Of a stretch of DNA of 64,000 nucleotides, positions 1 to 64,000 are shown one piece after another. The DNA comes from an uncultured Clostridia bacterium. Lineage in GTDB: Bacteria; Bacillota; Clostridia; Oscillospirales; Acutalibacteraceae. The stretch is taken from contig CAMFBH010000008.1 in NCBI GenBank assembly GCA_945948515.1, positions 1-64,000 on the forward strand. Reading direction: 5' to 3'. The position numbers were made by a program, and so were the translations under genes. The stretch's first letter is position 1, and each line of letters starts with the position of its first letter. A model generated the notes under the pieces. That model was not told the origin of the DNA. It worked only from the letters and a program-made list of their open reading frames with translations, and did not search any database.

Positions 1-67
1 GCTGAACAGTCACTTGATTTGCCAAGGCAAATACTTCCTCGTGATTTACATTTTTGATAAATGCCAT
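1..67 (-). CDS. Cupin-domain protein, N-terminal part only (cut by window edge)
   Basis: Only the first 22 codons lie in the window; the gene continues beyond the left edge. The start codon at 67 has a strong ribosome binding site (GGAGGAT) directly upstream. The visible residues match the start of the complete cupin gene at 7998-8336, so this is a paralogue from a segmental duplication. It lies 12 bases downstream of the 4Fe-4S gene at 80-769 and is probably co-transcribed with it. Whether the rest is intact cannot be seen. Confidence 0.8.
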   Translation of the reverse strand, partial: MAFIKNVNHEEVFALANQVTVQ

Positions 68-79
68 TGATTTATCCTC

Positions 80-769
80 CTATGATAATATTTTTCCGTC
101 GGTTGAGATTGTTACAACCTGCCACGGAATAAATTTTCCGCTGTTTTGAAGAGCTGTTTTAACTGCTTGTTCAATACCTCCGCAGCAAGGCACCTCCATC
201 CTTACAACGGTTACGCTCTTGACATTATTATTTGCAATAATTGCAGTTAATTTGTCTGCATAATCAACATCATCAAGCTTCGGGCAACCTATTAAGGTAA
301 TCTTGTTTTTGATGAAATCGTTGTGAAAATTGCCGTAGGCATAAGCAGAGCAATCAGCGGCAACAAGGAGATTTGCACCGTCAAAATAAGGTGCGTTAAC
401 AGGCACAAGCTTAATCTGCACAGGCCATTGAGAAAGCTGACTTGATACCGAAATATCGGTTTTATCCTCCTTCTTTTCGTGATTTATAATCATTGAGCGC
501 GACCCGGGACAACCTGCGTGTTCATGATTTTTAGCTCTTTGACTTGCTTTAACTGCCGCCTCGTCATAAGCAGGAGCCTCTCGCATTTCAAAAGAAATTG
601 CATCAACAGGGCAAGCGGGCAAGCAGTCGCCCAAGCCGTCACAGTAATCCTCGCGCATAAGCACGGCTTTTCCGTTCACCATACCTATTGCGCCCTCGTG
701 ACAGGCGGTCGCACATGCGCCGCAGCCGTTACATTTTTCTTTATCTATCTTAATGATTTTTCTAATCAT
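80..769 (-). CDS. 4Fe-4S dicluster ferredoxin-like protein
   Basis: A 229-residue cytoplasmic redox protein of unknown partner. The first cluster site near residues 13-23 has the spacing CxxCxxCxxxC. The second, near 42-52, reads C-x5-C-x3-CP: one cysteine of the canonical four is replaced by Leu (DGLGDC), so the second cluster may be altered. A PCCGG motif near residue 198 suggests a further metal or redox site in the C-terminal domain, which is otherwise unassigned. The start at 769 is chosen because GGAAG sits 7 bases before it; an in-frame start at 850 lacks a site and the ferredoxin domain begins right after 769. A TACAAT box lies at 801-806, inside an imperfect repeat of GTAC half-sites that could bind a regulator. 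A cupin gene follows immediately. The role is unknown. Confidence 0.85.
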   Translation of the reverse strand: MIRKIIKIDKEKCNGCGACATACHEGAIGMVNGKAVLMREDYCDGLGDCLPACPVDAISFEMREAPAYDEAAVKASQRAKNHEHAGCPGSRSMIINHEKKEDKTDISVSSQLSQWPVQIKLVPVNAPYFDGANLLVAADCSAYAYGNFHNDFIKNKITLIGCPKLDDVDYADKLTAIIANNNVKSVTVVRMEVPCCGGIEQAVKTALQNSGKFIPWQVVTISTDGKILS

Positions 770-907
770 TCTTATCTTCCTTTCTTGATTTGGTAGCCTC
801 ATTGTACTATAAATCGTACTAAAAATCCACAGTTTTTCGATAAAAAACACGAGGTATGTTATGGAAAGAAAGCAAGATAAAATAAGTATTTTGAAGCTAC
901 TATTTAT

Positions 908-1185
908 TAGGCAATAAATAGCAATCCGAACCGTGGTTCAAATTGGCTGATTTGCCCTTACTCTATGTTAAAAAATACTCGGAATACATAAAGTATTCCT
1001 GCGTTTTTGTGCCTTGATTAAGAACAAATCAGCACAATTTGAACTCGCAGACCAAAAACGCATGCAGTAAAGATGAATTTTGAATTTTGAGATGGAAGCC
1101 TTGCTGACGCAAGGCAACAGCGAAAACTTTAAAAGTCGCTTTAATTCTGCGTTTTTGGCAGGTTCGGATTACTCTTTATTGCCTA
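908..1185. repeat. Large nested inverted-repeat element (MITE-like or structured RNA)
   Basis: Outer arms 908-932 and 1161-1185 are inverted repeats with 23 of 25 matches. Nested arms are 937-954 with 1025-1043, and 1052-1062 with 1148-1158. Perfect small hairpins lie at 981-999 (GGAATAC stem) and 1098-1115 (GCCTTGC stem). The left part, about 921-982, resembles the element at 8366-8430. No protein is supported here. The element fills most of the 578-base gap between divergent genes, so it could be a non-autonomous mobile element or a folded transcript. Confidence 0.7.
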
Positions 1186-1273
1186 GCTTCGGTATATCGG
1201 CTTCAACTTTGGGTACTGTTTTACGGACTGTCAAAGTGGGAAATATTTACAATAAAGTAAATTTATGCTAATC

Positions 1274-1290
1274 TTAGGGTAACGGTAATA
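1274..1290 (+). repeat. Copy 1 of a dispersed 17-bp motif (TTAGGGTAACGGTAATA)
   Basis: The same 17 bases occur exactly at 8350-8366, and inverted with one mismatch at 3340-3356. This copy lies 57 bases before the start of the hypothetical gene at 1348. At 8350 the motif forms one arm of a hairpin element, so the short copies may be remnants of that element. Confidence 0.65.
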
Positions 1291-1347
1291 AACATAAAAC
1301 GGATTATGACATTTTAAACGGATGATTTAGCTATAAGGATGATGAGT

Positions 1348-1992
1348 ATGAATAATGGCAACAAATACATATTTAAAATCATTGTTAATTCTCGTATTTG
1401 CGATGCATACGAGGCAGTTGTTAATACTCTTGAAATCTACGGTATCGTTATTTCAAAGGATTACAGAGAAAGAACAGTTGTGGGAAAATGGAATCCTATA
1501 CTACATAATGAACTAGGTGCCAAAATTAATGTTTGGACAGGCGAGTTTAGGTTGTGGGAGGACGGCTCAACAACTGTTGTTAGATTGATTTTAAGCGGTA
1601 ACGGCGATAAAGCTTCGGCAAAAACAATGGCTAAGTTTTTTTACAAAAAGCTGAAAAGATTTATTTCTGTTCAAAAAATGTACTTAGACAAAAATACATA
1701 TTTAAACAGAAAAAATATAAATCACAATAATCTTACAAAAGAATTATATACAGCCTTACAAAATACAGACCTAAAGCCTAAACGAAGCTTTGGACAACAA
1801 TTATGCGATTTGATTGATATAGCTGATGCGTTGATACCTGAAAAAAGGGAAAAGAAAAATGAATTTCGCAAGGACCCTTGGGCAGATTATGATGACTTAA
1901 CACTATATCCTGACGAGGACCACGAAGGCCACGACCATGAGCCGGACGGTTATTGTATCGAGGCGGATGAGTATATTCAAGATATGATGTAA
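1348..1992 (+). CDS. Hypothetical protein with acidic, histidine-rich tail
   Basis: A 214-residue soluble protein with no signal peptide or membrane segment; I do not recognise the family. The N-terminal 100 residues are mixed alpha/beta with a conserved-looking stretch (GEFRLWEDGSTTVV) and then a basic helix. The last 40 residues are strongly acidic with an EDHEGHDHE cluster that could bind a divalent metal. ATG codons occur at 1339, 1342 and 1348; 1348 is preferred because AAGGA sits 8 bases before it. It lies downstream of the large inverted-repeat element and before a broken hydrolase gene, in a rearranged region. It is likely a real gene given its length and clear ribosome binding site. 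Confidence 0.7.
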   Translation: MNNGNKYIFKIIVNSRICDAYEAVVNTLEIYGIVISKDYRERTVVGKWNPILHNELGAKINVWTGEFRLWEDGSTTVVRLILSGNGDKASAKTMAKFFYKKLKRFISVQKMYLDKNTYLNRKNINHNNLTKELYTALQNTDLKPKRSFGQQLCDLIDIADALIPEKREKKNEFRKDPWADYDDLTLYPDEDHEGHDHEPDGYCIEADEYIQDMM

Positions 1993-2087
1993 CGGAGATT
2001 AATTAAAAATGATAGCTTTTATTTCCTTGACAAACTATCATTGTGATGATATATTGAGGGCAATTTGAGATTATTTTGAGGGATTTT

Positions 2088-2366
2088 ATGAAAATAACCT
2101 ACATTAACCATAGTGGGTTTTTGGTTGAAACGAAGGACTGCTATTACATTTTTGATTACTACAAGGGCGAATTGCCCACTCTTGATAAAAGCAAGGGTGT
2201 TGTTGAGCTTTGCAGTCATTTCCACCCCGACCATTTTAATCCGAAAATATTTGAAATACTAAACAATATGGATATGAAATATCAGGCTGTTATTGTGTTG
2301 TCGGCTCAAAAAATCAGGTTGATTCTATGGGCGATATCGACAATGTTTATACCTTATGATGTATAA
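2088..2366 (+). pseudogene. Metallo-beta-lactamase-fold hydrolase remnant (UlaG-like)
   Basis: The start at 2088 has GAGGGA upstream. The first 70 residues read like an MBL-fold hydrolase, including the metal motif HFHPDH near residues 47-52. Family members are normally about 220-240 residues, but the reading frame ends after 92 with an unrelated hydrophobic tail. In the next frame, 2317-2359 encodes a plausible continuation (VDSMGDIDNVYTL) before another stop. This looks like a frameshift followed by loss of the 3' half. The metal site is incomplete, so activity is not expected. Confidence 0.75.
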
Positions 2367-2383
2367 GTGTTGCGCGATACTGA

Positions 2384-2412
2384 TTGACAAGCTACTGAAA
2401 AATCATTATAAT
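2384..2412 (+). promoter_or_regulatory. Sigma-A promoter of the amino-acid ABC transporter
   Basis: TTGACA at 2384-2389 and TATAAT at 2407-2412, separated by 17 bases: a perfect consensus match. It lies 60 bases before the start of the binding protein at 2472. Confidence 0.85.
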
Positions 2413-2471
2413 AAATTCATTATAGTATAAAAAACCCAATGAAAGGGTTAAATGACGAAAGGATAATTATT

Positions 2472-3275
2472 ATGAAAAAGACTATGAAAAGAGTATTGGC
2501 TCTTGTTCTTGCAGCTCTTGCAATCGCAGCTGCATTTGCAGGATGCTCAGGTAAGGCTAACAACGATGCAAACACCGATACCGGCAACGACACAGCTGCT
2601 GCAAAGTACATTATCGCAACAGATACTGTATTTAAGCCATTTGAGTACACAGACGCTCAGGGCAACTTTGTTGGTATTGATGTAGAAATTCTTGCTGCCA
2701 TCGCAGAGGATCAGGGCTTTGAATACGAGCTTAAGTCACTTGGTTGGGATGCGGCTATCGCTGCCTGTCAAGCAGGTCAGGCAAATGGTATGATTGCTGG
2801 TGCTTCCATCACAGAGGAAAGAAAGAATTCAGGCTGGGTATTCTCTGATCCATACTACATTGCAACACAGTGCGCAGCAGTAAAGGCTGATTCCGAAATC
2901 AACTCAATTAAGGACCTCAATGGTGCTCAGGTAGCTGTTAAGACAGGTACACAGGGTGCTCAGTATGCAGAGTCGCTTAAAGATGAGCTTGGCTTAAAGC
3001 TTACATATTTTGAGGATTCCCCTACAATGTATCAGGCTGTAACAGGCGGTCAGTGTGTTGCTTGCTTTGAAGATACTCCTATTATGAAGGCTTCAATCAA
3101 GGACGGAGATCTTGCACTCAAGGTTCTTGAGGATTCCGAAAACGAGGGTGCCGGCTATGGCTTTGCAATTCACAAGGCAGAAAATCAGGAGCTTATTGAT
3201 AAGTTTAACGCAGGCCTTGCAAACATCAAGGCTAACGGCAAGTATGACGAAATCATCAATAAGTACCTTGGCTAA
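2472..3275 (+). CDS. Polar amino-acid ABC transporter, substrate-binding lipoprotein
   Basis: A 267-residue extracellular solute-binding protein of family 3 (SBP_bac_3). A lipoprotein signal ends at Cys25 (AFAGC), so the mature protein is anchored on the outer face of the membrane. The mature part has the family features: TDTVFKPFEY near the start, GIDVEILAAIA, and the ligand-site-like AVKTGTQG segment. The start at 2472 follows AAAGGAT; upstream in-frame starts lack a site and would disrupt the signal peptide. Permease and ATPase genes follow, so this is a complete importer. The substrate (glutamine, histidine, cystine or another amino acid) cannot be decided from sequence. It is driven by a consensus promoter at 2384, and a hairpin after the gene probably keeps its expression above that of the permease. 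Confidence 0.92.
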   Translation: MKKTMKRVLALVLAALAIAAAFAGCSGKANNDANTDTGNDTAAAKYIIATDTVFKPFEYTDAQGNFVGIDVEILAAIAEDQGFEYELKSLGWDAAIAACQAGQANGMIAGASITEERKNSGWVFSDPYYIATQCAAVKADSEINSIKDLNGAQVAVKTGTQGAQYAESLKDELGLKLTYFEDSPTMYQAVTGGQCVACFEDTPIMKASIKDGDLALKVLEDSENEGAGYGFAIHKAENQELIDKFNAGLANIKANGKYDEIINKYLG

Positions 3276-3304
3276 TTGCTAAACTAAAAACGTATCTATT
3301 ATCG

Positions 3305-3335
3305 GATAGGGCGTCTTTAAGGATGCCCTATCTTT
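3305..3335 (+). terminator. Intercistronic hairpin between binding protein and permease
   Basis: Stem 3305-3315 with 3322-3332 (GATAGGGCGTC with one wobble), followed by only TTT. With such a short U-tract it probably terminates partially or stabilises the upstream message, a common way to make more binding protein than permease. Confidence 0.65.
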
Positions 3336-3339
3336 GAGT

Positions 3340-3356
3340 TATTACCGTTACCCTAT
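3340..3356 (-). repeat. Copy 2 of the dispersed 17-bp motif, inverted
   Basis: Matches the motif at 1274-1290 and 8350-8366 in 16 of 17 bases, on the opposite strand. It ends just before the AAGGAGG ribosome binding site of the permease gene. Confidence 0.6.
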
Positions 3357-3374
3357 GGATAAGGAGGAGAGAGA

Positions 3375-4046
3375 ATGATAAAAATTATCACTGACTATGG
3401 TGGGATGTTGTTCTCTGCTTTGGGTCAAACTCTCATAATGGCTCTTTGCAGCTTGCTTTTTGCCTGTATGATCGGTTTGATTTTCGGTATTCTTTCCGTA
3501 CTTAAAAACAAGCCTTGCAATGCTGTTTACCGTATTTTTGTAGACGTTGTTCGCGGTGTGCCTATGATTGTACTTGCGTTCTTTGTATATTTCGGTGTTC
3601 CGATGGCAGTGAATAATATGTTTTCCAATGCCCATTTTACTTTGACCGCGCTTCAGGCAGGTATTGTTTGCTTGTCGCTTAACTGCGGTGCGTATATGGC
3701 AGAGATAATTCGTGCAGGTATTCAGTCTGTTGACATCGGTCAAATGGAGGCTTGCCGTTCACTCGGTATGACATACGGTCAGGCAATGCGCAAGGTTGTG
3801 CTTCCGCAGGCTATCAAAACAATGATTCCAAGCATTATCAATCAGTTTATCATTACACTTAAAGATACATCAATTCTTTCGGTAATCGGCTTCCCGGAGC
3901 TTGTAAACACAACAAAGAATGTAATTTCCGTATCTATGGATTCGTTCGGCGGTTGGGCTTGCGCAGGCCTTATGTATCTTGTTGTAATTACAATACTTTC
4001 ATATATTGCAAAGTTTATCGAGAGGAGGATGAACCGTGGCCGTTAA
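3375..4046 (+). CDS. Amino-acid ABC transporter permease (HisM/GlnP type)
   Basis: A 223-residue membrane protein with about five hydrophobic segments, the usual size for this family. The EAA loop that contacts the ATPase is clear around residues 125-150 ([14 protein letters not shown], then LPQAIK). It forms the translocation pore for the amino acid delivered by the upstream lipoprotein. The start has an excellent AAGGAGG site. The 3' end overlaps the start of the ATPase gene by 11 bases, so the two are translationally coupled. Confidence 0.93.
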
Positions 4047-4782
4047 TTATGATAACGTAAAAATCCATGCTTCACACCTCCATAAATGCTTTGGTAAGCT
4101 TGAGGTGTTAAAGGACATAAGCACTGACATTTACGAGGGCGAGGTAGTTGTTGTTCTCGGTCCTTCAGGTTGCGGCAAGTCAACATTTCTTCGCTGTATT
4201 AATCGCCTTGAGGATATTACGGGCGGTGAAATGGTTGTTGACGGCAACCATATGGATGATAAAAAAATTGACATAAACAAGGCAAGGGAAAATATTGGAA
4301 TGGTATTTCAGCATTTCAATCTTTTCAACAACCTTAATGTTATGGACAATCTTACTCTTGCGCCTATTCAGGTAAAGAAAATGAAGAAGGATGAGGCTTG
4401 CAAGCTTGCAATGTCTATGCTTAAAAAGGTTGGCCTTGAGGAAAAGGCAGAGGCTTATCCGTCACAGCTTTCAGGCGGTCAAAAGCAACGTGTTGCTATT
4501 GCACGTGCACTTTGTATGAACCCTGATATTATGCTTTTTGACGAGCCTACATCAGCCCTTGATCCCGAGATGGTAGGCGAGGTTCTTAATGTTATGAAGC
4601 AGCTTGCCGCCGACGGTATGACAATGGTTGTTGTTACACACGAAATCGGCTTTGCAAGGGAGGTTGCAGACAGGGTACTTTTCTTTGCCGATGGCTATAT
4701 CGGTGAGGAGGGCACTCCTCAAGAGGTTATTTATAACCCTAAAACCGAAAGAGCAAAGGATTTCTTTAACAAGGTATTATAA
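4036..4782 (+). CDS. Amino-acid ABC transporter ATP-binding protein (GlnQ type)
   Basis: A 248-residue ABC ATPase. It has Walker [10 protein letters not shown], the Q-loop region [10 protein letters not shown], signature LSGGQKQR, Walker B IMLFDEP and the switch histidine in VVTHE. The polar amino-acid uptake subfamily is indicated by overall length and the partner genes. The start is GTG at 4036, preceded by GAGGAGG and overlapping the permease stop by 11 bases. It couples ATP hydrolysis on the cytoplasmic face to import through the 3375-4046 permease. An intrinsic terminator follows 4 bases after the stop, closing the operon. Confidence 0.95.
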
Positions 4783-4786
4783 TGTC

Positions 4787-4814
4787 AAAGTCGAGGTGAG
4801 TCCTCGACTTTTTT
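4787..4814 (+). terminator. Intrinsic terminator of the amino-acid ABC operon
   Basis: Perfect 10-bp stem 4787-4796 with 4802-4811, 5-base loop, then a T-run. Confidence 0.9.
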
Positions 4815-4823
4815 GGAGCTTGT

Positions 4824-5747
4824 ATGAAAAACAAAAAACTGTTAGCATCTATTTTGCTGATATTAATTTCTATGGCTTGGGGTGGCTCGTTTGTTGCCCA
4901 AAGTAAGGGCGGAGCCATTGTCGGTCCGTTTACCTTTGGATTTCTCAGATTTTTGATGGCAGGCATTGCAATTTTGCCTGTTGTTGCCATACATTCCAAA
5001 AGAAATAAGACTGCCGCGGCCGTCAGCTATTCTTCAAGAGAGCTTATCAAAGACGGAATAATATGCGGTTTTTTCCTTGCAGGCACATCGGCATTTCAAC
5101 AGCTCGGCTTGTTTGCAGGCACATCGTCCGGCAAGGCAGGGTTTATTACATCCTGTAACGTACTGTTTGTGCCTATTATCGGACTGCTGTTCAAAAACAA
5201 GGTTAAAGCTAATGTTTGGGTATCGGTAGTAATAACTGTTTGCGGCTTATACTTGCTTTGTGTTAATGAGGGCTTTGATGTTCGGCTGTCGGATGCTTAT
5301 GTGCTTGTCTGTGCAGTGATGAACGCGGCAAGAATTGTTGCGGTTGACAGATTTAAGGATAAAACAGATATTATAAAGCTTGCCTGTGTGCAGTTTTTTT
5401 CTGCATCCGCTATGCTTGCCGTACCCACATTTGCGTTTGAGGCAAGGGACATTTCTTCTTGGTGGTCAACGGTAAATCAAGGCAGTGTATGGATGGCATT
5501 GCTTTATGCCTCTGTTGTTGCAGGTGCTTTTGCCTTTACCATTCAAAACGTTGCACAAAAGCATGTTGACCCAACTGTTTCGTCTATTTTGATGAGTACC
5601 GAGGCGGTTTTTGCCGTTCTTGCAGGATGGATGCTGATGGGCGACATTCTTTTGGCTAAAGAGATAATAGGATGCTGTGTGATTTTTGTTGCACTGATAA
5701 TTGCTCAGCTTCCGGACAAAAAGTATAAAAACAAGGACGAGATATGA
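4824..5747 (+). CDS. DMT-family transporter (two EamA domains)
   Basis: A 307-residue integral membrane protein with about ten hydrophobic segments arranged as two EamA repeats, roughly residues 8-145 and 155-295. The opening segment carries the family's typical WGGSF and later GFLRF motifs. Such proteins export or exchange metabolites and amino acids; the substrate is not predictable. The start at 4824 follows GGAG at 4815-4818. No promoter is obvious between the previous terminator and this gene, so transcription may come from read-through or from within the terminator region. A terminator overlaps its stop codon. Confidence 0.88.
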   Translation: MKNKKLLASILLILISMAWGGSFVAQSKGGAIVGPFTFGFLRFLMAGIAILPVVAIHSKRNKTAAAVSYSSRELIKDGIICGFFLAGTSAFQQLGLFAGTSSGKAGFITSCNVLFVPIIGLLFKNKVKANVWVSVVITVCGLYLLCVNEGFDVRLSDAYVLVCAVMNAARIVAVDRFKDKTDIIKLACVQFFSASAMLAVPTFAFEARDISSWWSTVNQGSVWMALLYASVVAGAFAFTIQNVAQKHVDPTVSSILMSTEAVFAVLAGWMLMGDILLAKEIIGCCVIFVALIIAQLPDKKYKNKDEI

Positions 5748-5770
5748 TTTATTCAATCTCGTCCTTGTTT
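5731..5770 (+). terminator. Intrinsic terminator overlapping the DMT transporter stop
   Basis: 13-bp arms 5731-5743 and 5756-5768 (ACAAGGACGAGAT and its complement) with a 12-base loop containing the stop codon, then a short T-run. Confidence 0.8.
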
Positions 5771-5795
5771 ATTGTACCTATTCCTATACCGAGCT

Positions 5796-5927
5796 TTCCG
5801 TGCCGACAATTTTGACGAGGCACACAAAAAGCACGAGGAAATGGGATGCATTTGCTTTGAAAATCACGAAATGGGCATTTATTTCATTGAAGATCCCGAC
5901 GGCTATTGGCTTGAAATTTTACCGTAA
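5796..5927 (+). pseudogene. Glyoxalase/VOC-family gene fragment (3' end only)
   Basis: An open frame of 43 codons ends in a segment typical of the lactoylglutathione lyase (GloA-like) C terminus: DEAHKKHEEMG, then GIYFIEDPDGYWLEILP with the metal-ligand-type glutamate. The family is about 120-130 residues, and nothing upstream encodes the rest; the preceding bases are the DMT gene's terminator. There is no start codon or ribosome binding site. This is a decayed remnant that still has a terminator at 5954. Bases around its stop (TGAAATTTTACCGTAA) recur at 6241-6256. Confidence 0.8.
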
Positions 5928-5953
5928 TTCTTGATATATATTCTCAAATAATT

Positions 5954-5987
5954 AACTCCCTTGTAACACACTACAAGGGAGTTTTAA
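5954..5987 (+). terminator. Intrinsic terminator after the glyoxalase fragment
   Basis: 12-bp stem 5954-5965 with 5972-5983 (AACTCCCTTGTA and its complement), 6-base loop, then TT-AA-T. Confidence 0.8.
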
Positions 5988-6068
5988 TATCAGACCAAAT
6001 ATTTATTTTTTAATGCCAAGGTTGGCACATAACTAAAATATCACGCAATGTTGTTGCAACAGAAATTT

Positions 6069-6148
6069 GTAGGGGAGGGGCTTGCTCCTCCCGTCTTATA
6101 TACGTCATCTTAACAATAACAAACGGGCGGAATAAATCCCGCCCCTAC
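6069..6148. repeat. Pair of inverted REP-like palindromes (BIME-like)
   Basis: 6069-6093 is a 25-base GC-rich imperfect palindrome (GTAGGGGAGGGG...CTCCTCCCG). 6124-6148 is a diverged inverted copy. The first is identical to 7527-7551 and to the complement of 7690-7714 inside the nearby transposase gene. They stand out by GC content in an AT-rich, gene-free stretch. A pair of inverted palindromes near a REP-associated transposase gene is the classic arrangement. Otherwise 5988-6420 holds only these palindromes and the 6180-6375 repeat. Confidence 0.8.
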
Positions 6149-6179
6149 AGTTCATTTGCGTTATTGTAACTAATAAATC

Positions 6180-6375
6180 TTGTCGTGATACCAAAATCAT
6201 CTGCCATCCCTTGTTTGCTAATGTTATATAAAAATGCATTTGAAATTTTACCGTAAATACCATAACGACAAAACCGAGAGCGACTAAATCACTCTCGGTT
6301 ATTTTATTGCTTATTCAAGAGGGAAAACTACTGTTAAAAGCATTTTGAAATCAGTTGTAGCATAGACTGCGTGTG
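6180..6375. repeat. Direct repeat R1 of about 196 bp (copy at 7868-8062)
   Basis: Aligns with 7868-8062 at high identity with a few small gaps and substitutions. R2 is the 3' end of the intact cupin gene plus its terminator and downstream DNA; R1 is a detached copy. Both share the AACCGAGAG stem hairpin (6272-6280 with 6292-6300). The pair brackets the lipoprotein and transposase genes. Confidence 0.85.
6311..6373 (-). pseudogene. Cupin gene remnant (last 20 codons)
   Basis: On the minus strand this encodes HAVYATTDFKMLLTVVFPLE then stop. That differs from the end of the intact cupin at 7998-8336 by one residue (T for P). Upstream coding sequence is missing. It lies inside repeat R1 and came from the same duplication. 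Confidence 0.85.
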
Positions 6376-6420
6376 CGTCAAGTAAATAGTGCGGGACTAA
6401 CGCTCCGCGCCATTTCGTTT

Positions 6421-7071
6421 TTAGCCGATTATTTCTGCATCATAATAATGCAAATTATCATTTTCGCTAATTTCTTTTGCGACAAATGTTATTTCCTGCC
6501 CATATTCAAGTGTGCTTGTATCAACATTCTCTGCAAAATATATCAGTTTCAGCACATTGCTACTTCCGATTTGGATATTAAAGGCGGGAGCGAAATCATT
6601 ATTAACGCCTTTTAGAATACCAGTAACTTCAACAGTATATTTTACAAGATATGCAACAGGCATTTGATAGTGACTATAATTAAAAGTGTATCCTGCGGCA
6701 TTTTCGGATTTATCGATGATTTCATCAATTGTAGTTCCAACAACCGTAACTGATTGACCCTGTTCCAATAGAACCAAGTCATCGATAGAAAGATACACAT
6801 CGATTATGTAGTTGGAACTATAAATGGGTGCTAATTCGATGTGGTCTTCTTCAATGTTTCTAACCATACCAGATAGCAATAATGTTTTATTGCAATACTT
6901 TTGCTTTGCCTTAACGATATTCTCTATAGAATCATTTTGAATATCTGAGGAACGGTATTCCTCTGCAATCGCTAACATTTCTTCCTTCGTCTTTGCTGCT
7001 TCGCTCTTTCCGCACGCAACGAGGGATAAACACATAACTGCTGCCAAGAGCAATGCAATAAACTTTTTCAT
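6421..7071 (-). CDS. Lipoprotein with OB-fold-like (tRNA_anti-like) domain
   Basis: A 216-residue predicted lipoprotein: basic start, hydrophobic stretch, lipobox LVAC with the anchoring Cys at residue 20. The mature part from about residue 55 (NKTLLLSGMVRNIEEDHIEL, then VTVVGTTIDEI and YTVEVTGILKG) looks like repeated beta-strand OB-fold modules of the tRNA_anti-like type found in secreted Bacillota proteins. Assignment is by eye and tentative; the function is unknown. The start has AAGGAGGTG at a good distance. The gene has its own promoter at 7276-7304 and a long structured leader. That leader ends in an intrinsic terminator just before the ribosome binding site, so expression is probably conditional. 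Confidence 0.8.
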   Translation of the reverse strand: MKKFIALLLAAVMCLSLVACGKSEAAKTKEEMLAIAEEYRSSDIQNDSIENIVKAKQKYCNKTLLLSGMVRNIEEDHIELAPIYSSNYIIDVYLSIDDLVLLEQGQSVTVVGTTIDEIIDKSENAAGYTFNYSHYQMPVAYLVKYTVEVTGILKGVNNDFAPAFNIQIGSSNVLKLIYFAENVDTSTLEYGQEITFVAKEISENDNLHYYDAEIIG

Positions 7072-7094
7072 AATTTCACCTCCTTAAACAAAAA

Positions 7095-7120
7095 ATGCGT
7101 ACAGCCGAAGCTATACGCAT
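7095..7120 (-). terminator. UUCG-loop terminator in the leader of the lipoprotein gene
   Basis: Read on the minus strand: ATGCGTA, T, AGC, a TTCG loop, then GCT, G, TACGCAT and six T. The stem is 11 bp including one wobble. It lies about 12 bases before the AAGGAGG site of the gene starting at 7071 and downstream of that gene's promoter, which is the position of an attenuator. Confidence 0.8.
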
Positions 7121-7144
7121 AAAAAACACATGGCTCCAACTGTC

Positions 7145-7269
7145 GCCAAACAAGTATCACATAGTCGCCATAATAACGGTATGCAAATAAGAGCATGCAT
7201 TTTTATCAAGAGATAAAAATAGCATACCTATAATTACGGCTAATTATTCACTTGTGATACTTATTTGGC
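7145..7269 (-). promoter_or_regulatory. Candidate structured leader RNA (closing stem 17 bp)
   Basis: Arms 7253-7269 and 7145-7161 pair over 17 bases with one wobble (GCCAAAUAAGUAUCACA with its partner). Inside lie a 7-bp stem GGUAUGC/GCAUACC and a 9-bp hairpin AUUUUUAUC, UCUU loop, GAUAAAAAU. The predicted transcription start of the 7276-7304 promoter falls at the outer edge of the closing stem. A terminator hairpin follows at 7120-7095, then the ribosome binding site. It could be an attenuator or riboswitch-type leader, or a palindromic mobile element that landed in the promoter region. I recognise no known riboswitch class. Confidence 0.55.
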
Positions 7270-7275
7270 TCTTTC

Positions 7276-7304
7276 ATTGTAGCATAGAGTGTATAAAATT
7301 GCAA
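7276..7304 (-). promoter_or_regulatory. Sigma-A promoter of the lipoprotein gene leader
   Basis: On the minus strand, TTGCAA (7299-7304), 17 bases, TACAAT (7276-7281). Transcription would begin near 7269 and include the whole folded leader. Confidence 0.7.
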
Positions 7305-7309
7305 GAAAA

Positions 7310-7332
7310 AAGGATGAACAGCGTTCATCCTT
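7310..7332 (-). terminator. Intrinsic terminator of the transposase gene
   Basis: 10-bp stem AAGGATGAAC (7323-7332 with 7310-7319), 3-base loop, T-run on the minus strand. It overlaps the transposase stop codon. Confidence 0.85.
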
Positions 7333-7831
7333 AAATGTTTGTGTTGTATTTATCCTCTGCCCATTTTGTTGGGTTTTCGTCAATATATTGCCATATTTGT
7401 TGATAATCAATATCATCACGAATGATGTGGTCATGGTATGAACGCTGAAACAAAATGTCTATTGGCAATAATTTCTTACATTCTAATGTTGATAATGATT
7501 TAAATGCACATATTATATCGGATACCGTAGGGGAGGGGCTTGCTCCTCCCGTCTGATTTTCTATCCTCATCAGAATGTGTATATGATTAGGCATAATTAC
7601 ATAATTATCTATTTTTACATTTTCGTATCTAATTTCTAAATTATTAATTTGCTCTTTGATACATTCTCCAAAAGGCAACAATTTTAATACGGGAGGAGCA
7701 AGCCCCTCCCCTACAATTACCTGTGACAATATTTCTTTTCTATCCTTGGTACATATCGTTATAAAATATGCACCACTTTGTGAGTAATCGTAATCTTTTA
7801 ACCTGTTTGGTTTTCTTGTTTGTAATTCCAT
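7331..7831 (-). CDS. REP-associated tyrosine transposase (RAYT, Y1 HUH family)
   Basis: A 166-residue single-stranded-DNA transposase of the TnpA_REP/IS200-like class. The N-terminal YFITICTKDRK motif, the metal-binding HUH motif in MPNHIHIL near residues 80-87, and the C-terminal helix DYQQIWQYIDENPTKW with its tyrosine are all present. Members nick REP palindromes through a 5'-phosphotyrosine. Two 25-base REP-like palindromes, inverted to one another, are translated in frame: residues 40-48 (VGEGLAPPV) and 94-102 (TGGASPSPT). These are insertions relative to the usual core. The frame stays open, so the enzyme may be functional. Further palindromes lie 1.2-1.5 kb away at 6069-6148. It is bounded by a terminator overlapping its stop. 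Confidence 0.9.
   Translation of the reverse strand: MELQTRKPNRLKDYDYSQSGAYFITICTKDRKEILSQVIVGEGLAPPVLKLLPFGECIKEQINNLEIRYENVKIDNYVIMPNHIHILMRIENQTGGASPSPTVSDIICAFKSLSTLECKKLLPIDILFQRSYHDHIIRDDIDYQQIWQYIDENPTKWAEDKYNTNI
7527..7551 (+). repeat. REP-like palindrome inside the transposase gene, copy A
   Basis: 25 bases identical to 6069-6093 and the exact reverse complement of 7690-7714. It encodes about TGGASPSPT in the transposase. Confidence 0.9.
7690..7714 (-). repeat. REP-like palindrome inside the transposase gene, copy B
   Basis: 25 bases, the exact reverse complement of 7527-7551. It encodes about VGEGLAPPV near residue 40 of the transposase. Confidence 0.9.
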
Positions 7832-7867
7832 AAATACATTTTATCATAAACAAATATTGAATACAAG

Positions 7868-8062
7868 TTGTCGCAATACCAAAATCATCTGCCAACTTTG
7901 TTTGCTAATGTTATATAAAATGCATTTGAAATATTAATCGTGAATTGGTAAACAACAAAACCGAGAGCGACTTAATCACTCTCGGTTATTTTATTGCTTA
8001 TTCAAGTGGGAAAACTACTGTTAAAAGCATTTTGAAATCAGTTGGAGCATAGACTGCGTGTG
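7868..8062. repeat. Direct repeat R2 of about 195 bp (copy at 6180-6375)
   Basis: Includes the last 21 codons of the intact cupin gene, its terminator hairpin and about 90 bases beyond. It matches R1 except for a few substitutions and short gaps. It is the likely source copy because the cupin gene is complete here. Confidence 0.85.
7959..7987 (-). terminator. Terminator of the cupin gene
   Basis: 9-bp stem AACCGAGAG (7979-7987 with 7959-7967), then TTTTG on the minus strand. The same hairpin is present in R1 at 6272-6300. Confidence 0.75.
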
Positions 8063-8336
8063 GCTTTTTAGCAGGCATAACAATAGCTTCACCTGCGTTG
8101 CAGAGATACACATTTCCGTCAACGGTAAACTGTCCTGTTCCCTCTAAAACAGTAACCATTGCATCACCTGTTGAGTCGTGTGTGCCGATTTCCTCGCCCT
8201 GCGAAAAGGCAAACAGTGTTACGCTGACTGCACTGTTTTGTGCCAAGGTTTTGCTTACTACCTGTCCGGGCTGAACAGTCACTTGATTTGCCAAGGCAAA
8301 TACTTCCTCGTGATTTACATTTTTGATAAATGCCAT
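7998..8336 (-). CDS. Single-domain cupin protein
   Basis: A 112-residue single-domain cupin. Motif 1 is GTHDSTGDAMVTVLEG, in which the second histidine of the usual HxH is not present. Motif 2 is PAKKPHAVYA, retaining its histidine. Small cupins bind a metal or small ligand; the actual ligand is unknown. The start has AAGGAGGATAAATA upstream. A second copy starts at the left window edge beside the 4Fe-4S gene. Here the companion 4Fe-4S gene is reduced to a 36-base tail at 8431-8466, with a hairpin element inserted in between. The gene itself is intact, so it may be expressed from a different context than its twin. Confidence 0.88.
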   Translation of the reverse strand: MAFIKNVNHEEVFALANQVTVQPGQVVSKTLAQNSAVSVTLFAFSQGEEIGTHDSTGDAMVTVLEGTGQFTVDGNVYLCNAGEAIVMPAKKPHAVYAPTDFKMLLTVVFPLE

Positions 8337-8349
8337 TTATTTATCCTCC

Positions 8350-8430
8350 TTAGGGTAACGGTAATAATCTGAACCACGGTTTAGCGTGGCAGATATTGCC
8401 CTTACTCTTCGTTAAAATACTCGTTAATCT
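8350..8430. repeat. Hairpin element (81 bp) inserted upstream of the cupin gene
   Basis: Compared with the left-edge copy, where 7 bases separate the cupin ribosome binding site from the 4Fe-4S stop, 81 bases lie here. They begin with the 17-bp motif TTAGGGTAACGGTAATA. They form a long imperfect hairpin: outer arms about 8352-8366 with 8395-8409, inner stem CCACG/CGTGG. The right half resembles 921-982. It looks like a small mobile palindrome. Confidence 0.65.
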
Positions 8431-8466
8431 ATATTTTTCCGTCTGTTGATATTGTTACGACCTGCC
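8431..8466 (-). pseudogene. Remnant of the 4Fe-4S protein gene (last about 12 codons)
   Basis: Matches 88-123, the 3' end of the 4Fe-4S gene at 80-769, in 33 of 36 bases. The rest of the gene is absent and the adjoining DNA belongs to the ArsC-like gene. This marks the edge of the duplicated segment. Confidence 0.8.
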
Positions 8467-8474
8467 GCTTTGAT

Positions 8475-8825
8475 TTATTTCAGCTTTTCTTCCCATTCTT
8501 TGGGGCGAAAGCCGGTAATGATTGCTTTTTCACTAATTATTATCGGGCGTTTAACAAGCATTCCGTCCGTTGCAAGAAGATGAAGCTGCTCATCCTCGCT
8601 CATTTCGGGAAGCTTATCCTTTAAGTTCATTGATTTATATAATAAACCGCTTGTGTTAAAGAACTTTTTAAGAGGCAAATTACTTTGCTCGTGCCATTTT
8701 TTTAATTCTTCATAGGTTGGGTTTTCGTCTTTAATGTGTCTGCTTTCATACTTAAATCCGTTGTCGTCAAGCCATTTTTGTGCTTTCTGACAGGTTGTGC
8801 ATTTCGGATAATGAATAAATAACAT
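8475..8825 (-). CDS. ArsC/Spx-family thioredoxin-fold protein
   Basis: A 116-residue protein of the arsenate-reductase-like family. The redox motif CTTCQKA sits at residues 9-15 and the conserved LVKRPIII with its cis-Pro region at about 90-97. It matches the usual 110-120 residues. It may reduce arsenate using glutaredoxin or thioredoxin, or be a YffB- or Spx-like factor; no arsenic genes are nearby, so the arsenate role is not supported by context. The start at 8825 has AAGGAG. It is a single-gene unit adjoining the edge of the duplicated segment. Confidence 0.88.
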   Translation of the reverse strand: MLFIHYPKCTTCQKAQKWLDDNGFKYESRHIKDENPTYEELKKWHEQSNLPLKKFFNTSGLLYKSMNLKDKLPEMSEDEQLHLLATDGMLVKRPIIISEKAIITGFRPKEWEEKLK

Positions 8826-8941
8826 GCTGATTCTCCTTAAATATTAATTTAAACAAAGCTGAAAAGCTTTTGAAAACTCTAAGGTCAATTATATATTAAA
8901 AACATTATTATATCAAGTTTATAAAAAGAAAAGTAAGCCCC

Positions 8942-8970
8942 TTGTTAATGAAGTTGTTTTCTGTTATAAT
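8942..8970 (+). promoter_or_regulatory. Extended -10 promoter of the 9004 lipoprotein gene
   Basis: TTGTTA (8942-8947), 17 bases, TATAAT (8965-8970) with TG at 8962-8963 as an extended -10. Confidence 0.8.
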
Positions 8971-9003
8971 CTATTACAGATGATTTAAATCAAGGTGATG
9001 TTT

Positions 9004-10020
9004 ATGAAAAAAATAATTTGCATTTTGATCAGTGTTCTTCTTGCTTTGTGCTTTTTCGGATGCTCAAAGGCAGACGGGGAAGAGGAAACAACCGTTGTGA
9101 ATACAAAGGTTGAATATCCTCTCAGCGTTACGGACCACACAGGCAGAACGGTTGAGATAAAAAAAGAGCCTAAGAAAATAGTTTGCGTTGACCATGCTTC
9201 AACGGTTATGCTCGTTGCTCTTGATCAGGGTGATAAGCTTGTTGGAATTGAGAGCAATGCCGCAGATTACAATATTTATAAAAAGTGTGATAAGGGGCTT
9301 CTTAAGCTCAGCGGAGTGGGAAGCAATACGGAGTTCAGCGTTGAAAAATGCAAGGAGCTTTCTCCCGATTTGGTGATAATTCCAAATGAACTTAAGGATG
9401 AGATTTCAAAAATAGAAGGCAACGGTGCGGTTGTTGTAGTTCTCAACACAAAAAGCAATCAGCAAATCAGCGACGCACTTGATATCCTGTCTCAGCTTAC
9501 AAACAGCATTGAAAGAGCAAATAAGCTCAATAATTTTATTTCTGAAAAAATGAATGAAATGAAGAGCGCAACAGCAGGGGACACTATTTCTGTTTATCTT
9601 ACGGGAAATTCATCTGTTTTAAAAACGCCAAGCAAGGATGCATTCCTTCAAAGCATTGTTAACGAAGCAAATCTTTCAAATTGTGAAAAAGCTCTTATTG
9701 GAAATATATGGATTAAACGAACATATCAGCAGATAAATGCATCAAATCCCGAGTACATAATTATTGCTTCCGATGCGGAATTTGATGAAAATGCTGTTTT
9801 AAATGACGAAAAACTTCTTGGAGTTTCGGCAGTGCAAAATCAAAAGGTTTTCAAAATGCCGTCAGATATTGAGAATTGGGATTCACCGTCGGTTTCAAGC
9901 TTCCTCGGAAGCTTGTGGGCGGCAAGCGTTACTCACGAAGCATATTCTAAGGAGGAGTTCACAGAAGCCGCTAATGATTATTATAAAGAATTTTTCGGAT
10001 TTAATGCCGGAATAAAGTAA
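9004..10020 (+). CDS. ABC transporter substrate-binding lipoprotein (BtuF/FepB class)
   Basis: A 338-residue lipoprotein with the anchoring cysteine at residue 20 (CFFGC). After an acidic linker the mature domain starts with VTDHTGRTVEI and PKKIVCVDH, typical of the helical-backbone periplasmic-binding family (TroA/BtuF/FepB) that binds siderophores, heme or cobalamin. The helix between lobes is around residues 150-185. The start at 9004 follows AAGGTG at 8992. No permease or ATPase gene adjoins it, so it must work with a transporter encoded elsewhere or act as an orphan sensor. It has its own promoter and terminator. Confidence 0.85.
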   Translation: MKKIICILISVLLALCFFGCSKADGEEETTVVNTKVEYPLSVTDHTGRTVEIKKEPKKIVCVDHASTVMLVALDQGDKLVGIESNAADYNIYKKCDKGLLKLSGVGSNTEFSVEKCKELSPDLVIIPNELKDEISKIEGNGAVVVVLNTKSNQQISDALDILSQLTNSIERANKLNNFISEKMNEMKSATAGDTISVYLTGNSSVLKTPSKDAFLQSIVNEANLSNCEKALIGNIWIKRTYQQINASNPEYIIIASDAEFDENAVLNDEKLLGVSAVQNQKVFKMPSDIENWDSPSVSSFLGSLWAASVTHEAYSKEEFTEAANDYYKEFFGFNAGIK

Positions 10021-10024
10021 CAAC

Positions 10025-10054
10025 AAAGCACCGTGCCAATCAGCGCGGTGCTTT
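10025..10054 (+). terminator. Terminator after the 9004 binding-protein gene
   Basis: Stem AAGCACCG(T) at 10026-10034 with (G)CGGTGCTT at 10045-10053, loop of about 10 bases. It is followed by only ATGC, so the U-tract is weak. Confidence 0.65.
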
Positions 10055-10117
10055 ATGCTTTATTTGCCGTATTCAATCATTTTATCAATGCATTTTCTTG
10101 CCTGTTTAATTGTTTAG

Positions 10118-10555
10118 TCATACATTACCACCACAGCAGGAATTGCAGGATGAGCAGTCGCAGAACATACTCTTGTCGTATTCAATTGAGTTCTTATCGT
10201 AATAGTCCTTAACTGCCGCCTTAACTGCTTCCTCAGCGAGAACGGAGCAGTGAATTTTTTGTGCAGGCAGACCGTCAAGAGCCTCAACAACAGCCTTGTT
10301 TGAAAGCTTCATTGCATCTTCAATTTTTTGACCCTTAATCATTTCGGTTGCCATAGATGAGGTTGCGATAGCCGAACCGCAGCCGAAGGTGTTAAACTTA
10401 ACATCTGTAATAATGCCGTCTTTAACCTTAATATAAATTTTCATTATGTCTCCGCAAACGGCATTTCCAACCTCGCCTATTCCGTCGGCATCATCCATTT
10501 TGCCAACATTTCTCGGGTTTTGAAAATGGTCCATAACCTTATCGCTATATAACAT
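10118..10555 (-). CDS. nifU: NifU/IscU-type Fe-S cluster scaffold protein
   Basis: A 145-residue Fe-S assembly scaffold. The three cluster-ligand cysteines are visible in AVCGD, FGCGSA and KIHCSVLA, with the first carrying the usual Asp. The last 20 residues hold five extra cysteines (CDCSSCNSCC), a tail not needed for scaffold function. The gene overlaps the 3' end of nifS by 11 bases, so cysteine desulfurase and scaffold are translationally coupled. It receives sulfur from NifS and passes clusters to client proteins such as the PFOR encoded at 25.5 kb. The start has an AAGGAG site. Confidence 0.93.
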   Translation of the reverse strand: MLYSDKVMDHFQNPRNVGKMDDADGIGEVGNAVCGDIMKIYIKVKDGIITDVKFNTFGCGSAIATSSMATEMIKGQKIEDAMKLSNKAVVEALDGLPAQKIHCSVLAEEAVKAAVKDYYDKNSIEYDKSMFCDCSSCNSCCGGNV

Positions 10556-11729
10556 GATTGATTTCTCCTTTTTCGAGAGCCTCCCAAACAGGCGACATAT
10601 TCCTCAGATATTCAACTGTTTTCGGAACCTCTTTAATAATGTAATCTATTTCGTCCTGTGTGTTTTCCTCACAGATTGTAAGCCTGAGCGAGCCGTGAGC
10701 AACCTCGGCAGGAAGCCCTATCGCAAGCAAAACATGACTCGGCTCAAGAGAACCGCTTGTGCATGCCGAACCGCTTGATGCACATATTCCCTTTGCATCA
10801 AGAAGCAGAAGAAGGCTTTCACCCTCAACTCCCTCAAAGCACATATTAACATTTCCGGGCAGTCTGTTCTGAGTGTCGCCGTTAACTGTGCTGTGCGGAA
10901 TTTTAGAAAGCTCACTTATAAGCTTATCTCGTAGAGATGAAACATAAGTGTTGTTCTCACTAAGATTATTAACAGCCTCTTTAAGAGCGTATGCCATACC
11001 GCATACAGCGGCAAGATTTTCGGTTCCGGAGCGCTTGCCCCTTTCCTGAGCGCCGCCCTCAATAATGTTTGAGAGGAAAATTCCGTTTCTTGCATAAAGA
11101 GCGCCTGCGCCTTTAGGACCGTGAAATTTATGAGCCGAAATTGAAAGCATATCAATATTCATTTCTTTAACATTAATATTAATATGACCTGCCGCCTGAA
11201 CAGCGTCGGTGTGAAACAAAACCTTGTGCTCTTTACAAATTCTACCGATTTCCGAAATGGGCTGGATTGTTCCTATTTCGTTGTTGGCAAACATAATTGT
11301 AACAAGGCATGTGTCGTTTCTTATTTCTTTTTCAACATCCTCGGGAAGAACAATTCCGTTTTTATGAACATCAAGAAGAGTTATTTCAAAGCCTTCCTTT
11401 TCAAGCTTTTTCAGCGTGTGTAAAACAGCGTGATGCTCAAAGGCTGTTGAAATTATATGCTTTTTTCCGTTCTTTTCTCCTAATCGCGCCGCAGATATTA
11501 TTGCCTGATTATCTGCTTCCGAACCGCCCGAGGTGAAATAAATTTCGTTTGGTTGAGCCCCAAGAAGCGAAGCAATATCCTCACGGGCATTAGTTAGAGC
11601 CTCCTTTGCCTTTTGACCGGCGGTATGCAGACTTGAAGGATTTGCAAAATTATTTTGAAAATAGGGGAGCATAGCCTTGAGCGCGCCGTCGCTCATGCGC
11701 GTTGTTGCTCCGTTATCCGCATATATCAA
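10545..11729 (-). CDS. nifS: Cysteine desulfurase (NifS/IscS type)
   Basis: A 394-residue PLP enzyme that removes sulfur from cysteine to feed Fe-S assembly. The PLP lysine is in SISAHKFHGPKG and the active cysteine in SSGSACTSGSLEPS. The opening YADNGATT differs from the common DNAATT by one residue. The start is TTG at 11729, with AAAGGAA 8 bases upstream. A longer frame reaches 11765, but those residues lie in the operator region and precede the conserved start. An ATG inside the spacing opens a 3-codon frame ending at the TTG. It has its own consensus promoter at 11778-11806 and overlaps nifU. Confidence 0.93.
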   Translation of the reverse strand: MIYADNGATTRMSDGALKAMLPYFQNNFANPSSLHTAGQKAKEALTNAREDIASLLGAQPNEIYFTSGGSEADNQAIISAARLGEKNGKKHIISTAFEHHAVLHTLKKLEKEGFEITLLDVHKNGIVLPEDVEKEIRNDTCLVTIMFANNEIGTIQPISEIGRICKEHKVLFHTDAVQAAGHININVKEMNIDMLSISAHKFHGPKGAGALYARNGIFLSNIIEGGAQERGKRSGTENLAAVCGMAYALKEAVNNLSENNTYVSSLRDKLISELSKIPHSTVNGDTQNRLPGNVNMCFEGVEGESLLLLLDAKGICASSGSACTSGSLEPSHVLLAIGLPAEVAHGSLRLTICEENTQDEIDYIIKEVPKTVEYLRNMSPVWEALEKGEINHVI

Positions 11730-11755
11730 AAAATCATTTCCTTTACTTAATAATA

Positions 11756-11806
11756 TAATTCCCATAGAATTAGTATGATTATAATGCGAAAAATATAAAA
11801 TGTCAA
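11756..11806 (-). promoter_or_regulatory. Consensus promoter and palindromic site upstream of nifS
   Basis: On the minus strand, TTGACA (11801-11806), 17 bases, TATAAT (11778-11783). Just downstream of the -10 lies a 17-base palindrome (11756-11772), arms TAATTC and GAATTA. An ATTCCC motif within it recurs at the metY and Rrf2 promoters. Confidence 0.8.
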
Positions 11807-11852
11807 GAAGATATATAAAATCTTTAAAAATAATTTAAATTTTCCAAAAACA

Positions 11853-11879
11853 AGCCGTTCTCTTGAATTGAGAACGGCT
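11853..11879 (-). terminator. Terminator of the metY-cysK unit
   Basis: Perfect 10-bp stem AGCCGTTCTC at 11853-11862 with 11870-11879, 7-base loop. The minus-strand 3' side is TTGTTTTT. Confidence 0.85.
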
Positions 11880-11895
11880 CGTTTTGTTATATGTA

Positions 11896-12822
11896 TTATG
11901 AGAATAAATCGGTTGAAAGATATCTGTCGCCTGTGTCGGGAAGAAGAACAACAATGTTTTTGCCCTTGTATTCTTCTCGCTTAGCCAACTGCGAAGCCGC
12001 CCAAACAGCCGCACCGCTTGAAATTCCTACAAGAATTCCCTCTGCCTTTGCTATTGCGTTTCCTGTTTTGAAAGCCTCTTCATTGGGAACCGGGATGATT
12101 TCGTCGTAAATTTCGGTATTAAGTGTATCGGGAACAAAACCTGCGCCGATTCCCTGAATTTTATGAGGACCTGCCTTACCCTCTGAAAGAACGGGGGAGG
12201 TGAGGGGCTCAACGGCAATGATTTTAACATTGGGATTTTTTTCTTTAAGATATTTGCCCACACCGGAAAGAGTTCCGCCCGTGCCTACACCGGCGATGAA
12301 AGCATCAATTTTTCCGTTTGTGTCTTCATAAATTTCCGGACCTGTTGTTTCATAATGAGCCTTCGGGTTTGCGGGATTGGTGAACTGACCTAAAATAACC
12401 GAGCCTTCAATCTCACTGTTGAGCTCGTTTGCTTTTTCAATAGCACCCTTCATACCCTTTGCACCTTCGGTAAGAACAACCTCTGCACCGTAAGCCTTAA
12501 CAAGATTTCTTCTCTCAACGCTCATTGTTTCGGGCATGGTTAGAATAACCTTGTATCCCTTTGCAGTTCCTACGCTTGCAAGTCCTATACCGGTGTTGCC
12601 GGAAGTGGGCTCAATAATGGTTGCACCTGCTTTGAGTTTTCCGCTTTTTTCAGCGTCGGCAATCATAGCATTTGCAATTCTATCTTTAACAGAGCCGGCA
12701 GGATTGAAATATTCAAGCTTTGCAAGAATGTGTGCATCAATATTGTTTGCCTTTGCAAAGTTGTTCAGCTCAAGTATTGGTGTTTTTCCTATTAATTCGG
12801 TAACATTTGAATAAACAGACAT
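11896..12822 (-). CDS. cysK: Cysteine synthase A (O-acetylserine sulfhydrylase)
   Basis: A 308-residue PLP enzyme making cysteine from O-acetylserine and sulfide. The PLP lysine is Lys46 in AGSVKDR, the substrate loop is [12 protein letters not shown], and the phosphate loop GVGTGGT is present. Length matches CysK. The start at 12822 has AAGGAG; a longer open frame to 12906 has a hydrophobic, unconserved extension that overlaps metY. It lies 34 bases after metY in one transcript and before the 11853 terminator. Regulation by the Rrf2 protein encoded upstream is likely. Confidence 0.95.
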
Positions 12823-12856
12823 GGTAAAAATCTCCTTAAATAATAAACAGTTTAAT

Positions 12857-14140
12857 TTATTTAATTGCTTTGAATGCGTTTTCAAGGTCTTCAATAATAT
12901 CGTCAATATGCTCGGTTCCTATTGAGAGCCTTATTGTGTTATCAAAAATTCTCTGCTCATTGAATTCTTCTTCAGAAAGCTGACTGTGAGTGGTTGTTTT
13001 CGGATGAATAACAAGAGATTTAACATCTGCAACATTTGCAAGAATTGAGAATATTTCAAGGCTGTCAATAAACTTTTTGGCTTCTTTTTCTCCGCCCTTG
13101 ATTTCAAAGGTGAAAATTGAGCCTGCACCGTTCGGGAAATATTTGTTGTATAAATCCTTGTAGCGCGCGTCAAGAGAGGGATGGTTTATCCTTTCAACAA
13201 GAGGATTTGATGAAAGATAATCAAGAACCTTTTTGGTGTTTTCAACATGGCGTTCAACTCTGAGAGATAGAGTTTCAAGCCCCTGAAGCAGAATGAATGC
13301 ATTAAACGGAGAGATTGTTGCTCCCGTGTCGCGAAGAAGAATTGCTCTAATGTATGTTACGAAGGCAGCAGCTCCTACTGCATCAACAAAGCTGATTCCG
13401 TGATAGCTTGCATTCGGCTCTGAAAGCTGTGGGAATTTTCCGCTTGATTTCCAATCAAATTTACCCGAATCAACAATAACGCCACCGAGAGTTGTTCCGT
13501 GACCGCCGATAAACTTTGTTGCCGAGTGAACAACAATGTCTGCGCCGTGTTCAATCGGTCTTAAAAGAAACGGAGTTGCAAATGTTGAGTCAACAACGAG
13601 AGGAATGGAATACTTGTGAGCAATTTGTGCAAGAGCATCGATGTCAATAATGTTTGAATTCGGATTTCCGAGAGTTTCAATAAATATAGCCTTTGTGTTT
13701 TCCTGAATTGCATTTTCAAAATTCTGAAGGTCATCGGGGTCAACAAAGGTGGTGGTTACACCGTGCTCGGGGAAGGTGTGTGCAAGATAATTGTATGTAC
13801 CGCCGTAAATTGTTTTTGCACTCACAATGTGGTCTCCTGCTTTTGCAAGAGCCTGAAAGGTGTAAGCAATGGCAGCCGCGCCGGAAGCCGTTGCAAGAGC
13901 CGCAATGCCGCCCTCAAGCGCGGCTATTCTTTTTTCAAAAACATCTTGCGTTGAGTTTGTAAGTCTGCCGTAAATATTTCCTGTGTCACTCAAATTGAAC
14001 CTTGCCTGTGCATGGTCGCTGTTGTGAAAAACATAAGAGGTTGTTTGGTAAATCGGAACAGTTCTTGAATCTGTTGCCGGGTCTGCTGTTTCCTGTCCTA
14101 CATGAAGCTGAAGTGTTTCAAAGCGATAATTTTTACTCAT
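12857..14140 (-). CDS. metY: O-acetylhomoserine sulfhydrylase (MetY)
   Basis: A 427-residue Cys/Met-metabolism PLP enzyme. It makes homocysteine from O-acetylhomoserine and sulfide in direct-sulfhydrylation methionine synthesis. Visible are [17 protein letters not shown] near the start, the PLP site [15 protein letters not shown], and the long C-terminal domain typical of MetY (about 425-430 residues, longer than MetB or MetC at about 380). The ribosome binding site is AAGGAGAC. It is first in the operon with cysK, behind a promoter with two palindromes at 14268-14302. Both enzymes consume free sulfide, so this is a sulfide-assimilation unit. Confidence 0.93.
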
Positions 14141-14267
14141 AATATTGTCTCCTTAAAATAAATATGTTTTGTTAATGGATTTAATTTAGAAACAACATCG
14201 CCACATTCGGCAGGAATAGATTTTGTTTGTGTTTATGAAGAGATTTTGATTCATAAATACTGCCCAT

Positions 14268-14347
14268 TTACTAATTCTTAGTAATCCTACTGAAAAAGTA
14301 GGGAATAATCTTGAAATAAGAATAGCACTCAACAAACAATTTGTCAA
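14268..14347 (-). promoter_or_regulatory. metY promoter with two palindromic operator candidates
   Basis: On the minus strand, TTGACA (14342-14347), 17 bases, TATTCT (14319-14324). Downstream lie two palindromes, 14286-14302 (CCTACT arms) and 14268-14284 (TTACTAA arms). Their position after the -10 fits repression by the adjacent Rrf2 regulator. Confidence 0.75.
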
Positions 14348-14366
14348 GTGCTTTTTTGAAAATTTT

Positions 14367-14801
14367 TCAAATAACAAAATCAACAGTAAGATTTTTCTGC
14401 TCCTCGGCAAGCTGTGCAATGGTGATATTGTCAACAACATTATTAACTGCATTGTTGATTTTTTCCCAAACCTTATAGGTAACGCAGCTTGCATAACGCT
14501 CACAGCTGTTTTTTCCGTTTTCAACGCATGCAACCGGAGCAAGACTGCCTTCCGTAAGTCTGAGAATCATTCCCACAGTGTATTCTTCAGGCGCTTTTGC
14601 AAGACGGTAACCGCCGTTTGCACCGCGCTCACTGATAACAAATCCGGCTCTGTTGAGCATGGAAATTATTTGCTCAAGATATTTTATGCTGATTTGCTGA
14701 CGCTTTGATATTTCTTTTATGGAGATGTTTTCGCCCGTATCGTTCACTGCAAGGTCAATCATAAGCCTGAGGGCATATCTTCCTTTAGTTGAAATTTTCA
14801 T
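14367..14801 (-). CDS. Rrf2-family transcriptional regulator (CymR/IscR-like)
   Basis: A 144-residue DNA-binding regulator. The winged helix spans residues 1-75: KISTKGRYALR at the start, a helix-turn-helix around ISIKEISKRQQISIKYLEQI, and the wing GANGGYRL. Three cysteines follow near residues 92-107, spaced C-x7-C-x5-C, close to the [2Fe-2S] ligands of IscR (C-x5-C-x5-C). CymR, the cysteine-metabolism repressor, is the alternative. It sits directly upstream of metY-cysK, facing the same way. Its own promoter (14823-14851) has a palindrome resembling that of metY, suggesting autoregulation. It probably senses sulfur or Fe-S status. Confidence 0.9.
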   Translation of the reverse strand: MKISTKGRYALRLMIDLAVNDTGENISIKEISKRQQISIKYLEQIISMLNRAGFVISERGANGGYRLAKAPEEYTVGMILRLTEGSLAPVACVENGKNSCERYASCVTYKVWEKINNAVNNVVDNITIAQLAEEQKNLTVDFVI

Positions 14802-14822
14802 TTGTATTCACCTCTAATACCT

Positions 14823-14851
14823 ATAATACTATATAAATAGTGGGAATTCAA
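14823..14851 (-). promoter_or_regulatory. Promoter and operator candidate of the Rrf2 gene
   Basis: On the minus strand, TTGAAT (14846-14851), 17 bases, TATTAT (14823-14828). The spacer contains ACTAT, TTAT, ATAGT, a palindrome preceded by ATTCCC as in the metY operator. Confidence 0.7.
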
Positions 14852-14979
14852 GTAAAAAGTTATTAGCTTTATTTCAGCAATATGAATTCTGTGACAATTT
14901 CGTAATATATATAAATGGTAATTAATTTTTTATTGCTTTTTATTTGAGATAAGTGTAAAATTTCTTTAGAGGTGGTAAT

Positions 14980-15807
14980 GTGAATATTATTGAAATTCTT
15001 AAAGCGCTGTTTCTCGGAATTGTTGAGGGTATAACCGAATGGCTTCCGATTAGCAGTACGGGTCATATGATATTAGTTGATGAATTCCTAAAGCTGAATG
15101 TTACACCGCAGTTTAAGGAAATGTTTTTGGTTGTTATTCAGCTCGGCGCAATTATGGCGGTTGTAGTTCTTTATTTCAATAAGCTTATGCCTTTTGAGGT
15201 TAAGAATAAAAAGCTGTGTGCTAAAAAAGAAACCTTTTCAATGTGGTTTAAAATCATTGTTTCCTGTATCCCGGCAGCAATAGTAGGATTGCTTTTTGAC
15301 GATAAAATAGATGAGCTTTTCTATAATTGGCAAACAGTTTCGATTATGCTTATTATTTTCGGTGTGTTCTTTATACTCATTGAAAAATATAACAAGAAAA
15401 AAGAAGCAACCGCAAACAGCATAGATGATTTAAGCTATCTCTACGCTTTTATAATCGGATTGTTTCAGCTGATTGCAGCGGTATTCCCGGGAACATCCCG
15501 TTCGGGAGCAACAATAATCGGAGCGCTTATTTTAGGCGTTTCAAGAACAGTTGCGGCTGAGTACACCTTTTTCCTTGCAGTTCCGGTTATGTTCGGCGCA
15601 AGTGCGCTTAAGCTTGTAAAATTCGGATTTGATTATACCGCAATGGAAATTGTTATTCTGTTAACAGGATTAATAAGCGCATTCGTTGTTTCTGTATTTG
15701 CAATCAAATTCTTAATGAGCTATATCAAAAAGCACGATTTTACTGCGTTCGGATGGTACAGAATAATTCTCGGAGCGCTTGTTATAGCGTATTTTTCAAT
15801 AGTGTAA
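14980..15807 (+). CDS. uppP: Undecaprenyl-diphosphatase
   Basis: A 275-residue polytopic membrane enzyme recycling undecaprenyl pyrophosphate to the monophosphate carrier for cell-wall synthesis; it also gives bacitracin tolerance. Both family motifs are visible: [14 protein letters not shown] at residues 17-30 and PGTSRSG near 170. Length and about eight hydrophobic segments match BacA/UppP. The start is GTG at 14980, behind an AGAGGTGG site. It is divergent from the Rrf2 gene. A two-component system follows after a 160-base gap in which no gene or strong hairpin is seen. Confidence 0.95.
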
Positions 15808-15967
15808 TTTTACTTAAATTTAACGCGAAGAAAATTGTTATTTAACTTAGAGCATTTATATTAGAATTAACGGTTGCACTTGCAATCCGAAATTTAGTGT
15901 GTGTCGGCGGATGAAAGAAGTCCCCCCTGTATTTTATCCGCAGGCGCGCAATGATTAAAGGTGAAGA

Positions 15968-16648
15968 ATGTCTAGTAACGGACTTGTTTACATCGTTGAA
16001 GACGATGAAAGCATAAGAGAGCTTGAAACATATGCGTTAAAGAACAGCGGCTTTTCGGCAGAAAGCTTTGAAAGCGGTAAAAGCTTTTTTAAAGCGGTAA
16101 ATAAAAAAATGCCCGATGTTGTAATTCTTGATATTATGCTTCCGGAAGAGGACGGCATTGAAATACTAAAATCTCTTAGAGAAACACCGCAGTTTTTTAA
16201 TCTGCCTGTAATAATGGTTACTGCAAAAACCTCTGAAATTGATGCTGTTAAGGGTCTTGATGCCGGAGCAGATGATTATATTACAAAGCCATTCGGAGTA
16301 ATGGAGCTTGTGTCAAGGGTTAAGGCGGTTATGCGCCGAATAGTCAGAACCTCAAGCGGCGTTCTCACTTACCGCGATATTGTTATTGACGAGGCAAAGC
16401 ATCTTGTTGAGGCAGACGGAAAAAGCGTTGAGTTAACCTATAAAGAATATGAGATATTAAAGGTTCTGATTGTTAACAAGGGAATTGTGCTTACAAGAGA
16501 AAAATTGATGGATCTTGTTTGGGGCTATGATTTTGAGCACGGAAACAGAACTGTTGATGTTCATATGCTCTCGCTTCGCAAGAAGCTCGGAAAATCAGGT
16601 GAACATATTAAAACAATAAGAAATGTCGGATATAAAATAGGTGACTAA
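15968..16648 (+). CDS. OmpR/PhoB-family response regulator
   Basis: A 226-residue response regulator. The receiver domain spans residues 6-120: acidic pair Asp12-Asp13, phospho-acceptor Asp55 in VILDIMLP, Thr in MVTAK and Lys in ITKPFG. The C-terminal winged helix (about 130-226) has LTYKEYEILKVL and DVHMLSLRKKLG, the DNA-binding recognition region. The kinase gene begins at the very next base after its stop, so the two form one unit. A PhoB-like phosphate role is plausible, but no phosphate-uptake genes are nearby. The ribosome binding site is a weak AAGGTGAAG. Confidence 0.93.
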   Translation: MSSNGLVYIVEDDESIRELETYALKNSGFSAESFESGKSFFKAVNKKMPDVVILDIMLPEEDGIEILKSLRETPQFFNLPVIMVTAKTSEIDAVKGLDAGADDYITKPFGVMELVSRVKAVMRRIVRTSSGVLTYRDIVIDEAKHLVEADGKSVELTYKEYEILKVLIVNKGIVLTREKLMDLVWGYDFEHGNRTVDVHMLSLRKKLGKSGEHIKTIRNVGYKIGD

Positions 16649-17989
16649 ATGACTAACGGTACCTTCAGAAGAATATTGGCTTTCGGTTTGGCGGTTGCAT
16701 TGCTGACCGCCTTTTTGATTACAACATTGAGTTACGGAATATCAAAAAAGGATACCGAATCCAATTTAAAAACAATCGGATATATTGTTGCAAGTGATTT
16801 TAACAATTCGGGCGAATATATCATTGATAATGTTAATAAAATAAACGGGGTTGGAATAACTGTTGTTAGTCCCTCGGGTGATGTTATTTTTGACAACCGC
16901 GTTGAAGCAAATATTACGGAAAACCATCTCCAAAGAAGAGAGGTTCGGGAAGCCTTTGAAAAAGGTGAAGGTTCGGCTGAGCGTGTTTCAAGCATCAGTA
17001 AAGAGAAAACAAAGTATTTTGCTTTAAAGCTAAACGACGGAAATGTGCTCAGAGTTTCGCAAAGACAGCCTTCGATTAAAGAGCTTCTTTTAGATTCCGT
17101 GCCTTTTCTCGGCGGAATATTTATTATAATTCTTATTATGTCTTTCGTTATTTCATTTGCTATAACTAAAAGGCTTGTAAGAAAAATTGAATCCGTCGGA
17201 AATAATCTCGATGGTATTGCCGATAACTGCCCATATGTTGAGCTTGAACCGTTTGCTAAAAATGTTCGTGAGCAGCGCAAAAAGAACGAGCTTCTCGATA
17301 AGCAGAAAAAGCAGTTCACTGCAAATTTCTCACACGAGCTCAAAACTCCGCTTACCTCAATTGCGGGATATGCCGAGCTTATTGAAAACGGCATGGCAAG
17401 GCAGGAGGATATTAAGCCGTTTGCCCACACCATAAGAGAACAGGCGCTAAGGTTGGTTACTCTTGCCGAGGATATTATTCAGCTTTCGCAGCTTGAAGAA
17501 ATGGAAAACACCGTTTCATTTGATAAGGTTAATCTTCTTGAACGCGCTCAAAACTGTGCAGAAACCTTAAGCGTTAACGCTCTTAACAAAAATATTAAGA
17601 TATCAGCCGGCGGAGAAGATGTTATAGTTATGGCTAATAAAAGCCTTATTGATGAAATGCTTTATAATCTTTGTGAAAACTCAATAAGATATAACAAGGA
17701 AAACGGAAGTGTAAATATTTCCGTCGGAATAAAAGATAACAAAGCTTTTGTAAAGGTTTCCGATACGGGAATAGGAATACCCGAGAAGTATAAAAACAGA
17801 GTTTTTGAGAGATTTTTCAGGGTTGATAAAAGCAGAAGCAAGGAAACGGGAGGAACCGGACTCGGCCTGGCAATAGTTAAGCATATAGCAGAGGTGCATA
17901 ATGCTGATATTGAAATTACGAGTAAGGAGAACGAAGGAACATCAATCTGCATTGTTTTTAATGAACATTTTGACTCAAAAATGTCTTGA
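16649..17989 (+). CDS. PhoR-like sensor histidine kinase
   Basis: A 446-residue membrane kinase partnering the preceding regulator. Transmembrane segments lie at about residues 9-31 and 150-172, enclosing a 120-residue extracellular sensor of PhoR/YycG style. The HisKA motif NFSHELKTPLTS has phospho-accepting His229. The ATPase domain shows the N-box (LYNLCENSIRYN), G1 DTGIGIP, the F-box region and G2 GGTGLGLAIVK. No PAS domain is evident between membrane and HisKA, only a short linker. Start and stop codons abut the regulator gene, so expression is coupled. Confidence 0.93.
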   Translation: MTNGTFRRILAFGLAVALLTAFLITTLSYGISKKDTESNLKTIGYIVASDFNNSGEYIIDNVNKINGVGITVVSPSGDVIFDNRVEANITENHLQRREVREAFEKGEGSAERVSSISKEKTKYFALKLNDGNVLRVSQRQPSIKELLLDSVPFLGGIFIIILIMSFVISFAITKRLVRKIESVGNNLDGIADNCPYVELEPFAKNVREQRKKNELLDKQKKQFTANFSHELKTPLTSIAGYAELIENGMARQEDIKPFAHTIREQALRLVTLAEDIIQLSQLEEMENTVSFDKVNLLERAQNCAETLSVNALNKNIKISAGGEDVIVMANKSLIDEMLYNLCENSIRYNKENGSVNISVGIKDNKAFVKVSDTGIGIPEKYKNRVFERFFRVDKSRSKETGGTGLGLAIVKHIAEVHNADIEITSKENEGTSICIVFNEHFDSKMS

Positions 17990-18047
17990 TTTTAAAAATA
18001 AGTTATTATATAATAAAAATTAAGGTCGAGAAATTTAGTAAAAAAGG

Positions 18048-18091
18048 AAATCTCATACATTACCGTGAACGGAATTGTATGAGATTTTTTT
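18048..18091 (+). terminator. Terminator of the two-component operon
   Basis: 12-bp stem AAATCTCATACA (18048-18059 with 18076-18087), with an inner CCG/CGG pairing and a T-run. Confidence 0.85.
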
Positions 18092-18256
18092 GAAATAAAA
18101 TCAAAAGAAAAATATGAAAAAATGGCTTAAAATCGCGGTTGCAACCGTCGGTTGCGTAAAAAAATTCAAAATGTAAAGCAAAATGTATTGTGCAACAAGA
18201 AGCATTTTGATAAGATTTGGTTGTCGAAAGGCAATAACGCAAAGGAGCGAAATGAT

Positions 18257-18883
18257 ATGGATATTAATACTGCAAACAGATTACAGGCGTTAAGAAAAAT
18301 GAACGGATACAGTCAGGATGTTCTTGCAGAAAAGCTTGGAATAAGCCGTCAGGCAATATCAAAATGGGAGCGAGCCGAATCCTCTCCCGATACCGACAAT
18401 CTGATAGCGCTTGCAAAGCTTTATGGATTAACTCTTGATGAGCTTCTTGATACCAGCAATGATAAAACAATAGTGGATGCGGGTAAAAAGAAGCCTAAGG
18501 ATTTTTCGGGAAAGATAAAATCACTTCTTTCAAAGGCAAATGATTTCGGAATTTATCCCGAGCGAGCGGCATCACTTGTTAAATTTCCGTTTCCGATTGT
18601 AGTAACAATTCTTTATGTTGCGGTTTCGGCGGTTTTTGACTGCTGGCATCCTCTTTGGATTATCTTTTTAACAATTCCTTTTTATTATCATTATGCACTT
18701 GCCTGCAAGGCAAATAATAAAAAGGTGTATAATATGCTTTTGCCGATTCCCGAAGCGGTTTTAATTGTATTTCTTATTATCGGATTTGCTTTTGGGCTTT
18801 GGAAATATGCATGGATATTATTTCTTATTATTCCCATATATTATTGGTATGTTGCATTTTATACTAAGTCAAGCAGTAAATAA
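18257..18883 (+). CDS. XRE-family HTH protein with membrane C-terminus
   Basis: A 208-residue protein with an N-terminal Cro/C1 helix-turn-helix (residues 5-62: RLQALRKMNGYSQ, EKLGISRQAISKWERAE). After a basic linker, the C-terminal half holds about four hydrophobic segments rich in aromatic residues. This architecture, a membrane-anchored XRE regulator, is common in Clostridia. The membrane part may sense envelope stress, but the ligand is unknown. The start at 18257 has AAAGGAG 9 bases upstream; longer frames to 18152 lack this. A GGTTGCAACC palindrome at about 18136 could be its own operator. It precedes the E2-like gene by 24 bases and is probably co-transcribed. Confidence 0.85.
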   Translation: MDINTANRLQALRKMNGYSQDVLAEKLGISRQAISKWERAESSPDTDNLIALAKLYGLTLDELLDTSNDKTIVDAGKKKPKDFSGKIKSLLSKANDFGIYPERAASLVKFPFPIVVTILYVAVSAVFDCWHPLWIIFLTIPFYYHYALACKANNKKVYNMLLPIPEAVLIVFLIIGFAFGLWKYAWILFLIIPIYYWYVAFYTKSSSK

Positions 18884-18907
18884 CAAATTCAATCCGGAGA
18901 AAAGATT

Positions 18908-19813
18908 ATGAAAATTATTAAACAAAGCCATTTCGGCATCGCAAGAAAAATAGTTTCAAATATGACAAGCGAAAGCTGGGAAACAATTCCTCATGCAGTT
19001 ACAACCTATGAACCCGAGGTAACGGAGTTTATGAAGGTTATTAAGGAAATAAATGAGGGCAGAACGAAGGAGGAAAAATTAACAATCAACACGGTAATGC
19101 TCCGAGTTATTGTTGAGGGTCTTAAAGCGGCACCGGTTCTCAATTCTCACATTTCCTTCAACAGAAAGCTTGTTCGCGGCAGAATTGATACATTTGAAGA
19201 AGTAAACATTTCAATGCCTGTTGTTCTTAAAAACGGAGAAATGATGACAATTAATGTTCACGATATGCACAACAAAACAATCTCTGAAATGAGAGACGCA
19301 ATTAACGAATCTCTCCGCCGCGCAAACAACAGCGATATGAATGAGGTTATGTTTGAGGTTTCTCTTGATAATACTCTTACCGGCTTAAAGCACGGAAAAA
19401 TTGCTCAAACAGTTACAAGGCTTATTGGCTCGAAAACAGGCAAGCACAAGGTTAAAACTCTTACCGGAAAGGCAAAGAAGGAATACTATTCAATTCCTAC
19501 AACAGAGCGTCTTACAAAGCACGATATTGAGCAGGGAACAATAACAATTTCAAATCTCGGTTCAATTTACCGCGAGTGGAAGGGCGAATGTACTTTGCTT
19601 GAGATTATTCCTCCGCAGCTTACCGCAATCGCAATAGGCTCAATTCAGAACAGACCTGTTGTTGCAGATGACGGAAGCATTGTTGCAGGAAAGATTATGC
19701 CTTTAACTTTGGCATTCGATCACCGCGCACTCGATCTCGGAGATGTTGTTCCGTTTATGAAAAGGCTTGATGAAATATTTGCAAATCCGCAGATAATCAA
19801 AGAATGGGTTTAA
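18908..19813 (+). CDS. Stand-alone 2-oxoacid dehydrogenase E2-type acyltransferase
   Basis: A 301-residue protein consisting only of the E2 catalytic (chloramphenicol-acetyltransferase-like) domain. The catalytic motif DHRALDLGD near residue 275 matches the HxxxD signature. There is no N-terminal lipoyl domain and no E1/E3-binding segment, and no dehydrogenase genes are near. So it cannot act as a normal E2 without a separate lipoyl carrier. Such short E2-like proteins recur in gut Clostridia, with unknown acyl donor and acceptor. The ribosome binding site is CCGGAGAAA. It follows the XRE gene closely and ends in a strong terminator. Confidence 0.85.
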   Translation: MKIIKQSHFGIARKIVSNMTSESWETIPHAVTTYEPEVTEFMKVIKEINEGRTKEEKLTINTVMLRVIVEGLKAAPVLNSHISFNRKLVRGRIDTFEEVNISMPVVLKNGEMMTINVHDMHNKTISEMRDAINESLRRANNSDMNEVMFEVSLDNTLTGLKHGKIAQTVTRLIGSKTGKHKVKTLTGKAKKEYYSIPTTERLTKHDIEQGTITISNLGSIYREWKGECTLLEIIPPQLTAIAIGSIQNRPVVADDGSIVAGKIMPLTLAFDHRALDLGDVVPFMKRLDEIFANPQIIKEWV

Positions 19814-19837
19814 CAGTCTAAATATTTTGTGTTTTCT

Positions 19838-19866
19838 AAGGCAGGGTAATTTCCCTGCCTTTTTTG
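19838..19866 (+). terminator. Terminator of the XRE/E2-like unit
   Basis: Perfect 9-bp stem AAGGCAGGG (19838-19846 with 19853-19861), then a T-run. Confidence 0.9.
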
Positions 19867-19967
19867 TTAAAAATTTATATAATTGTAATATCTAAAGTGT
19901 TGAAATTTCTTTCAAATAATAATAAAATGGATATATAATCAGCATTTTGTTGTTTGTGGTGATGAAA

Positions 19968-20924
19968 ATGAAATATGTATTTATTGAAAATCCAATAGCC
20001 GGCGGTCTTAATAAATCCGAGCTGTTTGAAAGAATAAAAAGCGCTTTCCGATGGAATGAGCATGAAATGATAATTGAGCATACTCATAAAAAAGGCGATG
20101 CAACTCAAATCGCCCGTGAATATGCCGAGAAGTTCAAGAGCGATGCCGTTATAGTTTCCTGCGGAGGCGACGGAACAGTTCATGAAATTGCAAACGGTCT
20201 TGCAGGAAGTGAAACTCCTCTTATGGTGCTTCCTCTCGGAACAGGCAATGATTTTGCAAAGAAAATTTATAACACAAAAAAAATTAATGTAAGTAATGTA
20301 ATCAAGTCTTTCGGTCTTGTTGACGGAAATGTACGCTACGATATTATGCCTATTGATTTAATTGATTACAACGGAGAAATCTGTATAAATGTTCTTTCAG
20401 CCGGTGTTGATACCTATGTTGAAACAATCGGAAGAAAAATTGCTGGAAAAATTCCCTCGCTCGGAAGCAATGCTTATAATTTTGCTGTTGTTCCGGCTGT
20501 TGCAACTCATTTGAAAAACAAAATAAATGCCCGTTTCAACTGTGTTGATGACGACGGACATGAGTACATATTAGAGAAAGCTCCTATGGATTATTGCCTT
20601 ATGGCAATTTGCAATGCAAGCTACTACGGCGGAGGCTATTGTCCGGCAAAGGATTCAAAGCTTGACGACGGAATTCTTGATTTGGTTTTTGTCGAATATC
20701 AGCCGCTGCCAAAGATTGTCCCCATTATTCCGAGCTACAGCAAGGGAGTTGCTCATGAGAAATTCCCTGATATTGTAAAAAAGCTTAAGATTACGGGCGG
20801 AAGAATATGGATGGATGATTCAAGCAGTATTCCCGGTAATGCAGATGGGGAAAACTTTGATTACAACGATGTTGAATTTAAGGTTCTTCCGAAGTCACTC
20901 AAGTTGTGTGTTATTAAAAATTAA
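19968..20924 (+). CDS. Diacylglycerol/lipid kinase (YegS/DgkB family)
   Basis: A 318-residue cytoplasmic lipid kinase of the DAGK catalytic family. It has the nucleotide-binding CGGDGTVHEIANGL near residue 63 and PLGTGNDFAK near 90. The C-terminal half has the expected beta-sandwich with YYGGGYCPAK. It likely phosphorylates diacylglycerol for reuse in phospholipid synthesis. The start could be 19962 or 19968; 19968 gives a better distance from GGTGA. It is a single-gene unit closed by the terminator at 20930. Confidence 0.88.
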   Translation: MKYVFIENPIAGGLNKSELFERIKSAFRWNEHEMIIEHTHKKGDATQIAREYAEKFKSDAVIVSCGGDGTVHEIANGLAGSETPLMVLPLGTGNDFAKKIYNTKKINVSNVIKSFGLVDGNVRYDIMPIDLIDYNGEICINVLSAGVDTYVETIGRKIAGKIPSLGSNAYNFAVVPAVATHLKNKINARFNCVDDDGHEYILEKAPMDYCLMAICNASYYGGGYCPAKDSKLDDGILDLVFVEYQPLPKIVPIIPSYSKGVAHEKFPDIVKKLKITGGRIWMDDSSSIPGNADGENFDYNDVEFKVLPKSLKLCVIKN

Positions 20925-20929
20925 AAAAA

Positions 20930-20966
20930 CACGGTGCAGTTATAGTTTTCTGCACCGTGCTTTTTA
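20930..20966 (+). terminator. Terminator after the lipid kinase gene
   Basis: Perfect 10-bp stem CACGGTGCAG (20930-20939 with 20950-20959), 10-base loop, T-run. It also has A's upstream, so it can serve the opposing gene. Confidence 0.9.
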
Positions 20967-20984
20967 TATAATTACTACTTAAAA

Positions 20985-21560
20985 TCAGCAAAGCATTCCC
21001 GCTTCAATCCAATTCATAACCGCCGGATATTCCTCTTTGTAATCATCAAGCTTTTCACATTGCGAATCAACGAATGCCGTGAATTCATCAACATCTTCAA
21101 AGCTGAAAAGAAAATCCTGCTCAAAATCGTATGAAGCAACAAACATATAATCAAAAATATCGTCTGCCGAAAATTCTTCAAGCATTTTATCGGCAGTGAT
21201 TTCGGCTGTGTAATCAAGAAGATTTTTAACGCTTAAGCCAAAATCGTTTTCGTCCGTTTCTATCTGCGGTATTGCTTTGCAGTATTCAAGAATTTCCTCC
21301 TCGTGAAAGTCGAGATTTTCGCAGTATTCAATAACATCTTCAAATTCTGTTTCGTTAACAACATCGTAGAGCCGATATTGGAATTCGCCGAGAAGCTTTT
21401 GAAGAGCAACGGCTTTAACGACAGCGTCAATTTCATATCCGCTCTCGTCTGTTACCGCAAAGCCTGTCTCCTTAAAATTTTCCCAAATAAGCTCATAAAA
21501 ATATTGTGCTTTTTCATCTTCGGAAAAAATAGCATCATAAATGTAAGAATCAATATCCAT
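20985..21560 (-). CDS. Hypothetical acidic protein
   Basis: A 191-residue soluble protein that I do not recognise. It is strongly acidic and rich in Tyr and Phe, predicted helical, without signal peptide, membrane segment or cysteine motif. The start at 21560 follows AGGAGGAG. Reading-frame length and codon use resemble neighbouring genes. It converges on the lipid kinase gene and shares its terminator. The composition (about one third Asp plus Glu in places) could suit a protein-protein interaction role, but nothing more can be said. Confidence 0.75.
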   Translation of the reverse strand: MDIDSYIYDAIFSEDEKAQYFYELIWENFKETGFAVTDESGYEIDAVVKAVALQKLLGEFQYRLYDVVNETEFEDVIEYCENLDFHEEEILEYCKAIPQIETDENDFGLSVKNLLDYTAEITADKMLEEFSADDIFDYMFVASYDFEQDFLFSFEDVDEFTAFVDSQCEKLDDYKEEYPAVMNWIEAGMLC

Positions 21561-21614
21561 TGCTTTCTCCTCCTATGATGATATTGTAACCTATAATTTA
21601 CCGATTTTCAACTA

Positions 21615-21643
21615 TTGCATTAATAATATAATTAATGTATAAT
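21615..21643 (+). promoter_or_regulatory. Promoter of the aldose epimerase-nadE unit
   Basis: TTGCAT (21615-21620), 17 bases, TATAAT (21638-21643), 52 bases before the start codon. Confidence 0.7.
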
Positions 21644-21694
21644 ACTTTTGATTATATTTATCAAAATATTAATGGAATTTTCGCCGGAGGGCAT

Positions 21695-22567
21695 ATGAAA
21701 TACGAAATAAGAAGCTCTGAGGTGTGTGTTGTTCTCAGTTCCGAAGGAGCACAGCTCAATTCCCTAATTAAAAACTCAACAGAATATCTTTGGCAGGGTG
21801 ACGAGCAATTCTGGAAAGGGCAGGCGCCCGTGTGCTTTCCGATATGCGGCGTTCTCAAGGAAAATGCAGAAGCATTTGGAGAAGCGCTTAATATGAAGCG
21901 CCACGGGGTTGCACGAATTTCTCCGTTTGGTGTTAAGGAGCATTGTAAAAACAGCATTACTTTTGTTCAAAACAGCTCGGATGAAACAAAATCTGCATTT
22001 CCGTTTGACTATTGCCTTGAAATCAAATACACGGTAAACGGCAGTACGCTCACAACCGAATATACCGTTAAAAATACGGGAGAAAAAATACTTCCGTTTT
22101 CGATAGGCGGTCATCCCGCGTTCAACTGTCCGCTATCAGATGATGAGTCTTTTGAGGATTATAAAGTTGTTTTTGATAAAAAAATAAACAAAATGTGTTT
22201 GCGCCCCGATATTCATACCGGATATATCAACGGTGAAAAGAGATATTCCGTTATTGATGGTAACGGAGAAATCCCAATGAAGCATTCTTTGTTTTATGAT
22301 GATGCAATGGTTTTTGACGGAATTGAAGCAAAATCAGCTACACTTATGGGAAAATCCGGAAGGGGAGTTCGTGTTGATTATGAGGAGTTTGAAAACCTTC
22401 TTGTTTGGAGCAGTGCAAACAATGGAAACTTTGTTGCGCTTGAGCCATGGAACGGTATTACGGTTTTTGATGATGAAGAAAATGTTCCGTTCGAGAAAAA
22501 GCGTTGCGTAAAAATACTTGAGCCTGAGTGTGTTTATTCGTGCAGGTTCAAGATAACTCTACTGTAA
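21695..22567 (+). CDS. Aldose 1-epimerase family protein (LacX/YeaD-like)
   Basis: A 290-residue cytoplasmic sugar mutarotase-fold protein. The conserved histidine region MKRHGVAR is near residue 68, the catalytic GGHPAFN near 137, and the catalytic-base glutamate in LEPWNG near 250. Length fits the LacX-like branch, whose natural substrate is often unknown. The start at 21695 is preceded by GGAGGG; an upstream extension to 21635 has no site. nadE starts 20 bases after its stop, so they are probably co-transcribed although functionally unrelated. Confidence 0.88.
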   Translation: MKYEIRSSEVCVVLSSEGAQLNSLIKNSTEYLWQGDEQFWKGQAPVCFPICGVLKENAEAFGEALNMKRHGVARISPFGVKEHCKNSITFVQNSSDETKSAFPFDYCLEIKYTVNGSTLTTEYTVKNTGEKILPFSIGGHPAFNCPLSDDESFEDYKVVFDKKINKMCLRPDIHTGYINGEKRYSVIDGNGEIPMKHSLFYDDAMVFDGIEAKSATLMGKSGRGVRVDYEEFENLLVWSSANNGNFVALEPWNGITVFDDEENVPFEKKRCVKILEPECVYSCRFKITLL

Positions 22568-22587
22568 TTTTGAAAAGCGGTGGTAAA

Positions 22588-24495
22588 ATGAATTTCGGAT
22601 TTATACGCCTTGCAAGTGCGAGCCTTAAGCTCAAGGTTGCAAATCCGTCTTACAACAAAAAAGAGATAATTAAAGCTGCAAAGCAGGCGGCGCTCAACGG
22701 AGCAAAACTGCTTGTAACTCCCGAGCTTTCAGTTACGGGATACACCTGTGCGGATTTGTTCTTTTCCTCTGCTCTGCTTGATTCGGCGCAGAATGCGCTT
22801 GTTGATATTGCAAGGAGCACGGCAAAGCTTGATATGGTTCTTCTTGTGGGTGCTCCTATACGCTATGCAAACAGTATTTATAACTGCTGTGCCGTAATCA
22901 GCGGCGGAAGTATAGTTAAATTAATTCCCAAAACTTATATTGCAAACTATACGGAGTTTTATGAAAAGCGGTGGTTTGCTTCCGGTGCGGATTGCTGCGG
23001 CACCGTTATGATTAACGGAGAAGAGGTCGAAATAGGTCAGGGAACAATTCCTCTTGCCGAGGGTGCTGTTCTCGGCGTTGAAATATGTGAGGATTTGTGG
23101 GTTGCCGTTCCTCCGAGCAGTACGCTTGCACTGAGCGGGGCTAATATTATATGCAACCTGTCGGCAAGCGATGAAGCTGTTTCTAAGGAAAGCTACCGCA
23201 GAAGTCTTGTGAAAAATCAAAGTGCAAGGTGTATCTGCGCTTATGTATATGCCGGAGCTTCCGTGTTTGAGAGCACAACGGATTTGGTGTTCAGCGGAGC
23301 AACAATGATTTGTGAGAACGGCTCTGTTGTTGCAGAGGGCGAAAGGTTTATGCGTGAGAATGTTATAACCTATGCCGATGTTGATGTTGAAAAGCTCAAT
23401 TTTGAGCGCAGAAAAAATATGAGTTTTGCTGATAACGCTCAGGTGTTCGGTGAAGAGGCTTCGGATGATTTTGAATTTCTTCTTGAAAATGCATTCGAAA
23501 ACGACCTGTCTTATAGATTTGTTGATGCTTATCCGTTTGTTCCCGGCGATGAGAGTAAAAGGATTGAGCGTTGCCGTGAAATATTCAATATTCAGGCGAG
23601 CGCACTTGCAAAAAGGATTGAGCATGTTAATTCAAAGGGCTGTGTAATCGGAATTAGCGGCGGACTTGATTCAACTCTTGCGCTTCTTGTTGCACAAAAA
23701 GCAATGAAGCTTGTAGGAAAGAGCAGTGAAAATATACTCGGTGTAACAATGCCCGGCTTCGGCACAACCGACAGAACATATACCAATGCTCTTAAGCTTA
23801 TTGAAAGCATTGGCGCAACGCCGATGGAAATAGATATCAAAAATGCGTGTATAGGTCATATGAACGATATCGGTCACAATCCGGATATTAAGGATATTAC
23901 CTATGAAAATACGCAGGCGAGAGAAAGAACTCAGATTCTGTTCGATTTGGCAAATAAACATGGATGTCTGCTTGTCGGAACGGGTGATTTGTCGGAGCTT
24001 GCAATGGGCTGGTGCACATATAACGGCGACCATATGAGTATGTACGGTGTTAATGCTTCGGTTCCGAAAACCCTTGTTCGTTACCTTGTTGCATATGTTG
24101 CAACCGTAAGTGATGAAAAAACAAGAGAAGTTTTGATTGATGTTCTTGATACTCCCGTAAGCCCGGAGCTTCTACCGCCTGATGAGAACGGAGAAATTGC
24201 TCAGAAAACAGAGGAAAATATTGGACCGTACGAGCTTCATGATTTCTTTTTGCACTGCTTTGTCCGTTATGGCTTTTCAAAGGACAAAACGGCCTTTCTT
24301 GCCGAAAAGGCATTTGAAGGCAAGTATTCGGATGAAGTAATAAAAAAATGGCTTGAGGTTTTCGTTAAAAGATTTTTTATCAGTCAGTTTAAACGCTCAT
24401 GCGTTCCCGATTCACCGAAGGTCGGCTCCGTCAGTCTCAGTCCGAGAGGCGATTGGAGAATGCCGAGCGATGCTGTTTTTGATGATTTTATATAA
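22588..24495 (+). CDS. nadE: Glutamine-dependent NAD+ synthetase
   Basis: A 635-residue two-domain enzyme. The N-terminal nitrilase domain (residues 1-270) generates ammonia from glutamine using Glu in TPELSVTGY, Lys in LIPKTY and Cys in GVEICEDLW. The C-terminal domain, about 320-635, adenylates and amidates nicotinate adenine dinucleotide; its P-loop is GISGGLDSTLAL. It performs the last step of NAD synthesis. The start at 22588 has GGTGG before it. All catalytic residues are present and length is typical of the bacterial glutaminase-fused form. Confidence 0.95.
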   Translation: MNFGFIRLASASLKLKVANPSYNKKEIIKAAKQAALNGAKLLVTPELSVTGYTCADLFFSSALLDSAQNALVDIARSTAKLDMVLLVGAPIRYANSIYNCCAVISGGSIVKLIPKTYIANYTEFYEKRWFASGADCCGTVMINGEEVEIGQGTIPLAEGAVLGVEICEDLWVAVPPSSTLALSGANIICNLSASDEAVSKESYRRSLVKNQSARCICAYVYAGASVFESTTDLVFSGATMICENGSVVAEGERFMRENVITYADVDVEKLNFERRKNMSFADNAQVFGEEASDDFEFLLENAFENDLSYRFVDAYPFVPGDESKRIERCREIFNIQASALAKRIEHVNSKGCVIGISGGLDSTLALLVAQKAMKLVGKSSENILGVTMPGFGTTDRTYTNALKLIESIGATPMEIDIKNACIGHMNDIGHNPDIKDITYENTQARERTQILFDLANKHGCLLVGTGDLSELAMGWCTYNGDHMSMYGVNASVPKTLVRYLVAYVATVSDEKTREVLIDVLDTPVSPELLPPDENGEIAQKTEENIGPYELHDFFLHCFVRYGFSKDKTAFLAEKAFEGKYSDEVIKKWLEVFVKRFFISQFKRSCVPDSPKVGSVSLSPRGDWRMPSDAVFDDFI

Positions 24496-24510
24496 TTAAG
24501 GAGAATTCAA

Positions 24511-25332
24511 ATGAGTGAGAAAAAGCTTAATAAAAAGCAAATTATTATTGCTGTAATTTGTATCATTGCGGCAGTTGCCGTTGCTGTCGGAATTGCCGTT
24601 TCCCGTCAAAGCAAAACCGAGAATAAATATAAGGATAAGGTTGTAACACAAACCGTTACAAATGAAAACGGTGAGCCTGTCACTAATGAGAACGGCGAGG
24701 TTGTAACCGAGATTATAACAACTCAGCCCGGCTCTCTCACCACTAAAAAAGGTCAGGGCGGTGCGGCTAATGCAGGAAATAATACAACCAATTCCGCTAA
24801 AAAAGCTCCAAAGGGCTCAACTAAGGCATATGCCGTAACAGATAAAAAGGGTGATTTTGTTACAAATGAAAACGGTGGACTTGTTACCGAGATTTATGAT
24901 GACCAAGGAAATACGGTAACACAAAAGCCTACCGAGTCAACTGCTAAGCCCTCGGAAAAGCCTTCAACAAAGCCCACCGAAAAGGATACAACAGACCCCG
25001 GTGAAAAATATGAATTGGCATTAACCGTTTATCTTCCTAAATCACCAACCGGTAAGGATTACAGCGATACTCTTGTTATTACAGTCAACGGTAAAAGTGC
25101 CGAAAAGGTTAAGGTTACCCTTAAAGCAGACACTTCAAGCGTAGATTTAAAGCTTAAAGATGTTTCGGGAGAAATAAAAGTCGGCGCATCCCTTGTTGAT
25201 TACGGTGAATCAGCCGAAAAGATTATTGATGTTAAGAATAATAAACAGAGCCTGATTCTTCAAATTTCAACCGTTGATAAAAACACAACAAAGAAAAACG
25301 GCGTAATTCAGATTGAGGGCATAGACGACTGA
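24511..25332 (+). CDS. Membrane-anchored protein with VTNENG repeats
   Basis: A 273-residue protein, family not recognised. A single transmembrane segment at about residues 9-29 follows a lysine-rich start, so the rest is probably extracellular. A short repeat (V-T-N-E-N-G, then V-T-E-I) occurs three times between residues 45 and 130. A Thr/Pro/Ser/Lys-rich linker follows, then a 100-residue beta-rich domain. This looks like a surface stalk presenting a small domain. AAGGAG precedes the start; it is 15 bases after nadE and ends in a terminator, so it shares that transcript. Confidence 0.75.
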   Translation: MSEKKLNKKQIIIAVICIIAAVAVAVGIAVSRQSKTENKYKDKVVTQTVTNENGEPVTNENGEVVTEIITTQPGSLTTKKGQGGAANAGNNTTNSAKKAPKGSTKAYAVTDKKGDFVTNENGGLVTEIYDDQGNTVTQKPTESTAKPSEKPSTKPTEKDTTDPGEKYELALTVYLPKSPTGKDYSDTLVITVNGKSAEKVKVTLKADTSSVDLKLKDVSGEIKVGASLVDYGESAEKIIDVKNNKQSLILQISTVDKNTTKKNGVIQIEGIDD

Positions 25333-25347
25333 TAAATAATAAGTTGT

Positions 25348-25379
25348 AAAACCGCACAGTTTTAATGTGCGGTTTTATC
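25348..25379 (+). terminator. Terminator after the nadE unit
   Basis: Perfect 11-bp stem AAAACCGCACA (25348-25358 with 25366-25376). Confidence 0.88.
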
Positions 25380-25420
25380 ATTTTTTCGGCAAATTTTTTT
25401 AAATGTGTATATAATTTTTC

Positions 25421-25449
25421 TTGAATTAACAAAAGCAGTGTGATATAAT
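25421..25449 (+). promoter_or_regulatory. nifJ promoter
   Basis: TTGAAT (25421-25426), 17 bases, TATAAT (25444-25449), leaving a leader of about 70 bases before the AGGAGGA site. Confidence 0.8.
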
Positions 25450-25524
25450 TAGCAAGGTTAGGGAGAAATACCCGAACTTTTGAAATTCAGCTTAATATAA
25501 TAATTTATTTTAGGAGGAAGTCCA

Positions 25525-28500
25525 ATGGCAAGAAAAAAGAAAACCATGGATGGTAACACCGCTGCCGCTACGGTCAGCTATGCTTTTACCGAAGTTGCGG
25601 CAATTTATCCTATTACACCTTCTTCAAACATGGCTGAGGAAACCGATGCTATGGCTGCAAGAGGCGTAAAAAACATGTTCGGTCAAACCGTTAAGGTTGC
25701 CGAAATGGAATCCGAAGGCGGTGCGGCAGGTGCTGTTCACGGTTCACTCTCAGCAGGTGCTTTAACCACAACATACACTGCGTCTCAGGGCCTTTTGCTC
25801 ATGATTCCCAATATGTTCAAAATCGCAGGTGAGTTGATTCCCAGCGTAATTCATGTTTCTGCACGCTGTATTTCATCTCATGCTCTTAATATTTTCGGAG
25901 ATCATTCGGATGTTATGGCTTGCCGCCAAACAGGCTATGCAATGCTTTGCTCCGCAAATGTTCAGGAAGTAATGGATCTCGGTGCTGTTGCTCATCTTTC
26001 AACACTCAAGAGCCGCGTTCCTTTCCTTCATTTCTTCGATGGCTTCAGAACCTCTCACGAGATTCAGAAAATCGAGGTTTGGGATTACGACGAGCTTAAA
26101 GAAATGGTTGATATGGATGATGTTAAGGCATTCCGTTCACGCGCTCTCAATCCCGAGCATCCTGTTCTTCGCGGTTCTGCTGAAAACAGCGATATTTTCT
26201 TCCAGCACCGTGAGGCTTGCAACAAGTATTATGCAGATGCTGTTGCAACAACCGAAATGTATATGAACGAGGTTAACAAGAGAATCGGAACCAATTACAA
26301 GCTCTTCAACTACTACGGTGCAGAGGATGCAGAGAGAGTAGTTATCGCAATGGGCTCTGTTTGCGACACTATCGTAGAAACAGTTGATTACCTCAATGCA
26401 AGAGGCGAGAAGGTTGGTATGATTTGCGTTCATCTCTACCGTCCGTTCTCTGTTAAGCACCTTCTTGATGTTATGCCTAAGAGCGTTAAATCAATCTCAG
26501 TTCTTGACAGAACAAAGGAGCCCGGTTCACTCGGCGAGCCGCTTTACCTTGATGTTGTTGCAGCTCTTAAAGGCACCGAATTTGATGCTGTTCCCGTATA
26601 TGCAGGCCGCTTCGGTCTCGGCTCAAAGGATACCCTTCCTGCTCACATTATCTCTGCTTATGCAAATATGAGCGCTCCTTCACCCAAGAAAGAGTTCACT
26701 CTCGGTATCCACGACGATGTAACAGGTCTTTCTCTTGAGGTTAAAGAAAATCCCGACACAACTCCCGAAGGCACAACCTCATGCAAATTCTGGGGTCTCG
26801 GCTCAGACGGAACAGTCGGTGCAAATAAAAACTCAATCAAGATTATCGGCGATAATACCGATATGTATGCTCAGGGTTACTTCTTCTATGATTCAAAGAA
26901 GTCCGGCGGTATCACGGTATCTCACCTTCGTTTCGGTAAAACACCGATAACCTCAACTTATCTTATCAACAAGGCAAACTTTGTTGCCTGCCATAATCCG
27001 TCATATGTAACTAAGTATGATATGGTTCAGGACCTTGTTCCGGGCGGAACATTCCTTCTTAACTGCATTTGGACTCCCGAAGAGCTTGAAAAAGAGCTTC
27101 CGGCTTCAATGAAGCGCTATATTGCAGAAAACAATATCAACTTCTACATAATCAACGGTATTAAGATTGCAGAGGAAGTTGGTCTTCGCGGCCGTGCTTC
27201 AACAATTCTTCAGTCTGCATTCTTCACAATTTCAAACATTCTTCCTGTTGACAAGGCTATCGAGCTTATGAAAGCCGCTGCAACAAAATCCTTTAGCAAG
27301 AAGGGCGACGATATCGTTAAGGCTAACCACAACGGTATTGAAAGAGGCTCAAAAGAGCTTATTAAGGTTGAAGTTCCCGAGAGCTGGAAAGATGCAGTTG
27401 ACGAGGTTGTTGAAACCGAGGTTGATACAGACCGTCCCGAAATGAAGAAATTCGTTAAGGAAATTCTTGATCCTATTAGCAGACTTCACGGTGATGACCT
27501 TCCTGTTTCAACATTTGTTGAAGCAGCAGACGGTGTTTATCCTCAGGGCTCGGCAGCATTTGAAAAGCGCGGTATTGCTATTGATGTTCCCGAGTGGAAT
27601 GAGCAAACCTGTGCTCAGTGTAACCGCTGTGCAATGGTTTGCCCCCACGCTGTTATTCGCCCCGTTGCTCTTACAGATGATGAGGTTGCAGCAGCTCCCG
27701 AAAACACAAAGGCAGTAACTCTTAAAGCTGTTCCCACTCTTAAATATTCTCTTATCGTTTCAACTCTTGACTGTACAGGATGCGGCGCATGTGCTAATGT
27801 TTGTCCCACAAACTCACTCACAATGAAGCCCATCGCTTCTCAGCTTGACGGTCAGAAGGTATATGATGCTCTTGTTGATACCGAGGTTAAGGCAGAGGTT
27901 GCCGCTAAGTTCAGCGATAAAACTGTTATCGGTTCTCAGTATAAGAAGCCTTATCTTGAGTTCAGCGGCGCTTGCGCAGGCTGCGGTGAAACACCTTATG
28001 CTAAGCTTGTAACTCAGCTCTTCGGAGACAGAATGTACATTGCAAACGCAACAGGTTGTTCTTCAATCTGGGGCGGTTCAGCACCTTCAACTCCCTACAC
28101 AGTAGATAAAAACGGTCACGGACCTGCATGGTCAAACAGCTTGTTTGAGGATAACGCAGAGTTCGGTTACGGTATGTTCCTTGCTCAGAAGCAGATTCGT
28201 GAAAGAATTGCAGCAGATGTTGAGGTTCTTTCAGGAGTTGCAGAGCTTAAGGATGCTTGCGATGCTTGGATTGCTACTTATGATGACGCTATGACAAATA
28301 AAGAACCTTCAGAGGCTCTTATTGCAGCAGTAAAGGCAGCAAATCTTGAAGGCGAAGCAAAGGAAGCAGCAGAGGATCTTCTTAAAGATGCTGATTTCGT
28401 TTCCAAGAAATCTCAGTGGCTCTTCGGCGGCGACGGTTGGGCTTATGATATCGGCTTCGGCGGTCTTGACCATGTAATCGCTCAGAACGAGGATGTTAAC

Positions 28501-29070
28501 ATTCTTGTATTCGATACAGAGGTTTATTCAAACACAGGCGGTCAGGCTTCAAAGGCTACTCCCACAGGTGCAGTTGCTAAGTTTGCCGCTTCAGGTAAAA
28601 TCGTTAAGAAGAAAGACCTCGCACAGATTGCAATGAGCTACGGTTATGTATATGTTGCTCAGATTGCTATGGGTGCAGATTACAACCAGTGCCTTAAAGC
28701 AATCCACGAGGCAGAGGCTTATAAGGGCCCGTCTCTTATCATTGCATATGCTCCCTGTATCAACCATGGAATTAAGCTTTCAATGGCTAAGAACCAGGAA
28801 GAGCAGAAGAAGGCAGTTGCAGCAGGCTACTGGAATCTCTTCAGATTCAATCCTGCACTTGCAGCAGAAGGCAAGAATCCGTTCAGCCTTGACAGTAAAG
28901 CTCCCACAGCGGATTATATCGAGTTCCTCAATGGAGAAACCCGTTACCTTGCTCTTAAGAAAGCCTTCCCGGGCAAAGCAGATATGCTCTTCAGCGCCGC
29001 TGCTGACAGCGCAGTTGAAAAGTACAATAAGCTTCTCGGTCTTGTTGATTTCTATGCTCCCAAAGCATAA
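25525..29070 (+). CDS. nifJ: Pyruvate:ferredoxin (flavodoxin) oxidoreductase
   Basis: A 1181-residue single-chain PFOR that converts pyruvate and CoA to acetyl-CoA, CO2 and reduced ferredoxin, central to anaerobic energy metabolism. In order: the pyrimidine-binding domain (YPITPSS), domain II, the EKR segment around 430-510, two [4Fe-4S] clusters (CAQCNRCAMVCPH and CTGCGACANVCP), then the TPP domain with the proximal cluster (CAGCGE) and GDGWAYDIGFGGLDH. All cluster cysteines are intact. Codon use is noticeably more uniform than in neighbours (preferred AAG, CTT, GCA), as expected for a very highly expressed gene. It has a good promoter, AGGAGGA and its own terminator. Confidence 0.97.
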   Translation: MARKKKTMDGNTAAATVSYAFTEVAAIYPITPSSNMAEETDAMAARGVKNMFGQTVKVAEMESEGGAAGAVHGSLSAGALTTTYTASQGLLLMIPNMFKIAGELIPSVIHVSARCISSHALNIFGDHSDVMACRQTGYAMLCSANVQEVMDLGAVAHLSTLKSRVPFLHFFDGFRTSHEIQKIEVWDYDELKEMVDMDDVKAFRSRALNPEHPVLRGSAENSDIFFQHREACNKYYADAVATTEMYMNEVNKRIGTNYKLFNYYGAEDAERVVIAMGSVCDTIVETVDYLNARGEKVGMICVHLYRPFSVKHLLDVMPKSVKSISVLDRTKEPGSLGEPLYLDVVAALKGTEFDAVPVYAGRFGLGSKDTLPAHIISAYANMSAPSPKKEFTLGIHDDVTGLSLEVKENPDTTPEGTTSCKFWGLGSDGTVGANKNSIKIIGDNTDMYAQGYFFYDSKKSGGITVSHLRFGKTPITSTYLINKANFVACHNPSYVTKYDMVQDLVPGGTFLLNCIWTPEELEKELPASMKRYIAENNINFYIINGIKIAEEVGLRGRASTILQSAFFTISNILPVDKAIELMKAAATKSFSKKGDDIVKANHNGIERGSKELIKVEVPESWKDAVDEVVETEVDTDRPEMKKFVKEILDPISRLHGDDLPVSTFVEAADGVYPQGSAAFEKRGIAIDVPEWNEQTCAQCNRCAMVCPHAVIRPVALTDDEVAAAPENTKAVTLKAVPTLKYSLIVSTLDCTGCGACANVCPTNSLTMKPIASQLDGQKVYDALVDTEVKAEVAAKFSDKTVIGSQYKKPYLEFSGACAGCGETPYAKLVTQLFGDRMYIANATGCSSIWGGSAPSTPYTVDKNGHGPAWSNSLFEDNAEFGYGMFLAQKQIRERIAADVEVLSGVAELKDACDAWIATYDDAMTNKEPSEALIAAVKAANLEGEAKEAAEDLLKDADFVSKKSQWLFGGDGWAYDIGFGGLDHVIAQNEDVNILVFDTEVYSNTGGQASKATPTGAVAKFAASGKIVKKKDLAQIAMSYGYVYVAQIAMGADYNQCLKAIHEAEAYKGPSLIIAYAPCINHGIKLSMAKNQEEQKKAVAAGYWNLFRFNPALAAEGKNPFSLDSKAPTADYIEFLNGETRYLALKKAFPGKADMLFSAAADSAVEKYNKLLGLVDFYAPKA

Positions 29071-29085
29071 AATTCATTGAATTCA

Positions 29086-29121
29086 AAAACCGTTTCACAT
29101 TAATTTGTGAAACGGTTTTTT
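29086..29121 (+). terminator. nifJ terminator
   Basis: Perfect 14-bp stem (29086-29099 with 29106-29119; AAAACCGTTTCACA arm), T-run. Confidence 0.92.
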
Positions 29122-29133
29122 ATATATACAGAA

Positions 29134-29172
29134 AAACAGCCTCACTGCATTACTTGCACAGTGTGGCTGTTT
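29134..29172 (-). terminator. Terminator for the 29181-29672 gene
   Basis: Arms AAACAGCC (29134-29141) with GGCTGTTT (29165-29172) plus CACTG/CAGTG, giving a hairpin with a T-mismatch. A TTTTTCTG tract follows on the minus strand. Confidence 0.75.
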
Positions 29173-29180
29173 TATAACTG

Positions 29181-29672
29181 TTATTGTTTGTTATTTCTGC
29201 TTTCTTCAAGCTCTTTATAGAAAATATTTGCCTTAACATAAACCTCAACAAATCCGCGAAAGACCTCGTAAAGCTCTCCGCTTTTGTAAGGATTGGGAAG
29301 AATATGCTCATCGTCGTCAATCGCAAGCGGACCTCTTTCATAATCATTAAAGGTCGGCATAAGGCTGTATGATTCTTTTGTTTTAACGATTGAAATCAAG
29401 GTGTAGGGAGCGGTTGCCTTTGCAAATCCTTTTGTTTTTGTGTATTTTTCAATGGTTGATAAATCCGAAGAATCGTTGTGCTTTTTTGTGTAGCACCCAT
29501 CAATGATTTCTTCAATGTATTTTTCAAGCCTCTCGGGAGTGTACGGAGCTTTAAGAGTGTAAACCTTGTCTATATCTGCAATTCCGTATTTATCACTTTC
29601 TCCGCAGGGAATTCCTATTAGATTTTCGTTTTCGTCAACATAAACGGAAATGGTGTAAAACTCTCTGTCCAT
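29181..29672 (-). CDS. Hypothetical protein
   Basis: A 163-residue soluble protein that I do not recognise, without signal peptide or membrane segment. It starts as a beta-rich module (FYTISVYVDENENLIGIP), and its middle reads like a small alpha/beta domain with LKAPYTPERLEKYIEEII. The 3' end has a lysine/glutamate helix. The start at 29672 follows a weak AAAGGAA site. It faces nifJ with separate terminators for each. Nothing in the context suggests a role. Confidence 0.72.
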   Translation of the reverse strand: MDREFYTISVYVDENENLIGIPCGESDKYGIADIDKVYTLKAPYTPERLEKYIEEIIDGCYTKKHNDSSDLSTIEKYTKTKGFAKATAPYTLISIVKTKESYSLMPTFNDYERGPLAIDDDEHILPNPYKSGELYEVFRGFVEVYVKANIFYKELEESRNNKQ

Positions 29673-29729
29673 AAAAAATTCCTTTCAAAATGCGAATATT
29701 AAATGTAATAAGTATTATAAATGCTTTTG

Positions 29730-29758
29730 TTGAAAAATTCAACACATTCTGCTACAAT
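29730..29758 (+). promoter_or_regulatory. Promoter of the SDR gene
   Basis: TTGAAA (29730-29735), 17 bases, TACAAT (29753-29758), very close to the start at 29777, implying a short leader. Confidence 0.65.
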
Positions 29759-29776
29759 AATTTCGGTGATGAACAA

Positions 29777-30448
29777 ATGAAAAAAGTATTAATAACAGGC
29801 GGCGCAACCGGAATCGGAAAAGCCTGTGCTCAGTTGTTTATGCAAAACGGCTTTGAAGTATATATAACCTATAATGAAACCGCTCCCGATTACAGCGGAG
29901 TGAATGCAATAAAGTGCAATTTAAAAAGCCTTGATGAAATAAACGCTCTTTTTGAAAACTTCAAAAGTCTTGATGTTCTCGTTAACAATGCAGGAGTAAG
30001 CCTTATTAAAATGATAAACGATACATCAAATGAGGATTACGAGGATTTAATGAGCGTTAATTCAAAAGCTGTTTATTTTTGCTCCAAAAATGCTGCTTGC
30101 CTTATGCTCAAAAATCATTCGGGAAGCATAATAAATATAGCTTCAATGTGGGGCGAAGCGGGAGCCTCGTGCGAAACTCTTTATTCAATGAGTAAGGCAG
30201 GTGTTATAGGGCTTACAAAAGCGCTTTCAAAGGAGCTTGCTCCGAGCGGTATAACAGTGAACTGTGTTTCACCGGGAATTATAAATACAAGAATGAATAA
30301 CACTTTTTCAGAGGAGGAGCTTAAAGACGAGGTTCCTCTCGGTAGGCTCGGAACTCCCGAAGAGATAGCTTCTGCGGTTTATTTTCTATCTCAAAATAAA
30401 TATATAACAGGGCAGATTTTAGGAGTCAACGGTGGTATTATTGTGTAA
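29777..30448 (+). CDS. SDR-family oxidoreductase (FabG-like)
   Basis: A 223-residue short-chain dehydrogenase. The cofactor loop is TGGATGIGKA (residues 7-16), the NNAGV strand is present, the catalytic Ser is in NIASMWG, and the Tyr-Lys pair is in YSMSKAG. Slightly short versus typical FabG (245), but all motifs are present. Substrate is unknown; a 3-oxoacyl-ACP reductase-like or sugar reductase role is possible. The start at 29777 follows GGTGA. It stands alone, so fatty-acid synthesis is not supported by context. Confidence 0.88.
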   Translation: MKKVLITGGATGIGKACAQLFMQNGFEVYITYNETAPDYSGVNAIKCNLKSLDEINALFENFKSLDVLVNNAGVSLIKMINDTSNEDYEDLMSVNSKAVYFCSKNAACLMLKNHSGSIINIASMWGEAGASCETLYSMSKAGVIGLTKALSKELAPSGITVNCVSPGIINTRMNNTFSEEELKDEVPLGRLGTPEEIASAVYFLSQNKYITGQILGVNGGIIV

Positions 30449-30502
30449 CACTTTTTCCCTTTTCACATAGGATAAACAAGAAAAGGGAAAGGAGGTTGCA
30501 CT

Positions 30503-30643
30503 ATGGGCTTCGGTTGTAATTCATGCGGCAATAGCTGTTCATGGGTTCTCATCCTCATCATCATCTTATTCCTTGTAGGCGGAGTAGGTAACTGCGGATG
30601 TCCTTCAAATAACTGCGGCAACGACTGCGGATGCGGCTGCTGA
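30503..30643 (+). CDS. 46-residue cysteine-rich membrane peptide (YjcZ-like)
   Basis: A short gene with a strong AAAGGAGGT site 7 bases before the ATG. It encodes 46 residues with nine cysteines: C5, C8 and C12 before a 15-residue hydrophobic helix (WVLILIIILFLVGG), and C31, C33, C38, C42, C44 and C46 after it. The overall form (glycine-rich head, short membrane helix) resembles the tiny YjcZ/YosA sporulation-associated proteins of Bacillota, but the cysteine content is much higher. The cysteine pairs could bind metal or cross-link. An 11-bp hairpin (TTTCCCTTTTC with GAAAAGGGAAA) ends against its ribosome binding site. A terminator follows at 30684. Confidence 0.75.
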   Translation: MGFGCNSCGNSCSWVLILIIILFLVGGVGNCGCPSNNCGNDCGCGC

Positions 30644-30683
30644 TTTTTTCGGCATTGTGTTATAAAACCCCCTGAATAGTAAA

Positions 30684-30720
30684 AAACGGTGCGAGGTATT
30701 GCTTCGCGCCGTTTGTTTTT
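30684..30720 (+). terminator. Terminator after the cysteine-rich peptide gene
   Basis: 11-bp stem with one wobble, 30684-30694 (AAACGGTGCGA) with 30704-30714, then TG and a T-run. Confidence 0.88.
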
Positions 30721-30749
30721 TAAAGAATTAAAAATTTTCAAAAAAGTTC

Positions 30750-30811
30750 TTGACTTTCCCTGACCTTTGTGCTAATATTACAACAGAAGGTCAAAGAAAG
30801 TCAAAGTCAAA
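30750..30811 (+). promoter_or_regulatory. ctsR operon promoter with CtsR boxes
   Basis: TTGACT (30750-30755), 17 bases, TAATAT (30773-30778). A match to the CtsR consensus heptad pair (GGTCAAA, 3 bases, AGTCAAA) lies at 30789-30805, with another GTCAAA directly after it. An inverted imperfect box overlaps the -35 (30750-30770, TTGACT...TGACCTTTG). Binding would block the polymerase, giving heat-inducible autoregulation. Confidence 0.88.
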
Positions 30812-30844
30812 AATAAATATGACCTTAAAGGAAGTGACAGGAAA

Positions 30845-31294
30845 ATGAGAATGACCGATATGATCGCCGATATGATTCTTAATATGTTCGACGATGAAAC
30901 TCCAACGGTTCAAATTCAAAGAAATGACCTTGCGCAGCAGCTGGGTTGTGTTCCCAGTCAGATTAATTATGTTATAACCTCACGCTTCACCCCGGAACAG
31001 GGATACAGAATTGAAAGCAGAAGAGGCGGCGGAGGCTGCATATTAATTACAAGGGCAAACAGTAATGAGTCGGCGCTTGTTCATTTAATAAATTCAATCG
31101 GAAGTGAAATAGACGAGCGAACGGCAAGCGCAAATATCTATAATCTGAATTATCAGAATATAATAGATTCTAAGAGCGCAAAAATTATGCTGTCGGCAAT
31201 CCGTGAAAACAATTTCAGAGAAATTGAACCGGAAAAAAGAGGAGCATTGCGTGCTTCGCTTTTAAAACAAATGCTTTTAGCCAATATTGAATAG
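30845..31294 (+). CDS. ctsR: Transcriptional repressor CtsR
   Basis: A 149-residue repressor of class III heat-shock genes. The N-terminal winged helix (residues 5-70) binds the heptad repeats at its own promoter. The glycine-rich wing RRGGGG that acts as thermosensor is present, and the C-terminal dimerisation domain begins near residue 80. First gene of the ctsR-mcsA-mcsB-clpC operon in the standard order. ATG codons at 30845 and 30851 are both possible. McsB normally works with CtsR by phosphorylating it or marking it for degradation. Confidence 0.95.
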   Translation: MRMTDMIADMILNMFDDETPTVQIQRNDLAQQLGCVPSQINYVITSRFTPEQGYRIESRRGGGGCILITRANSNESALVHLINSIGSEIDERTASANIYNLNYQNIIDSKSAKIMLSAIRENNFREIEPEKRGALRASLLKQMLLANIE

Positions 31295-31305
31295 GAGGAA
31301 TTTAT

Positions 31306-31809
31306 ATGTTCTGTGAAAAATGCAACAAAAATGAAGCAACAACCTTTATTAAACAAAATATAAACGGTAAAAAAACCGAAATGCACCTTTGTGCAGATTG
31401 CGCTAAGGAAATGGGAATGGATAATCTTTTTGAGCCGTTTTCAATAGATTCGTTTTTCGGAAACTTCCTCGGCGCATCAAATGCCGCGCTTAATTCCATT
31501 GCCGGAATTGAACGCTGTGCTTCGTGCGGAAGCTCGTTTAACGATATTGTAAGAAGCGGCAGAGTAGGATGTGCCGATTGCTACGATAAGTTTTTCGACA
31601 AGCTTGAGCCCTCAATCAGAAAGCTTCACGGCAATATTAAGCATGTGGGAAAAAATGTTACCTACACCGAGGAGCAAGAGCCGAAGGAGGAAAAGAGCGA
31701 GCTTGATAAGCTGAAGGATGAATTGAAGCAGGCGGTTAAAAATCAGGAATTTGAGCAGGCCGCAGTAATCAGAGACAAAATCAAAGAGCTGGAGGAGAAT
31801 AATGGCTAA
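31306..31809 (+). CDS. mcsA: McsA, zinc-finger activator of McsB
   Basis: A 167-residue adaptor with two zinc-binding modules: CEKC (residues 3-6) with CADC (29-32), then CASC and CADC between about 68 and 91. The C-terminal UVR domain (KLKDELKQAVKNQEFEQAAV) contacts ClpC. McsA activates the McsB kinase and links it to ClpC. All zinc cysteines are present. The ribosome binding site is AGGAGG, and the gene overlaps mcsB by 8 bases. Confidence 0.95.
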   Translation: MFCEKCNKNEATTFIKQNINGKKTEMHLCADCAKEMGMDNLFEPFSIDSFFGNFLGASNAALNSIAGIERCASCGSSFNDIVRSGRVGCADCYDKFFDKLEPSIRKLHGNIKHVGKNVTYTEEQEPKEEKSELDKLKDELKQAVKNQEFEQAAVIRDKIKELEENNG

Positions 31810-32812
31810 GTGGTATATAGACGGCGGAAATAACTCGGATGTTGTTATGAGTTCAAAAATCAGACTTGCGAGAAACCTTGCGGATGCACCGTTTCCCGCA
31901 AGAATGAATTCCGAAATAAGAAAGAGCACAAATAAAAAAATATTTGCCGCAATAAAAAATTCTCCTCTTGCATCTGAATTTGAGATGGCAGATATTGCTT
32001 CAATGAGTAAAGCAGAGGCGTATTCACTTGTTGAAAAAAGATTGATTAGCAAGGAATTCGCCGCAAATAATAATTCAAGCATTATCCTTTCAAATGACGA
32101 AAGCGTTTCAATAATGCTTTGTGAGGAAGACCACATAAGGCTTTATGCAATGAGTGCGGGTCAAAATCTTGAAAAGGCATATGAAACTGCAAACCGTGTA
32201 GATAATATACTTATAAAAAATTTAAAAATTGCTTTCAGCGATAAGCTTGGATTTTTAACCTCAAGTCCAACTAATTTGGGAACGGGAATGAAAGCCACAG
32301 TTATGCTTCATCTGCCGGCGTTAAAAGCGCAAAATCAGATAGAAAGACTCGGAGCAATGATTGCAAAGCTCGGTCTTTCATTAAGGCAGATGTTCGGAGA
32401 AAACGGAGAAAATTCCGCCTTCTATGCACTTTCTAACCATATTTCACTTGGCATCAGTGAGCAAAGTGCAATAGACAATCTGAACGCCATAACCAATCAG
32501 ATTGTTAAGCAGGAGCGCGCGGCAAGAGAAGCCTTAAAGGATTCCGAGGAGTTTGAAGATGTAGTTTTCAGGGCAATGGGAACCTTGAAAATGGCAAGAA
32601 GACTTACCTGCAAGGAATTTTTTGAGCTTGCTTCCGTAGCAAGACTCGGTGCCTCGCTCGGATATTTTGACAACAACACATATGAAAAAATCAATAAGCT
32701 TATTTCAGAGGTTCAGGATGCTACCTTGATTAAAAATGCAGATGCTCCCCTGAGCCGTGAAATGTGCGATAAGCTCCGCGCACAGCTTGTGCGTGAGGAA
32801 TTAAACAAATAA
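31802..32812 (+). CDS. mcsB: McsB-type protein arginine kinase with Ser at the reactive Cys position
   Basis: A 336-residue member of the guanido phosphotransferase family. ATP-binding arginine motifs are present (SSKIRLARN, EEDHIRL). The reactive-loop motif, TSCPTNVGTG in Bacillus McsB, reads TSSPTNLGTG here; Ser155 (codon AGT) replaces the essential cysteine. The C-terminal phospho-arginine-sensing RDxxRA motif reads CDKLRA, with its first arginine gone. Length is slightly shorter than the usual 350-360. The enzyme normally phosphorylates arginines on misfolded proteins to target them to ClpCP. With two key residues altered it may be weakly active or a pseudo-kinase adaptor. Overlap with mcsA ensures coupling. 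Confidence 0.93.
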   Translation: MAKWYIDGGNNSDVVMSSKIRLARNLADAPFPARMNSEIRKSTNKKIFAAIKNSPLASEFEMADIASMSKAEAYSLVEKRLISKEFAANNNSSIILSNDESVSIMLCEEDHIRLYAMSAGQNLEKAYETANRVDNILIKNLKIAFSDKLGFLTSSPTNLGTGMKATVMLHLPALKAQNQIERLGAMIAKLGLSLRQMFGENGENSAFYALSNHISLGISEQSAIDNLNAITNQIVKQERAAREALKDSEEFEDVVFRAMGTLKMARRLTCKEFFELASVARLGASLGYFDNNTYEKINKLISEVQDATLIKNADAPLSREMCDKLRAQLVREELNK

Positions 32813-32845
32813 GGGAGTTTTTCCCTTATTATAGGGGGAATAATT

Positions 32846-35281
32846 ATGTACAGATTCAACTCTTTTACACAAAAAGCAAACGAATCACTTAACAATGCAA
32901 TAACATCGGCAGAAAATTTCGGTCACAACTATATCGGCTCAGAGCATATTCTGCTCGGAATACTTGAAGAGGGAACAGGCGTTGCGGCTGAGGCTCTCGA
33001 AAGCAACGGAGTAACCTATGATAAGGTTAAGGAAATGATTAAAAGCACAATCGGCTACGGCACTCCGACTAAGCTTTCACCAAACGACTTCACACCAAGA
33101 TGTAAAAGAATTCTTGAGGTTGCCTTTCAGGCGGCAAGAGGAATGCTCCATTCTTATGTCGGAACAGAGCATTTGCTGATTGCACTGCTTCGCGAAAGCG
33201 ACTCTTACGCTGTTAAATTCATTAATGATTGCAATGCAAGTGAAAGCGCGCTTATTAATGATTTGTCTTCAGCCTTCGGAAATGAAAGCTCGGATTATTC
33301 AGGCTCAGAGCGCAGAGGCTCAAAAAAGAATGCGAAAAGCAAAACTCCCACTCTTGACGAGTTCGGAAAGGATTTAACTGAGCTTGCAAAGCAGGGTAAA
33401 ATAGATCCCGTTATCGGCAGGGATGAAGAAATAAAAAGAGTTATTCAAATTCTATCAAGAAGAACAAAGAATAACCCATGCCTAATCGGCGAGCCCGGTG
33501 TAGGAAAAACAGCAATAGCCGAGGGACTTGCTTTGAAAATAGTTAAAGAAGAGGTTCCCGAGCTTTTGAAAAACAAAAAAATTGTTGCCCTTGATTTAAC
33601 CTCAATGGTTGCCGGAACAAAATACAGAGGCGACTTTGAGGAAAGAATAAAAAAAGCAATGGAAGAGGTTGCGTCGGCAAAGGATGTAATTCTGTTCATT
33701 GACGAGGTTCACACAATTATGGGAGCCGGTGCGGCAGAGGGTGCGGTTGATGCCGCGAATATTTTAAAGCCCTCTCTTGCAAGGGGAGAAATTCAGATAA
33801 TCGGTGCAACAACCCTTGATGAATACAGAAAAAATATTGAAAAGGATGCTGCTCTTGAAAGGCGTTTCCAGTCTGTAATAGTTAATGAGCCGAGTGAGGA
33901 GGAAGCAATACTAATTCTTAAAGGAATTAGGGATAAATATGAAGCTCATCACAAGGTTAAAATTACAGATGAAGCCATTGAAAGCGCCGTTAAATTGAGT
34001 TCAAGATACATTGCGGATCGTTTTCTTCCCGATAAGGCTATAGACCTTATTGATGAGGCGGCTTCAAGCATTAGGCTTAAAGCATATACACAGCCGGCAA
34101 ATCTTAAGGAAATGGAAAATGAAATCAAGCGCCTAAACGAGGAAAAGGAGAGCGCAATTAATTCTCAGGAATATGAGAATGCCGCAAAGATAAGGGATAA
34201 GGAAAAAGAGCTTCAGAAGCTTTTGAACGAAGAAAAGGAAAAATGGCGCAACCGTTCAAGCCACGAGGTTCAGTCCGTAACTCCCAATGAAATTGCATCA
34301 GTTGTTTCACAGTGGACGGGTGTTCCCGTAACTCAGCTCACAAAAGAGGAAAGCGAAAGACTTCTTAATATGGAGGAAATTCTTCATAAAAGAATTGTCG
34401 GTCAGGATAAGGCGGTTTCGGGTATTGCAAGAGCAATCAGGCGAGGCAGAGCAGGGCTTAAAAATCCTAACAGACCTCTCGGCTCATTTATTTTCCTCGG
34501 ACCAACCGGAGTCGGTAAGACAGAGCTTTGCCGAGCTTTGAGCGAAGCGATGTTCGGCGATGAAAACGCCATTATCAAGCTTGATATGAGCGAGTATATG
34601 GAAAAGCACACGGTTTCAAAGCTCATTGGCGCGCCTCCCGGATATGTGGGCTTTGATGAAGGCGGTCAGCTTACGGAAAAAATCAGAAGAAAGCCCTATT
34701 CGGTTGTTCTTTTTGATGAAATCGAAAAAGCACATCCGGATGTTTTCAATATGCTTCTTCAAATTCTTGAGGACGGCGTGTTAACAGATTCTCAGGGCAG
34801 AAAGGTAAGCTTTAAGAACGCAATTATTATCATGACAAGCAATGTCGGTGCATCAAAAATTACCGACAGACAGAGGACTCTTGGATTTTCATCCGAAAGC
34901 GAAGACGAAAACAAAACTATTGAAGAGCTTGTTATGCCTGATTTGAAGCGAACCTTTAAGCCTGAATTCCTTAATCGTGTAGATGAAATTATTGTTTTCA
35001 ATCAGCTCGAGAAAAAGGATATTGAGGAAATTGCAAGAAGACTTCTTAAAACTCTTGAAAAGAGACTTAAGGATATGGATATAGAAATCAGCTTTACCGA
35101 TGAAGCGGTTTCTGCAATAGCCGATGCAGGCTTTGATAAGGCATACGGTGCGCGTCCGCTTCGCCGAGCAATTCAAACAAAAATTGAGGATAAGCTTTCC
35201 GAGCTTATTCTTGAAGAAAAAATCAAGCCGACTTCTAAATGCGTTTGCGATTATAAAAACGGAGAATTTGTTTTTGAATAA
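32846..35281 (+). CDS. clpC: ClpC, AAA+ unfoldase of the Clp protease
   Basis: An 811-residue Hsp100 chaperone. It has a double Clp-N domain (residues 1-145), first AAA+ module with Walker A GEPGVGKTA and Walker B ILFIDEVH, and a middle M-domain with a UVR motif (about 420-455). The second AAA+ module has GPTGVGKTE, followed by the C-terminal small domain. The N-domain glutamates that dock phospho-arginine are retained in both repeats (IGSEHILLG, with Glu33, and VGTEHLLIAL). It feeds ClpP, which is not in the window. Last gene of the CtsR operon, closed by a terminator. Confidence 0.96.
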   Translation: MYRFNSFTQKANESLNNAITSAENFGHNYIGSEHILLGILEEGTGVAAEALESNGVTYDKVKEMIKSTIGYGTPTKLSPNDFTPRCKRILEVAFQAARGMLHSYVGTEHLLIALLRESDSYAVKFINDCNASESALINDLSSAFGNESSDYSGSERRGSKKNAKSKTPTLDEFGKDLTELAKQGKIDPVIGRDEEIKRVIQILSRRTKNNPCLIGEPGVGKTAIAEGLALKIVKEEVPELLKNKKIVALDLTSMVAGTKYRGDFEERIKKAMEEVASAKDVILFIDEVHTIMGAGAAEGAVDAANILKPSLARGEIQIIGATTLDEYRKNIEKDAALERRFQSVIVNEPSEEEAILILKGIRDKYEAHHKVKITDEAIESAVKLSSRYIADRFLPDKAIDLIDEAASSIRLKAYTQPANLKEMENEIKRLNEEKESAINSQEYENAAKIRDKEKELQKLLNEEKEKWRNRSSHEVQSVTPNEIASVVSQWTGVPVTQLTKEESERLLNMEEILHKRIVGQDKAVSGIARAIRRGRAGLKNPNRPLGSFIFLGPTGVGKTELCRALSEAMFGDENAIIKLDMSEYMEKHTVSKLIGAPPGYVGFDEGGQLTEKIRRKPYSVVLFDEIEKAHPDVFNMLLQILEDGVLTDSQGRKVSFKNAIIIMTSNVGASKITDRQRTLGFSSESEDENKTIEELVMPDLKRTFKPEFLNRVDEIIVFNQLEKKDIEEIARRLLKTLEKRLKDMDIEISFTDEAVSAIADAGFDKAYGARPLRRAIQTKIEDKLSELILEEKIKPTSKCVCDYKNGEFVFE

Positions 35282-35287
35282 ATTCAA

Positions 35288-35318
35288 ACCCCGAGACTTT
35301 TAAGCCTCGGGGTATTTT
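35288..35318 (+). terminator. Terminator of the ctsR-clpC operon
   Basis: 8-bp stem ACCCCGAG (35288-35295 with 35306-35313) and T-run. Confidence 0.88.
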
Positions 35319-35406
35319 TATGCAAATTAGTATTTCTATCTATTGTGTATATTAAATTAATGTGTTAAAATATTACACATAATGTTGATTTAAAGAGGTG
35401 AGAACC

Positions 35407-37623
35407 GTGGAAACCGAAAACGAAAAATTAACAGGAACGGTTGAAAATGTTACATACAGAAATGATATAAACGGCTACACGGTTCTTGAGGTCGATTCAC
35501 AGGAAGAGCTTGTTACCGTTGTCGGAATAATGCCGGAAATTCAGTCGGGCGAGCAGATAGAGTGCTTTGGCAGTTGGGGCTTTCATAAAGTTCATGGAAG
35601 GCAGTTCAATGCAAGCAGTATAACGCAGACCATGCCTGCCGATACGGCGGGAATTCTTCGTTATCTCAGCAGCGGAGTGATAAGCGGAGTGCGTGAATCA
35701 ACAGCGCTGAAGATGGTAGAAGCCTTTGGAGAAAACACTCTTGATGTTATTGAAAAAGACCCCGAGCGCCTTGCTCAGATAAAAGGCATCAGCCTTGCAA
35801 AGGCAAAAAAAATCAGCAGAGAATTTAAAACACAGTTTGCAGTCAGAGAAGCAATGCTTGGGCTTACTTCACTCGGATTTACCCAGAGCGAAGCAATAAA
35901 TGCCTACAATGTGTTTAAAGATGAGGCTTACGATATTTTAAAGGTTAACCCGTATTGCTTTGTCGGAGTGGATAACGGTATAAGCTTTGACAGAGCCGAG
36001 GAAATTGCCGAGGGAAAAAATATACCCTTTGGCTTTAAAAGTGAGGCGGCGGTTCTTCATATTATTTCACATAATCTCAGAAACGGACATACCTGTTTGC
36101 CGAGAAAATCAATCATTCAGCCGCTTGAAGATATGCTCGGCTGTATGGATGATGATGTTGAAATTGCAATAGATAATAATATTGAGGAGAAGAAACTTGT
36201 AAGCAAGAATATAAACTCGAAAGAGTTTTTGTTTCTTCCCGAAATATACGAGGCTGAAAGGAATATTGCAGACCGAATAGATGTTATGACGAAATTTCCG
36301 CCCCGTCAAAGCGAAATATTTGCCAGCGAGGTAACTGCTTTTGAGCTTTCAAATAATATTAAGTTTGACCAAATGCAAAGGCAGGCAATAGAAATTGCAG
36401 TTAATAAAGGACTTCTTATTTTAACAGGCGGACCGGGAACGGGTAAAACAACAACTGTTAAAGGTATAATTACTCTGATGAAAAACAGGGGATTAAGTGT
36501 TGCACTTACGGCTCCCACAGGAAGAGCCGCAAAAAGAATGAGCGAGCTTACGGGAGAAGAGGCAAAAACCATTCACAGGCTTCTTGAGGTTGAATATAAG
36601 GACGGCGAGGAAAAAGCCTCCTTTAAATACAATCTCCATAACACGCTTGATGTTGATGCCGTTATAGTTGATGAGCTTTCAATGGTTGATGTAACCGTTT
36701 TCAACTCGCTCTTGGATGCACTTCCGCTCGGCTGCCGTCTTGTTATGGTAGGGGATAAGGATCAGCTACCTCCGGTAGGCGCGGGAAATGTTCTTTCCGA
36801 TCTTATCAAAAGCGGAAGAATTCCTGTTGTAAGGCTTGAAAAAATATTCCGACAGGCAATGAAAAGCCTTATTGTTACGAATGCTCACAAAGTAGTTTCG
36901 GGTGAAATGCCCGAGCTTTCAAGAAACGATGAGGATTCGGATTTCTTCCTGCTCAAAGAGAATGATTCTTACAGCGCTTCTGCAAAAATAACCGGGCTTG
37001 TAACTTCTCGCCTACCGAAAAAATACGGCTTAAACTCAGTTTCTGATATACAGGTGCTTTGTCCGAGCAGAAAGGGCGAGTGCGGAACGGCAAATCTCAA
37101 TAAAATGCTTCAGTCTGTTTTAAATCCACCCGACAAAAGAAAAAAGGAGCTTTATTTTAAGGGATATATTCTCCGCGAAGGAGATAAGGTTATGCAGATA
37201 AAAAATAACTATGATGTTCCTTGGTTTAAAAGCGGGGATTCGGGAACAGGAGTTTTTAACGGCGACATAGGAATTCTTGAAAGAATAGATATTGAAAGCG
37301 ATGTTTTCAATGTTCGTTTTGACGACCGTGATGCAATGTATTCATCCGAATCTGTAAAAGAGCTTGAGCTTGCATATGCAATGACCGTTCATAAAAGTCA
37401 GGGCTCAGAATTTGATGCCGTTGTCATGCCCGTTGTAAATATTAATCCGCTTCTTGCGTACAGAAATTTGTTTTATACGGCAATAACAAGAGCAAAAAAT
37501 CTTATTGTTCTTGTTGGAAGTGAAGGGCAAATAGAAAAAATGGTTAATAATGATAAAAAAAGCAGAAGATACAGCGCGCTTGATTATTTTTTATCGGTTG
37601 ACAACTCAGAGGATTTATTTTAA
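35407..37623 (+). CDS. recD2: RecD2-type ATP-dependent DNA helicase
   Basis: A 738-residue SF1B helicase. The N-terminal region contains helix-hairpin-helix repeats (residues about 85-200). The motor has Walker A LTGGPGTGKTTT near residue 338, Walker B VDELSMVD, motif III GDKDQLPPVG, and the C-terminal motif AMTVHKSQGSEFD. Without RecB and RecC partners, RecD2 acts in replication-fork repair. The start is GTG at 35407, where AGAGG is well placed; 35398 is an alternative. The mreB-like gene follows after 32 bases. Confidence 0.93.
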   Translation: METENEKLTGTVENVTYRNDINGYTVLEVDSQEELVTVVGIMPEIQSGEQIECFGSWGFHKVHGRQFNASSITQTMPADTAGILRYLSSGVISGVRESTALKMVEAFGENTLDVIEKDPERLAQIKGISLAKAKKISREFKTQFAVREAMLGLTSLGFTQSEAINAYNVFKDEAYDILKVNPYCFVGVDNGISFDRAEEIAEGKNIPFGFKSEAAVLHIISHNLRNGHTCLPRKSIIQPLEDMLGCMDDDVEIAIDNNIEEKKLVSKNINSKEFLFLPEIYEAERNIADRIDVMTKFPPRQSEIFASEVTAFELSNNIKFDQMQRQAIEIAVNKGLLILTGGPGTGKTTTVKGIITLMKNRGLSVALTAPTGRAAKRMSELTGEEAKTIHRLLEVEYKDGEEKASFKYNLHNTLDVDAVIVDELSMVDVTVFNSLLDALPLGCRLVMVGDKDQLPPVGAGNVLSDLIKSGRIPVVRLEKIFRQAMKSLIVTNAHKVVSGEMPELSRNDEDSDFFLLKENDSYSASAKITGLVTSRLPKKYGLNSVSDIQVLCPSRKGECGTANLNKMLQSVLNPPDKRKKELYFKGYILREGDKVMQIKNNYDVPWFKSGDSGTGVFNGDIGILERIDIESDVFNVRFDDRDAMYSSESVKELELAYAMTVHKSQGSEFDAVVMPVVNINPLLAYRNLFYTAITRAKNLIVLVGSEGQIEKMVNNDKKSRRYSALDYFLSVDNSEDLF

Positions 37624-37655
37624 CATATAATTATATTTATTAAGGCGTGATAAAA

Positions 37656-38687
37656 ATGTTTGGTTATGATTTGGGAATTGACCTCGGAACAAATTCAATA
37701 GTTATTTCCGTTCCCGGAAAGGGAGTTGTTCTGAACGAACCGACTTATGTTGCCTATGACAGTAACACAAAAAAAGTTTTGTATGCAGGCAGAAGAGCAT
37801 ATTTTCTTCAAGGTAGAGAGCCGGAGGGTGTAAGTGTTCTTCCTGCACTTCACGACGGAGCAATAAGAGAATATGACTTAACCGAGCAAATGCTCAGGGC
37901 CTTTATTTCAAAAATAATAGGCAAAAGTATATTTAAGCCGAGAGTTCTTGCATGTATTCCGTCTGTTACAACAGATGTTGAAAAAAGAACAATTATTTCA
38001 GTTTTGATTTCAGCGGGTGCAAGAAGCGTGTGCCTTCTTGAAGAGCCTCTCGCAGCGGCTTTCGGAGCGGGAATTGACCCAATGCAGGCGGTTGGCACTT
38101 TTGTTATAGACATAGGTGCGGGAACAACCGATATGGCTGTTGTAACAAGCGGCTCAATGGCGCAAACCGAAACCGTTAAAATTGCGGGAAACGATTTTGA
38201 TAATGAAATCATTAAATATATAAAAAACACTCACGGACTTCTTGTTGGAGTGGTTTCGGCTGAAGAAATCAAAAAAAGCGTTCTAAGTGCAGTTGAACGC
38301 GAGCAGGATGTTATGACCGAAGCAAGAGGAAGAGATATTAAAACAGGCCTTCCGCTTTGTGTTGAAATCAGCGGAAACGAGCTTTATTTTGCATTGAAGC
38401 CCTTGTTTGATTCAATAGCTTCAACGGCTAAGGATATGTTTGAAAGAACAACGCCGCAGCTTGTTGCAGATATAACATCAAGGGGTGTAATTCTTACAGG
38501 CGGATGCGCTGAGATTTACGGAATGGATAAGCTTATCTCAGAGGCTCTCGGAGGAGTTGAGGTTAATGTTGCAAATGAACCGAAGCTCTGCGTTGCAAAA
38601 GGAGCGGAAATTGCTCTTGAAAAAATGCATATTCTTGATCGCTACGGCTACACTTTTAAAACAAAAGAAGATGTGAGAATCAGATGA
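37656..38687 (+). CDS. MreB/Mbl-family actin-like protein
   Basis: A 343-residue bacterial actin. The phosphate-1 loop LGIDLGTNSI, connecting motif region, phosphate-2 motif VIDIGAGTTDMAV and the adenosine site ILTGGCAEI are present. MreB directs elongasome movement and rod shape. The usual mreC/mreD partners are not downstream, so this is a secondary paralogue (Mbl or MreBH-like) or the only copy displaced from them. Its stop overlaps the next start by 4 bases (ATGA), coupling it to a corrinoid-adenosyltransferase-like gene, an unusual pairing. AAGGCG precedes the start. Confidence 0.9.
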   Translation: MFGYDLGIDLGTNSIVISVPGKGVVLNEPTYVAYDSNTKKVLYAGRRAYFLQGREPEGVSVLPALHDGAIREYDLTEQMLRAFISKIIGKSIFKPRVLACIPSVTTDVEKRTIISVLISAGARSVCLLEEPLAAAFGAGIDPMQAVGTFVIDIGAGTTDMAVVTSGSMAQTETVKIAGNDFDNEIIKYIKNTHGLLVGVVSAEEIKKSVLSAVEREQDVMTEARGRDIKTGLPLCVEISGNELYFALKPLFDSIASTAKDMFERTTPQLVADITSRGVILTGGCAEIYGMDKLISEALGGVEVNVANEPKLCVAKGAEIALEKMHILDRYGYTFKTKEDVRIR

Positions 38688-39160
38688 TTCAAATTTATTA
38701 CGGACTCGGTAAGGGTAAAACAACGGCTGCAATCGGTGCCGGTATGAGGGCGCACGGAGCAGGATTAAGCGTTTCAATGGTTCAGTTTTTAAAATCCTGT
38801 ACCTCATCTGAACTCAAAAGTATTCCGTTCGAGGTTTTTCGGTCGCCGAAAAGTGTTCCTTTCAAATTCGATGATGAAAGCTTTGAAGAGTATAAAGAAT
38901 GGGTAACCGGTGCGTTTGAATTTGTTATGCGCTGTGAAAGCGATGTTATAATTCTTGATGAAATTCTTGATTTGGTTGATTTCGGATTTGCCGAACAGGA
39001 GGATATTATTTCCTTGATTTCGGGAACAAAAGAATATATCCTGACAGGGCATGGAAGGCTTGAAGCGGTGTTTAATAAAGCTGATTATGTAAGCAGAATT
39101 GAATGTGAAAAGCATCCGTATTATCAGGGCTGCGATGCTCGGTTGGGATTTGAATTTTAG
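38684..39160 (+). CDS. CobO/BtuR-family P-loop protein (corrinoid adenosyltransferase-like)
   Basis: A 158-residue protein with an N-terminal P-loop GLGKGKTTAAIG, Walker B-like VIILDEILD and the C-terminal signature KHPYYQGCDARLGFEF. These are features of cob(I)alamin adenosyltransferases of the BtuR class (usually 170-200 residues). It would attach adenosyl to cobalt in cobamide salvage. It is shorter than typical and no other cobamide genes are near; the BtuF-like binding protein at 9 kb is distant. Coupled by overlap with the mreB-like gene. Confidence 0.85.
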   Translation: MIQIYYGLGKGKTTAAIGAGMRAHGAGLSVSMVQFLKSCTSSELKSIPFEVFRSPKSVPFKFDDESFEEYKEWVTGAFEFVMRCESDVIILDEILDLVDFGFAEQEDIISLISGTKEYILTGHGRLEAVFNKADYVSRIECEKHPYYQGCDARLGFEF

Positions 39161-39168
39161 GTGATAAA

Positions 39169-39432
39169 ATGAACGGCAATGAAAATGTAATATATAAGCT
39201 TTCAAAATTTGCCTTTATTTGCTCTGTTATAGGCGTTATTTTGATAGGAGTGCTTCCTCCGCTCGGAGCAGCGGGTATAGCCGTACCGTTAACTTTAAAA
39301 AAGAAAAATGCGCAGGTTCCCGAAAATGCAAAGCTATATAACAAATATTCCCTCATATTGGGCGTTGTTTCATTGATAATGTTTGTTGTAGATATAGTTA
39401 TAGCGCTTGTGATTATTAAAATCAGCAAATAA
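39169..39432 (+). CDS. Small two-helix membrane protein
   Basis: An 87-residue protein with two hydrophobic segments, residues 12-40 and 62-84, joined by a short basic loop. It resembles DUF4190-like small membrane proteins in layout, but I cannot assign a function. The start at 39169 has GGTGA and lies 8 bases after the preceding stop, so it is in the recD2-mreB-cobO transcript. A bidirectional terminator follows. Confidence 0.75.
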   Translation: MNGNENVIYKLSKFAFICSVIGVILIGVLPPLGAAGIAVPLTLKKKNAQVPENAKLYNKYSLILGVVSLIMFVVDIVIALVIIKISK

Positions 39433-39450
39433 GATTGTTGATTGCAATAA

Positions 39451-39484
39451 AAAATCCGTGTAAATTTTTTACACGGATTTTTTT
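39451..39484. terminator. Bidirectional terminator between the mreB unit and galE
   Basis: Perfect 14-bp stem, 39451-39464 (AAAATCCGTGTAAA) with 39468-39481; A-run and T-run on both sides. Confidence 0.92.
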
Positions 39485-39504
39485 GTATGAAATTTTTTGT
39501 GTTA

Positions 39505-40521
39505 TCAGTCGGGATAGCCCTGCGGATTTTGACTCTGCCAGCGCCATGAGTCCTCACACATTTCCTCAATTCCTCTTTCTGCTTTCCAGCCGAGTTCTTT
39601 AAGAGCCTTTTCTGAGCTGCTGAAGCAGGTTGCAATATCTCCTGCTCTGCGAGGTGCGATTTTATAAGGAATTTTAACGCCTGAAGCCTTTTCAAATGCA
39701 CGAACAACATCAAGCACCGAATAGCCGATTCCTGTTCCGAGATTGTAAATAAACAGACCGTTGTCTGCTTCAACCTTTTCAACGGCTTTAAGATGACCGA
39801 GTGCAAGGTCAACAACATGAATGTAGTCTCTTACACCTGTTCCGTCGGGGGTATCGTAGTCGTCGCCCCAAACATTGAGGAATTCGCGCTTTCCGATTGC
39901 AACCTGAGTTATGTAAGGCATAAGATTGTTCGGAATGCCGTTTGGATCCTCACCCATTGTTCCGCTCTTGTGTGCGCCGATGGGATTAAAGTATCTGAGA
40001 AGGCAGATTGACCAATCGTTATCGGAAGTGTAAAGGTCTTTGAGTATGCATTCAATCATAAACTTTGTTCTTCCGTAGGGATTGGTAACTCCTCCAACCT
40101 CCATATCCTCGGTAAGAGGGCTGATATTGTTCATTCCGTAAACGGTTGCGGAAGAGGAGAAAACAATTTTTTTGCAATTGTTTTTTCTCATAACATCAAG
40201 AAGAACGAGAGTTCCGTTAACATTGTTATCAAAATATTCAAGAGGCTTTTCAACGCTTTCACCAACCGCTTTTAAGCCTGCAAAGTGGATAACCGAATCA
40301 ATTTTTTCGTTATCAAATATTTTTTGAAGTCCTTCGGCGTCCCTAATGTCGCACTCATAGAATTTAAAGTCCTTGCTAACAAGCGCTCTTATTCTGTCGA
40401 GACTGCTTTTTTTGCAGTTGTAAAGATTATCGGCAATAACGACATCCTTACCAGAATTAAGAAGCTCAACGCAGGTGTGAGAGCCAATGTATCCTGCTCC
40501 GCCGGTAACAAGAATTGCCAT
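39505..40521 (-). CDS. galE: UDP-glucose 4-epimerase
   Basis: A 338-residue extended SDR. The NAD loop is VTGGAGYIGSHT at residues 5-16, the catalytic Ser lies in VFSSSATVYG, and the catalytic Tyr-Lys is in NPYGRTKFMIE. It interconverts UDP-glucose and UDP-galactose, needed for galactose use and surface polysaccharides. It could also process galactose-1-phosphate products from the GH112 phosphorylase at 59 kb after uridylylation. The start at 40521 has GGAGGTA. It has its own promoter and shares the bidirectional terminator. Confidence 0.96.
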   Translation of the reverse strand: MAILVTGGAGYIGSHTCVELLNSGKDVVIADNLYNCKKSSLDRIRALVSKDFKFYECDIRDAEGLQKIFDNEKIDSVIHFAGLKAVGESVEKPLEYFDNNVNGTLVLLDVMRKNNCKKIVFSSSATVYGMNNISPLTEDMEVGGVTNPYGRTKFMIECILKDLYTSDNDWSICLLRYFNPIGAHKSGTMGEDPNGIPNNLMPYITQVAIGKREFLNVWGDDYDTPDGTGVRDYIHVVDLALGHLKAVEKVEADNGLFIYNLGTGIGYSVLDVVRAFEKASGVKIPYKIAPRRAGDIATCFSSSEKALKELGWKAERGIEEMCEDSWRWQSQNPQGYPD

Positions 40522-40576
40522 AAAAATACCTCCGTAAATCTGATATTTATATTTTTCTTTTGATTTACAATAATAT

Positions 40577-40605
40577 ATTATACACCATACAATAAATAAA
40601 GTAAA
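40577..40605 (-). promoter_or_regulatory. galE promoter
   Basis: On the minus strand, TTTACT (40600-40605), 17 bases, TATAAT (40577-40582). The A/T-rich 40610-40710 stretch separating it from the ATP synthase promoter holds no gene. Confidence 0.72.
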
Positions 40606-40717
40606 CAAAAAATAAACTAATTGAGAAATAAAAGTTTAAAATCTTAATAACATTAAAAAATATATAATAATTAACATTATTATTTAGATAAAATTGAAAA
40701 ATTTGGATTATTTAACA

Positions 40718-40745
40718 TTGACTTGTTTTTAATTAGTAGTATAAT
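40718..40745 (+). promoter_or_regulatory. ATP synthase operon promoter
   Basis: TTGACT (40718-40723), 16 bases, TATAAT (40740-40745), 34 bases before the atpB start. Confidence 0.8.
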
Positions 40746-40779
40746 GCAGTTAAGATGGTATTTGAAAGGAGGGACAATT

Positions 40780-41478
40780 GTGAAAATAGCAGATAAGCTG
40801 ATTGAAAGCCTGACCGAGGGCTTAACTTCAAAAACGGTATTCACTATTCCGGGCACTGAAATAGGAATTGATGAAGCAACTGTTGTAAGCTTCGGTATAA
40901 CGATAGTTCTTGTTATTTTAAGCATTATTTTAACAAGAAATCTAAAGGTTGAAGGCGAAATCAGCAGAAGGCAGCTCATTCTCGAAACCTGCGTTGAAAA
41001 GCTTAGAAACTTCTTCGAAGACACTCTCGGTGAAAAGGGAGAGAGGTATATTCCGTGGCTAATGACAGTTGCCGTTTATATCGGAACATGCAATATGGTT
41101 GGAATCTTCGGACTAAAGCCTCCAACTAAGGAGCTTAATGTAACCGTTGCTCTTTCCGTTTTGAGTATTTTGCTTGTTCAAATGGCATCAATCAAAGAAA
41201 AGGGAGTGCTTGGCTGGGCGAAAAGCTTTGCTAAGCCGGTTGCGATTGTCCTGCCTATAAATTTACTTGAGCTGTTAATTAAACCGTTGTCACTTTGCAT
41301 GCGTTTGTTCGGCAATATTATGGGAGCATTCATAATAATGGAGCTTATTAAAGCTGTTGTTCCGGTTGTTGTTCCCATACCTCTCAGCTTGTATTTTGAT
41401 TTGTTTGACGGATTTATACAGGCTTATGTATTTTGCTTTTTAACAGCACTTTATGTTAGTGAAGCCGTTGAAGAATAA
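40780..41478 (+). CDS. atpB: F0F1 ATP synthase subunit a
   Basis: A 232-residue membrane subunit forming the half-channels next to the c ring. The essential arginine is in CMRLFGNIMGA near residue 172, and the C-terminal FDGFIQAYVF helix is present. The start is GTG at 40780 behind AAAGGAGGG; an upstream ATG at 40723 lies in the promoter. First gene of the operon; no atpI precedes it. Confidence 0.94.
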   Translation: MKIADKLIESLTEGLTSKTVFTIPGTEIGIDEATVVSFGITIVLVILSIILTRNLKVEGEISRRQLILETCVEKLRNFFEDTLGEKGERYIPWLMTVAVYIGTCNMVGIFGLKPPTKELNVTVALSVLSILLVQMASIKEKGVLGWAKSFAKPVAIVLPINLLELLIKPLSLCMRLFGNIMGAFIIMELIKAVVPVVVPIPLSLYFDLFDGFIQAYVFCFLTALYVSEAVEE

Positions 41479-41491
41479 GGCTTTAATATAG

Positions 41492-41740
<249 letters not shown>

Positions 41741-41763
41741 AATCAACTGAGAGGGAAAAATTT

Positions 41764-42321
41764 ATGTTTTACGCAGCAGAATATTTATGCTCAAATATAC
41801 AGTTAGCAGCAGAAATCAATATTGTGAAAATTGATTGGAATGCGCTTTTTGTTGTATTAAATCTTGTTATTCTGTATATTTTGCTCAAGCGCTTTCTTTG
41901 GAAGCCTATCTGCAAAGCAATGGATGCACGAAAAGCAAAGATTGTTGAGCAGTTCAAGAGCGCAGACGAGGCTCAAAAAAATGCCGCGGATTTAAAAGAA
42001 GAATATCAAAATAAAATTTCCGAAATCAATCGCGAATCGGAAAAAATGCTGGCTGAGGCAAAGGACGATGCAAGGTCGGAATACGACAGAATTGTGGGCG
42101 ATGCCAACGAAGAAGCGCGTAGAATTCTTAATAAGGCTCACACCGATATTGAAAACGAAAAAGCAGATGCATTCAGAACCTTGAAGGGTGAAATTGCTTC
42201 AACAGCAATTACAGCGGCAGAAAAAATTCTTCAAAAGGAAATCAGCGAGCTTGATAATATCAGAATTTATGATGAGTTTTTAAAAGAAAACGGTGAATCA
42301 AATGAACCAGATAACCTTTAA
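41764..42321 (+). CDS. atpF: F0F1 ATP synthase subunit b
   Basis: A 185-residue peripheral-stalk subunit. The single membrane anchor at about residues 27-44 (LFVVLNLVILYILLK) is followed by a long charged coiled coil (residues 50-150). An extra N-terminal stretch of about 20 residues precedes the anchor. It connects subunit a to the F1 head through delta. The 3' end overlaps atpH by 20 bases. Confidence 0.93.
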   Translation: MFYAAEYLCSNIQLAAEINIVKIDWNALFVVLNLVILYILLKRFLWKPICKAMDARKAKIVEQFKSADEAQKNAADLKEEYQNKISEINRESEKMLAEAKDDARSEYDRIVGDANEEARRILNKAHTDIENEKADAFRTLKGEIASTAITAAEKILQKEISELDNIRIYDEFLKENGESNEPDNL

Positions 42322-42808
42322 TTTCGCAACGGTTTTATTCAGTCTCGGAATAAAACCCGAACGAGTTGAAGAAATGGAAAATATTTTAAGAAACACGAAT
42401 GAGCTTTTTGATATTCTTTGTGACAGCTCCGTTCCGCTTATGAAGAAGGAAAAGGTTGCAAAGCTTGTTTTTAATGACGATGAAACAGCATTCATAGTTA
42501 CCGTTTGCCGCGAGGGACAGGCTCAGCATCTTTATGAAATATTTGATAAATATGTTGAAATATACAAGAAGAAAAAAGGTATTCTTAAAGCATATCTGAG
42601 ATGCGTATGTCCGCCCACAGAGGAGCAGAAATCCGGATTGATTAGATTTTTATCAAAAAAGTTTAACGCTCAGGAAATTGAGCTCGAAATTATTAAGGAT
42701 AATTCTTTAATCGGAGGCTTTGTTCTGGAATGTGAGGGCGTTGAGTTTGACCGAAGCATTAAAAGAAAGCTTGAAGATCTGCGGCAAACAACAGTCGGGG
42801 AGGCTTAA
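42302..42808 (+). CDS. atpH: F0F1 ATP synthase subunit delta
   Basis: A 168-residue OSCP/delta subunit: helical N-terminal domain and a C-terminal part ending in the typical [22 protein letters not shown]. The start is ATG 42302; GTG at 42293 is possible, but GGTGA fits 42302 better. It links subunit b to the alpha subunits. Confidence 0.92.
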
Positions 42809-42810
42809 CG

Positions 42811-44327
42811 GTGGCAATTATCAGCACGGATGAAATAATTTCAATACTCAAAGAGGTTGAAAGTGAAATTCACGGCTACGACTTTTCTCATAACGAGGAA
42901 GAGGTCGGAACGGTTATATTTGTCGGTGATTCAATAGCAAGAATTTGCGGAATTGAGCATGTTATGTACGGCGAAATCGTTGTTTTCGAAAACGGCGTAA
43001 AAGGCATGGTTCAGGATATAAAGAAAAACACTGTCGGCTGTATTATTTTCGGTAACGAAAAGGGCATACATGAAGGAAGTAAGGTTCGCAGAACACATAA
43101 AAAAGCCGGTGTTCCCGTAGGCGATGCTTTTATCGGAAGAATTGTTAACGCTCTCGGAGAGCCGATAGATTCAAAAGGCTCGATAAAATCAACAGAGTTC
43201 AGAGCCGTTGAGCAAGAGGCACCCGGAATTGTTGAAAGGCAGTCTGTTAAGGAGCCGCTCTTAACGGGAATTCTTGCAATTGATTCAATGTTCCCGATAG
43301 GAAAAGGTCAGAGAGAATTAATTATCGGAGACAGGCAGACGGGAAAAACCGCAATAGCTGTTGACACGATTATAAATCAAAAGGGCAAAGATGTTATTTG
43401 CGTTTATAATGCAATAGGTCAAAAGGCTTCAACGGTTGCAAAGCTTGTTTCAACTCTTGAAAAATACGGCGCTATGGAATACACGGTTGTTGTTTGTTCA
43501 ACAGCCTCGGATACCTCATCTCTTCAGTATATTGCTCCTTATTCTGCAACCTCTATTGCAGAATACTTTATGCATAAGGGCAAGGATGTTTTAATTGTTT
43601 ATGATGATTTAAGCAAGCATGCCGTTGCATACAGAGCACTTTCGCTTTTACTTGAACGCTCTCCCGGTCGTGAGGCTTATCCGGGTGATGTTTTCTATCT
43701 CCATTCAAGACTTCTTGAGCGCTCGAGCAGACTGACTGATGAGCTCGGAGGCGGCTCAATAACTGCTCTTCCCATAATTGAAACACAGGAGGGGGATGTT
43801 TCGGCATATATTCCCACAAATGTTATTTCAATTACGGACGGTCAAATCCTTCTCGAATCGGATTTATTTTTCAGCGGCGTTCGACCGGCGGTAAATGTTG
43901 GATTATCCGTTTCCCGTGTGGGTGGTTCTGCTCAGACTAAGGCAATGAAAAAGGCAGTCGGAACCTTGCGAATAGACCTTGCTCAGTATCGCGAAATGGA
44001 GGTATTCACTCAGTTTTCCTCCGACCTTGACGAAAGAACAAAGCAGCAGCTTGTTTACGGAAAAAGCCTGATTGAAATTCTCAAGCAGCCTCTGTTTAAT
44101 CCAATGCCTCTTTACAGACAGATTATAACTCTCGTTCTCGCAATCGGCAAAAAGTTTGTTTCTGTCGGCGAAAAGAGAATTAAGGAATACCAAAGCGATT
44201 TGCTTAATTATATTGATAAAAAGTATCCCGAAATAAAAGAAGAGCTTGAAAGCGGCGCGCCACTGAGCGATGAACTTAGGGAAAAAATTCTTAATTCCGC
44301 CGATGCGTATGGGAAGGTAGTAGAATA

Positions 44328-44328
<1 letters not shown>
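42811..44328 (+). CDS. atpA: F0F1 ATP synthase subunit alpha
   Basis: A 505-residue non-catalytic hexamer subunit with P-loop GDRQTGKTA near residue 170. The family signature region around [27 protein letters not shown] is present (quoted in part: PGREAYPGD). The start is GTG at 42811 with GGGGAGG before it. Its last base is shared with the next start (TAATG). Confidence 0.97.
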
Positions 44329-46612
<2,284 letters not shown>

Positions 46613-46623
46613 GGTGATTTTAA

Positions 46624-47034
46624 ATGAAAACATTTAAACTGAAAGTTGTTGCAAGCAACAGAGTGTTTTTTGACGGGCAGTGCAGTTCGCTTGTTATTCC
46701 CATTTACGACGGAGAGCTCGGCGTTCTTGCAAATCATGATGAGTTTGTTTCAGCCATTGAAGCCGGAGAAATGCGTATTAAGGATGAAAACGGAAATCTT
46801 ATTGAAGCGTTTGTCGGTACGGGCTTTATTGAGTTTATTAATAATGAGGCAATACTCGTTTGCACAAGTGCGGAGCTTCCTGAGGAAATAGATGCGCGCC
46901 GCGCGCAGGAGGCAAAAATCCGCGCAGAGGAGGAATTGCGCCAAAAACATTCAGTTGTGGAATATCACCGCTCCCAGGCAAGCCTTGCAAGAGCAATGGA
47001 AAGACTCAAAGTAAAAAATAAGCATCAAATATAA
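46624..47034 (+). CDS. atpC: F0F1 ATP synthase subunit epsilon
   Basis: A 136-residue rotor subunit with an N-terminal beta-sandwich (PIYDGELGVLANHD) and a C-terminal helical hairpin (residues 90-136) that can inhibit rotation. The ribosome binding site is AAGGTGA. Last gene of the atpBEFHAGDC operon. Confidence 0.95.
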   Translation: MKTFKLKVVASNRVFFDGQCSSLVIPIYDGELGVLANHDEFVSAIEAGEMRIKDENGNLIEAFVGTGFIEFINNEAILVCTSAELPEEIDARRAQEAKIRAEEELRQKHSVVEYHRSQASLARAMERLKVKNKHQI

Positions 47035-47384
47035 AAAGGCACTCTTATGAGTGCCTGAAAAACTATAAGCTGATGTATAACAATTTGCTTACAAGTGTTA
47101 AGTTTAACTCATATCTTCACGATATAGATGTCCGAGCAAAGAATATGTACAATTTAGTTTAAAGGGCAGGTTAATCCTGTCCTTTAATTTTATAGTTGCA
47201 ATAATAAACTTGGATATTATGTGAATTTATGGCATTATTTCATAGCAATTAAAAAGCCGTTTACATATCATATTAACCCACCGAAAGTGAGTTGATTTAT
47301 GTAAACGGCCTTATTTTTTTGCGTAATTTTTTGGATATTTTATTTCACTCCTGCTTATTCAGTAATATGATGAGGAGTGCTTTT
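47035..47384. other. 350-base gap with four hairpins, no gene seen
   Basis: Just after atpC is a stem AGGCACTC/GAGTGCCT (47044-47055 area) without a T-run. 47161-47185 is a 10-bp stem (AAAGGGCAGG) with TTAATTTT, a likely terminator. 47256-47309 forms a 12-bp outer stem (GCCGTTTACATA) with an inner AACCCAC/GTGAGTT arm and TTATTTTTTT after it, a strong terminator. 47346-47379 has CACTCCT/AGGAGTG arms and a T-run that overlaps the stop of the opposing gene. 47190-47255 is unexplained. Confidence 0.65.
47256..47318 (+). terminator. Large two-tier terminator hairpin
   Basis: Outer 12-bp stem 47256-47267 with 47298-47309, inner 7-bp arm (one mismatch) around 47275-47293, then a T-run. Confidence 0.8.
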
Positions 47385-47843
47385 TTATTCGCTGATTATT
47401 CGCTTTTCAATTTCTTTTTTAATTTTTGCCAAGGTGCCCTTTGTAACAAGACCAATGTCGATTGTCATAACATCTCCGCTTTTTTTGTTAATAATAACCT
47501 TAGCGCGGCGGTCGAAAAAGTTTTTAGTAAAGCTGGGCGCTGTGTCCTTCTGAGTTTCAATGCTTTCGATCTCATCATAGCGAACAATGTTATTGTCGTC
47601 CGCACAGGTGAATTCCATTTGCTCACTTTCGAATTTTATTCCGTTTTTAAATAATTCAACGGTAACAAGTATTCCGACTATTATTGATGCAAACACGCAT
47701 ACTGCAAAGAAAATAACCTTCGGGCTCATTTCCTGACCGAGCTTTTTTATTGCAAAAACAGTGTAGCCGATAACTGCGGCATCAAGCAGAAGAACAACTC
47801 CTATTGTTATCGGGCTGAGTATTCTTAAAAAATTATTTTTCAT
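47385..47843 (-). CDS. Small membrane protein with PH-like C-terminal domain
   Basis: A 152-residue protein with two hydrophobic segments at about residues 10-30 and 40-60, followed by a beta-rich soluble half (EQMEFTCADDNNIVRYDEIESIE) that resembles bacterial PH-like domains. Function is unknown. The start at 47843 has AAAGGAG and lies 1 base after the stop of the pseudouridine-synthase gene, so the two are coupled. I cannot name the family with certainty. Confidence 0.75.
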   Translation of the reverse strand: MKNNFLRILSPITIGVVLLLDAAVIGYTVFAIKKLGQEMSPKVIFFAVCVFASIIVGILVTVELFKNGIKFESEQMEFTCADDNNIVRYDEIESIETQKDTAPSFTKNFFDRRAKVIINKKSGDVMTIDIGLVTKGTLAKIKKEIEKRIISE

Positions 47844-47844
47844 T

Positions 47845-48792
47845 TTATATTTCTCCTTTTTCAAAAAGGGCTTCTATTTCACAGTTTTCGGCGTTAAACT
47901 CTTTTTGATTTAAGTATGAAAGAATTCCTGCATCGCTTAAAAAATTAAATTTGAGCTTGTATGAATAAAGTGCCTGACGGTATCTGCCTTTAGTTTTACC
48001 GTATTTGCCGTCTCCGTAAAGCGGGCAGCCTATTGAAGCAAGATGTGCGCGGATTTGATGAGTTCTTCCCGTGAGAAGCTCTATCTCAAGCAGAGAAAGA
48101 TTGTTTTTAGTTTTTAAAACCTTGTATTTGGTAACAATCTTTTTGCGAGAGGGCTTTTCGTCTTCGTAAACCCTAACAAGATTTTTTCTCTCATCTTTTT
48201 CAAGGTATCCCGTTATAGTATCCTCTTTTTTCGGAGGTCTGCCGTTAACTATTGTAAGATAGTATTTATCTATTTCCCTGTCACGGATTTTTTCATTGAG
48301 TATTCTGAGGGACTGAGCATTTTTTGCCGCAATAACAAGTCCTCCTGTGTTCCTGTCAATTCTGTTTGCAAGAGCAGGAGAAAATGAGTTTTCGCTTTCG
48401 GGATTCCATTCGCCATTCTCGTAAAGATAACGCTTGATTCTTGCAATGAGAGTATCAACATATTCCTTGCCGTCGGGGTGGCAGAGAAGGCCGATTTTTT
48501 TATCTGCAATTATAATGTTTTCATCTTCATAAATAATGCAAAGCTCCGTGCTGCTGTTTAAAAAGTCGAAGTGCTTTTTGCTTTCGGTTAAAAATTCATC
48601 TTTTAAATAGAGAGAAATTTCGTCGCCGCATTTAATTCTGTAATCGGGCTTTGTTCGTTTTGAATTAACCTTTATGTTCTTTTTTCTGATTTGCTTATAA
48701 AGCATTGCCTTGGGCATTGAAGAAAAACTTTTTAAAAGAAATGCATCAAGCCGCTTTCCGTCATCATTTGCCGTAACATTTATAATCTTCAT
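47845..48792 (-). CDS. RluA/RluD-family 23S rRNA pseudouridine synthase
   Basis: A 315-residue RNA-modifying enzyme. The N-terminal S4 RNA-binding domain spans residues 10-70 (GKRLDAFLLKSF). The catalytic Asp lies in NRIDRNTGGLVI, and downstream motifs are TGRTHQIRAHLA and GDGKYG. It isomerises uridines in large-subunit rRNA; which sites (RluC or RluD type) is not decidable. The start is ATG 48792. The small membrane-protein gene follows directly. Confidence 0.92.
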   Translation of the reverse strand: MKIINVTANDDGKRLDAFLLKSFSSMPKAMLYKQIRKKNIKVNSKRTKPDYRIKCGDEISLYLKDEFLTESKKHFDFLNSSTELCIIYEDENIIIADKKIGLLCHPDGKEYVDTLIARIKRYLYENGEWNPESENSFSPALANRIDRNTGGLVIAAKNAQSLRILNEKIRDREIDKYYLTIVNGRPPKKEDTITGYLEKDERKNLVRVYEDEKPSRKKIVTKYKVLKTKNNLSLLEIELLTGRTHQIRAHLASIGCPLYGDGKYGKTKGRYRQALYSYKLKFNFLSDAGILSYLNQKEFNAENCEIEALFEKGEI

Positions 48793-48918
48793 CAAAAACC
48801 GCCGTTTTCTGTTGTTTTAATATTATTATACAGATTTATTTGCAAAAATCAATTATATGAGGTATAATAACCCTAATTGTGTTTTATAATAAAAAATATT
48901 TTACTTCGGAGATATAAA

Positions 48919-50874
48919 ATGGATTTTAAGCTTCACAGTGAATATAAGCCAACGGGAGACCAACCGGAAGCGATAGCCGCTCTTACAAAAGGTGTTTTAG
49001 AGGGTAAAAAAGAGCAAACTCTTCTCGGAGTAACAGGCTCGGGTAAAACATTTACAATGGCAAATATTATTGCAAATGTTAACCGACCAACACTTGTTCT
49101 TGCCCATAATAAAACTCTTGCAGCTCAGCTTTGCAGTGAGTTTAGAGAGTTCTTTCCCGAAAACGCGGTTGAATATTTTGTATCATATTATGATTATTAT
49201 CAGCCCGAAGCATATGTTCCGTCAACCGATACCTACATTGAAAAGGATTCGGCAATCAACGATGAAATAGATAAGCTTAGGCACAGTGCAACTGCCGCGC
49301 TTTCCGAAAGAAGAGATGTTATAATCGTTGCCTCCGTTTCATGCATTTATTCAATAGGCGACCCGATTGATTATAGGAAAATGGTTATTTCTCTCAGAAC
49401 AGGAATGGAAAAAAGCAGGGAGGAATTAATTAAAAAGCTCGTTTCAATTCAATACGAAAGAAACGATATTAATTTCATCAGAAACAAATTCCGTGTTCGC
49501 GGGGATACTGTTGAAATTTATCCCGCAGGTTCATCGGGAAAAGCAATAAGAGTTGAATTTTTCGGAGATGAGATTGACCGTATCAGCGAAATAAATCCGC
49601 TGACAGGCAAGGTGGAGGGAGTTTTATCCCACACCTGTATTTATCCTGCCTCTCATTATGTTGTCAGCCCTGAAAAAATGGAAATCGCCCTTAATGAAAT
49701 ATATGAGGAAATGTGCGAGCGCGTTTCATATTTCGAAAGCGAGGGCAAATTGCTTGAGGCTCAAAGAATAAGAGAGCGAACAATGAACGATATTGAAATG
49801 CTTCGCGAAACAGGATTTTGCAAAGGAATAGAAAATTACAGCAGAATAATGAGTGGCAGAAAACCCGGAGCCGCGCCTTTTACACTGATTGATTATTTTC
49901 CAAATGATTTTCTTCTTTTTGTTGATGAAAGCCATGTTATGCTTCCGCAGGTGCGCGGAATGTACGGAGGCGACAGAAGCAGAAAGCAGTCACTAATTGA
50001 TTTCGGATTTAGGCTTCCGAGCGCCTATGATAACAGACCGCTTGTTTTTGAAGAGTTTTATTCAAAAATTAATCAGGTTATCTTTACATCTGCAACTCCG
50101 GGCGAGTTTGAAAAAGAGAAATCGGCACAGATTGTTGAACAGGTAATCAGACCCACCGGACTGCTTGACCCCGAGGTTGTTGTTAAGCCTACCGAGGATC
50201 AAATGGATGATTTGATAAGCGAAATTAATATAAGAACTCAGCGCGGTGAAAGAGTTCTTGTTACAACTCTTACCAAAGCAATGGCAGAGGATTTAACCTC
50301 TTATCTTGAGGGATTTGATATTAAAGTAAGATATATGCATCACAGCGTTGATACTATCGAGAGAATGGAAATTATCCGTGATTTGCGACTCGGTGAGTTT
50401 GATGTTCTTGTAGGAATTAACCTTTTGAGAGAAGGTCTTGATATTCCCGAGGTTTCTCTTGTTGCAATTCTCGATGCCGATAAAGAGGGCTTTTTAAGAA
50501 GCGAAACATCTCTTGTTCAAACTATCGGAAGAGCGGCAAGAAACGAAAACGGACAGGTTATTATGTATGCCGACAGCGTAACTCCATCAATGGAAAAAGC
50601 AATCAGCGAAACGCTTCGCAGAAGAACCATTCAGCAAAAATATAACGAAGAACACGGAATAGTTCCGAAAACGATTAAAAAAGATGTTCGAGATGTTATA
50701 GAAATTACATCAAAAGAAAAGCTCGATACGGGCAAAAAGCGCATGAGCAAAAAAGAAAAAGAAGCACTTATTGCAAAATTGTCTGCCGAAATGCGGGAGG
50801 CTGCAAGGCTTCTTGAGTTTGAGCATGCCGCATATCTCAGAGATAAAATTACAGAGCTTAAAAATGAACAGTAA
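48919..50874 (+). CDS. uvrB: UvrABC system protein B
   Basis: A 651-residue damage-verification helicase of nucleotide excision repair. The Walker A is GVTGSGKTF near residue 39, the damage-probing hairpin is [12 protein letters not shown], the DESH-like VDESHVMLP is present, motif VI is QTIGRAARN, and a C-terminal UVR motif (residues 612-650) contacts UvrC. The start at 48919 has CGGAG. A MATE gene and uvrA follow in the same direction, so repair genes bracket a transporter. No clear LexA site was found upstream. Confidence 0.97.
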
Positions 50875-52306
50875 AGAGAAAAGTATGTTGGGATTATTTA
50901 AGGACAAGCATTTTTGGAAAATTACATTACAGCTAACCGCACCGGTAGCGCTTCAAAATCTGCTAACAAGCTCTTTTTCCTTGATTGACACATTGTTTGT
51001 AAGCAGTCTCGGAACAGTTGCATTGTCTTCGGTCGGTATGGCGGGGCAGTGGGTTTGGCTGATGACAATGCTCACAATAGGATTTTGTTCTGCCGCAACT
51101 GTTTTTGTTTCACAATTTTGGGGAGTTCAAAATATCAAAAAAATACGAAGATTTTCAGGTATTTCAATACTCTTCACTCTTATTGCAGGTGTTTTCTTCA
51201 CTCTTGCGGCACTTTTGTTTCCGCAGAATGTTATAAAGCTGTTTAGCTCCGAAAAGGAGGTTATTGCCGCAGGTGCTCAGTACCTGAAAATTGTTGCATA
51301 TTCGTATATTCCCATTGCTCTTACTAATATTCTTGCCGCAATACTAAGAGCGGTTGAAAATGTTAAACTGCCTATGTATGCTTCTTTGGCAACAACCGTT
51401 ATGAATATAGCACTTGATTACTGCCTGATTTTCGGAAAATTCGGATTTGCGAAAATGGGAATAAAGGGAGCGGCGCTTGCAACGGCAATAGCGGCATGGT
51501 CAGGACTTGTCGTAATTATTCTCGTTTCCGTTTTTCAAAAAAATATTTTGATTTCCAAGCTTAAATCGTTCTTTGTTTTTTCAAAGGCTGAATTCAAATT
51601 TTATATAAAAAAAGCCGCACCCGTTGTTTTGAATGAGAGTATGTGGGGCTTGGGAACCTTTGTTTTCAATATGGTTTTCGGCCATATGGGATACGAGTAT
51701 TTTTCGGCACTAACGATTGTCAGAAGCTTTGAGAATATCGCTTTTGTTTTGTTTATAGGCATTTGCAGTGCTTCGTCAGTAATGATAGGAATGTCAATAG
51801 GTCAGGGAAAAATAAGCAGAGGATTAAAGGATTCAAAAAGGTTTTCCGTGATTGTTCCCGTGCTTGCAATAATCATATCAATATTTATTGTGGTATTCAG
51901 GCATCAGCTTGTCAGCCTATTCAATACAAGCGGAAGCATCAGCGCCCTTACGGTTGATACAGCGGCAAAAATGATGATAATATATGCCTTTGCTTTTCCG
52001 CTTAGAATGTTTGCTTATCTTCAGATTGTTGCAGTTTTCCGTTCCGGCGGAGATACTGTTACGGGTGCAAAATTTGAGCTTCTGTGCCTGTGGGCATTGT
52101 CGGTGCCCGCAACTGTTTTAGCGGTTTATCTGTTTAAGGTTCCGTTTCTTGCGGCATATGCGGTAATGTTTATTTTTGAGGATATACCCAAGGTTATCTT
52201 CTGTCTGAAGTTTTATTTTTCAAAGAAATGGATTAAGCCTGTTACCGAGCAGGGCAAAGCCGGATACGCCGAGTATTTGAAAGGGATTGGTGAGAAGGAT
52301 GAATAA
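50864..52306 (+). CDS. MATE-family efflux transporter
   Basis: A 480-residue polytopic transporter with about 12 hydrophobic segments and the two-repeat MATE layout ([21 protein letters not shown] near the start, with [13 protein letters not shown] in the second half; quoted in parts). It exports cationic drugs or metabolites using H+ or Na+. The start could be 50864 (inside the last codons of uvrB) or 50885; both have weak sites. It overlaps uvrB and uvrA, making a uvrB-MATE-uvrA chain. Confidence 0.9.
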
Positions 52307-55121
52307 AAATATTGTTATAAAGGGTGCAAGAGAGCACAACCTTAAAAATATAAATCTTGAAATTCCAAGAGATAAGCTTGTTGTTTTTACGGGCTTGTCG
52401 GGAAGCGGAAAATCTTCTCTCGCCTTCGATACTATTTACGCGGAGGGTCAAAGGCGCTATGTTGAAAGCTTATCATCATATGCAAGGCAGTTTCTCGGCC
52501 AAATGGAAAAGCCGGATGTGGATTATATCGAGGGCTTAAGCCCTGCTATTTCAATAGATCAAAAAACTACCAGCAAAAATCCCCGTTCAACAGTAGGAAC
52601 GGTAACGGAAATATATGATTATCTTCGCCTTTTATATGCAAGAATAGGCGTTCCGCACTGTACGGTCTGCGGCAGGGAGATAACTCAGCAAACTGTTGAT
52701 CAGATTGTTGATAAAATAATGAAGTGCGAAGAAAAAACTAAAATTCAAATATTGGCTCCGATAGCAAGGGGTAAAAAAGGCGAATTTGTTAAGGAGCTTG
52801 CCGAAGTAAGAAAAAGCGGATTTGTTCGTGTAAGAATTGACGGCAATGTTTATGATTTATCGGAAGATATTAAGCTTGAAAAAAATATTAAACACAATAT
52901 TGAGGTTATAGTTGACCGCCTTGTTATTTCGGAAAGTATAAGAAGCAGACTTGCAGACAGCATAGAGGTTTCAACTAAGCTTTCATCAGGCGTTGTGCTT
53001 GTTGATTTTGTCGGCAGGGGTGAAGAACTTTATTCTTTGAACTATGCCTGTCCGGAGCACGGCACATCAATCAGCGAGCTTACTCCGAGAATGTTTTCGT
53101 TTAACAATCCTTTCGGCGCATGCAAAAAGTGTTCGGGGCTCGGTAAATTTAAGGAAATATCCGTTGACCTGATTATGCCGAATAAAAAGCTTTCAATTAA
53201 TCAGGGCGCAATTAAAGCGTCGGGATGGAATGTTGCAGAGGGTGGCTCTGTTTGCAAAATGTATTTTGAAGCGCTTGCCGAGGCTTATGATTTCAGTCTT
53301 GATATGCCTCTTGAAATGCTTCCGAAAAAGGCAATAGATGCCATTCTTTACGGAACAAAGGGCAAAAAGCTGAAAATGAAAAGAGAAACAAGCTACGGCT
53401 CGGGTACTTACAATAATGAGTTCGAAGGTGTTGTTAATAATCTGAATCGCCGTTATAATGAAACAACCTCGGAATGGGCAAGAGCGGATATAGAAACAGT
53501 AATGGTAAGCTCTGTTTGTCCGGAATGCAAAGGAGCAAGGCTTTCCGAGCAGAGCCTTGCCGTAACGGTTGGCGGAATAAATATTGATGAATTCTGTAAA
53601 AAGAGCATAACGGAAGAGCTGGAGTTTTTGAATTCGCTTGAGTTAACTGAAAAGGAGCAAATGATAGGCGATTTAATCATCAAGGAAATACGAGAACGGC
53701 TTGAATTTTTGAATTCGGTAGGGCTTGATTATCTTTCTCTTTCGCGCGAAGCGGGAACTCTTTCCGGAGGCGAGAGTCAGAGAATACGACTTGCAACGCA
53801 AATCGGCTCGGGACTTATGGGAGTGCTCTATATTCTTGATGAGCCGTCGATAGGACTTCATCAGAGAGATAACGAAAAGCTTCTCGAAACCCTGCGCCAT
53901 CTAAGAGATTTGGGAAATACTCTCATCGTTGTTGAGCACGATGAGGATACAATGCGTGCCGCAGATTATGTTGTTGATATCGGTCCCGGTGCGGGAATTC
54001 ACGGCGGAGAGCTTGTTTGTGCAGGAAGTGCAGAGGATATTATGGCGTGCGAGAATTCATTAACGGGTCAGTATTTGAGCGGAAAAAAGTGTGTTCCCGT
54101 GCCTGAAACAAGAAGAAAGGGCAACGGAAAAACGCTTGCTGTTTTGGGAGCGTGTGAAAACAATCTAAAAAATATTGATGTTGAATTTCCGCTCGGAAGA
54201 TTTATCGCCGTAACAGGGGTTTCGGGAAGCGGTAAATCAAGCCTTGTAAATGAAATACTTTATAAGCATCTTGCAAATGAATTGAACGGCGCAAAGAAAC
54301 GACCCGGAAAATTCCGCTTGATTAAGGGAATAGAAAATCTTGATAAGGTTATAGATATAGACCAATCGCCGATAGGAAGAACTCCGAGAAGTAATCCTGC
54401 AACATATACGGGAGTTTTTTCGGATATAAGAGAGCTTTATGCTTCAACTCAAGATGCAAAAATGAAGGGCTATAAAGCAAATCGCTTCAGCTTCAATGTT
54501 AAGGGAGGAAGATGTGAGGCGTGTCAGGGCGACGGAATAGTAAAAATTGAAATGCATTTTCTTGCCGATATTTATGTTCCGTGTGATGTTTGCTCCGGTA
54601 TGAGATACAATCGGGAAACGCTTGAGGTGAAATTCAAGGGAAAGAATATTTTTGAAGTTCTTGAAATGACTGTTGATGAAGCACTTGCGTTTTTTGAACA
54701 ACAGCCGAAGATTTACAGAAAGCTTAAAACGCTGTCCGATGTAGGACTCGGATATGTTAAGGTCGGACAGAGCGCAACAACTCTTTCGGGTGGTGAGGCT
54801 CAGCGCGTAAAGCTTGCAACAGAGCTTGCAAAGCGTCCCACGGGAAAAACCGTATATATACTTGATGAGCCCACAACGGGACTTCATTCCGCCGATGTTC
54901 ACAGGTTGATAAATGTTCTTCAAAAGCTTGTTGACAGCGGAAATACCGTTATAGTTATTGAGCATAATCTTGATGTTATCAAAACTGCGGATTATGTTAT
55001 AGATTTAGGACCTGAGGGCGGAAAAAACGGAGGAACGGTTATTGCCTGCGGAACTCCCGAAGAGATTGCCAAAGTCCCCGCTTCCTACACAGGAAAATAT
55101 TTAAAGCCGCTTTTAAAGTGA
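52299..55121 (+). CDS. uvrA: UvrABC system protein A
   Basis: A 940-residue ABC-class damage sensor. The first Walker A is GLSGSGKSS (residue about 31) and the second GVSGSGKSS (about 640). Two zinc modules are visible (CPEHG...CKKCSG and CEACQGDG...CDVCSG), along with both signatures LSGGE. It loads UvrB on damage. Starts at 52287, 52290 and 52299 are in frame; 52299 gives the conserved [17 protein letters not shown] start and overlaps the MATE stop by 8 bases. Confidence 0.97.
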
Positions 55122-55139
55122 TGTTTAAGAGGAATTGAA

Positions 55140-56321
55140 ATGACAAAAACACAGGAGATTTTCATATCTCTTCTAAGCGATTTTCTGAATGAAGAAGTAA
55201 CCGAATATAACTGCGATTTCCCACAAAATGAGCTTTTCTCACTCGCAAAGGAGCATAACCTCAGTGCGGTTGTTGGATTTGAGTTGGAAAAGCACAGGGA
55301 GATTTATGAAAAGCTGTCAGACGAACTGAAAAAGAAATATAAGCAGTCGATAGGCTACACGATTCAACATTCCGCAAAAGCAGATATGCTCTATTCCGAA
55401 GCATCAGAGGTCTTTTTTGAGTGCAAAATTCCATTCACTCCCGTAAAGGGCTGTGCTATAAAAGAGCTCTACCCGATAAGAGATTTCAGAACAAGCGGCG
55501 ATGTGGATTTTGTTACAGAAGAGGAAAACATTGAAAAGCTGAAAAGTGCCTTTGTTGAAAAGGGATTTTCAATGCCCGAGGGAGCGCACACTCCTACCTT
55601 TTCAAAGCACGGTTGTCATATTGAACTTCACACATGCTTTGAGGGCTTTAATGAAAAAATTCCGCTCAAGCTTAATTCCGAATGCTTTTGCGAAGCCGAC
55701 GGAGCTTGCGTTAATCTGACCGGGGAGGCGCATCTTGTTTATATGCTGAGCCATATTGCAAAGCATTTTCGCCATGGCGGAGCAGGCATACGAATGCTTG
55801 CGGATATTGATTGCGTTATCAGAAAACGCAATGTCAGTGAAGAAACTGTTTTAAAGCTTTCATCGGAAAACGGATTGGAAGAGTTTTCAAAATGCATTTT
55901 TGCAATTTGCGCAGCTTGGTTTAACACACCCTTTGAAAATGAATATAATATTTCTAAAGAATCGGAGCTTTATCAGGATTTAGAATCGGTTATTCTCAAC
56001 GGAGGAACCTTTGGATTTTCAAACGGCGACAGAGGAATGAGAAGATTAACACACGAGCTTAATAACGGTTCAAGCGTAAATTCAAAAATAAAGGTTAAAG
56101 CCTTTTTGAAGTATCTTTTTCCGCCGCGTGATGTTGTAAGAAATTATTATTCTTATTCAAAGAAGCATCCTTCTTTAATTCCCGTTGCGTATCTTCACCG
56201 CGCTTTGAACGGTGTTTCAAAAAACAGGAAAACAAGTCTCAATACAACCGCCGAGATTTTTTCTGCGGATAAAGAGGCTGAGCGTCAAAACAGAATAATG
56301 AAAGAGCTTAATATAAAATAA
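55140..56321 (+). CDS. Nucleotidyltransferase-like protein (NTP_transf_5 type)
   Basis: A 393-residue protein. The segment TPVKGCAIKELYPIRDFRTSGDVDFV near residue 98 (quoted in part: RTSGDVDFV) is the GD-x-D metal motif with flanking KG, as in the uncharacterised nucleotidyltransferases often found in polysaccharide clusters. A conserved histidine cluster LSHIAKHFRHGG follows near 210. The substrate is unknown. The start has AAGAGGAA; the gene is 18 bases after uvrA and ends in a terminator. Confidence 0.82.
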   Translation: MTKTQEIFISLLSDFLNEEVTEYNCDFPQNELFSLAKEHNLSAVVGFELEKHREIYEKLSDELKKKYKQSIGYTIQHSAKADMLYSEASEVFFECKIPFTPVKGCAIKELYPIRDFRTSGDVDFVTEEENIEKLKSAFVEKGFSMPEGAHTPTFSKHGCHIELHTCFEGFNEKIPLKLNSECFCEADGACVNLTGEAHLVYMLSHIAKHFRHGGAGIRMLADIDCVIRKRNVSEETVLKLSSENGLEEFSKCIFAICAAWFNTPFENEYNISKESELYQDLESVILNGGTFGFSNGDRGMRRLTHELNNGSSVNSKIKVKAFLKYLFPPRDVVRNYYSYSKKHPSLIPVAYLHRALNGVSKNRKTSLNTTAEIFSADKEAERQNRIMKELNIK

Positions 56322-56349
56322 ACCGATGAAAATCGGTTTATTTTTTTTC
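56317..56349 (+). terminator. Terminator after the nucleotidyltransferase gene
   Basis: Perfect 11-bp stem AATAAACCGAT (56317-56327 with 56332-56342), GAAA tetraloop, long T-run. Confidence 0.92.
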
Positions 56350-56461
56350 AAATATTTGTAAACACTGTCTTATATTTCAAACACTCCCTGCTCATAATAA
56401 TATTGTTGCAATTCCCTGCGTGAATTTCGTTCATACATATCGTGTGTGGGGAATGATTTTT

Positions 56462-57229
56462 TTGCAGTATAATAAGGTTGAAATTTGCGGGATTAACACT
56501 AACGAGCTGAAGGTGCTCTCGGAAAAAGAAAAAATGACTCTTTTAAGACAGGCACGAAGCGGAGATAAAAAAGCCAGAGAGGATTTGATTAACGGAAATC
56601 TCCGCCTTGTTCTTTCTGTAATTCAGCGCTTTCAAAACAGGGGAGAGTCAATGGATGATTTGTTTCAGGTTGGAGTTATCGGATTAATAAAGGCAATAGA
56701 TAATTTTAATCTTGATTTAGATGTAAGATTCAGCACCTATGCCGTTCCGATGTGCATAGGTGAAATACGGCGTTTTTTAAGAGATAACAATCCAATTCGC
56801 GTCAGCCGTTCAATGCGCGATACGGCATACAAGGCTATGCAGGTTAAGGAAATGCTGATAAATAAAAATAACCGTGAGCCGTCTGTTTCGGAAATCGCAA
56901 GGGAGCTTGAGCTTTCGGAGGACGAGGTTGTTCTCGCACTTGAAGCAATAGTTGAGCCCGTTTCACTCTATGAGCCTGTCTATTCCGACGGAGGAGACAC
57001 TATCTATGTTATGGATCAGGTGGGCGACAGCAACACCGATACCGATTGGATAGATGAAATAATGATAAAGGATGAGATAAGCAAGCTCGATGACAGGGAA
57101 AGAAATATAATGTATCTCCGCTTTATGCAGGGTAAAACTCAAATGGAGGTTGCCAAAGAGGTAGGAATCTCCCAAGCCCAAGTCTCCCGACTCGAAAAAA
57201 ACGCACTAAAGAGAATTAAAGGACAATAA
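56462..57229 (+). CDS. sigG: RNA polymerase sporulation sigma factor SigG
   Basis: A 255-residue sigma-70 factor of the late forespore. The N-terminal NKVEICGINTNEL is diagnostic of SigG. Region 2 has NGNLRLVLSVIQRF and DDLFQVGVIGLIKAIDNF, and region 4 has GKTQMEVAKEVGISQAQVSRLE. Compared with Bacillus SigG it is full length. The start is TTG at 56462, 9 bases after GGGGA; ATG 56453 would sit only 1 base after that site. spoIIGA and sigE, usual neighbours in spore formers, are not adjacent. Its presence implies the organism can sporulate, or recently could. Confidence 0.93.
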   Translation: MQYNKVEICGINTNELKVLSEKEKMTLLRQARSGDKKAREDLINGNLRLVLSVIQRFQNRGESMDDLFQVGVIGLIKAIDNFNLDLDVRFSTYAVPMCIGEIRRFLRDNNPIRVSRSMRDTAYKAMQVKEMLINKNNREPSVSEIARELELSEDEVVLALEAIVEPVSLYEPVYSDGGDTIYVMDQVGDSNTDTDWIDEIMIKDEISKLDDRERNIMYLRFMQGKTQMEVAKEVGISQAQVSRLEKNALKRIKGQ

Positions 57230-57230
57230 G

Positions 57231-57258
57231 AAAGCAGTGATTTATTCACTGCTTTTTT
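57231..57258 (+). terminator. sigG terminator
   Basis: 10-bp stem AAAGCAGTGA (57231-57240 with 57246-57255), T-run. Confidence 0.9.
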
Positions 57259-57319
57259 GTGTGGATATGAATATGTATATGTATAATAGTTCATTGCTGA
57301 TTACAGCGTAAAATTTTTC

Positions 57320-57348
57320 TTGCAATATATCTGTAAAATAGGTATTAT
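57320..57348 (+). promoter_or_regulatory. Promoter of the beta-helix/GH112 unit
   Basis: TTGCAA (57320-57325), 17 bases, TATTAT (57343-57348), 70 bases before the 57419 start. Confidence 0.7.
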
Positions 57349-57418
57349 ATAATTACAGTTCAAATAAACCTAATAATGCGTTTTGTTGTCAATAAAGCGT
57401 TATTTCGGAGTGATTGAT

Positions 57419-57877
57419 ATGAACAAAAATTATTTTACCGACTCAAAAAACGAGCAATATGAAAAAGCTTGTCTTATTTTTGCAAAAAATCTCAATTTGA
57501 TTGATGACGACAGCCTTGAAGGAGTTAAAAAAAGATGTGACGCCGAAAATATAAAAAGAGAGGCTCAGCTTAAAAACGGCGAAACCTTTTACGGCTTAAC
57601 GCACTTTACCTTTTCGGAATATTTGCAGAATGAATTAACGGAATTTAAGCTCGATTTTGTATCGGAAAGCAAGGAAATCAAAAAGGTGTATAATTACAGG
57701 GAGATTTCACGCAAGGAAGCGAAGGCATATTACAAAAGCAATAAGGATTTATTTACAAGATACAACGGTGATCGCTTTACCTTTAGAGAGGTAGAAATGA
57801 TTATCAAAAAGAGAATAAGGGAGGAGGAGTACGATAATGAAATCAACAATATATTATGTCAGCTCGCTGACAGGTAA
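57419..57877 (+). CDS. Hypothetical protein (PPIase/SurA-like C-terminal segment)
   Basis: A 152-residue soluble protein. The C-terminal third (REISRKEAKAYYKSNKDLF, then FREVEMIIKKRIREEEYDNEI) resembles the helical stretch before a parvulin domain in SurA/PrsA-type foldases, but no isomerase domain follows, so the match may be superficial. There is no signal peptide. The start at 57419 follows CGGAG. It overlaps the beta-helix gene by 41 bases and so is expressed with it, suggesting a chaperone or accessory role. The function is unproven. Confidence 0.72.
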   Translation: MNKNYFTDSKNEQYEKACLIFAKNLNLIDDDSLEGVKKRCDAENIKREAQLKNGETFYGLTHFTFSEYLQNELTEFKLDFVSESKEIKKVYNYREISRKEAKAYYKSNKDLFTRYNGDRFTFREVEMIIKKRIREEEYDNEINNILCQLADR

Positions 57878-59132
57878 TGATGAAAACAACGGCTTAACTC
57901 CCGAATCTGCATTTGCTACTTTGAACAGAATTAACGAAATTTCACTTTGTCCGGGAGATAAGGTTTTGCTTGAAAAGGGCTCTGTGTTTAAATCCCAATA
58001 TCTTCATATAAAAAACGCAGGAGATTTCACAAAGGAAGCAATAGAAATCGGCTCGTACGGAGAAAGCGAAAGGCTTCCCCGAATTGATGCTGACGGAAGC
58101 GGAGTTTGGTATCAGGATTACGGAACCGTGCTCGACTCCCGCGCTCATGTTAATAAAGGCGATGTTTCTTCCGCGATTCTGCTCTATGACACGGAAAATA
58201 TTTTAATACACGATATTGAAATAACAAACTACGAAGATTTTACCACAGAAGAGGATTACTGTGCCGCTCACAAAATGGATCGCACGGGCGTTTCGGCTGT
58301 TGCCAAAAACAGAGGCACGCTTCACAACATAATTTTGAGCGATTTGTATGTTCACGATGTCAGCGGAAATGTTTACAACAAGCATATGAATAACGGCGGA
58401 ATTTATATGACCGCCTCTAAGCCCGATAACGAGGAAGCAACAGGTGTTGCAAGATATGACGGCGTTGTTGTTAAAAACTGTCATGTTCAAAATGTAAGCA
58501 GATGGGGAATTGCCGTCGGTTACACCTATAAGCATGATAAATTCAGCTCTGCCGAGCTTGAAGAGGAAGCATTCAAAAGGTTCGGCAACGAAAACATTAT
58601 AATGGCAAATAATTATGTAAAGCTTGCAGGCGGAGATGCAATAACTCCCATGTATGCACTCAGACCGTTGGTTGAACATAATGAGGCGGATTCCTGTGCT
58701 TATGAAATGAACGACAGAGTTTACCGCTTTCCCGAAAAGCGCATGGGGAAGGTTGCGGCGGCAATATGGCCGTGGAAATGTAAGGATGCGTTGTTCAGAT
58801 TTAACAGGGCTTGCGATACAAGACTTAATCAGGACGGTATGGCGTATGATGCCGACTCGGGTGACGGAACAGTGTATGAGTATAATTACAGCCGACAAAA
58901 TGAAGGCGGATGTATAATGTTCTGTATGCAGCAGGCAATTCACAATACATTCCGAAATAACATCAGCTATGATGATTTGGGCGGGATACTAAGTCCCGTA
59001 AAAAATCCCGATGCTTATATTGTAAACAACAAATTCTATATAAGAGAGGGCGTTCCGCTTCGTCGCAAAAGAATGCGCAGCGGAAAAATCACTCTTAAGG
59101 ATAATGAAATAATAACTATTGAAAAAGAATAA
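57837..59132 (+). CDS. Right-handed parallel beta-helix protein
   Basis: A 431-residue protein with the opening TIYYVSSLTGNDENNGLTPESAF-type motif (quoted in part: GNDENNGLTPESAF), seen in pectate-lyase-like and other beta-helix carbohydrate-active proteins. Repeated strand-turn elements rich in Asn and Gly continue to about residue 400. There is no signal peptide, so it is probably cytoplasmic and acts on imported oligosaccharides. The catalytic class is not assigned. GAGGAGG precedes the start, and the GH112 gene follows 18 bases after its stop. Confidence 0.85.
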   Translation: MKSTIYYVSSLTGNDENNGLTPESAFATLNRINEISLCPGDKVLLEKGSVFKSQYLHIKNAGDFTKEAIEIGSYGESERLPRIDADGSGVWYQDYGTVLDSRAHVNKGDVSSAILLYDTENILIHDIEITNYEDFTTEEDYCAAHKMDRTGVSAVAKNRGTLHNIILSDLYVHDVSGNVYNKHMNNGGIYMTASKPDNEEATGVARYDGVVVKNCHVQNVSRWGIAVGYTYKHDKFSSAELEEEAFKRFGNENIIMANNYVKLAGGDAITPMYALRPLVEHNEADSCAYEMNDRVYRFPEKRMGKVAAAIWPWKCKDALFRFNRACDTRLNQDGMAYDADSGDGTVYEYNYSRQNEGGCIMFCMQQAIHNTFRNNISYDDLGGILSPVKNPDAYIVNNKFYIREGVPLRRKRMRSGKITLKDNEIITIEKE

Positions 59133-59150
59133 ATGCTTGAGGTAAATTTT

Positions 59151-61343
59151 ATGGAGAACATTAAAGGAAGAGTAACAATCCCTACCGATACAGATGTCGT
59201 AAAGGAAACATTGAAAATTATGGGCGAATGGGGCGCCGATGCTATCCGCGATTGTGACGGTACTGAATTCCCTCAGGAACTCAAGGATACCGGAGCTAAG
59301 GTTTACGCAACCTATTACACCACAAGAAAGGATAATGAGTGGGCAAGGTCTAATCCCGATGAAATTCAGCAGATGTATATTATGACATCCTTCCATACGG
59401 CAGTTGATGATAAGCTTGAAATTCATCTTATGGATCATCTTTATCCCGATATGCTCAAAATTAATACCCGTGACGATATAAAAAAATGGTGGGAGGTTAT
59501 TGACCGAACAACAGGTGAAGCAGTACCTTACGGCGAATGGCTGTATAACGAAGAAAAAGGCAATGTTGTTATCTCTCCCGCAAAAAGGTTTCACGAATAC
59601 ACGGTAAGCTTTCTTGCTTATATTATGTGGGACCCGGTGCATATGTACAACTCTGTTGTAAACGAGTGGAAGGATGTTGAGCCTCAAATGACCTTTGATG
59701 TTCGTCAGCCTAAAACAAGAGCACATTCACTTGAACGCCTGCGCCGTTTCCTTGAAACTCACGAATATGTTGATGTTGTTAGATTTACAACATTTTTCCA
59801 TCAGTTTACCCTCGTTTTTGATGAGCTTGCAAGAGAAAAATATGTTGATTGGTTCGGATATTCCGCATCTGTCAGCCCTTATATTTTAGAGCAGTTTGAA
59901 AAAGAGGTTGGATATAGCTTCAGACCTGAATATATAATCGACCAGGGATATATGAACAATACATACAGAATTCCGTCAAAGGAATTTAAGGATTTTCAGG
60001 CTTTTCAAAGGCGAGAGGTTGCAAAGCTTGCAAAGGAAATGGTTGATATTGTTCATGAATACGGCAAGGAAGCAATGATGTTTATGGGCGACCATTGGAT
60101 AGGCATGGAGCCTTTTATGGATGAATTTGCATCCATTGGACTTGATGCGGTTGTAGGCAGTGTCGGTAACGGCGCAACTCTCCGACTTTTCAGCGACATC
60201 AAAAATGTTAAATACACAGAGGGCAGATTTTTGCCGTATTTCTTCCCCGATACCTTTTATGAGGGCGGAGATCCGGTTAAGGAGGCAAAGGTTAATTGGG
60301 TAACCGCAAGAAGAGCAATTCTCAGAAGTCCTATTCAAAGAATTGGCTACGGCGGATATCTCAAGCTCGCCTTGCAGTTTCCTGATTTTGTTCAGTATAT
60401 TAAAGAGGTTTGTCAGGAGTTCCGCACACTTTATGATAATATTCAGGGCGTTACTCCTTATTGCGTAAAAAGAGTTGCCGTTCTTAATTGCTGGGGCAAA
60501 ATGCGCGCTTGGGGAAACCATATGGTGCACCACGGCCTTTATTACAGGCAGAATTATTCATATTTCGGAATTATTGAAGCGCTCAGCGGTGCGCCCTTTG
60601 ATGTTTCGTTCATAAGCTTTGACGATATCCGCGAAAACAAGGATTTGTTAAAGAGCTTTGATGTAATAATCAATGTGGGCGATGCGGATACAGCTCATTC
60701 GGGCGGCGAAAATTGGATAGACGAAACGATTATCACCGCTGTGAAGGAATTTGTTTATAACGGCGGAGGCTTTATCGGCGTAGGTGAGCCTGCCGCTCAT
60801 CAGTGGCAGGGAAAATTCTTCCAGCTCGATGATGTTCTCGGTGTTGAAAAAGAAAACGGATTTGCTCTTAATACCGACAGGTACAATACAAAAGAGCACA
60901 GAGAACATTTCATTCTTGCCGATACAGACGGTGAGGTTGATTTCGGAGAGGGCAAAAAGAATATAGTTGCACTCGAAGGAACAGAGGTTCTTATTCAAAA
61001 CTGTACACCTCTTCCGTTCCAGGTTAGAAATGAAGCAGAGGTTCAAATGGCTGTTAAATCATTCGGAAAGGGCAGAGGAGTATATATCAGCGGACTTCCG
61101 TACAGCTTTAAAAACAGCCGTATTCTTTATCGTGCGGTGCTTTGGTCGGCATCTGCTGAAAGTGAGCTCCATCGCTGGTATTCATCAAACTATAATGTTG
61201 AGGTTCACGCTTATGTTAAAAACGGAAAATATTGTGTTGTAAACAACACCTATGAGCCTCAGGATACCACCGTTTATGTTGGCGACGGCAGCAGCTTTGA
61301 TTTGCATCTTGATGCAAACGAAATTAAATGGTATCAGATATAA
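59151..61343 (+). CDS. GH112 galactosyl phosphorylase (lacto-N-biose/galactosyl-rhamnose type)
   Basis: A 730-residue cytoplasmic enzyme recognised from the GH112 family opening GRVTIPTDTDVVKETLK, then IRDCDGTEFPQEL. It is full length, with the C-terminal Rossmann-like domain (INVGDADTAHSGGENW) and beta-sandwich end. GH112 enzymes phosphorolyse beta-galactosyl disaccharides to galactose-1-phosphate plus N-acetylglucosamine, N-acetylgalactosamine or rhamnose. Which disaccharide cannot be told by eye. It works with the beta-helix gene upstream. The start at 59151 has GAGGT; an ATG at 59133 lacks a site. galE is encoded elsewhere in the window. Confidence 0.9.
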   Translation: MENIKGRVTIPTDTDVVKETLKIMGEWGADAIRDCDGTEFPQELKDTGAKVYATYYTTRKDNEWARSNPDEIQQMYIMTSFHTAVDDKLEIHLMDHLYPDMLKINTRDDIKKWWEVIDRTTGEAVPYGEWLYNEEKGNVVISPAKRFHEYTVSFLAYIMWDPVHMYNSVVNEWKDVEPQMTFDVRQPKTRAHSLERLRRFLETHEYVDVVRFTTFFHQFTLVFDELAREKYVDWFGYSASVSPYILEQFEKEVGYSFRPEYIIDQGYMNNTYRIPSKEFKDFQAFQRREVAKLAKEMVDIVHEYGKEAMMFMGDHWIGMEPFMDEFASIGLDAVVGSVGNGATLRLFSDIKNVKYTEGRFLPYFFPDTFYEGGDPVKEAKVNWVTARRAILRSPIQRIGYGGYLKLALQFPDFVQYIKEVCQEFRTLYDNIQGVTPYCVKRVAVLNCWGKMRAWGNHMVHHGLYYRQNYSYFGIIEALSGAPFDVSFISFDDIRENKDLLKSFDVIINVGDADTAHSGGENWIDETIITAVKEFVYNGGGFIGVGEPAAHQWQGKFFQLDDVLGVEKENGFALNTDRYNTKEHREHFILADTDGEVDFGEGKKNIVALEGTEVLIQNCTPLPFQVRNEAEVQMAVKSFGKGRGVYISGLPYSFKNSRILYRAVLWSASAESELHRWYSSNYNVEVHAYVKNGKYCVVNNTYEPQDTTVYVGDGSSFDLHLDANEIKWYQI

Positions 61344-61361
61344 CGGATAGTTCATAATTAT

Positions 61362-61405
61362 AAAACCGAGCGTTGGAAAAGAAATTCCTAAACGCTCGGT
61401 TTTTT
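61362..61405. terminator. Bidirectional terminator between GH112 and the YeiH gene
   Basis: 13-bp stem AAAACCGAGCGTT (61362-61374 with 61391-61403), 16-base loop, T-run. Confidence 0.88.
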
Positions 61406-61414
61406 GTTTACACT

Positions 61415-62500
61415 TTAGATATTTGTATAATAAATTCCGGTGGCTAATTGCATTCCGAGTGAAACCGCGGTTATTGCCGCCCAGCAGGCAAAGCCCATTG
61501 CAATCGGTTTTCCTCCCTCTTTAACAAGCTTAACGATATTTGTATTAAGTCCTATTGCACACATTGCCATTGCGATAAAGAATTTAGCAAGCCATTTCAT
61601 GGCCTTAACAAATGTGTCCAAATAAAAAACCGTAAAAGCGGATTCGCCCATAGTGCCTACTATTGTTGTAATAACTGAAGCAATAACGAAATATATTATG
61701 AAAAACGGAAAAATCCTTTTTATTGAAAAGCTGTTTTTCTTTTTACCGTTCTTTTTAGCTTTAATCGTTCTGTAAACTGCTAAAGCAAGAGTAATCGGAA
61801 TTATAGCAAGCGTTCTTGTCAGCTTAACCGTAACTGCGGCGGATAAAATTCCGTCAACAGAATAAATGCTTTCGGCGGTTGATGCACAGGCTGTAACCGA
61901 TGATGTATCGTTAACGGCTGTTCCTGCAAAAATTGCAAAGCCCTCACTACCTAATCCGATTGCATGACCGAAAGTGGGAAAAATCAGAGCCGCAAGTACA
62001 TTAAATAGAAATATAACGGAAATTGATTGTGCAATTTCTTCATCGCCCGCATCAATAACCGGTGCCGTTGCCGCAATAGCTGAACCGCCGCATATGGAAG
62101 AGCCGACTCCGATTAAGCACGAAACCTTTTTATCCATTTTCAGTATTTCCATCATAACAAATGCCGTTATAAGAGAAATTGAAATTGTTGAAATGATAAC
62201 AGGTAAGCTTTTTGAACCAACTGAAAGAATGGTTCCGAGATTGAGAGAAAACCCTAAAATTATAACCGCCCACTGTAAAACCTTTTTTGAGGTAAATTTA
62301 ACTCCGTATTTAACCTTTTCATTTGTTACTAAATCCGGCTTGATTAATGTAATTATCATGCCGATTAAAATTGCAAAAACGGGTGCGCCTATAACTTCAA
62401 ACGAGAAAGTGCCTATGCTGATTTCCGAAAGCACGGTTGACAGCCCTGCAATAATAATGCAAATTATTATTCCTATTGAATTTTTTCGTAAAAACTTCAT
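61415..62500 (-). CDS. YeiH-family putative sulfate exporter
   Basis: A 361-residue polytopic membrane protein of the UPF0324/YeiH family. The conserved SSICGGSAIAATAPVI segment near residue 133 and DTSSVTACAS near 205 are present, with about ten hydrophobic segments. Members are annotated as sulfate or sulfite exporters on limited evidence. The start has GGAG 8 bases upstream. It has its own promoter (62531-62559) and faces the GH112 gene. Confidence 0.88.
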   Translation of the reverse strand: MKFLRKNSIGIIICIIIAGLSTVLSEISIGTFSFEVIGAPVFAILIGMIITLIKPDLVTNEKVKYGVKFTSKKVLQWAVIILGFSLNLGTILSVGSKSLPVIISTISISLITAFVMMEILKMDKKVSCLIGVGSSICGGSAIAATAPVIDAGDEEIAQSISVIFLFNVLAALIFPTFGHAIGLGSEGFAIFAGTAVNDTSSVTACASTAESIYSVDGILSAAVTVKLTRTLAIIPITLALAVYRTIKAKKNGKKKNSFSIKRIFPFFIIYFVIASVITTIVGTMGESAFTVFYLDTFVKAMKWLAKFFIAMAMCAIGLNTNIVKLVKEGGKPIAMGFACWAAITAVSLGMQLATGIYYTNI

Positions 62501-62530
62501 ATTTAATACTCCGTTGATTGTTTTTTGAGT

Positions 62531-62559
62531 ATTATACCATTACAATAGTATAAAGTAAA
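62531..62559 (-). promoter_or_regulatory. Promoter of the YeiH-family gene
   Basis: On the minus strand, TTTACT (62554-62559), 17 bases, TATAAT (62531-62536). Confidence 0.7.
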
Positions 62560-62602
62560 ATGTTTTATACATTTTTTATTATTTGATAAAATCAGCGCGT
62601 TA

Positions 62603-62631
62603 TTGCATTCATTTTTCTTTTGTGATATATT
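62603..62631 (+). promoter_or_regulatory. Promoter of the MFS transporter gene
   Basis: TTGCAT (62603-62608), 17 bases, TATATT (62626-62631) with a TG extension before the -10. The leader is short. Confidence 0.65.
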
Positions 62632-62652
62632 GAAATCAAAGAGGGTGGAAAT

Positions 62653-63942
62653 ATGGCAAAAAGTAAAATTTCGTCGCGCATATGGGCGTCTATGATTATT
62701 TTCGGCTTATTCGGACAGCTTGCCTGGATGGTTGAAAATATGTATTTCAATGTTTTTCTGTATAATACCGTAAGCGACAATCCCAAATACATTGCGGATA
62801 TGGTTGCCGCAAGTGCCGTAACCGCAACGCTGACCACATTGATAATGGGGGCGTTCTCCGATAAAATCGGAAAGCGAAAGCCTTTTATTGCCGTTGGATA
62901 CATAATTTGGGGTATAACAACCGCATCCTTTGCTTTTATTTCCGTTGAAGAAACGGCAAAGCTTTTTCCCACTCTAAATGCCGTAACGGCAACAGCTATT
63001 ATAATTGTTATAATGGATTGTGTAATGACCTTCTTCGGCTCAACCGCAAACGATGCCGCGTTTAATGCTTGGATAACTGATGTTACAGATGAAACTAACA
63101 GAGGAAAAAGCGAAACGGTTCTTGCAATAATGCCACTTTTGGCAATGCTTATAATCTTCGGTGGCTTTGACGGCTTAACTCAAAGCGGAAATTGGAAAGC
63201 GTTTTATCTTATTATCGGCTCGCTTGTTGTTGTAGGAGGACTAATCGGAATATTTCTTTTGAAAGATAACAAAGAAATAAAGCCCAATCAAGGTAATTAC
63301 TTTGAAAATATAATCTACGGCTTTCGTCCGGCAACAGTTAAAGAAAATAAAATGCTTTATGTTTCTTTGGTTGCAAATTGTGTTCTCGCAATGTCATATC
63401 AGGTGTTTATGCCGTATTTAATTATCTATATTCAAAGGTATCTCGGAATAGATAACTACGCAATAGTTCTCGGAATAGTTCTTATTATTTCAAGCATTGC
63501 AAGTGTTTTACTCGGCGGCCTTATTGATAAGAAAGGAAAAGAAGCATTTCTTATTCCGTCCTTGGTTATTCTTATTATAGGCTTCATATCGGTTTACTTT
63601 TCAAGAAGTATGGCTTCTCTGGCGGTTACAGGAACGCTCATGCTCGGAACAAATCTCATAATCAATTCCTGCATAAACGGAATTATCAGAGATAAAACCC
63701 CTCAGGATAAGGTCGGACACTTCCAGGGTGTTAAAATGATATTTTCTGTTTTAATTCCAATGGTAACAGGGCCTTATATAGGAGCGGCTGTTATTAAAGA
63801 CAGTAATGAAACATATACTGAGCTTGGTGTTGTTAAGCAAGTTCCCACTCCCAATATATTCATCGCCGCCGCAGTAGTCAGTGCGTTTGCCATAATTCCC
63901 GTAATTATGATTATTAGAGACAAAAAGAAACAAAAATCGTAA
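62653..63942 (+). CDS. MFS transporter (SLC45/GPH-like)
   Basis: A 429-residue transporter with about 12 hydrophobic segments. GAFSDKIGKRKPFIAVGY near residue 74 (quoted in part: SDKIGKRKPF) is the cytoplasmic loop typical of SLC45-like and glycoside-pentoside-hexuronide carriers, and GLIDKKGKEAF is the second-half counterpart. The substrate may be a sugar. Proximity to the GH112 gene (1.3 kb, opposite gene between) makes galactosyl-disaccharide uptake possible but unproven. The ribosome binding site is AGAGGGTGG. The last 58 bases of the window after it hold no feature. Confidence 0.85.
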   Translation: MAKSKISSRIWASMIIFGLFGQLAWMVENMYFNVFLYNTVSDNPKYIADMVAASAVTATLTTLIMGAFSDKIGKRKPFIAVGYIIWGITTASFAFISVEETAKLFPTLNAVTATAIIIVIMDCVMTFFGSTANDAAFNAWITDVTDETNRGKSETVLAIMPLLAMLIIFGGFDGLTQSGNWKAFYLIIGSLVVVGGLIGIFLLKDNKEIKPNQGNYFENIIYGFRPATVKENKMLYVSLVANCVLAMSYQVFMPYLIIYIQRYLGIDNYAIVLGIVLIISSIASVLLGGLIDKKGKEAFLIPSLVILIIGFISVYFSRSMASLAVTGTLMLGTNLIINSCINGIIRDKTPQDKVGHFQGVKMIFSVLIPMVTGPYIGAAVIKDSNETYTELGVVKQVPTPNIFIAAAVVSAFAIIPVIMIIRDKKKQKS

Positions 63943-64000
63943 AATCTAATATGTTGACTTTGAGCTTTTGCTGATGTAAAATATATGTTAAAGATAAAGC

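Follow-up and report, generated by a model that had tools for sequence, protein, structure and literature searches.

The leader preceding a putative lipoprotein gene on the minus strand of the window, the whole 64,000-nucleotide stretch of DNA analysed here, is probably a cis-acting, riboswitch-like transcription attenuator that belongs to a large Clostridia RNA family. We hold this reading with considerable confidence on sequence comparison alone, without transcript, read-through or ligand data. In the proposed mechanism, RNA polymerase would use the element's own extended −10 promoter and initiate at the 5′ edge of the closing stem P1. P1, an AAUA hinge, P2/P2b and an A/U-rich P3 would then fold into a long bent hairpin displaying the loop AUGCAUGCUCU, which would pair with GGAGCCAUGUGU just 3′ of P1 to form a pseudoknot. 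In the OFF state the pseudoknot would hold this strand, the terminator would fold and transcription would end after about 180 nt; in the ON state, with no pseudoknot, ACAGUUGGAGCCAUGUGU would pair with the terminator's left arm and loop as an antiterminator, and transcription would enter the gene about 20 nt downstream. Covariation or fixed position supports the predicted promoter, nested stems, pseudoknot and terminator, whereas the putative antiterminator fold rests on weaker covariation; that the two folds switch in vivo is inferred. The cellular signal that sets the balance between them is unidentified and is, by inference, most likely a small molecule or ion acting at the conserved core.

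The element has the compact, aptamer-like core expected of a riboswitch (covarying P1, P2b and pseudoknot, with near-invariant loop and hinge nucleotides), and the sequence features expected of an attenuator: a promoter at the leader edge, a terminator before the coding region and a putative antiterminator, with modest covariation, exclusive with it. It does not qualify for membership in any named Rfam 15 family. The original prediction had matched the leader to no known riboswitch, and a scan of the window against Rfam 15 likewise returned no match at the gathering threshold; permissive scans, run on both the window and homologues, gave top scores far below gathering (for example, MicX, 25.2 against 75; trpB motif, 25.7 against 59). 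The RNA family is apparently undescribed, and no description of it was found in the open-access literature, with supplements and non-open papers outside the search. Fremin and Bhatt (2021; PMC8040213) listed 3161 candidate structured RNAs genome-wide in human microbiomes; the family is not identifiable in the main text of that paper, the part available to us, and a prior listing of fragments is not excluded.

Architecture of the leader and its locus

The original prediction described a minus-strand TTGCAA-17-TACAAT promoter, a closing stem followed by GGUAUGC/GCAUACC and a further hairpin, and an 11-bp UUCG-loop terminator before AAGGAGG, together forming the layout of an attenuator. We recovered each of these elements at its predicted position, alongside an extended −10 TG (Table 1). 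Transcription is expected to begin at about 7269, the 5′ edge of P1, although the start is unmapped. The 204-nt leader has a minimum free energy (MFE) of −74.1 kcal/mol, compared with −43.8 ± 4.1 kcal/mol for dinucleotide shuffles (z = −7.4), and in the MFE fold P1 is lengthened to 20 bp. This z score, together with compensatory changes in hundreds of homologues from other genomes, argues that the fold is not due to chance. At the top of P1, the A and AAU columns of the internal loop are invariant or nearly so in alignment A1, and the AAUA loop lies directly past P1 in most copies; its role as a hinge is putative and inferred. A leader-peptide attenuator would require a short translated ORF with a ribosome binding site (RBS), and the window's leader holds no short ORF with a credible RBS, so this candidate was rejected.

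Table 1. Coordinates of the leader element and the downstream gene in the window
Feature	Position	Strand	Details
Sigma-A-type promoter	7276..7304	-	TTGCAA 7304-7299, spacer 17 nt, TACAAT 7281-7276
Extended −10 TG	7284-7283	-	Part of TG-n-TACAAT 7284-7276; absent from the original prediction
Structured domain	7145..7269	-	Closed by P1; holds hinge, P2, P2b, P3 and pseudoknot loop
P1 closing stem	7269-7253 × 7161-7145	-	17 contiguous pairs, one G-U
Asymmetric 5′ internal loop GAAUAAUUA	7241..7249	-	Top of P1; conserved AAUA motif
P2b	7178..7228	-	GGUAUGC 7228-7222 × GCAUACC 7184-7178; encloses P3 and pseudoknot loop
P3 hairpin UAUUUUUAUC-UCUU-GAUAAAAAUG	7198..7221	-	7221-7212 × 7207-7198
Pseudoknot loop strand AUGCAUGCUCU	7190..7200	-	Immediately 3′ of P3; predicted to pair with 7137-7126
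Switching strand ACAGUUGGAGCCAUGUGU	7126..7143	-	3′ half of pseudoknot and 5′ arm of putative antiterminator (7143-7126 × 7118-7101)
Antiterminator 3′ arm GCGUAUAGCUUCGGCUGU	7101..7118	-	Overlaps terminator stem
Intrinsic terminator	7090..7120	-	11-bp hairpin 7120-7095, UUCG loop, U run to 7090
Ribosome binding site AAGGAGG	7079..7085	-	
Putative lipoprotein gene, 216 aa	6421..7071	-	Signal peptide and lipobox LSLVAC; ATG at 7071

The surrounding locus contains several repeats. The upstream neighbour (7331-7831, minus strand) is an IS200-like REP-associated tyrosine transposase, single-copy in the genome, whose ORF holds two REP-like palindromes GTAGGGGAGGGGCTTGCTCCTCCC in inverted orientation, with a third copy at 6069. 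Flanking the transposase-leader-lipoprotein block, at 6172-6375 and 7860-8062, are two copies (87%) of the 3′ end of a cupin gene, whose 5′ end (8270-8350) is repeated (99%) at the contig start (1-81). The cupin repeats suggest a duplication or insertion at the locus.

Homologues, predicted pseudoknot and putative antiterminator

BLASTN with the leader found matches, some of them short, in 27 of 148 relatives (own genome included), with up to 5 per genome. The original prediction had proposed a covariance search among related Clostridia; model R1, built from 25 sequences, found homologues in 144 of 398 genomes of the host's family, in 84 of 245 sampled across the order and in 65 of 245 sampled across the class. 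These samples and the phylum sample share genomes, and the fractions are therefore not independent. Phylum-wide, R1 matched none of 198 other genomes, with the own genome as the sole match among 199, an absence that also serves as a specificity control for R1. Six genomes examined more deeply carried 2 to 15 copies each. Carriers with names are uncultured Clostridia, Oscillospiraceae, Ruminococcus and Eubacterium, for the most part from herbivore guts.

Aligned copies follow a common plan: promoter, P1, AAUA, a variable P2, P2b, a U/A-rich P3 and the loop AUGCANGCUCU, followed by the return strands, GGCGACARUYGGAGCYAUGYGUUUUU, the terminator and the RBS. Across 114 aligned copies, the nested stems showed 280 cells with double changes compared with 85 ± 7 in shuffles. 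P1 was 99.6% paired, and 5 of its 7 scored pairs showed double changes; the corresponding figures were 88.6% and all 5 pairs for P2b, and 100% and 8 of 9 scored pairs for the terminator stem. P3 was 86.9% paired. The stem counts are biased in favour of the nested stems, since the model to which their alignment (A5) was fitted already included these stems, and the shuffle controls take no account of sequence relatedness. A first RNAalifold run on a MAFFT alignment recovered P1 and the terminator alone, P2 being too variable for sequence alignment; a second, shorter MAFFT alignment (A2) was poorer at the 5′ end and was left unused.

Comparison also revealed a pseudoknot, AUGCAUGCUCU × GGAGCCAUGUGU, that the original prediction had missed. 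Neither it nor the antiterminator is part of the model behind A5. Pairing between the loop and GGAGCYAUGYGU occupied 96.3% of cells in the 114 sequences, with double changes in 52 cells compared with 20.8 ± 3.2 in shuffles, and fell to 60% or less when the partner strand was slid. Taken together, loops also paired better with their own arms (−13.2 kcal/mol) than with permuted ones (−11.1 ± 0.25 kcal/mol), with none of 3000 permutations as good. Two members (L021:1513-1724 and L027:1500-1717) have an extra hairpin inserted around P3 and keep the pseudoknot in a stronger form (AAAUUCC/GGAGUUU).

The putative antiterminator shares the GGAGC strand with the pseudoknot and was paired in 90.9% of cells in the same 114 sequences. 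Its covariation was modest (29 double changes compared with 22.8; 19 of 500 shuffles), in part since the pseudoknot and the terminator place constraints on those strands as well. Arms nevertheless paired with their own terminators at −19.3 kcal/mol compared with −17.6 ± 0.28 (0 of 3000 permutations), and at least 10 arm nucleotides could pair with the terminator region in 78 of 114 sequences, compared with 17 of 1140 shuffled arms. The terminator and pseudoknot together average 8.3 kcal/mol below the antiterminator, with the cost of closing the pseudoknot not counted; given a plausible closure cost, we infer that both states would be near-equal in energy, as a switch requires. The competing pairings predicted by comparison are the pseudoknot and the antiterminator, rather than the UGGC/GCCA and AGCCG/CGGCU pairings originally put forward. 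The transcriptional type of the fluoride (crcB) riboswitch (RF01734; PMC13273304) has a similar arrangement: its aptamer is pseudoknotted, and one strand of that pseudoknot can instead take part in a competing stem beside an intrinsic terminator, but the fluoride aptamer is far smaller, regulates other genes and matches the family neither in sequence nor by model.

Promoters and downstream genes across the family

A TATAAT-like hexamer (up to one mismatch) stood at exactly −12 from the first base of P1 in 68 of 84 copies, and upstream DNA was not part of the model in this count. The same fixed distance held in 30 of 35 copies of a second set, drawn mostly from other families and orders (98 of 119 with both sets pooled). 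In the first set, TG was found at −15/−14 in 94-96% of copies, with TTG at −35. Given this spacing, transcripts are expected to begin at about the first base of P1. A start downstream of the terminator, which would have refuted the original prediction, is not what these promoters indicate: in most copies the −10 places initiation at the stem's 5′ edge, and the order of promoter, domain, terminator and RBS is conserved in homologous leaders across Clostridia, as are the exclusive antiterminator and the covarying pseudoknot. At the other end, the start codon lies within 35 nt of the terminator in 108 of 140 distinct downstream ORFs (median 21 nt). No promoter fits in this interval, so expression from the element's promoter would need read-through.

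The downstream genes tend to share a predicted destination rather than a pathway. An N-terminal signal or transmembrane-like segment, called by a crude rule, was present in 90 of 112 (80%) downstream ORFs of at least 130 aa, compared with 102 of 562 (18%) other ORFs from the same loci (P = 8e-37), and in 14 of 17 in the second set. Pfam matches comprised BspA-type leucine-rich repeats (26 of 129) as well as DUF6273, CHAP, ricin-type lectin, Big_2, SLH and zinc-ribbon proteins. This gene set implies exported and surface proteins as the element's targets, and none of the genes belongs to a metabolic pathway that would point to a ligand.

The leader is, from its predicted contexts, not tied to the lipoprotein; in other places it stands before genes for many unrelated proteins, most of them exported. 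The lipoprotein has no Pfam family and has homologues in only 4 other genomes (5 of 148 counting the window's own), and orthologous lipoproteins were rejected as a common target, the RNA mostly sitting elsewhere. The original prediction would have been undermined had orthologous lipoproteins lacked a homologous leader, and on this point the homologues inspected gave a mixed outcome: a remote homologue in L034 is preceded by a weak, divergent family member (21.5 bits), whereas the homologue in L030 has no leader upstream. The L034 member (1258-1426) is shorter, with the pseudoknot intact (AGGCUU/AAGCCU), and suggests a sub-family missed by model R1. Many identical copies beside unrelated genes had been named as another possible refutation. 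Copies beside unrelated genes do exist, but they lie in other genomes and are highly diverged with conserved structure, which indicates a regulon rather than an identical repeat.

Alternative readings and the possible signal

In 16 cases a further copy follows downstream without an intervening gene. Nearly all of these upstream members have their own promoter, and they retain their own pseudoknot despite having no directly following gene; they may be trans-acting RNAs, duplication leftovers or serial attenuators. One array (L085:2367-3334) consists of four tandem, mutually diverged promoter-RNA-terminator units, with a single short gene behind it that resembles an NYN/PIN-type ORF. A pure cis-attenuator leaves gene-less upstream copies unexplained, which counts against our main reading and in favour of a stand-alone, trans-acting small RNA gene of about 180 nt that the downstream gene merely adjoins. 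A strong extended −10 promoter and terminator in most copies would also suit such a gene, as would the terminated RNA being the main product. We consider this explanation unlikely, however, because the short distance to the start codon leaves no space for a second promoter, the downstream genes are strongly biased to exported proteins and an antiterminator overlapping the terminator would be needless for a small RNA. Furthermore, in the L085 array the loops of copies 1, 2 and 4 each have their own arm as best partner, an argument for cis pairing; for the loop of copy 3, the arm of copy 1 is a slightly better partner (−14.7 kcal/mol) than its own (−13.2 kcal/mol). A dual role remains possible by analogy with the Listeria Rli51 5′ UTR, a terminated leader reported both to attenuate the gene of a secreted protein and to give rise to a small RNA (PMC11394854). 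The organism is unrelated, and no structural or sequence relation to the family has been shown.

An attenuator of the kind we favour might instead have as its sensor a protein, such as an RNA-binding antiterminator, or another RNA rather than respond to a small molecule. This is possible but doubtful: the regulated genes are accessory surface proteins with no common metabolic theme, no ligand is indicated, and the AAUA hinge and P3 could form a protein site, but a pseudoknotted core of this extent and conservation is what ligand aptamers typically have, and no partner gene was identified in a search confined to GGDEF. The targets of PRD/LicT-type and ANTAR proteins are, moreover, much smaller hairpins. 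Among known ligands, c-di-GMP is suggested by the downstream BspA-type LRR, Big_2, SLH, CHAP and lipoprotein genes, since surface proteins are what c-di-GMP usually regulates in Clostridia, where c-di-GMP-I and -II riboswitches control surface and exported proteins from transcription termination platforms in several copies per genome. We give virtually no credence to a riboswitch of this type having escaped annotation. No Rfam family matches, c-di-GMP-I and -II included; the host genome, 99.9% complete, lacks a GGDEF domain (PF00990); and across 398 genomes the RNA and GGDEF are anti-associated (45 genomes with both, 99 with the RNA only; odds ratio 0.52, P = 0.003). With 99 of 144 RNA-bearing genomes lacking PF00990, the c-di-GMP link is largely refuted. 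It is also very improbable that the element is mobile DNA (a REP/MITE or recombination site) with the hairpin as a by-product, even with a REP-associated transposase directly upstream in the window and multiple, also tandem, copies in other genomes. A REP/MITE repeat requires multiple near-identical copies, whereas the leader is single-copy in its own genome; its homologues have diverged in sequence while keeping their pairs through compensatory change, and promoter, terminator and gene spacing are all fixed. Phage or plasmid origin was rejected, with one weak partial phage match, no plasmid record match and one viral contig.

If the riboswitch-like attenuator reading is right, about one quarter to one third of the Clostridia genomes sampled carry an unannotated RNA switch, in up to 15 copies each, before adhesin-like, lectin, peptidoglycan-hydrolase and lipoprotein genes. 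It would offer a handle on surface-protein choice in uncultured gut Clostridia and, as an orphan riboswitch candidate whose switching strand is defined, would make a ligand hunt and a compensatory-mutation test feasible. We suggest, more tentatively and short of an even bet, that the family is a new riboswitch class that senses an unidentified small molecule, perhaps a second messenger or gut signal, and sets the surface proteome, with tandem cassettes maybe releasing trans-acting RNAs. If true, it would be among the more widespread riboswitches in animal-gut Clostridia.
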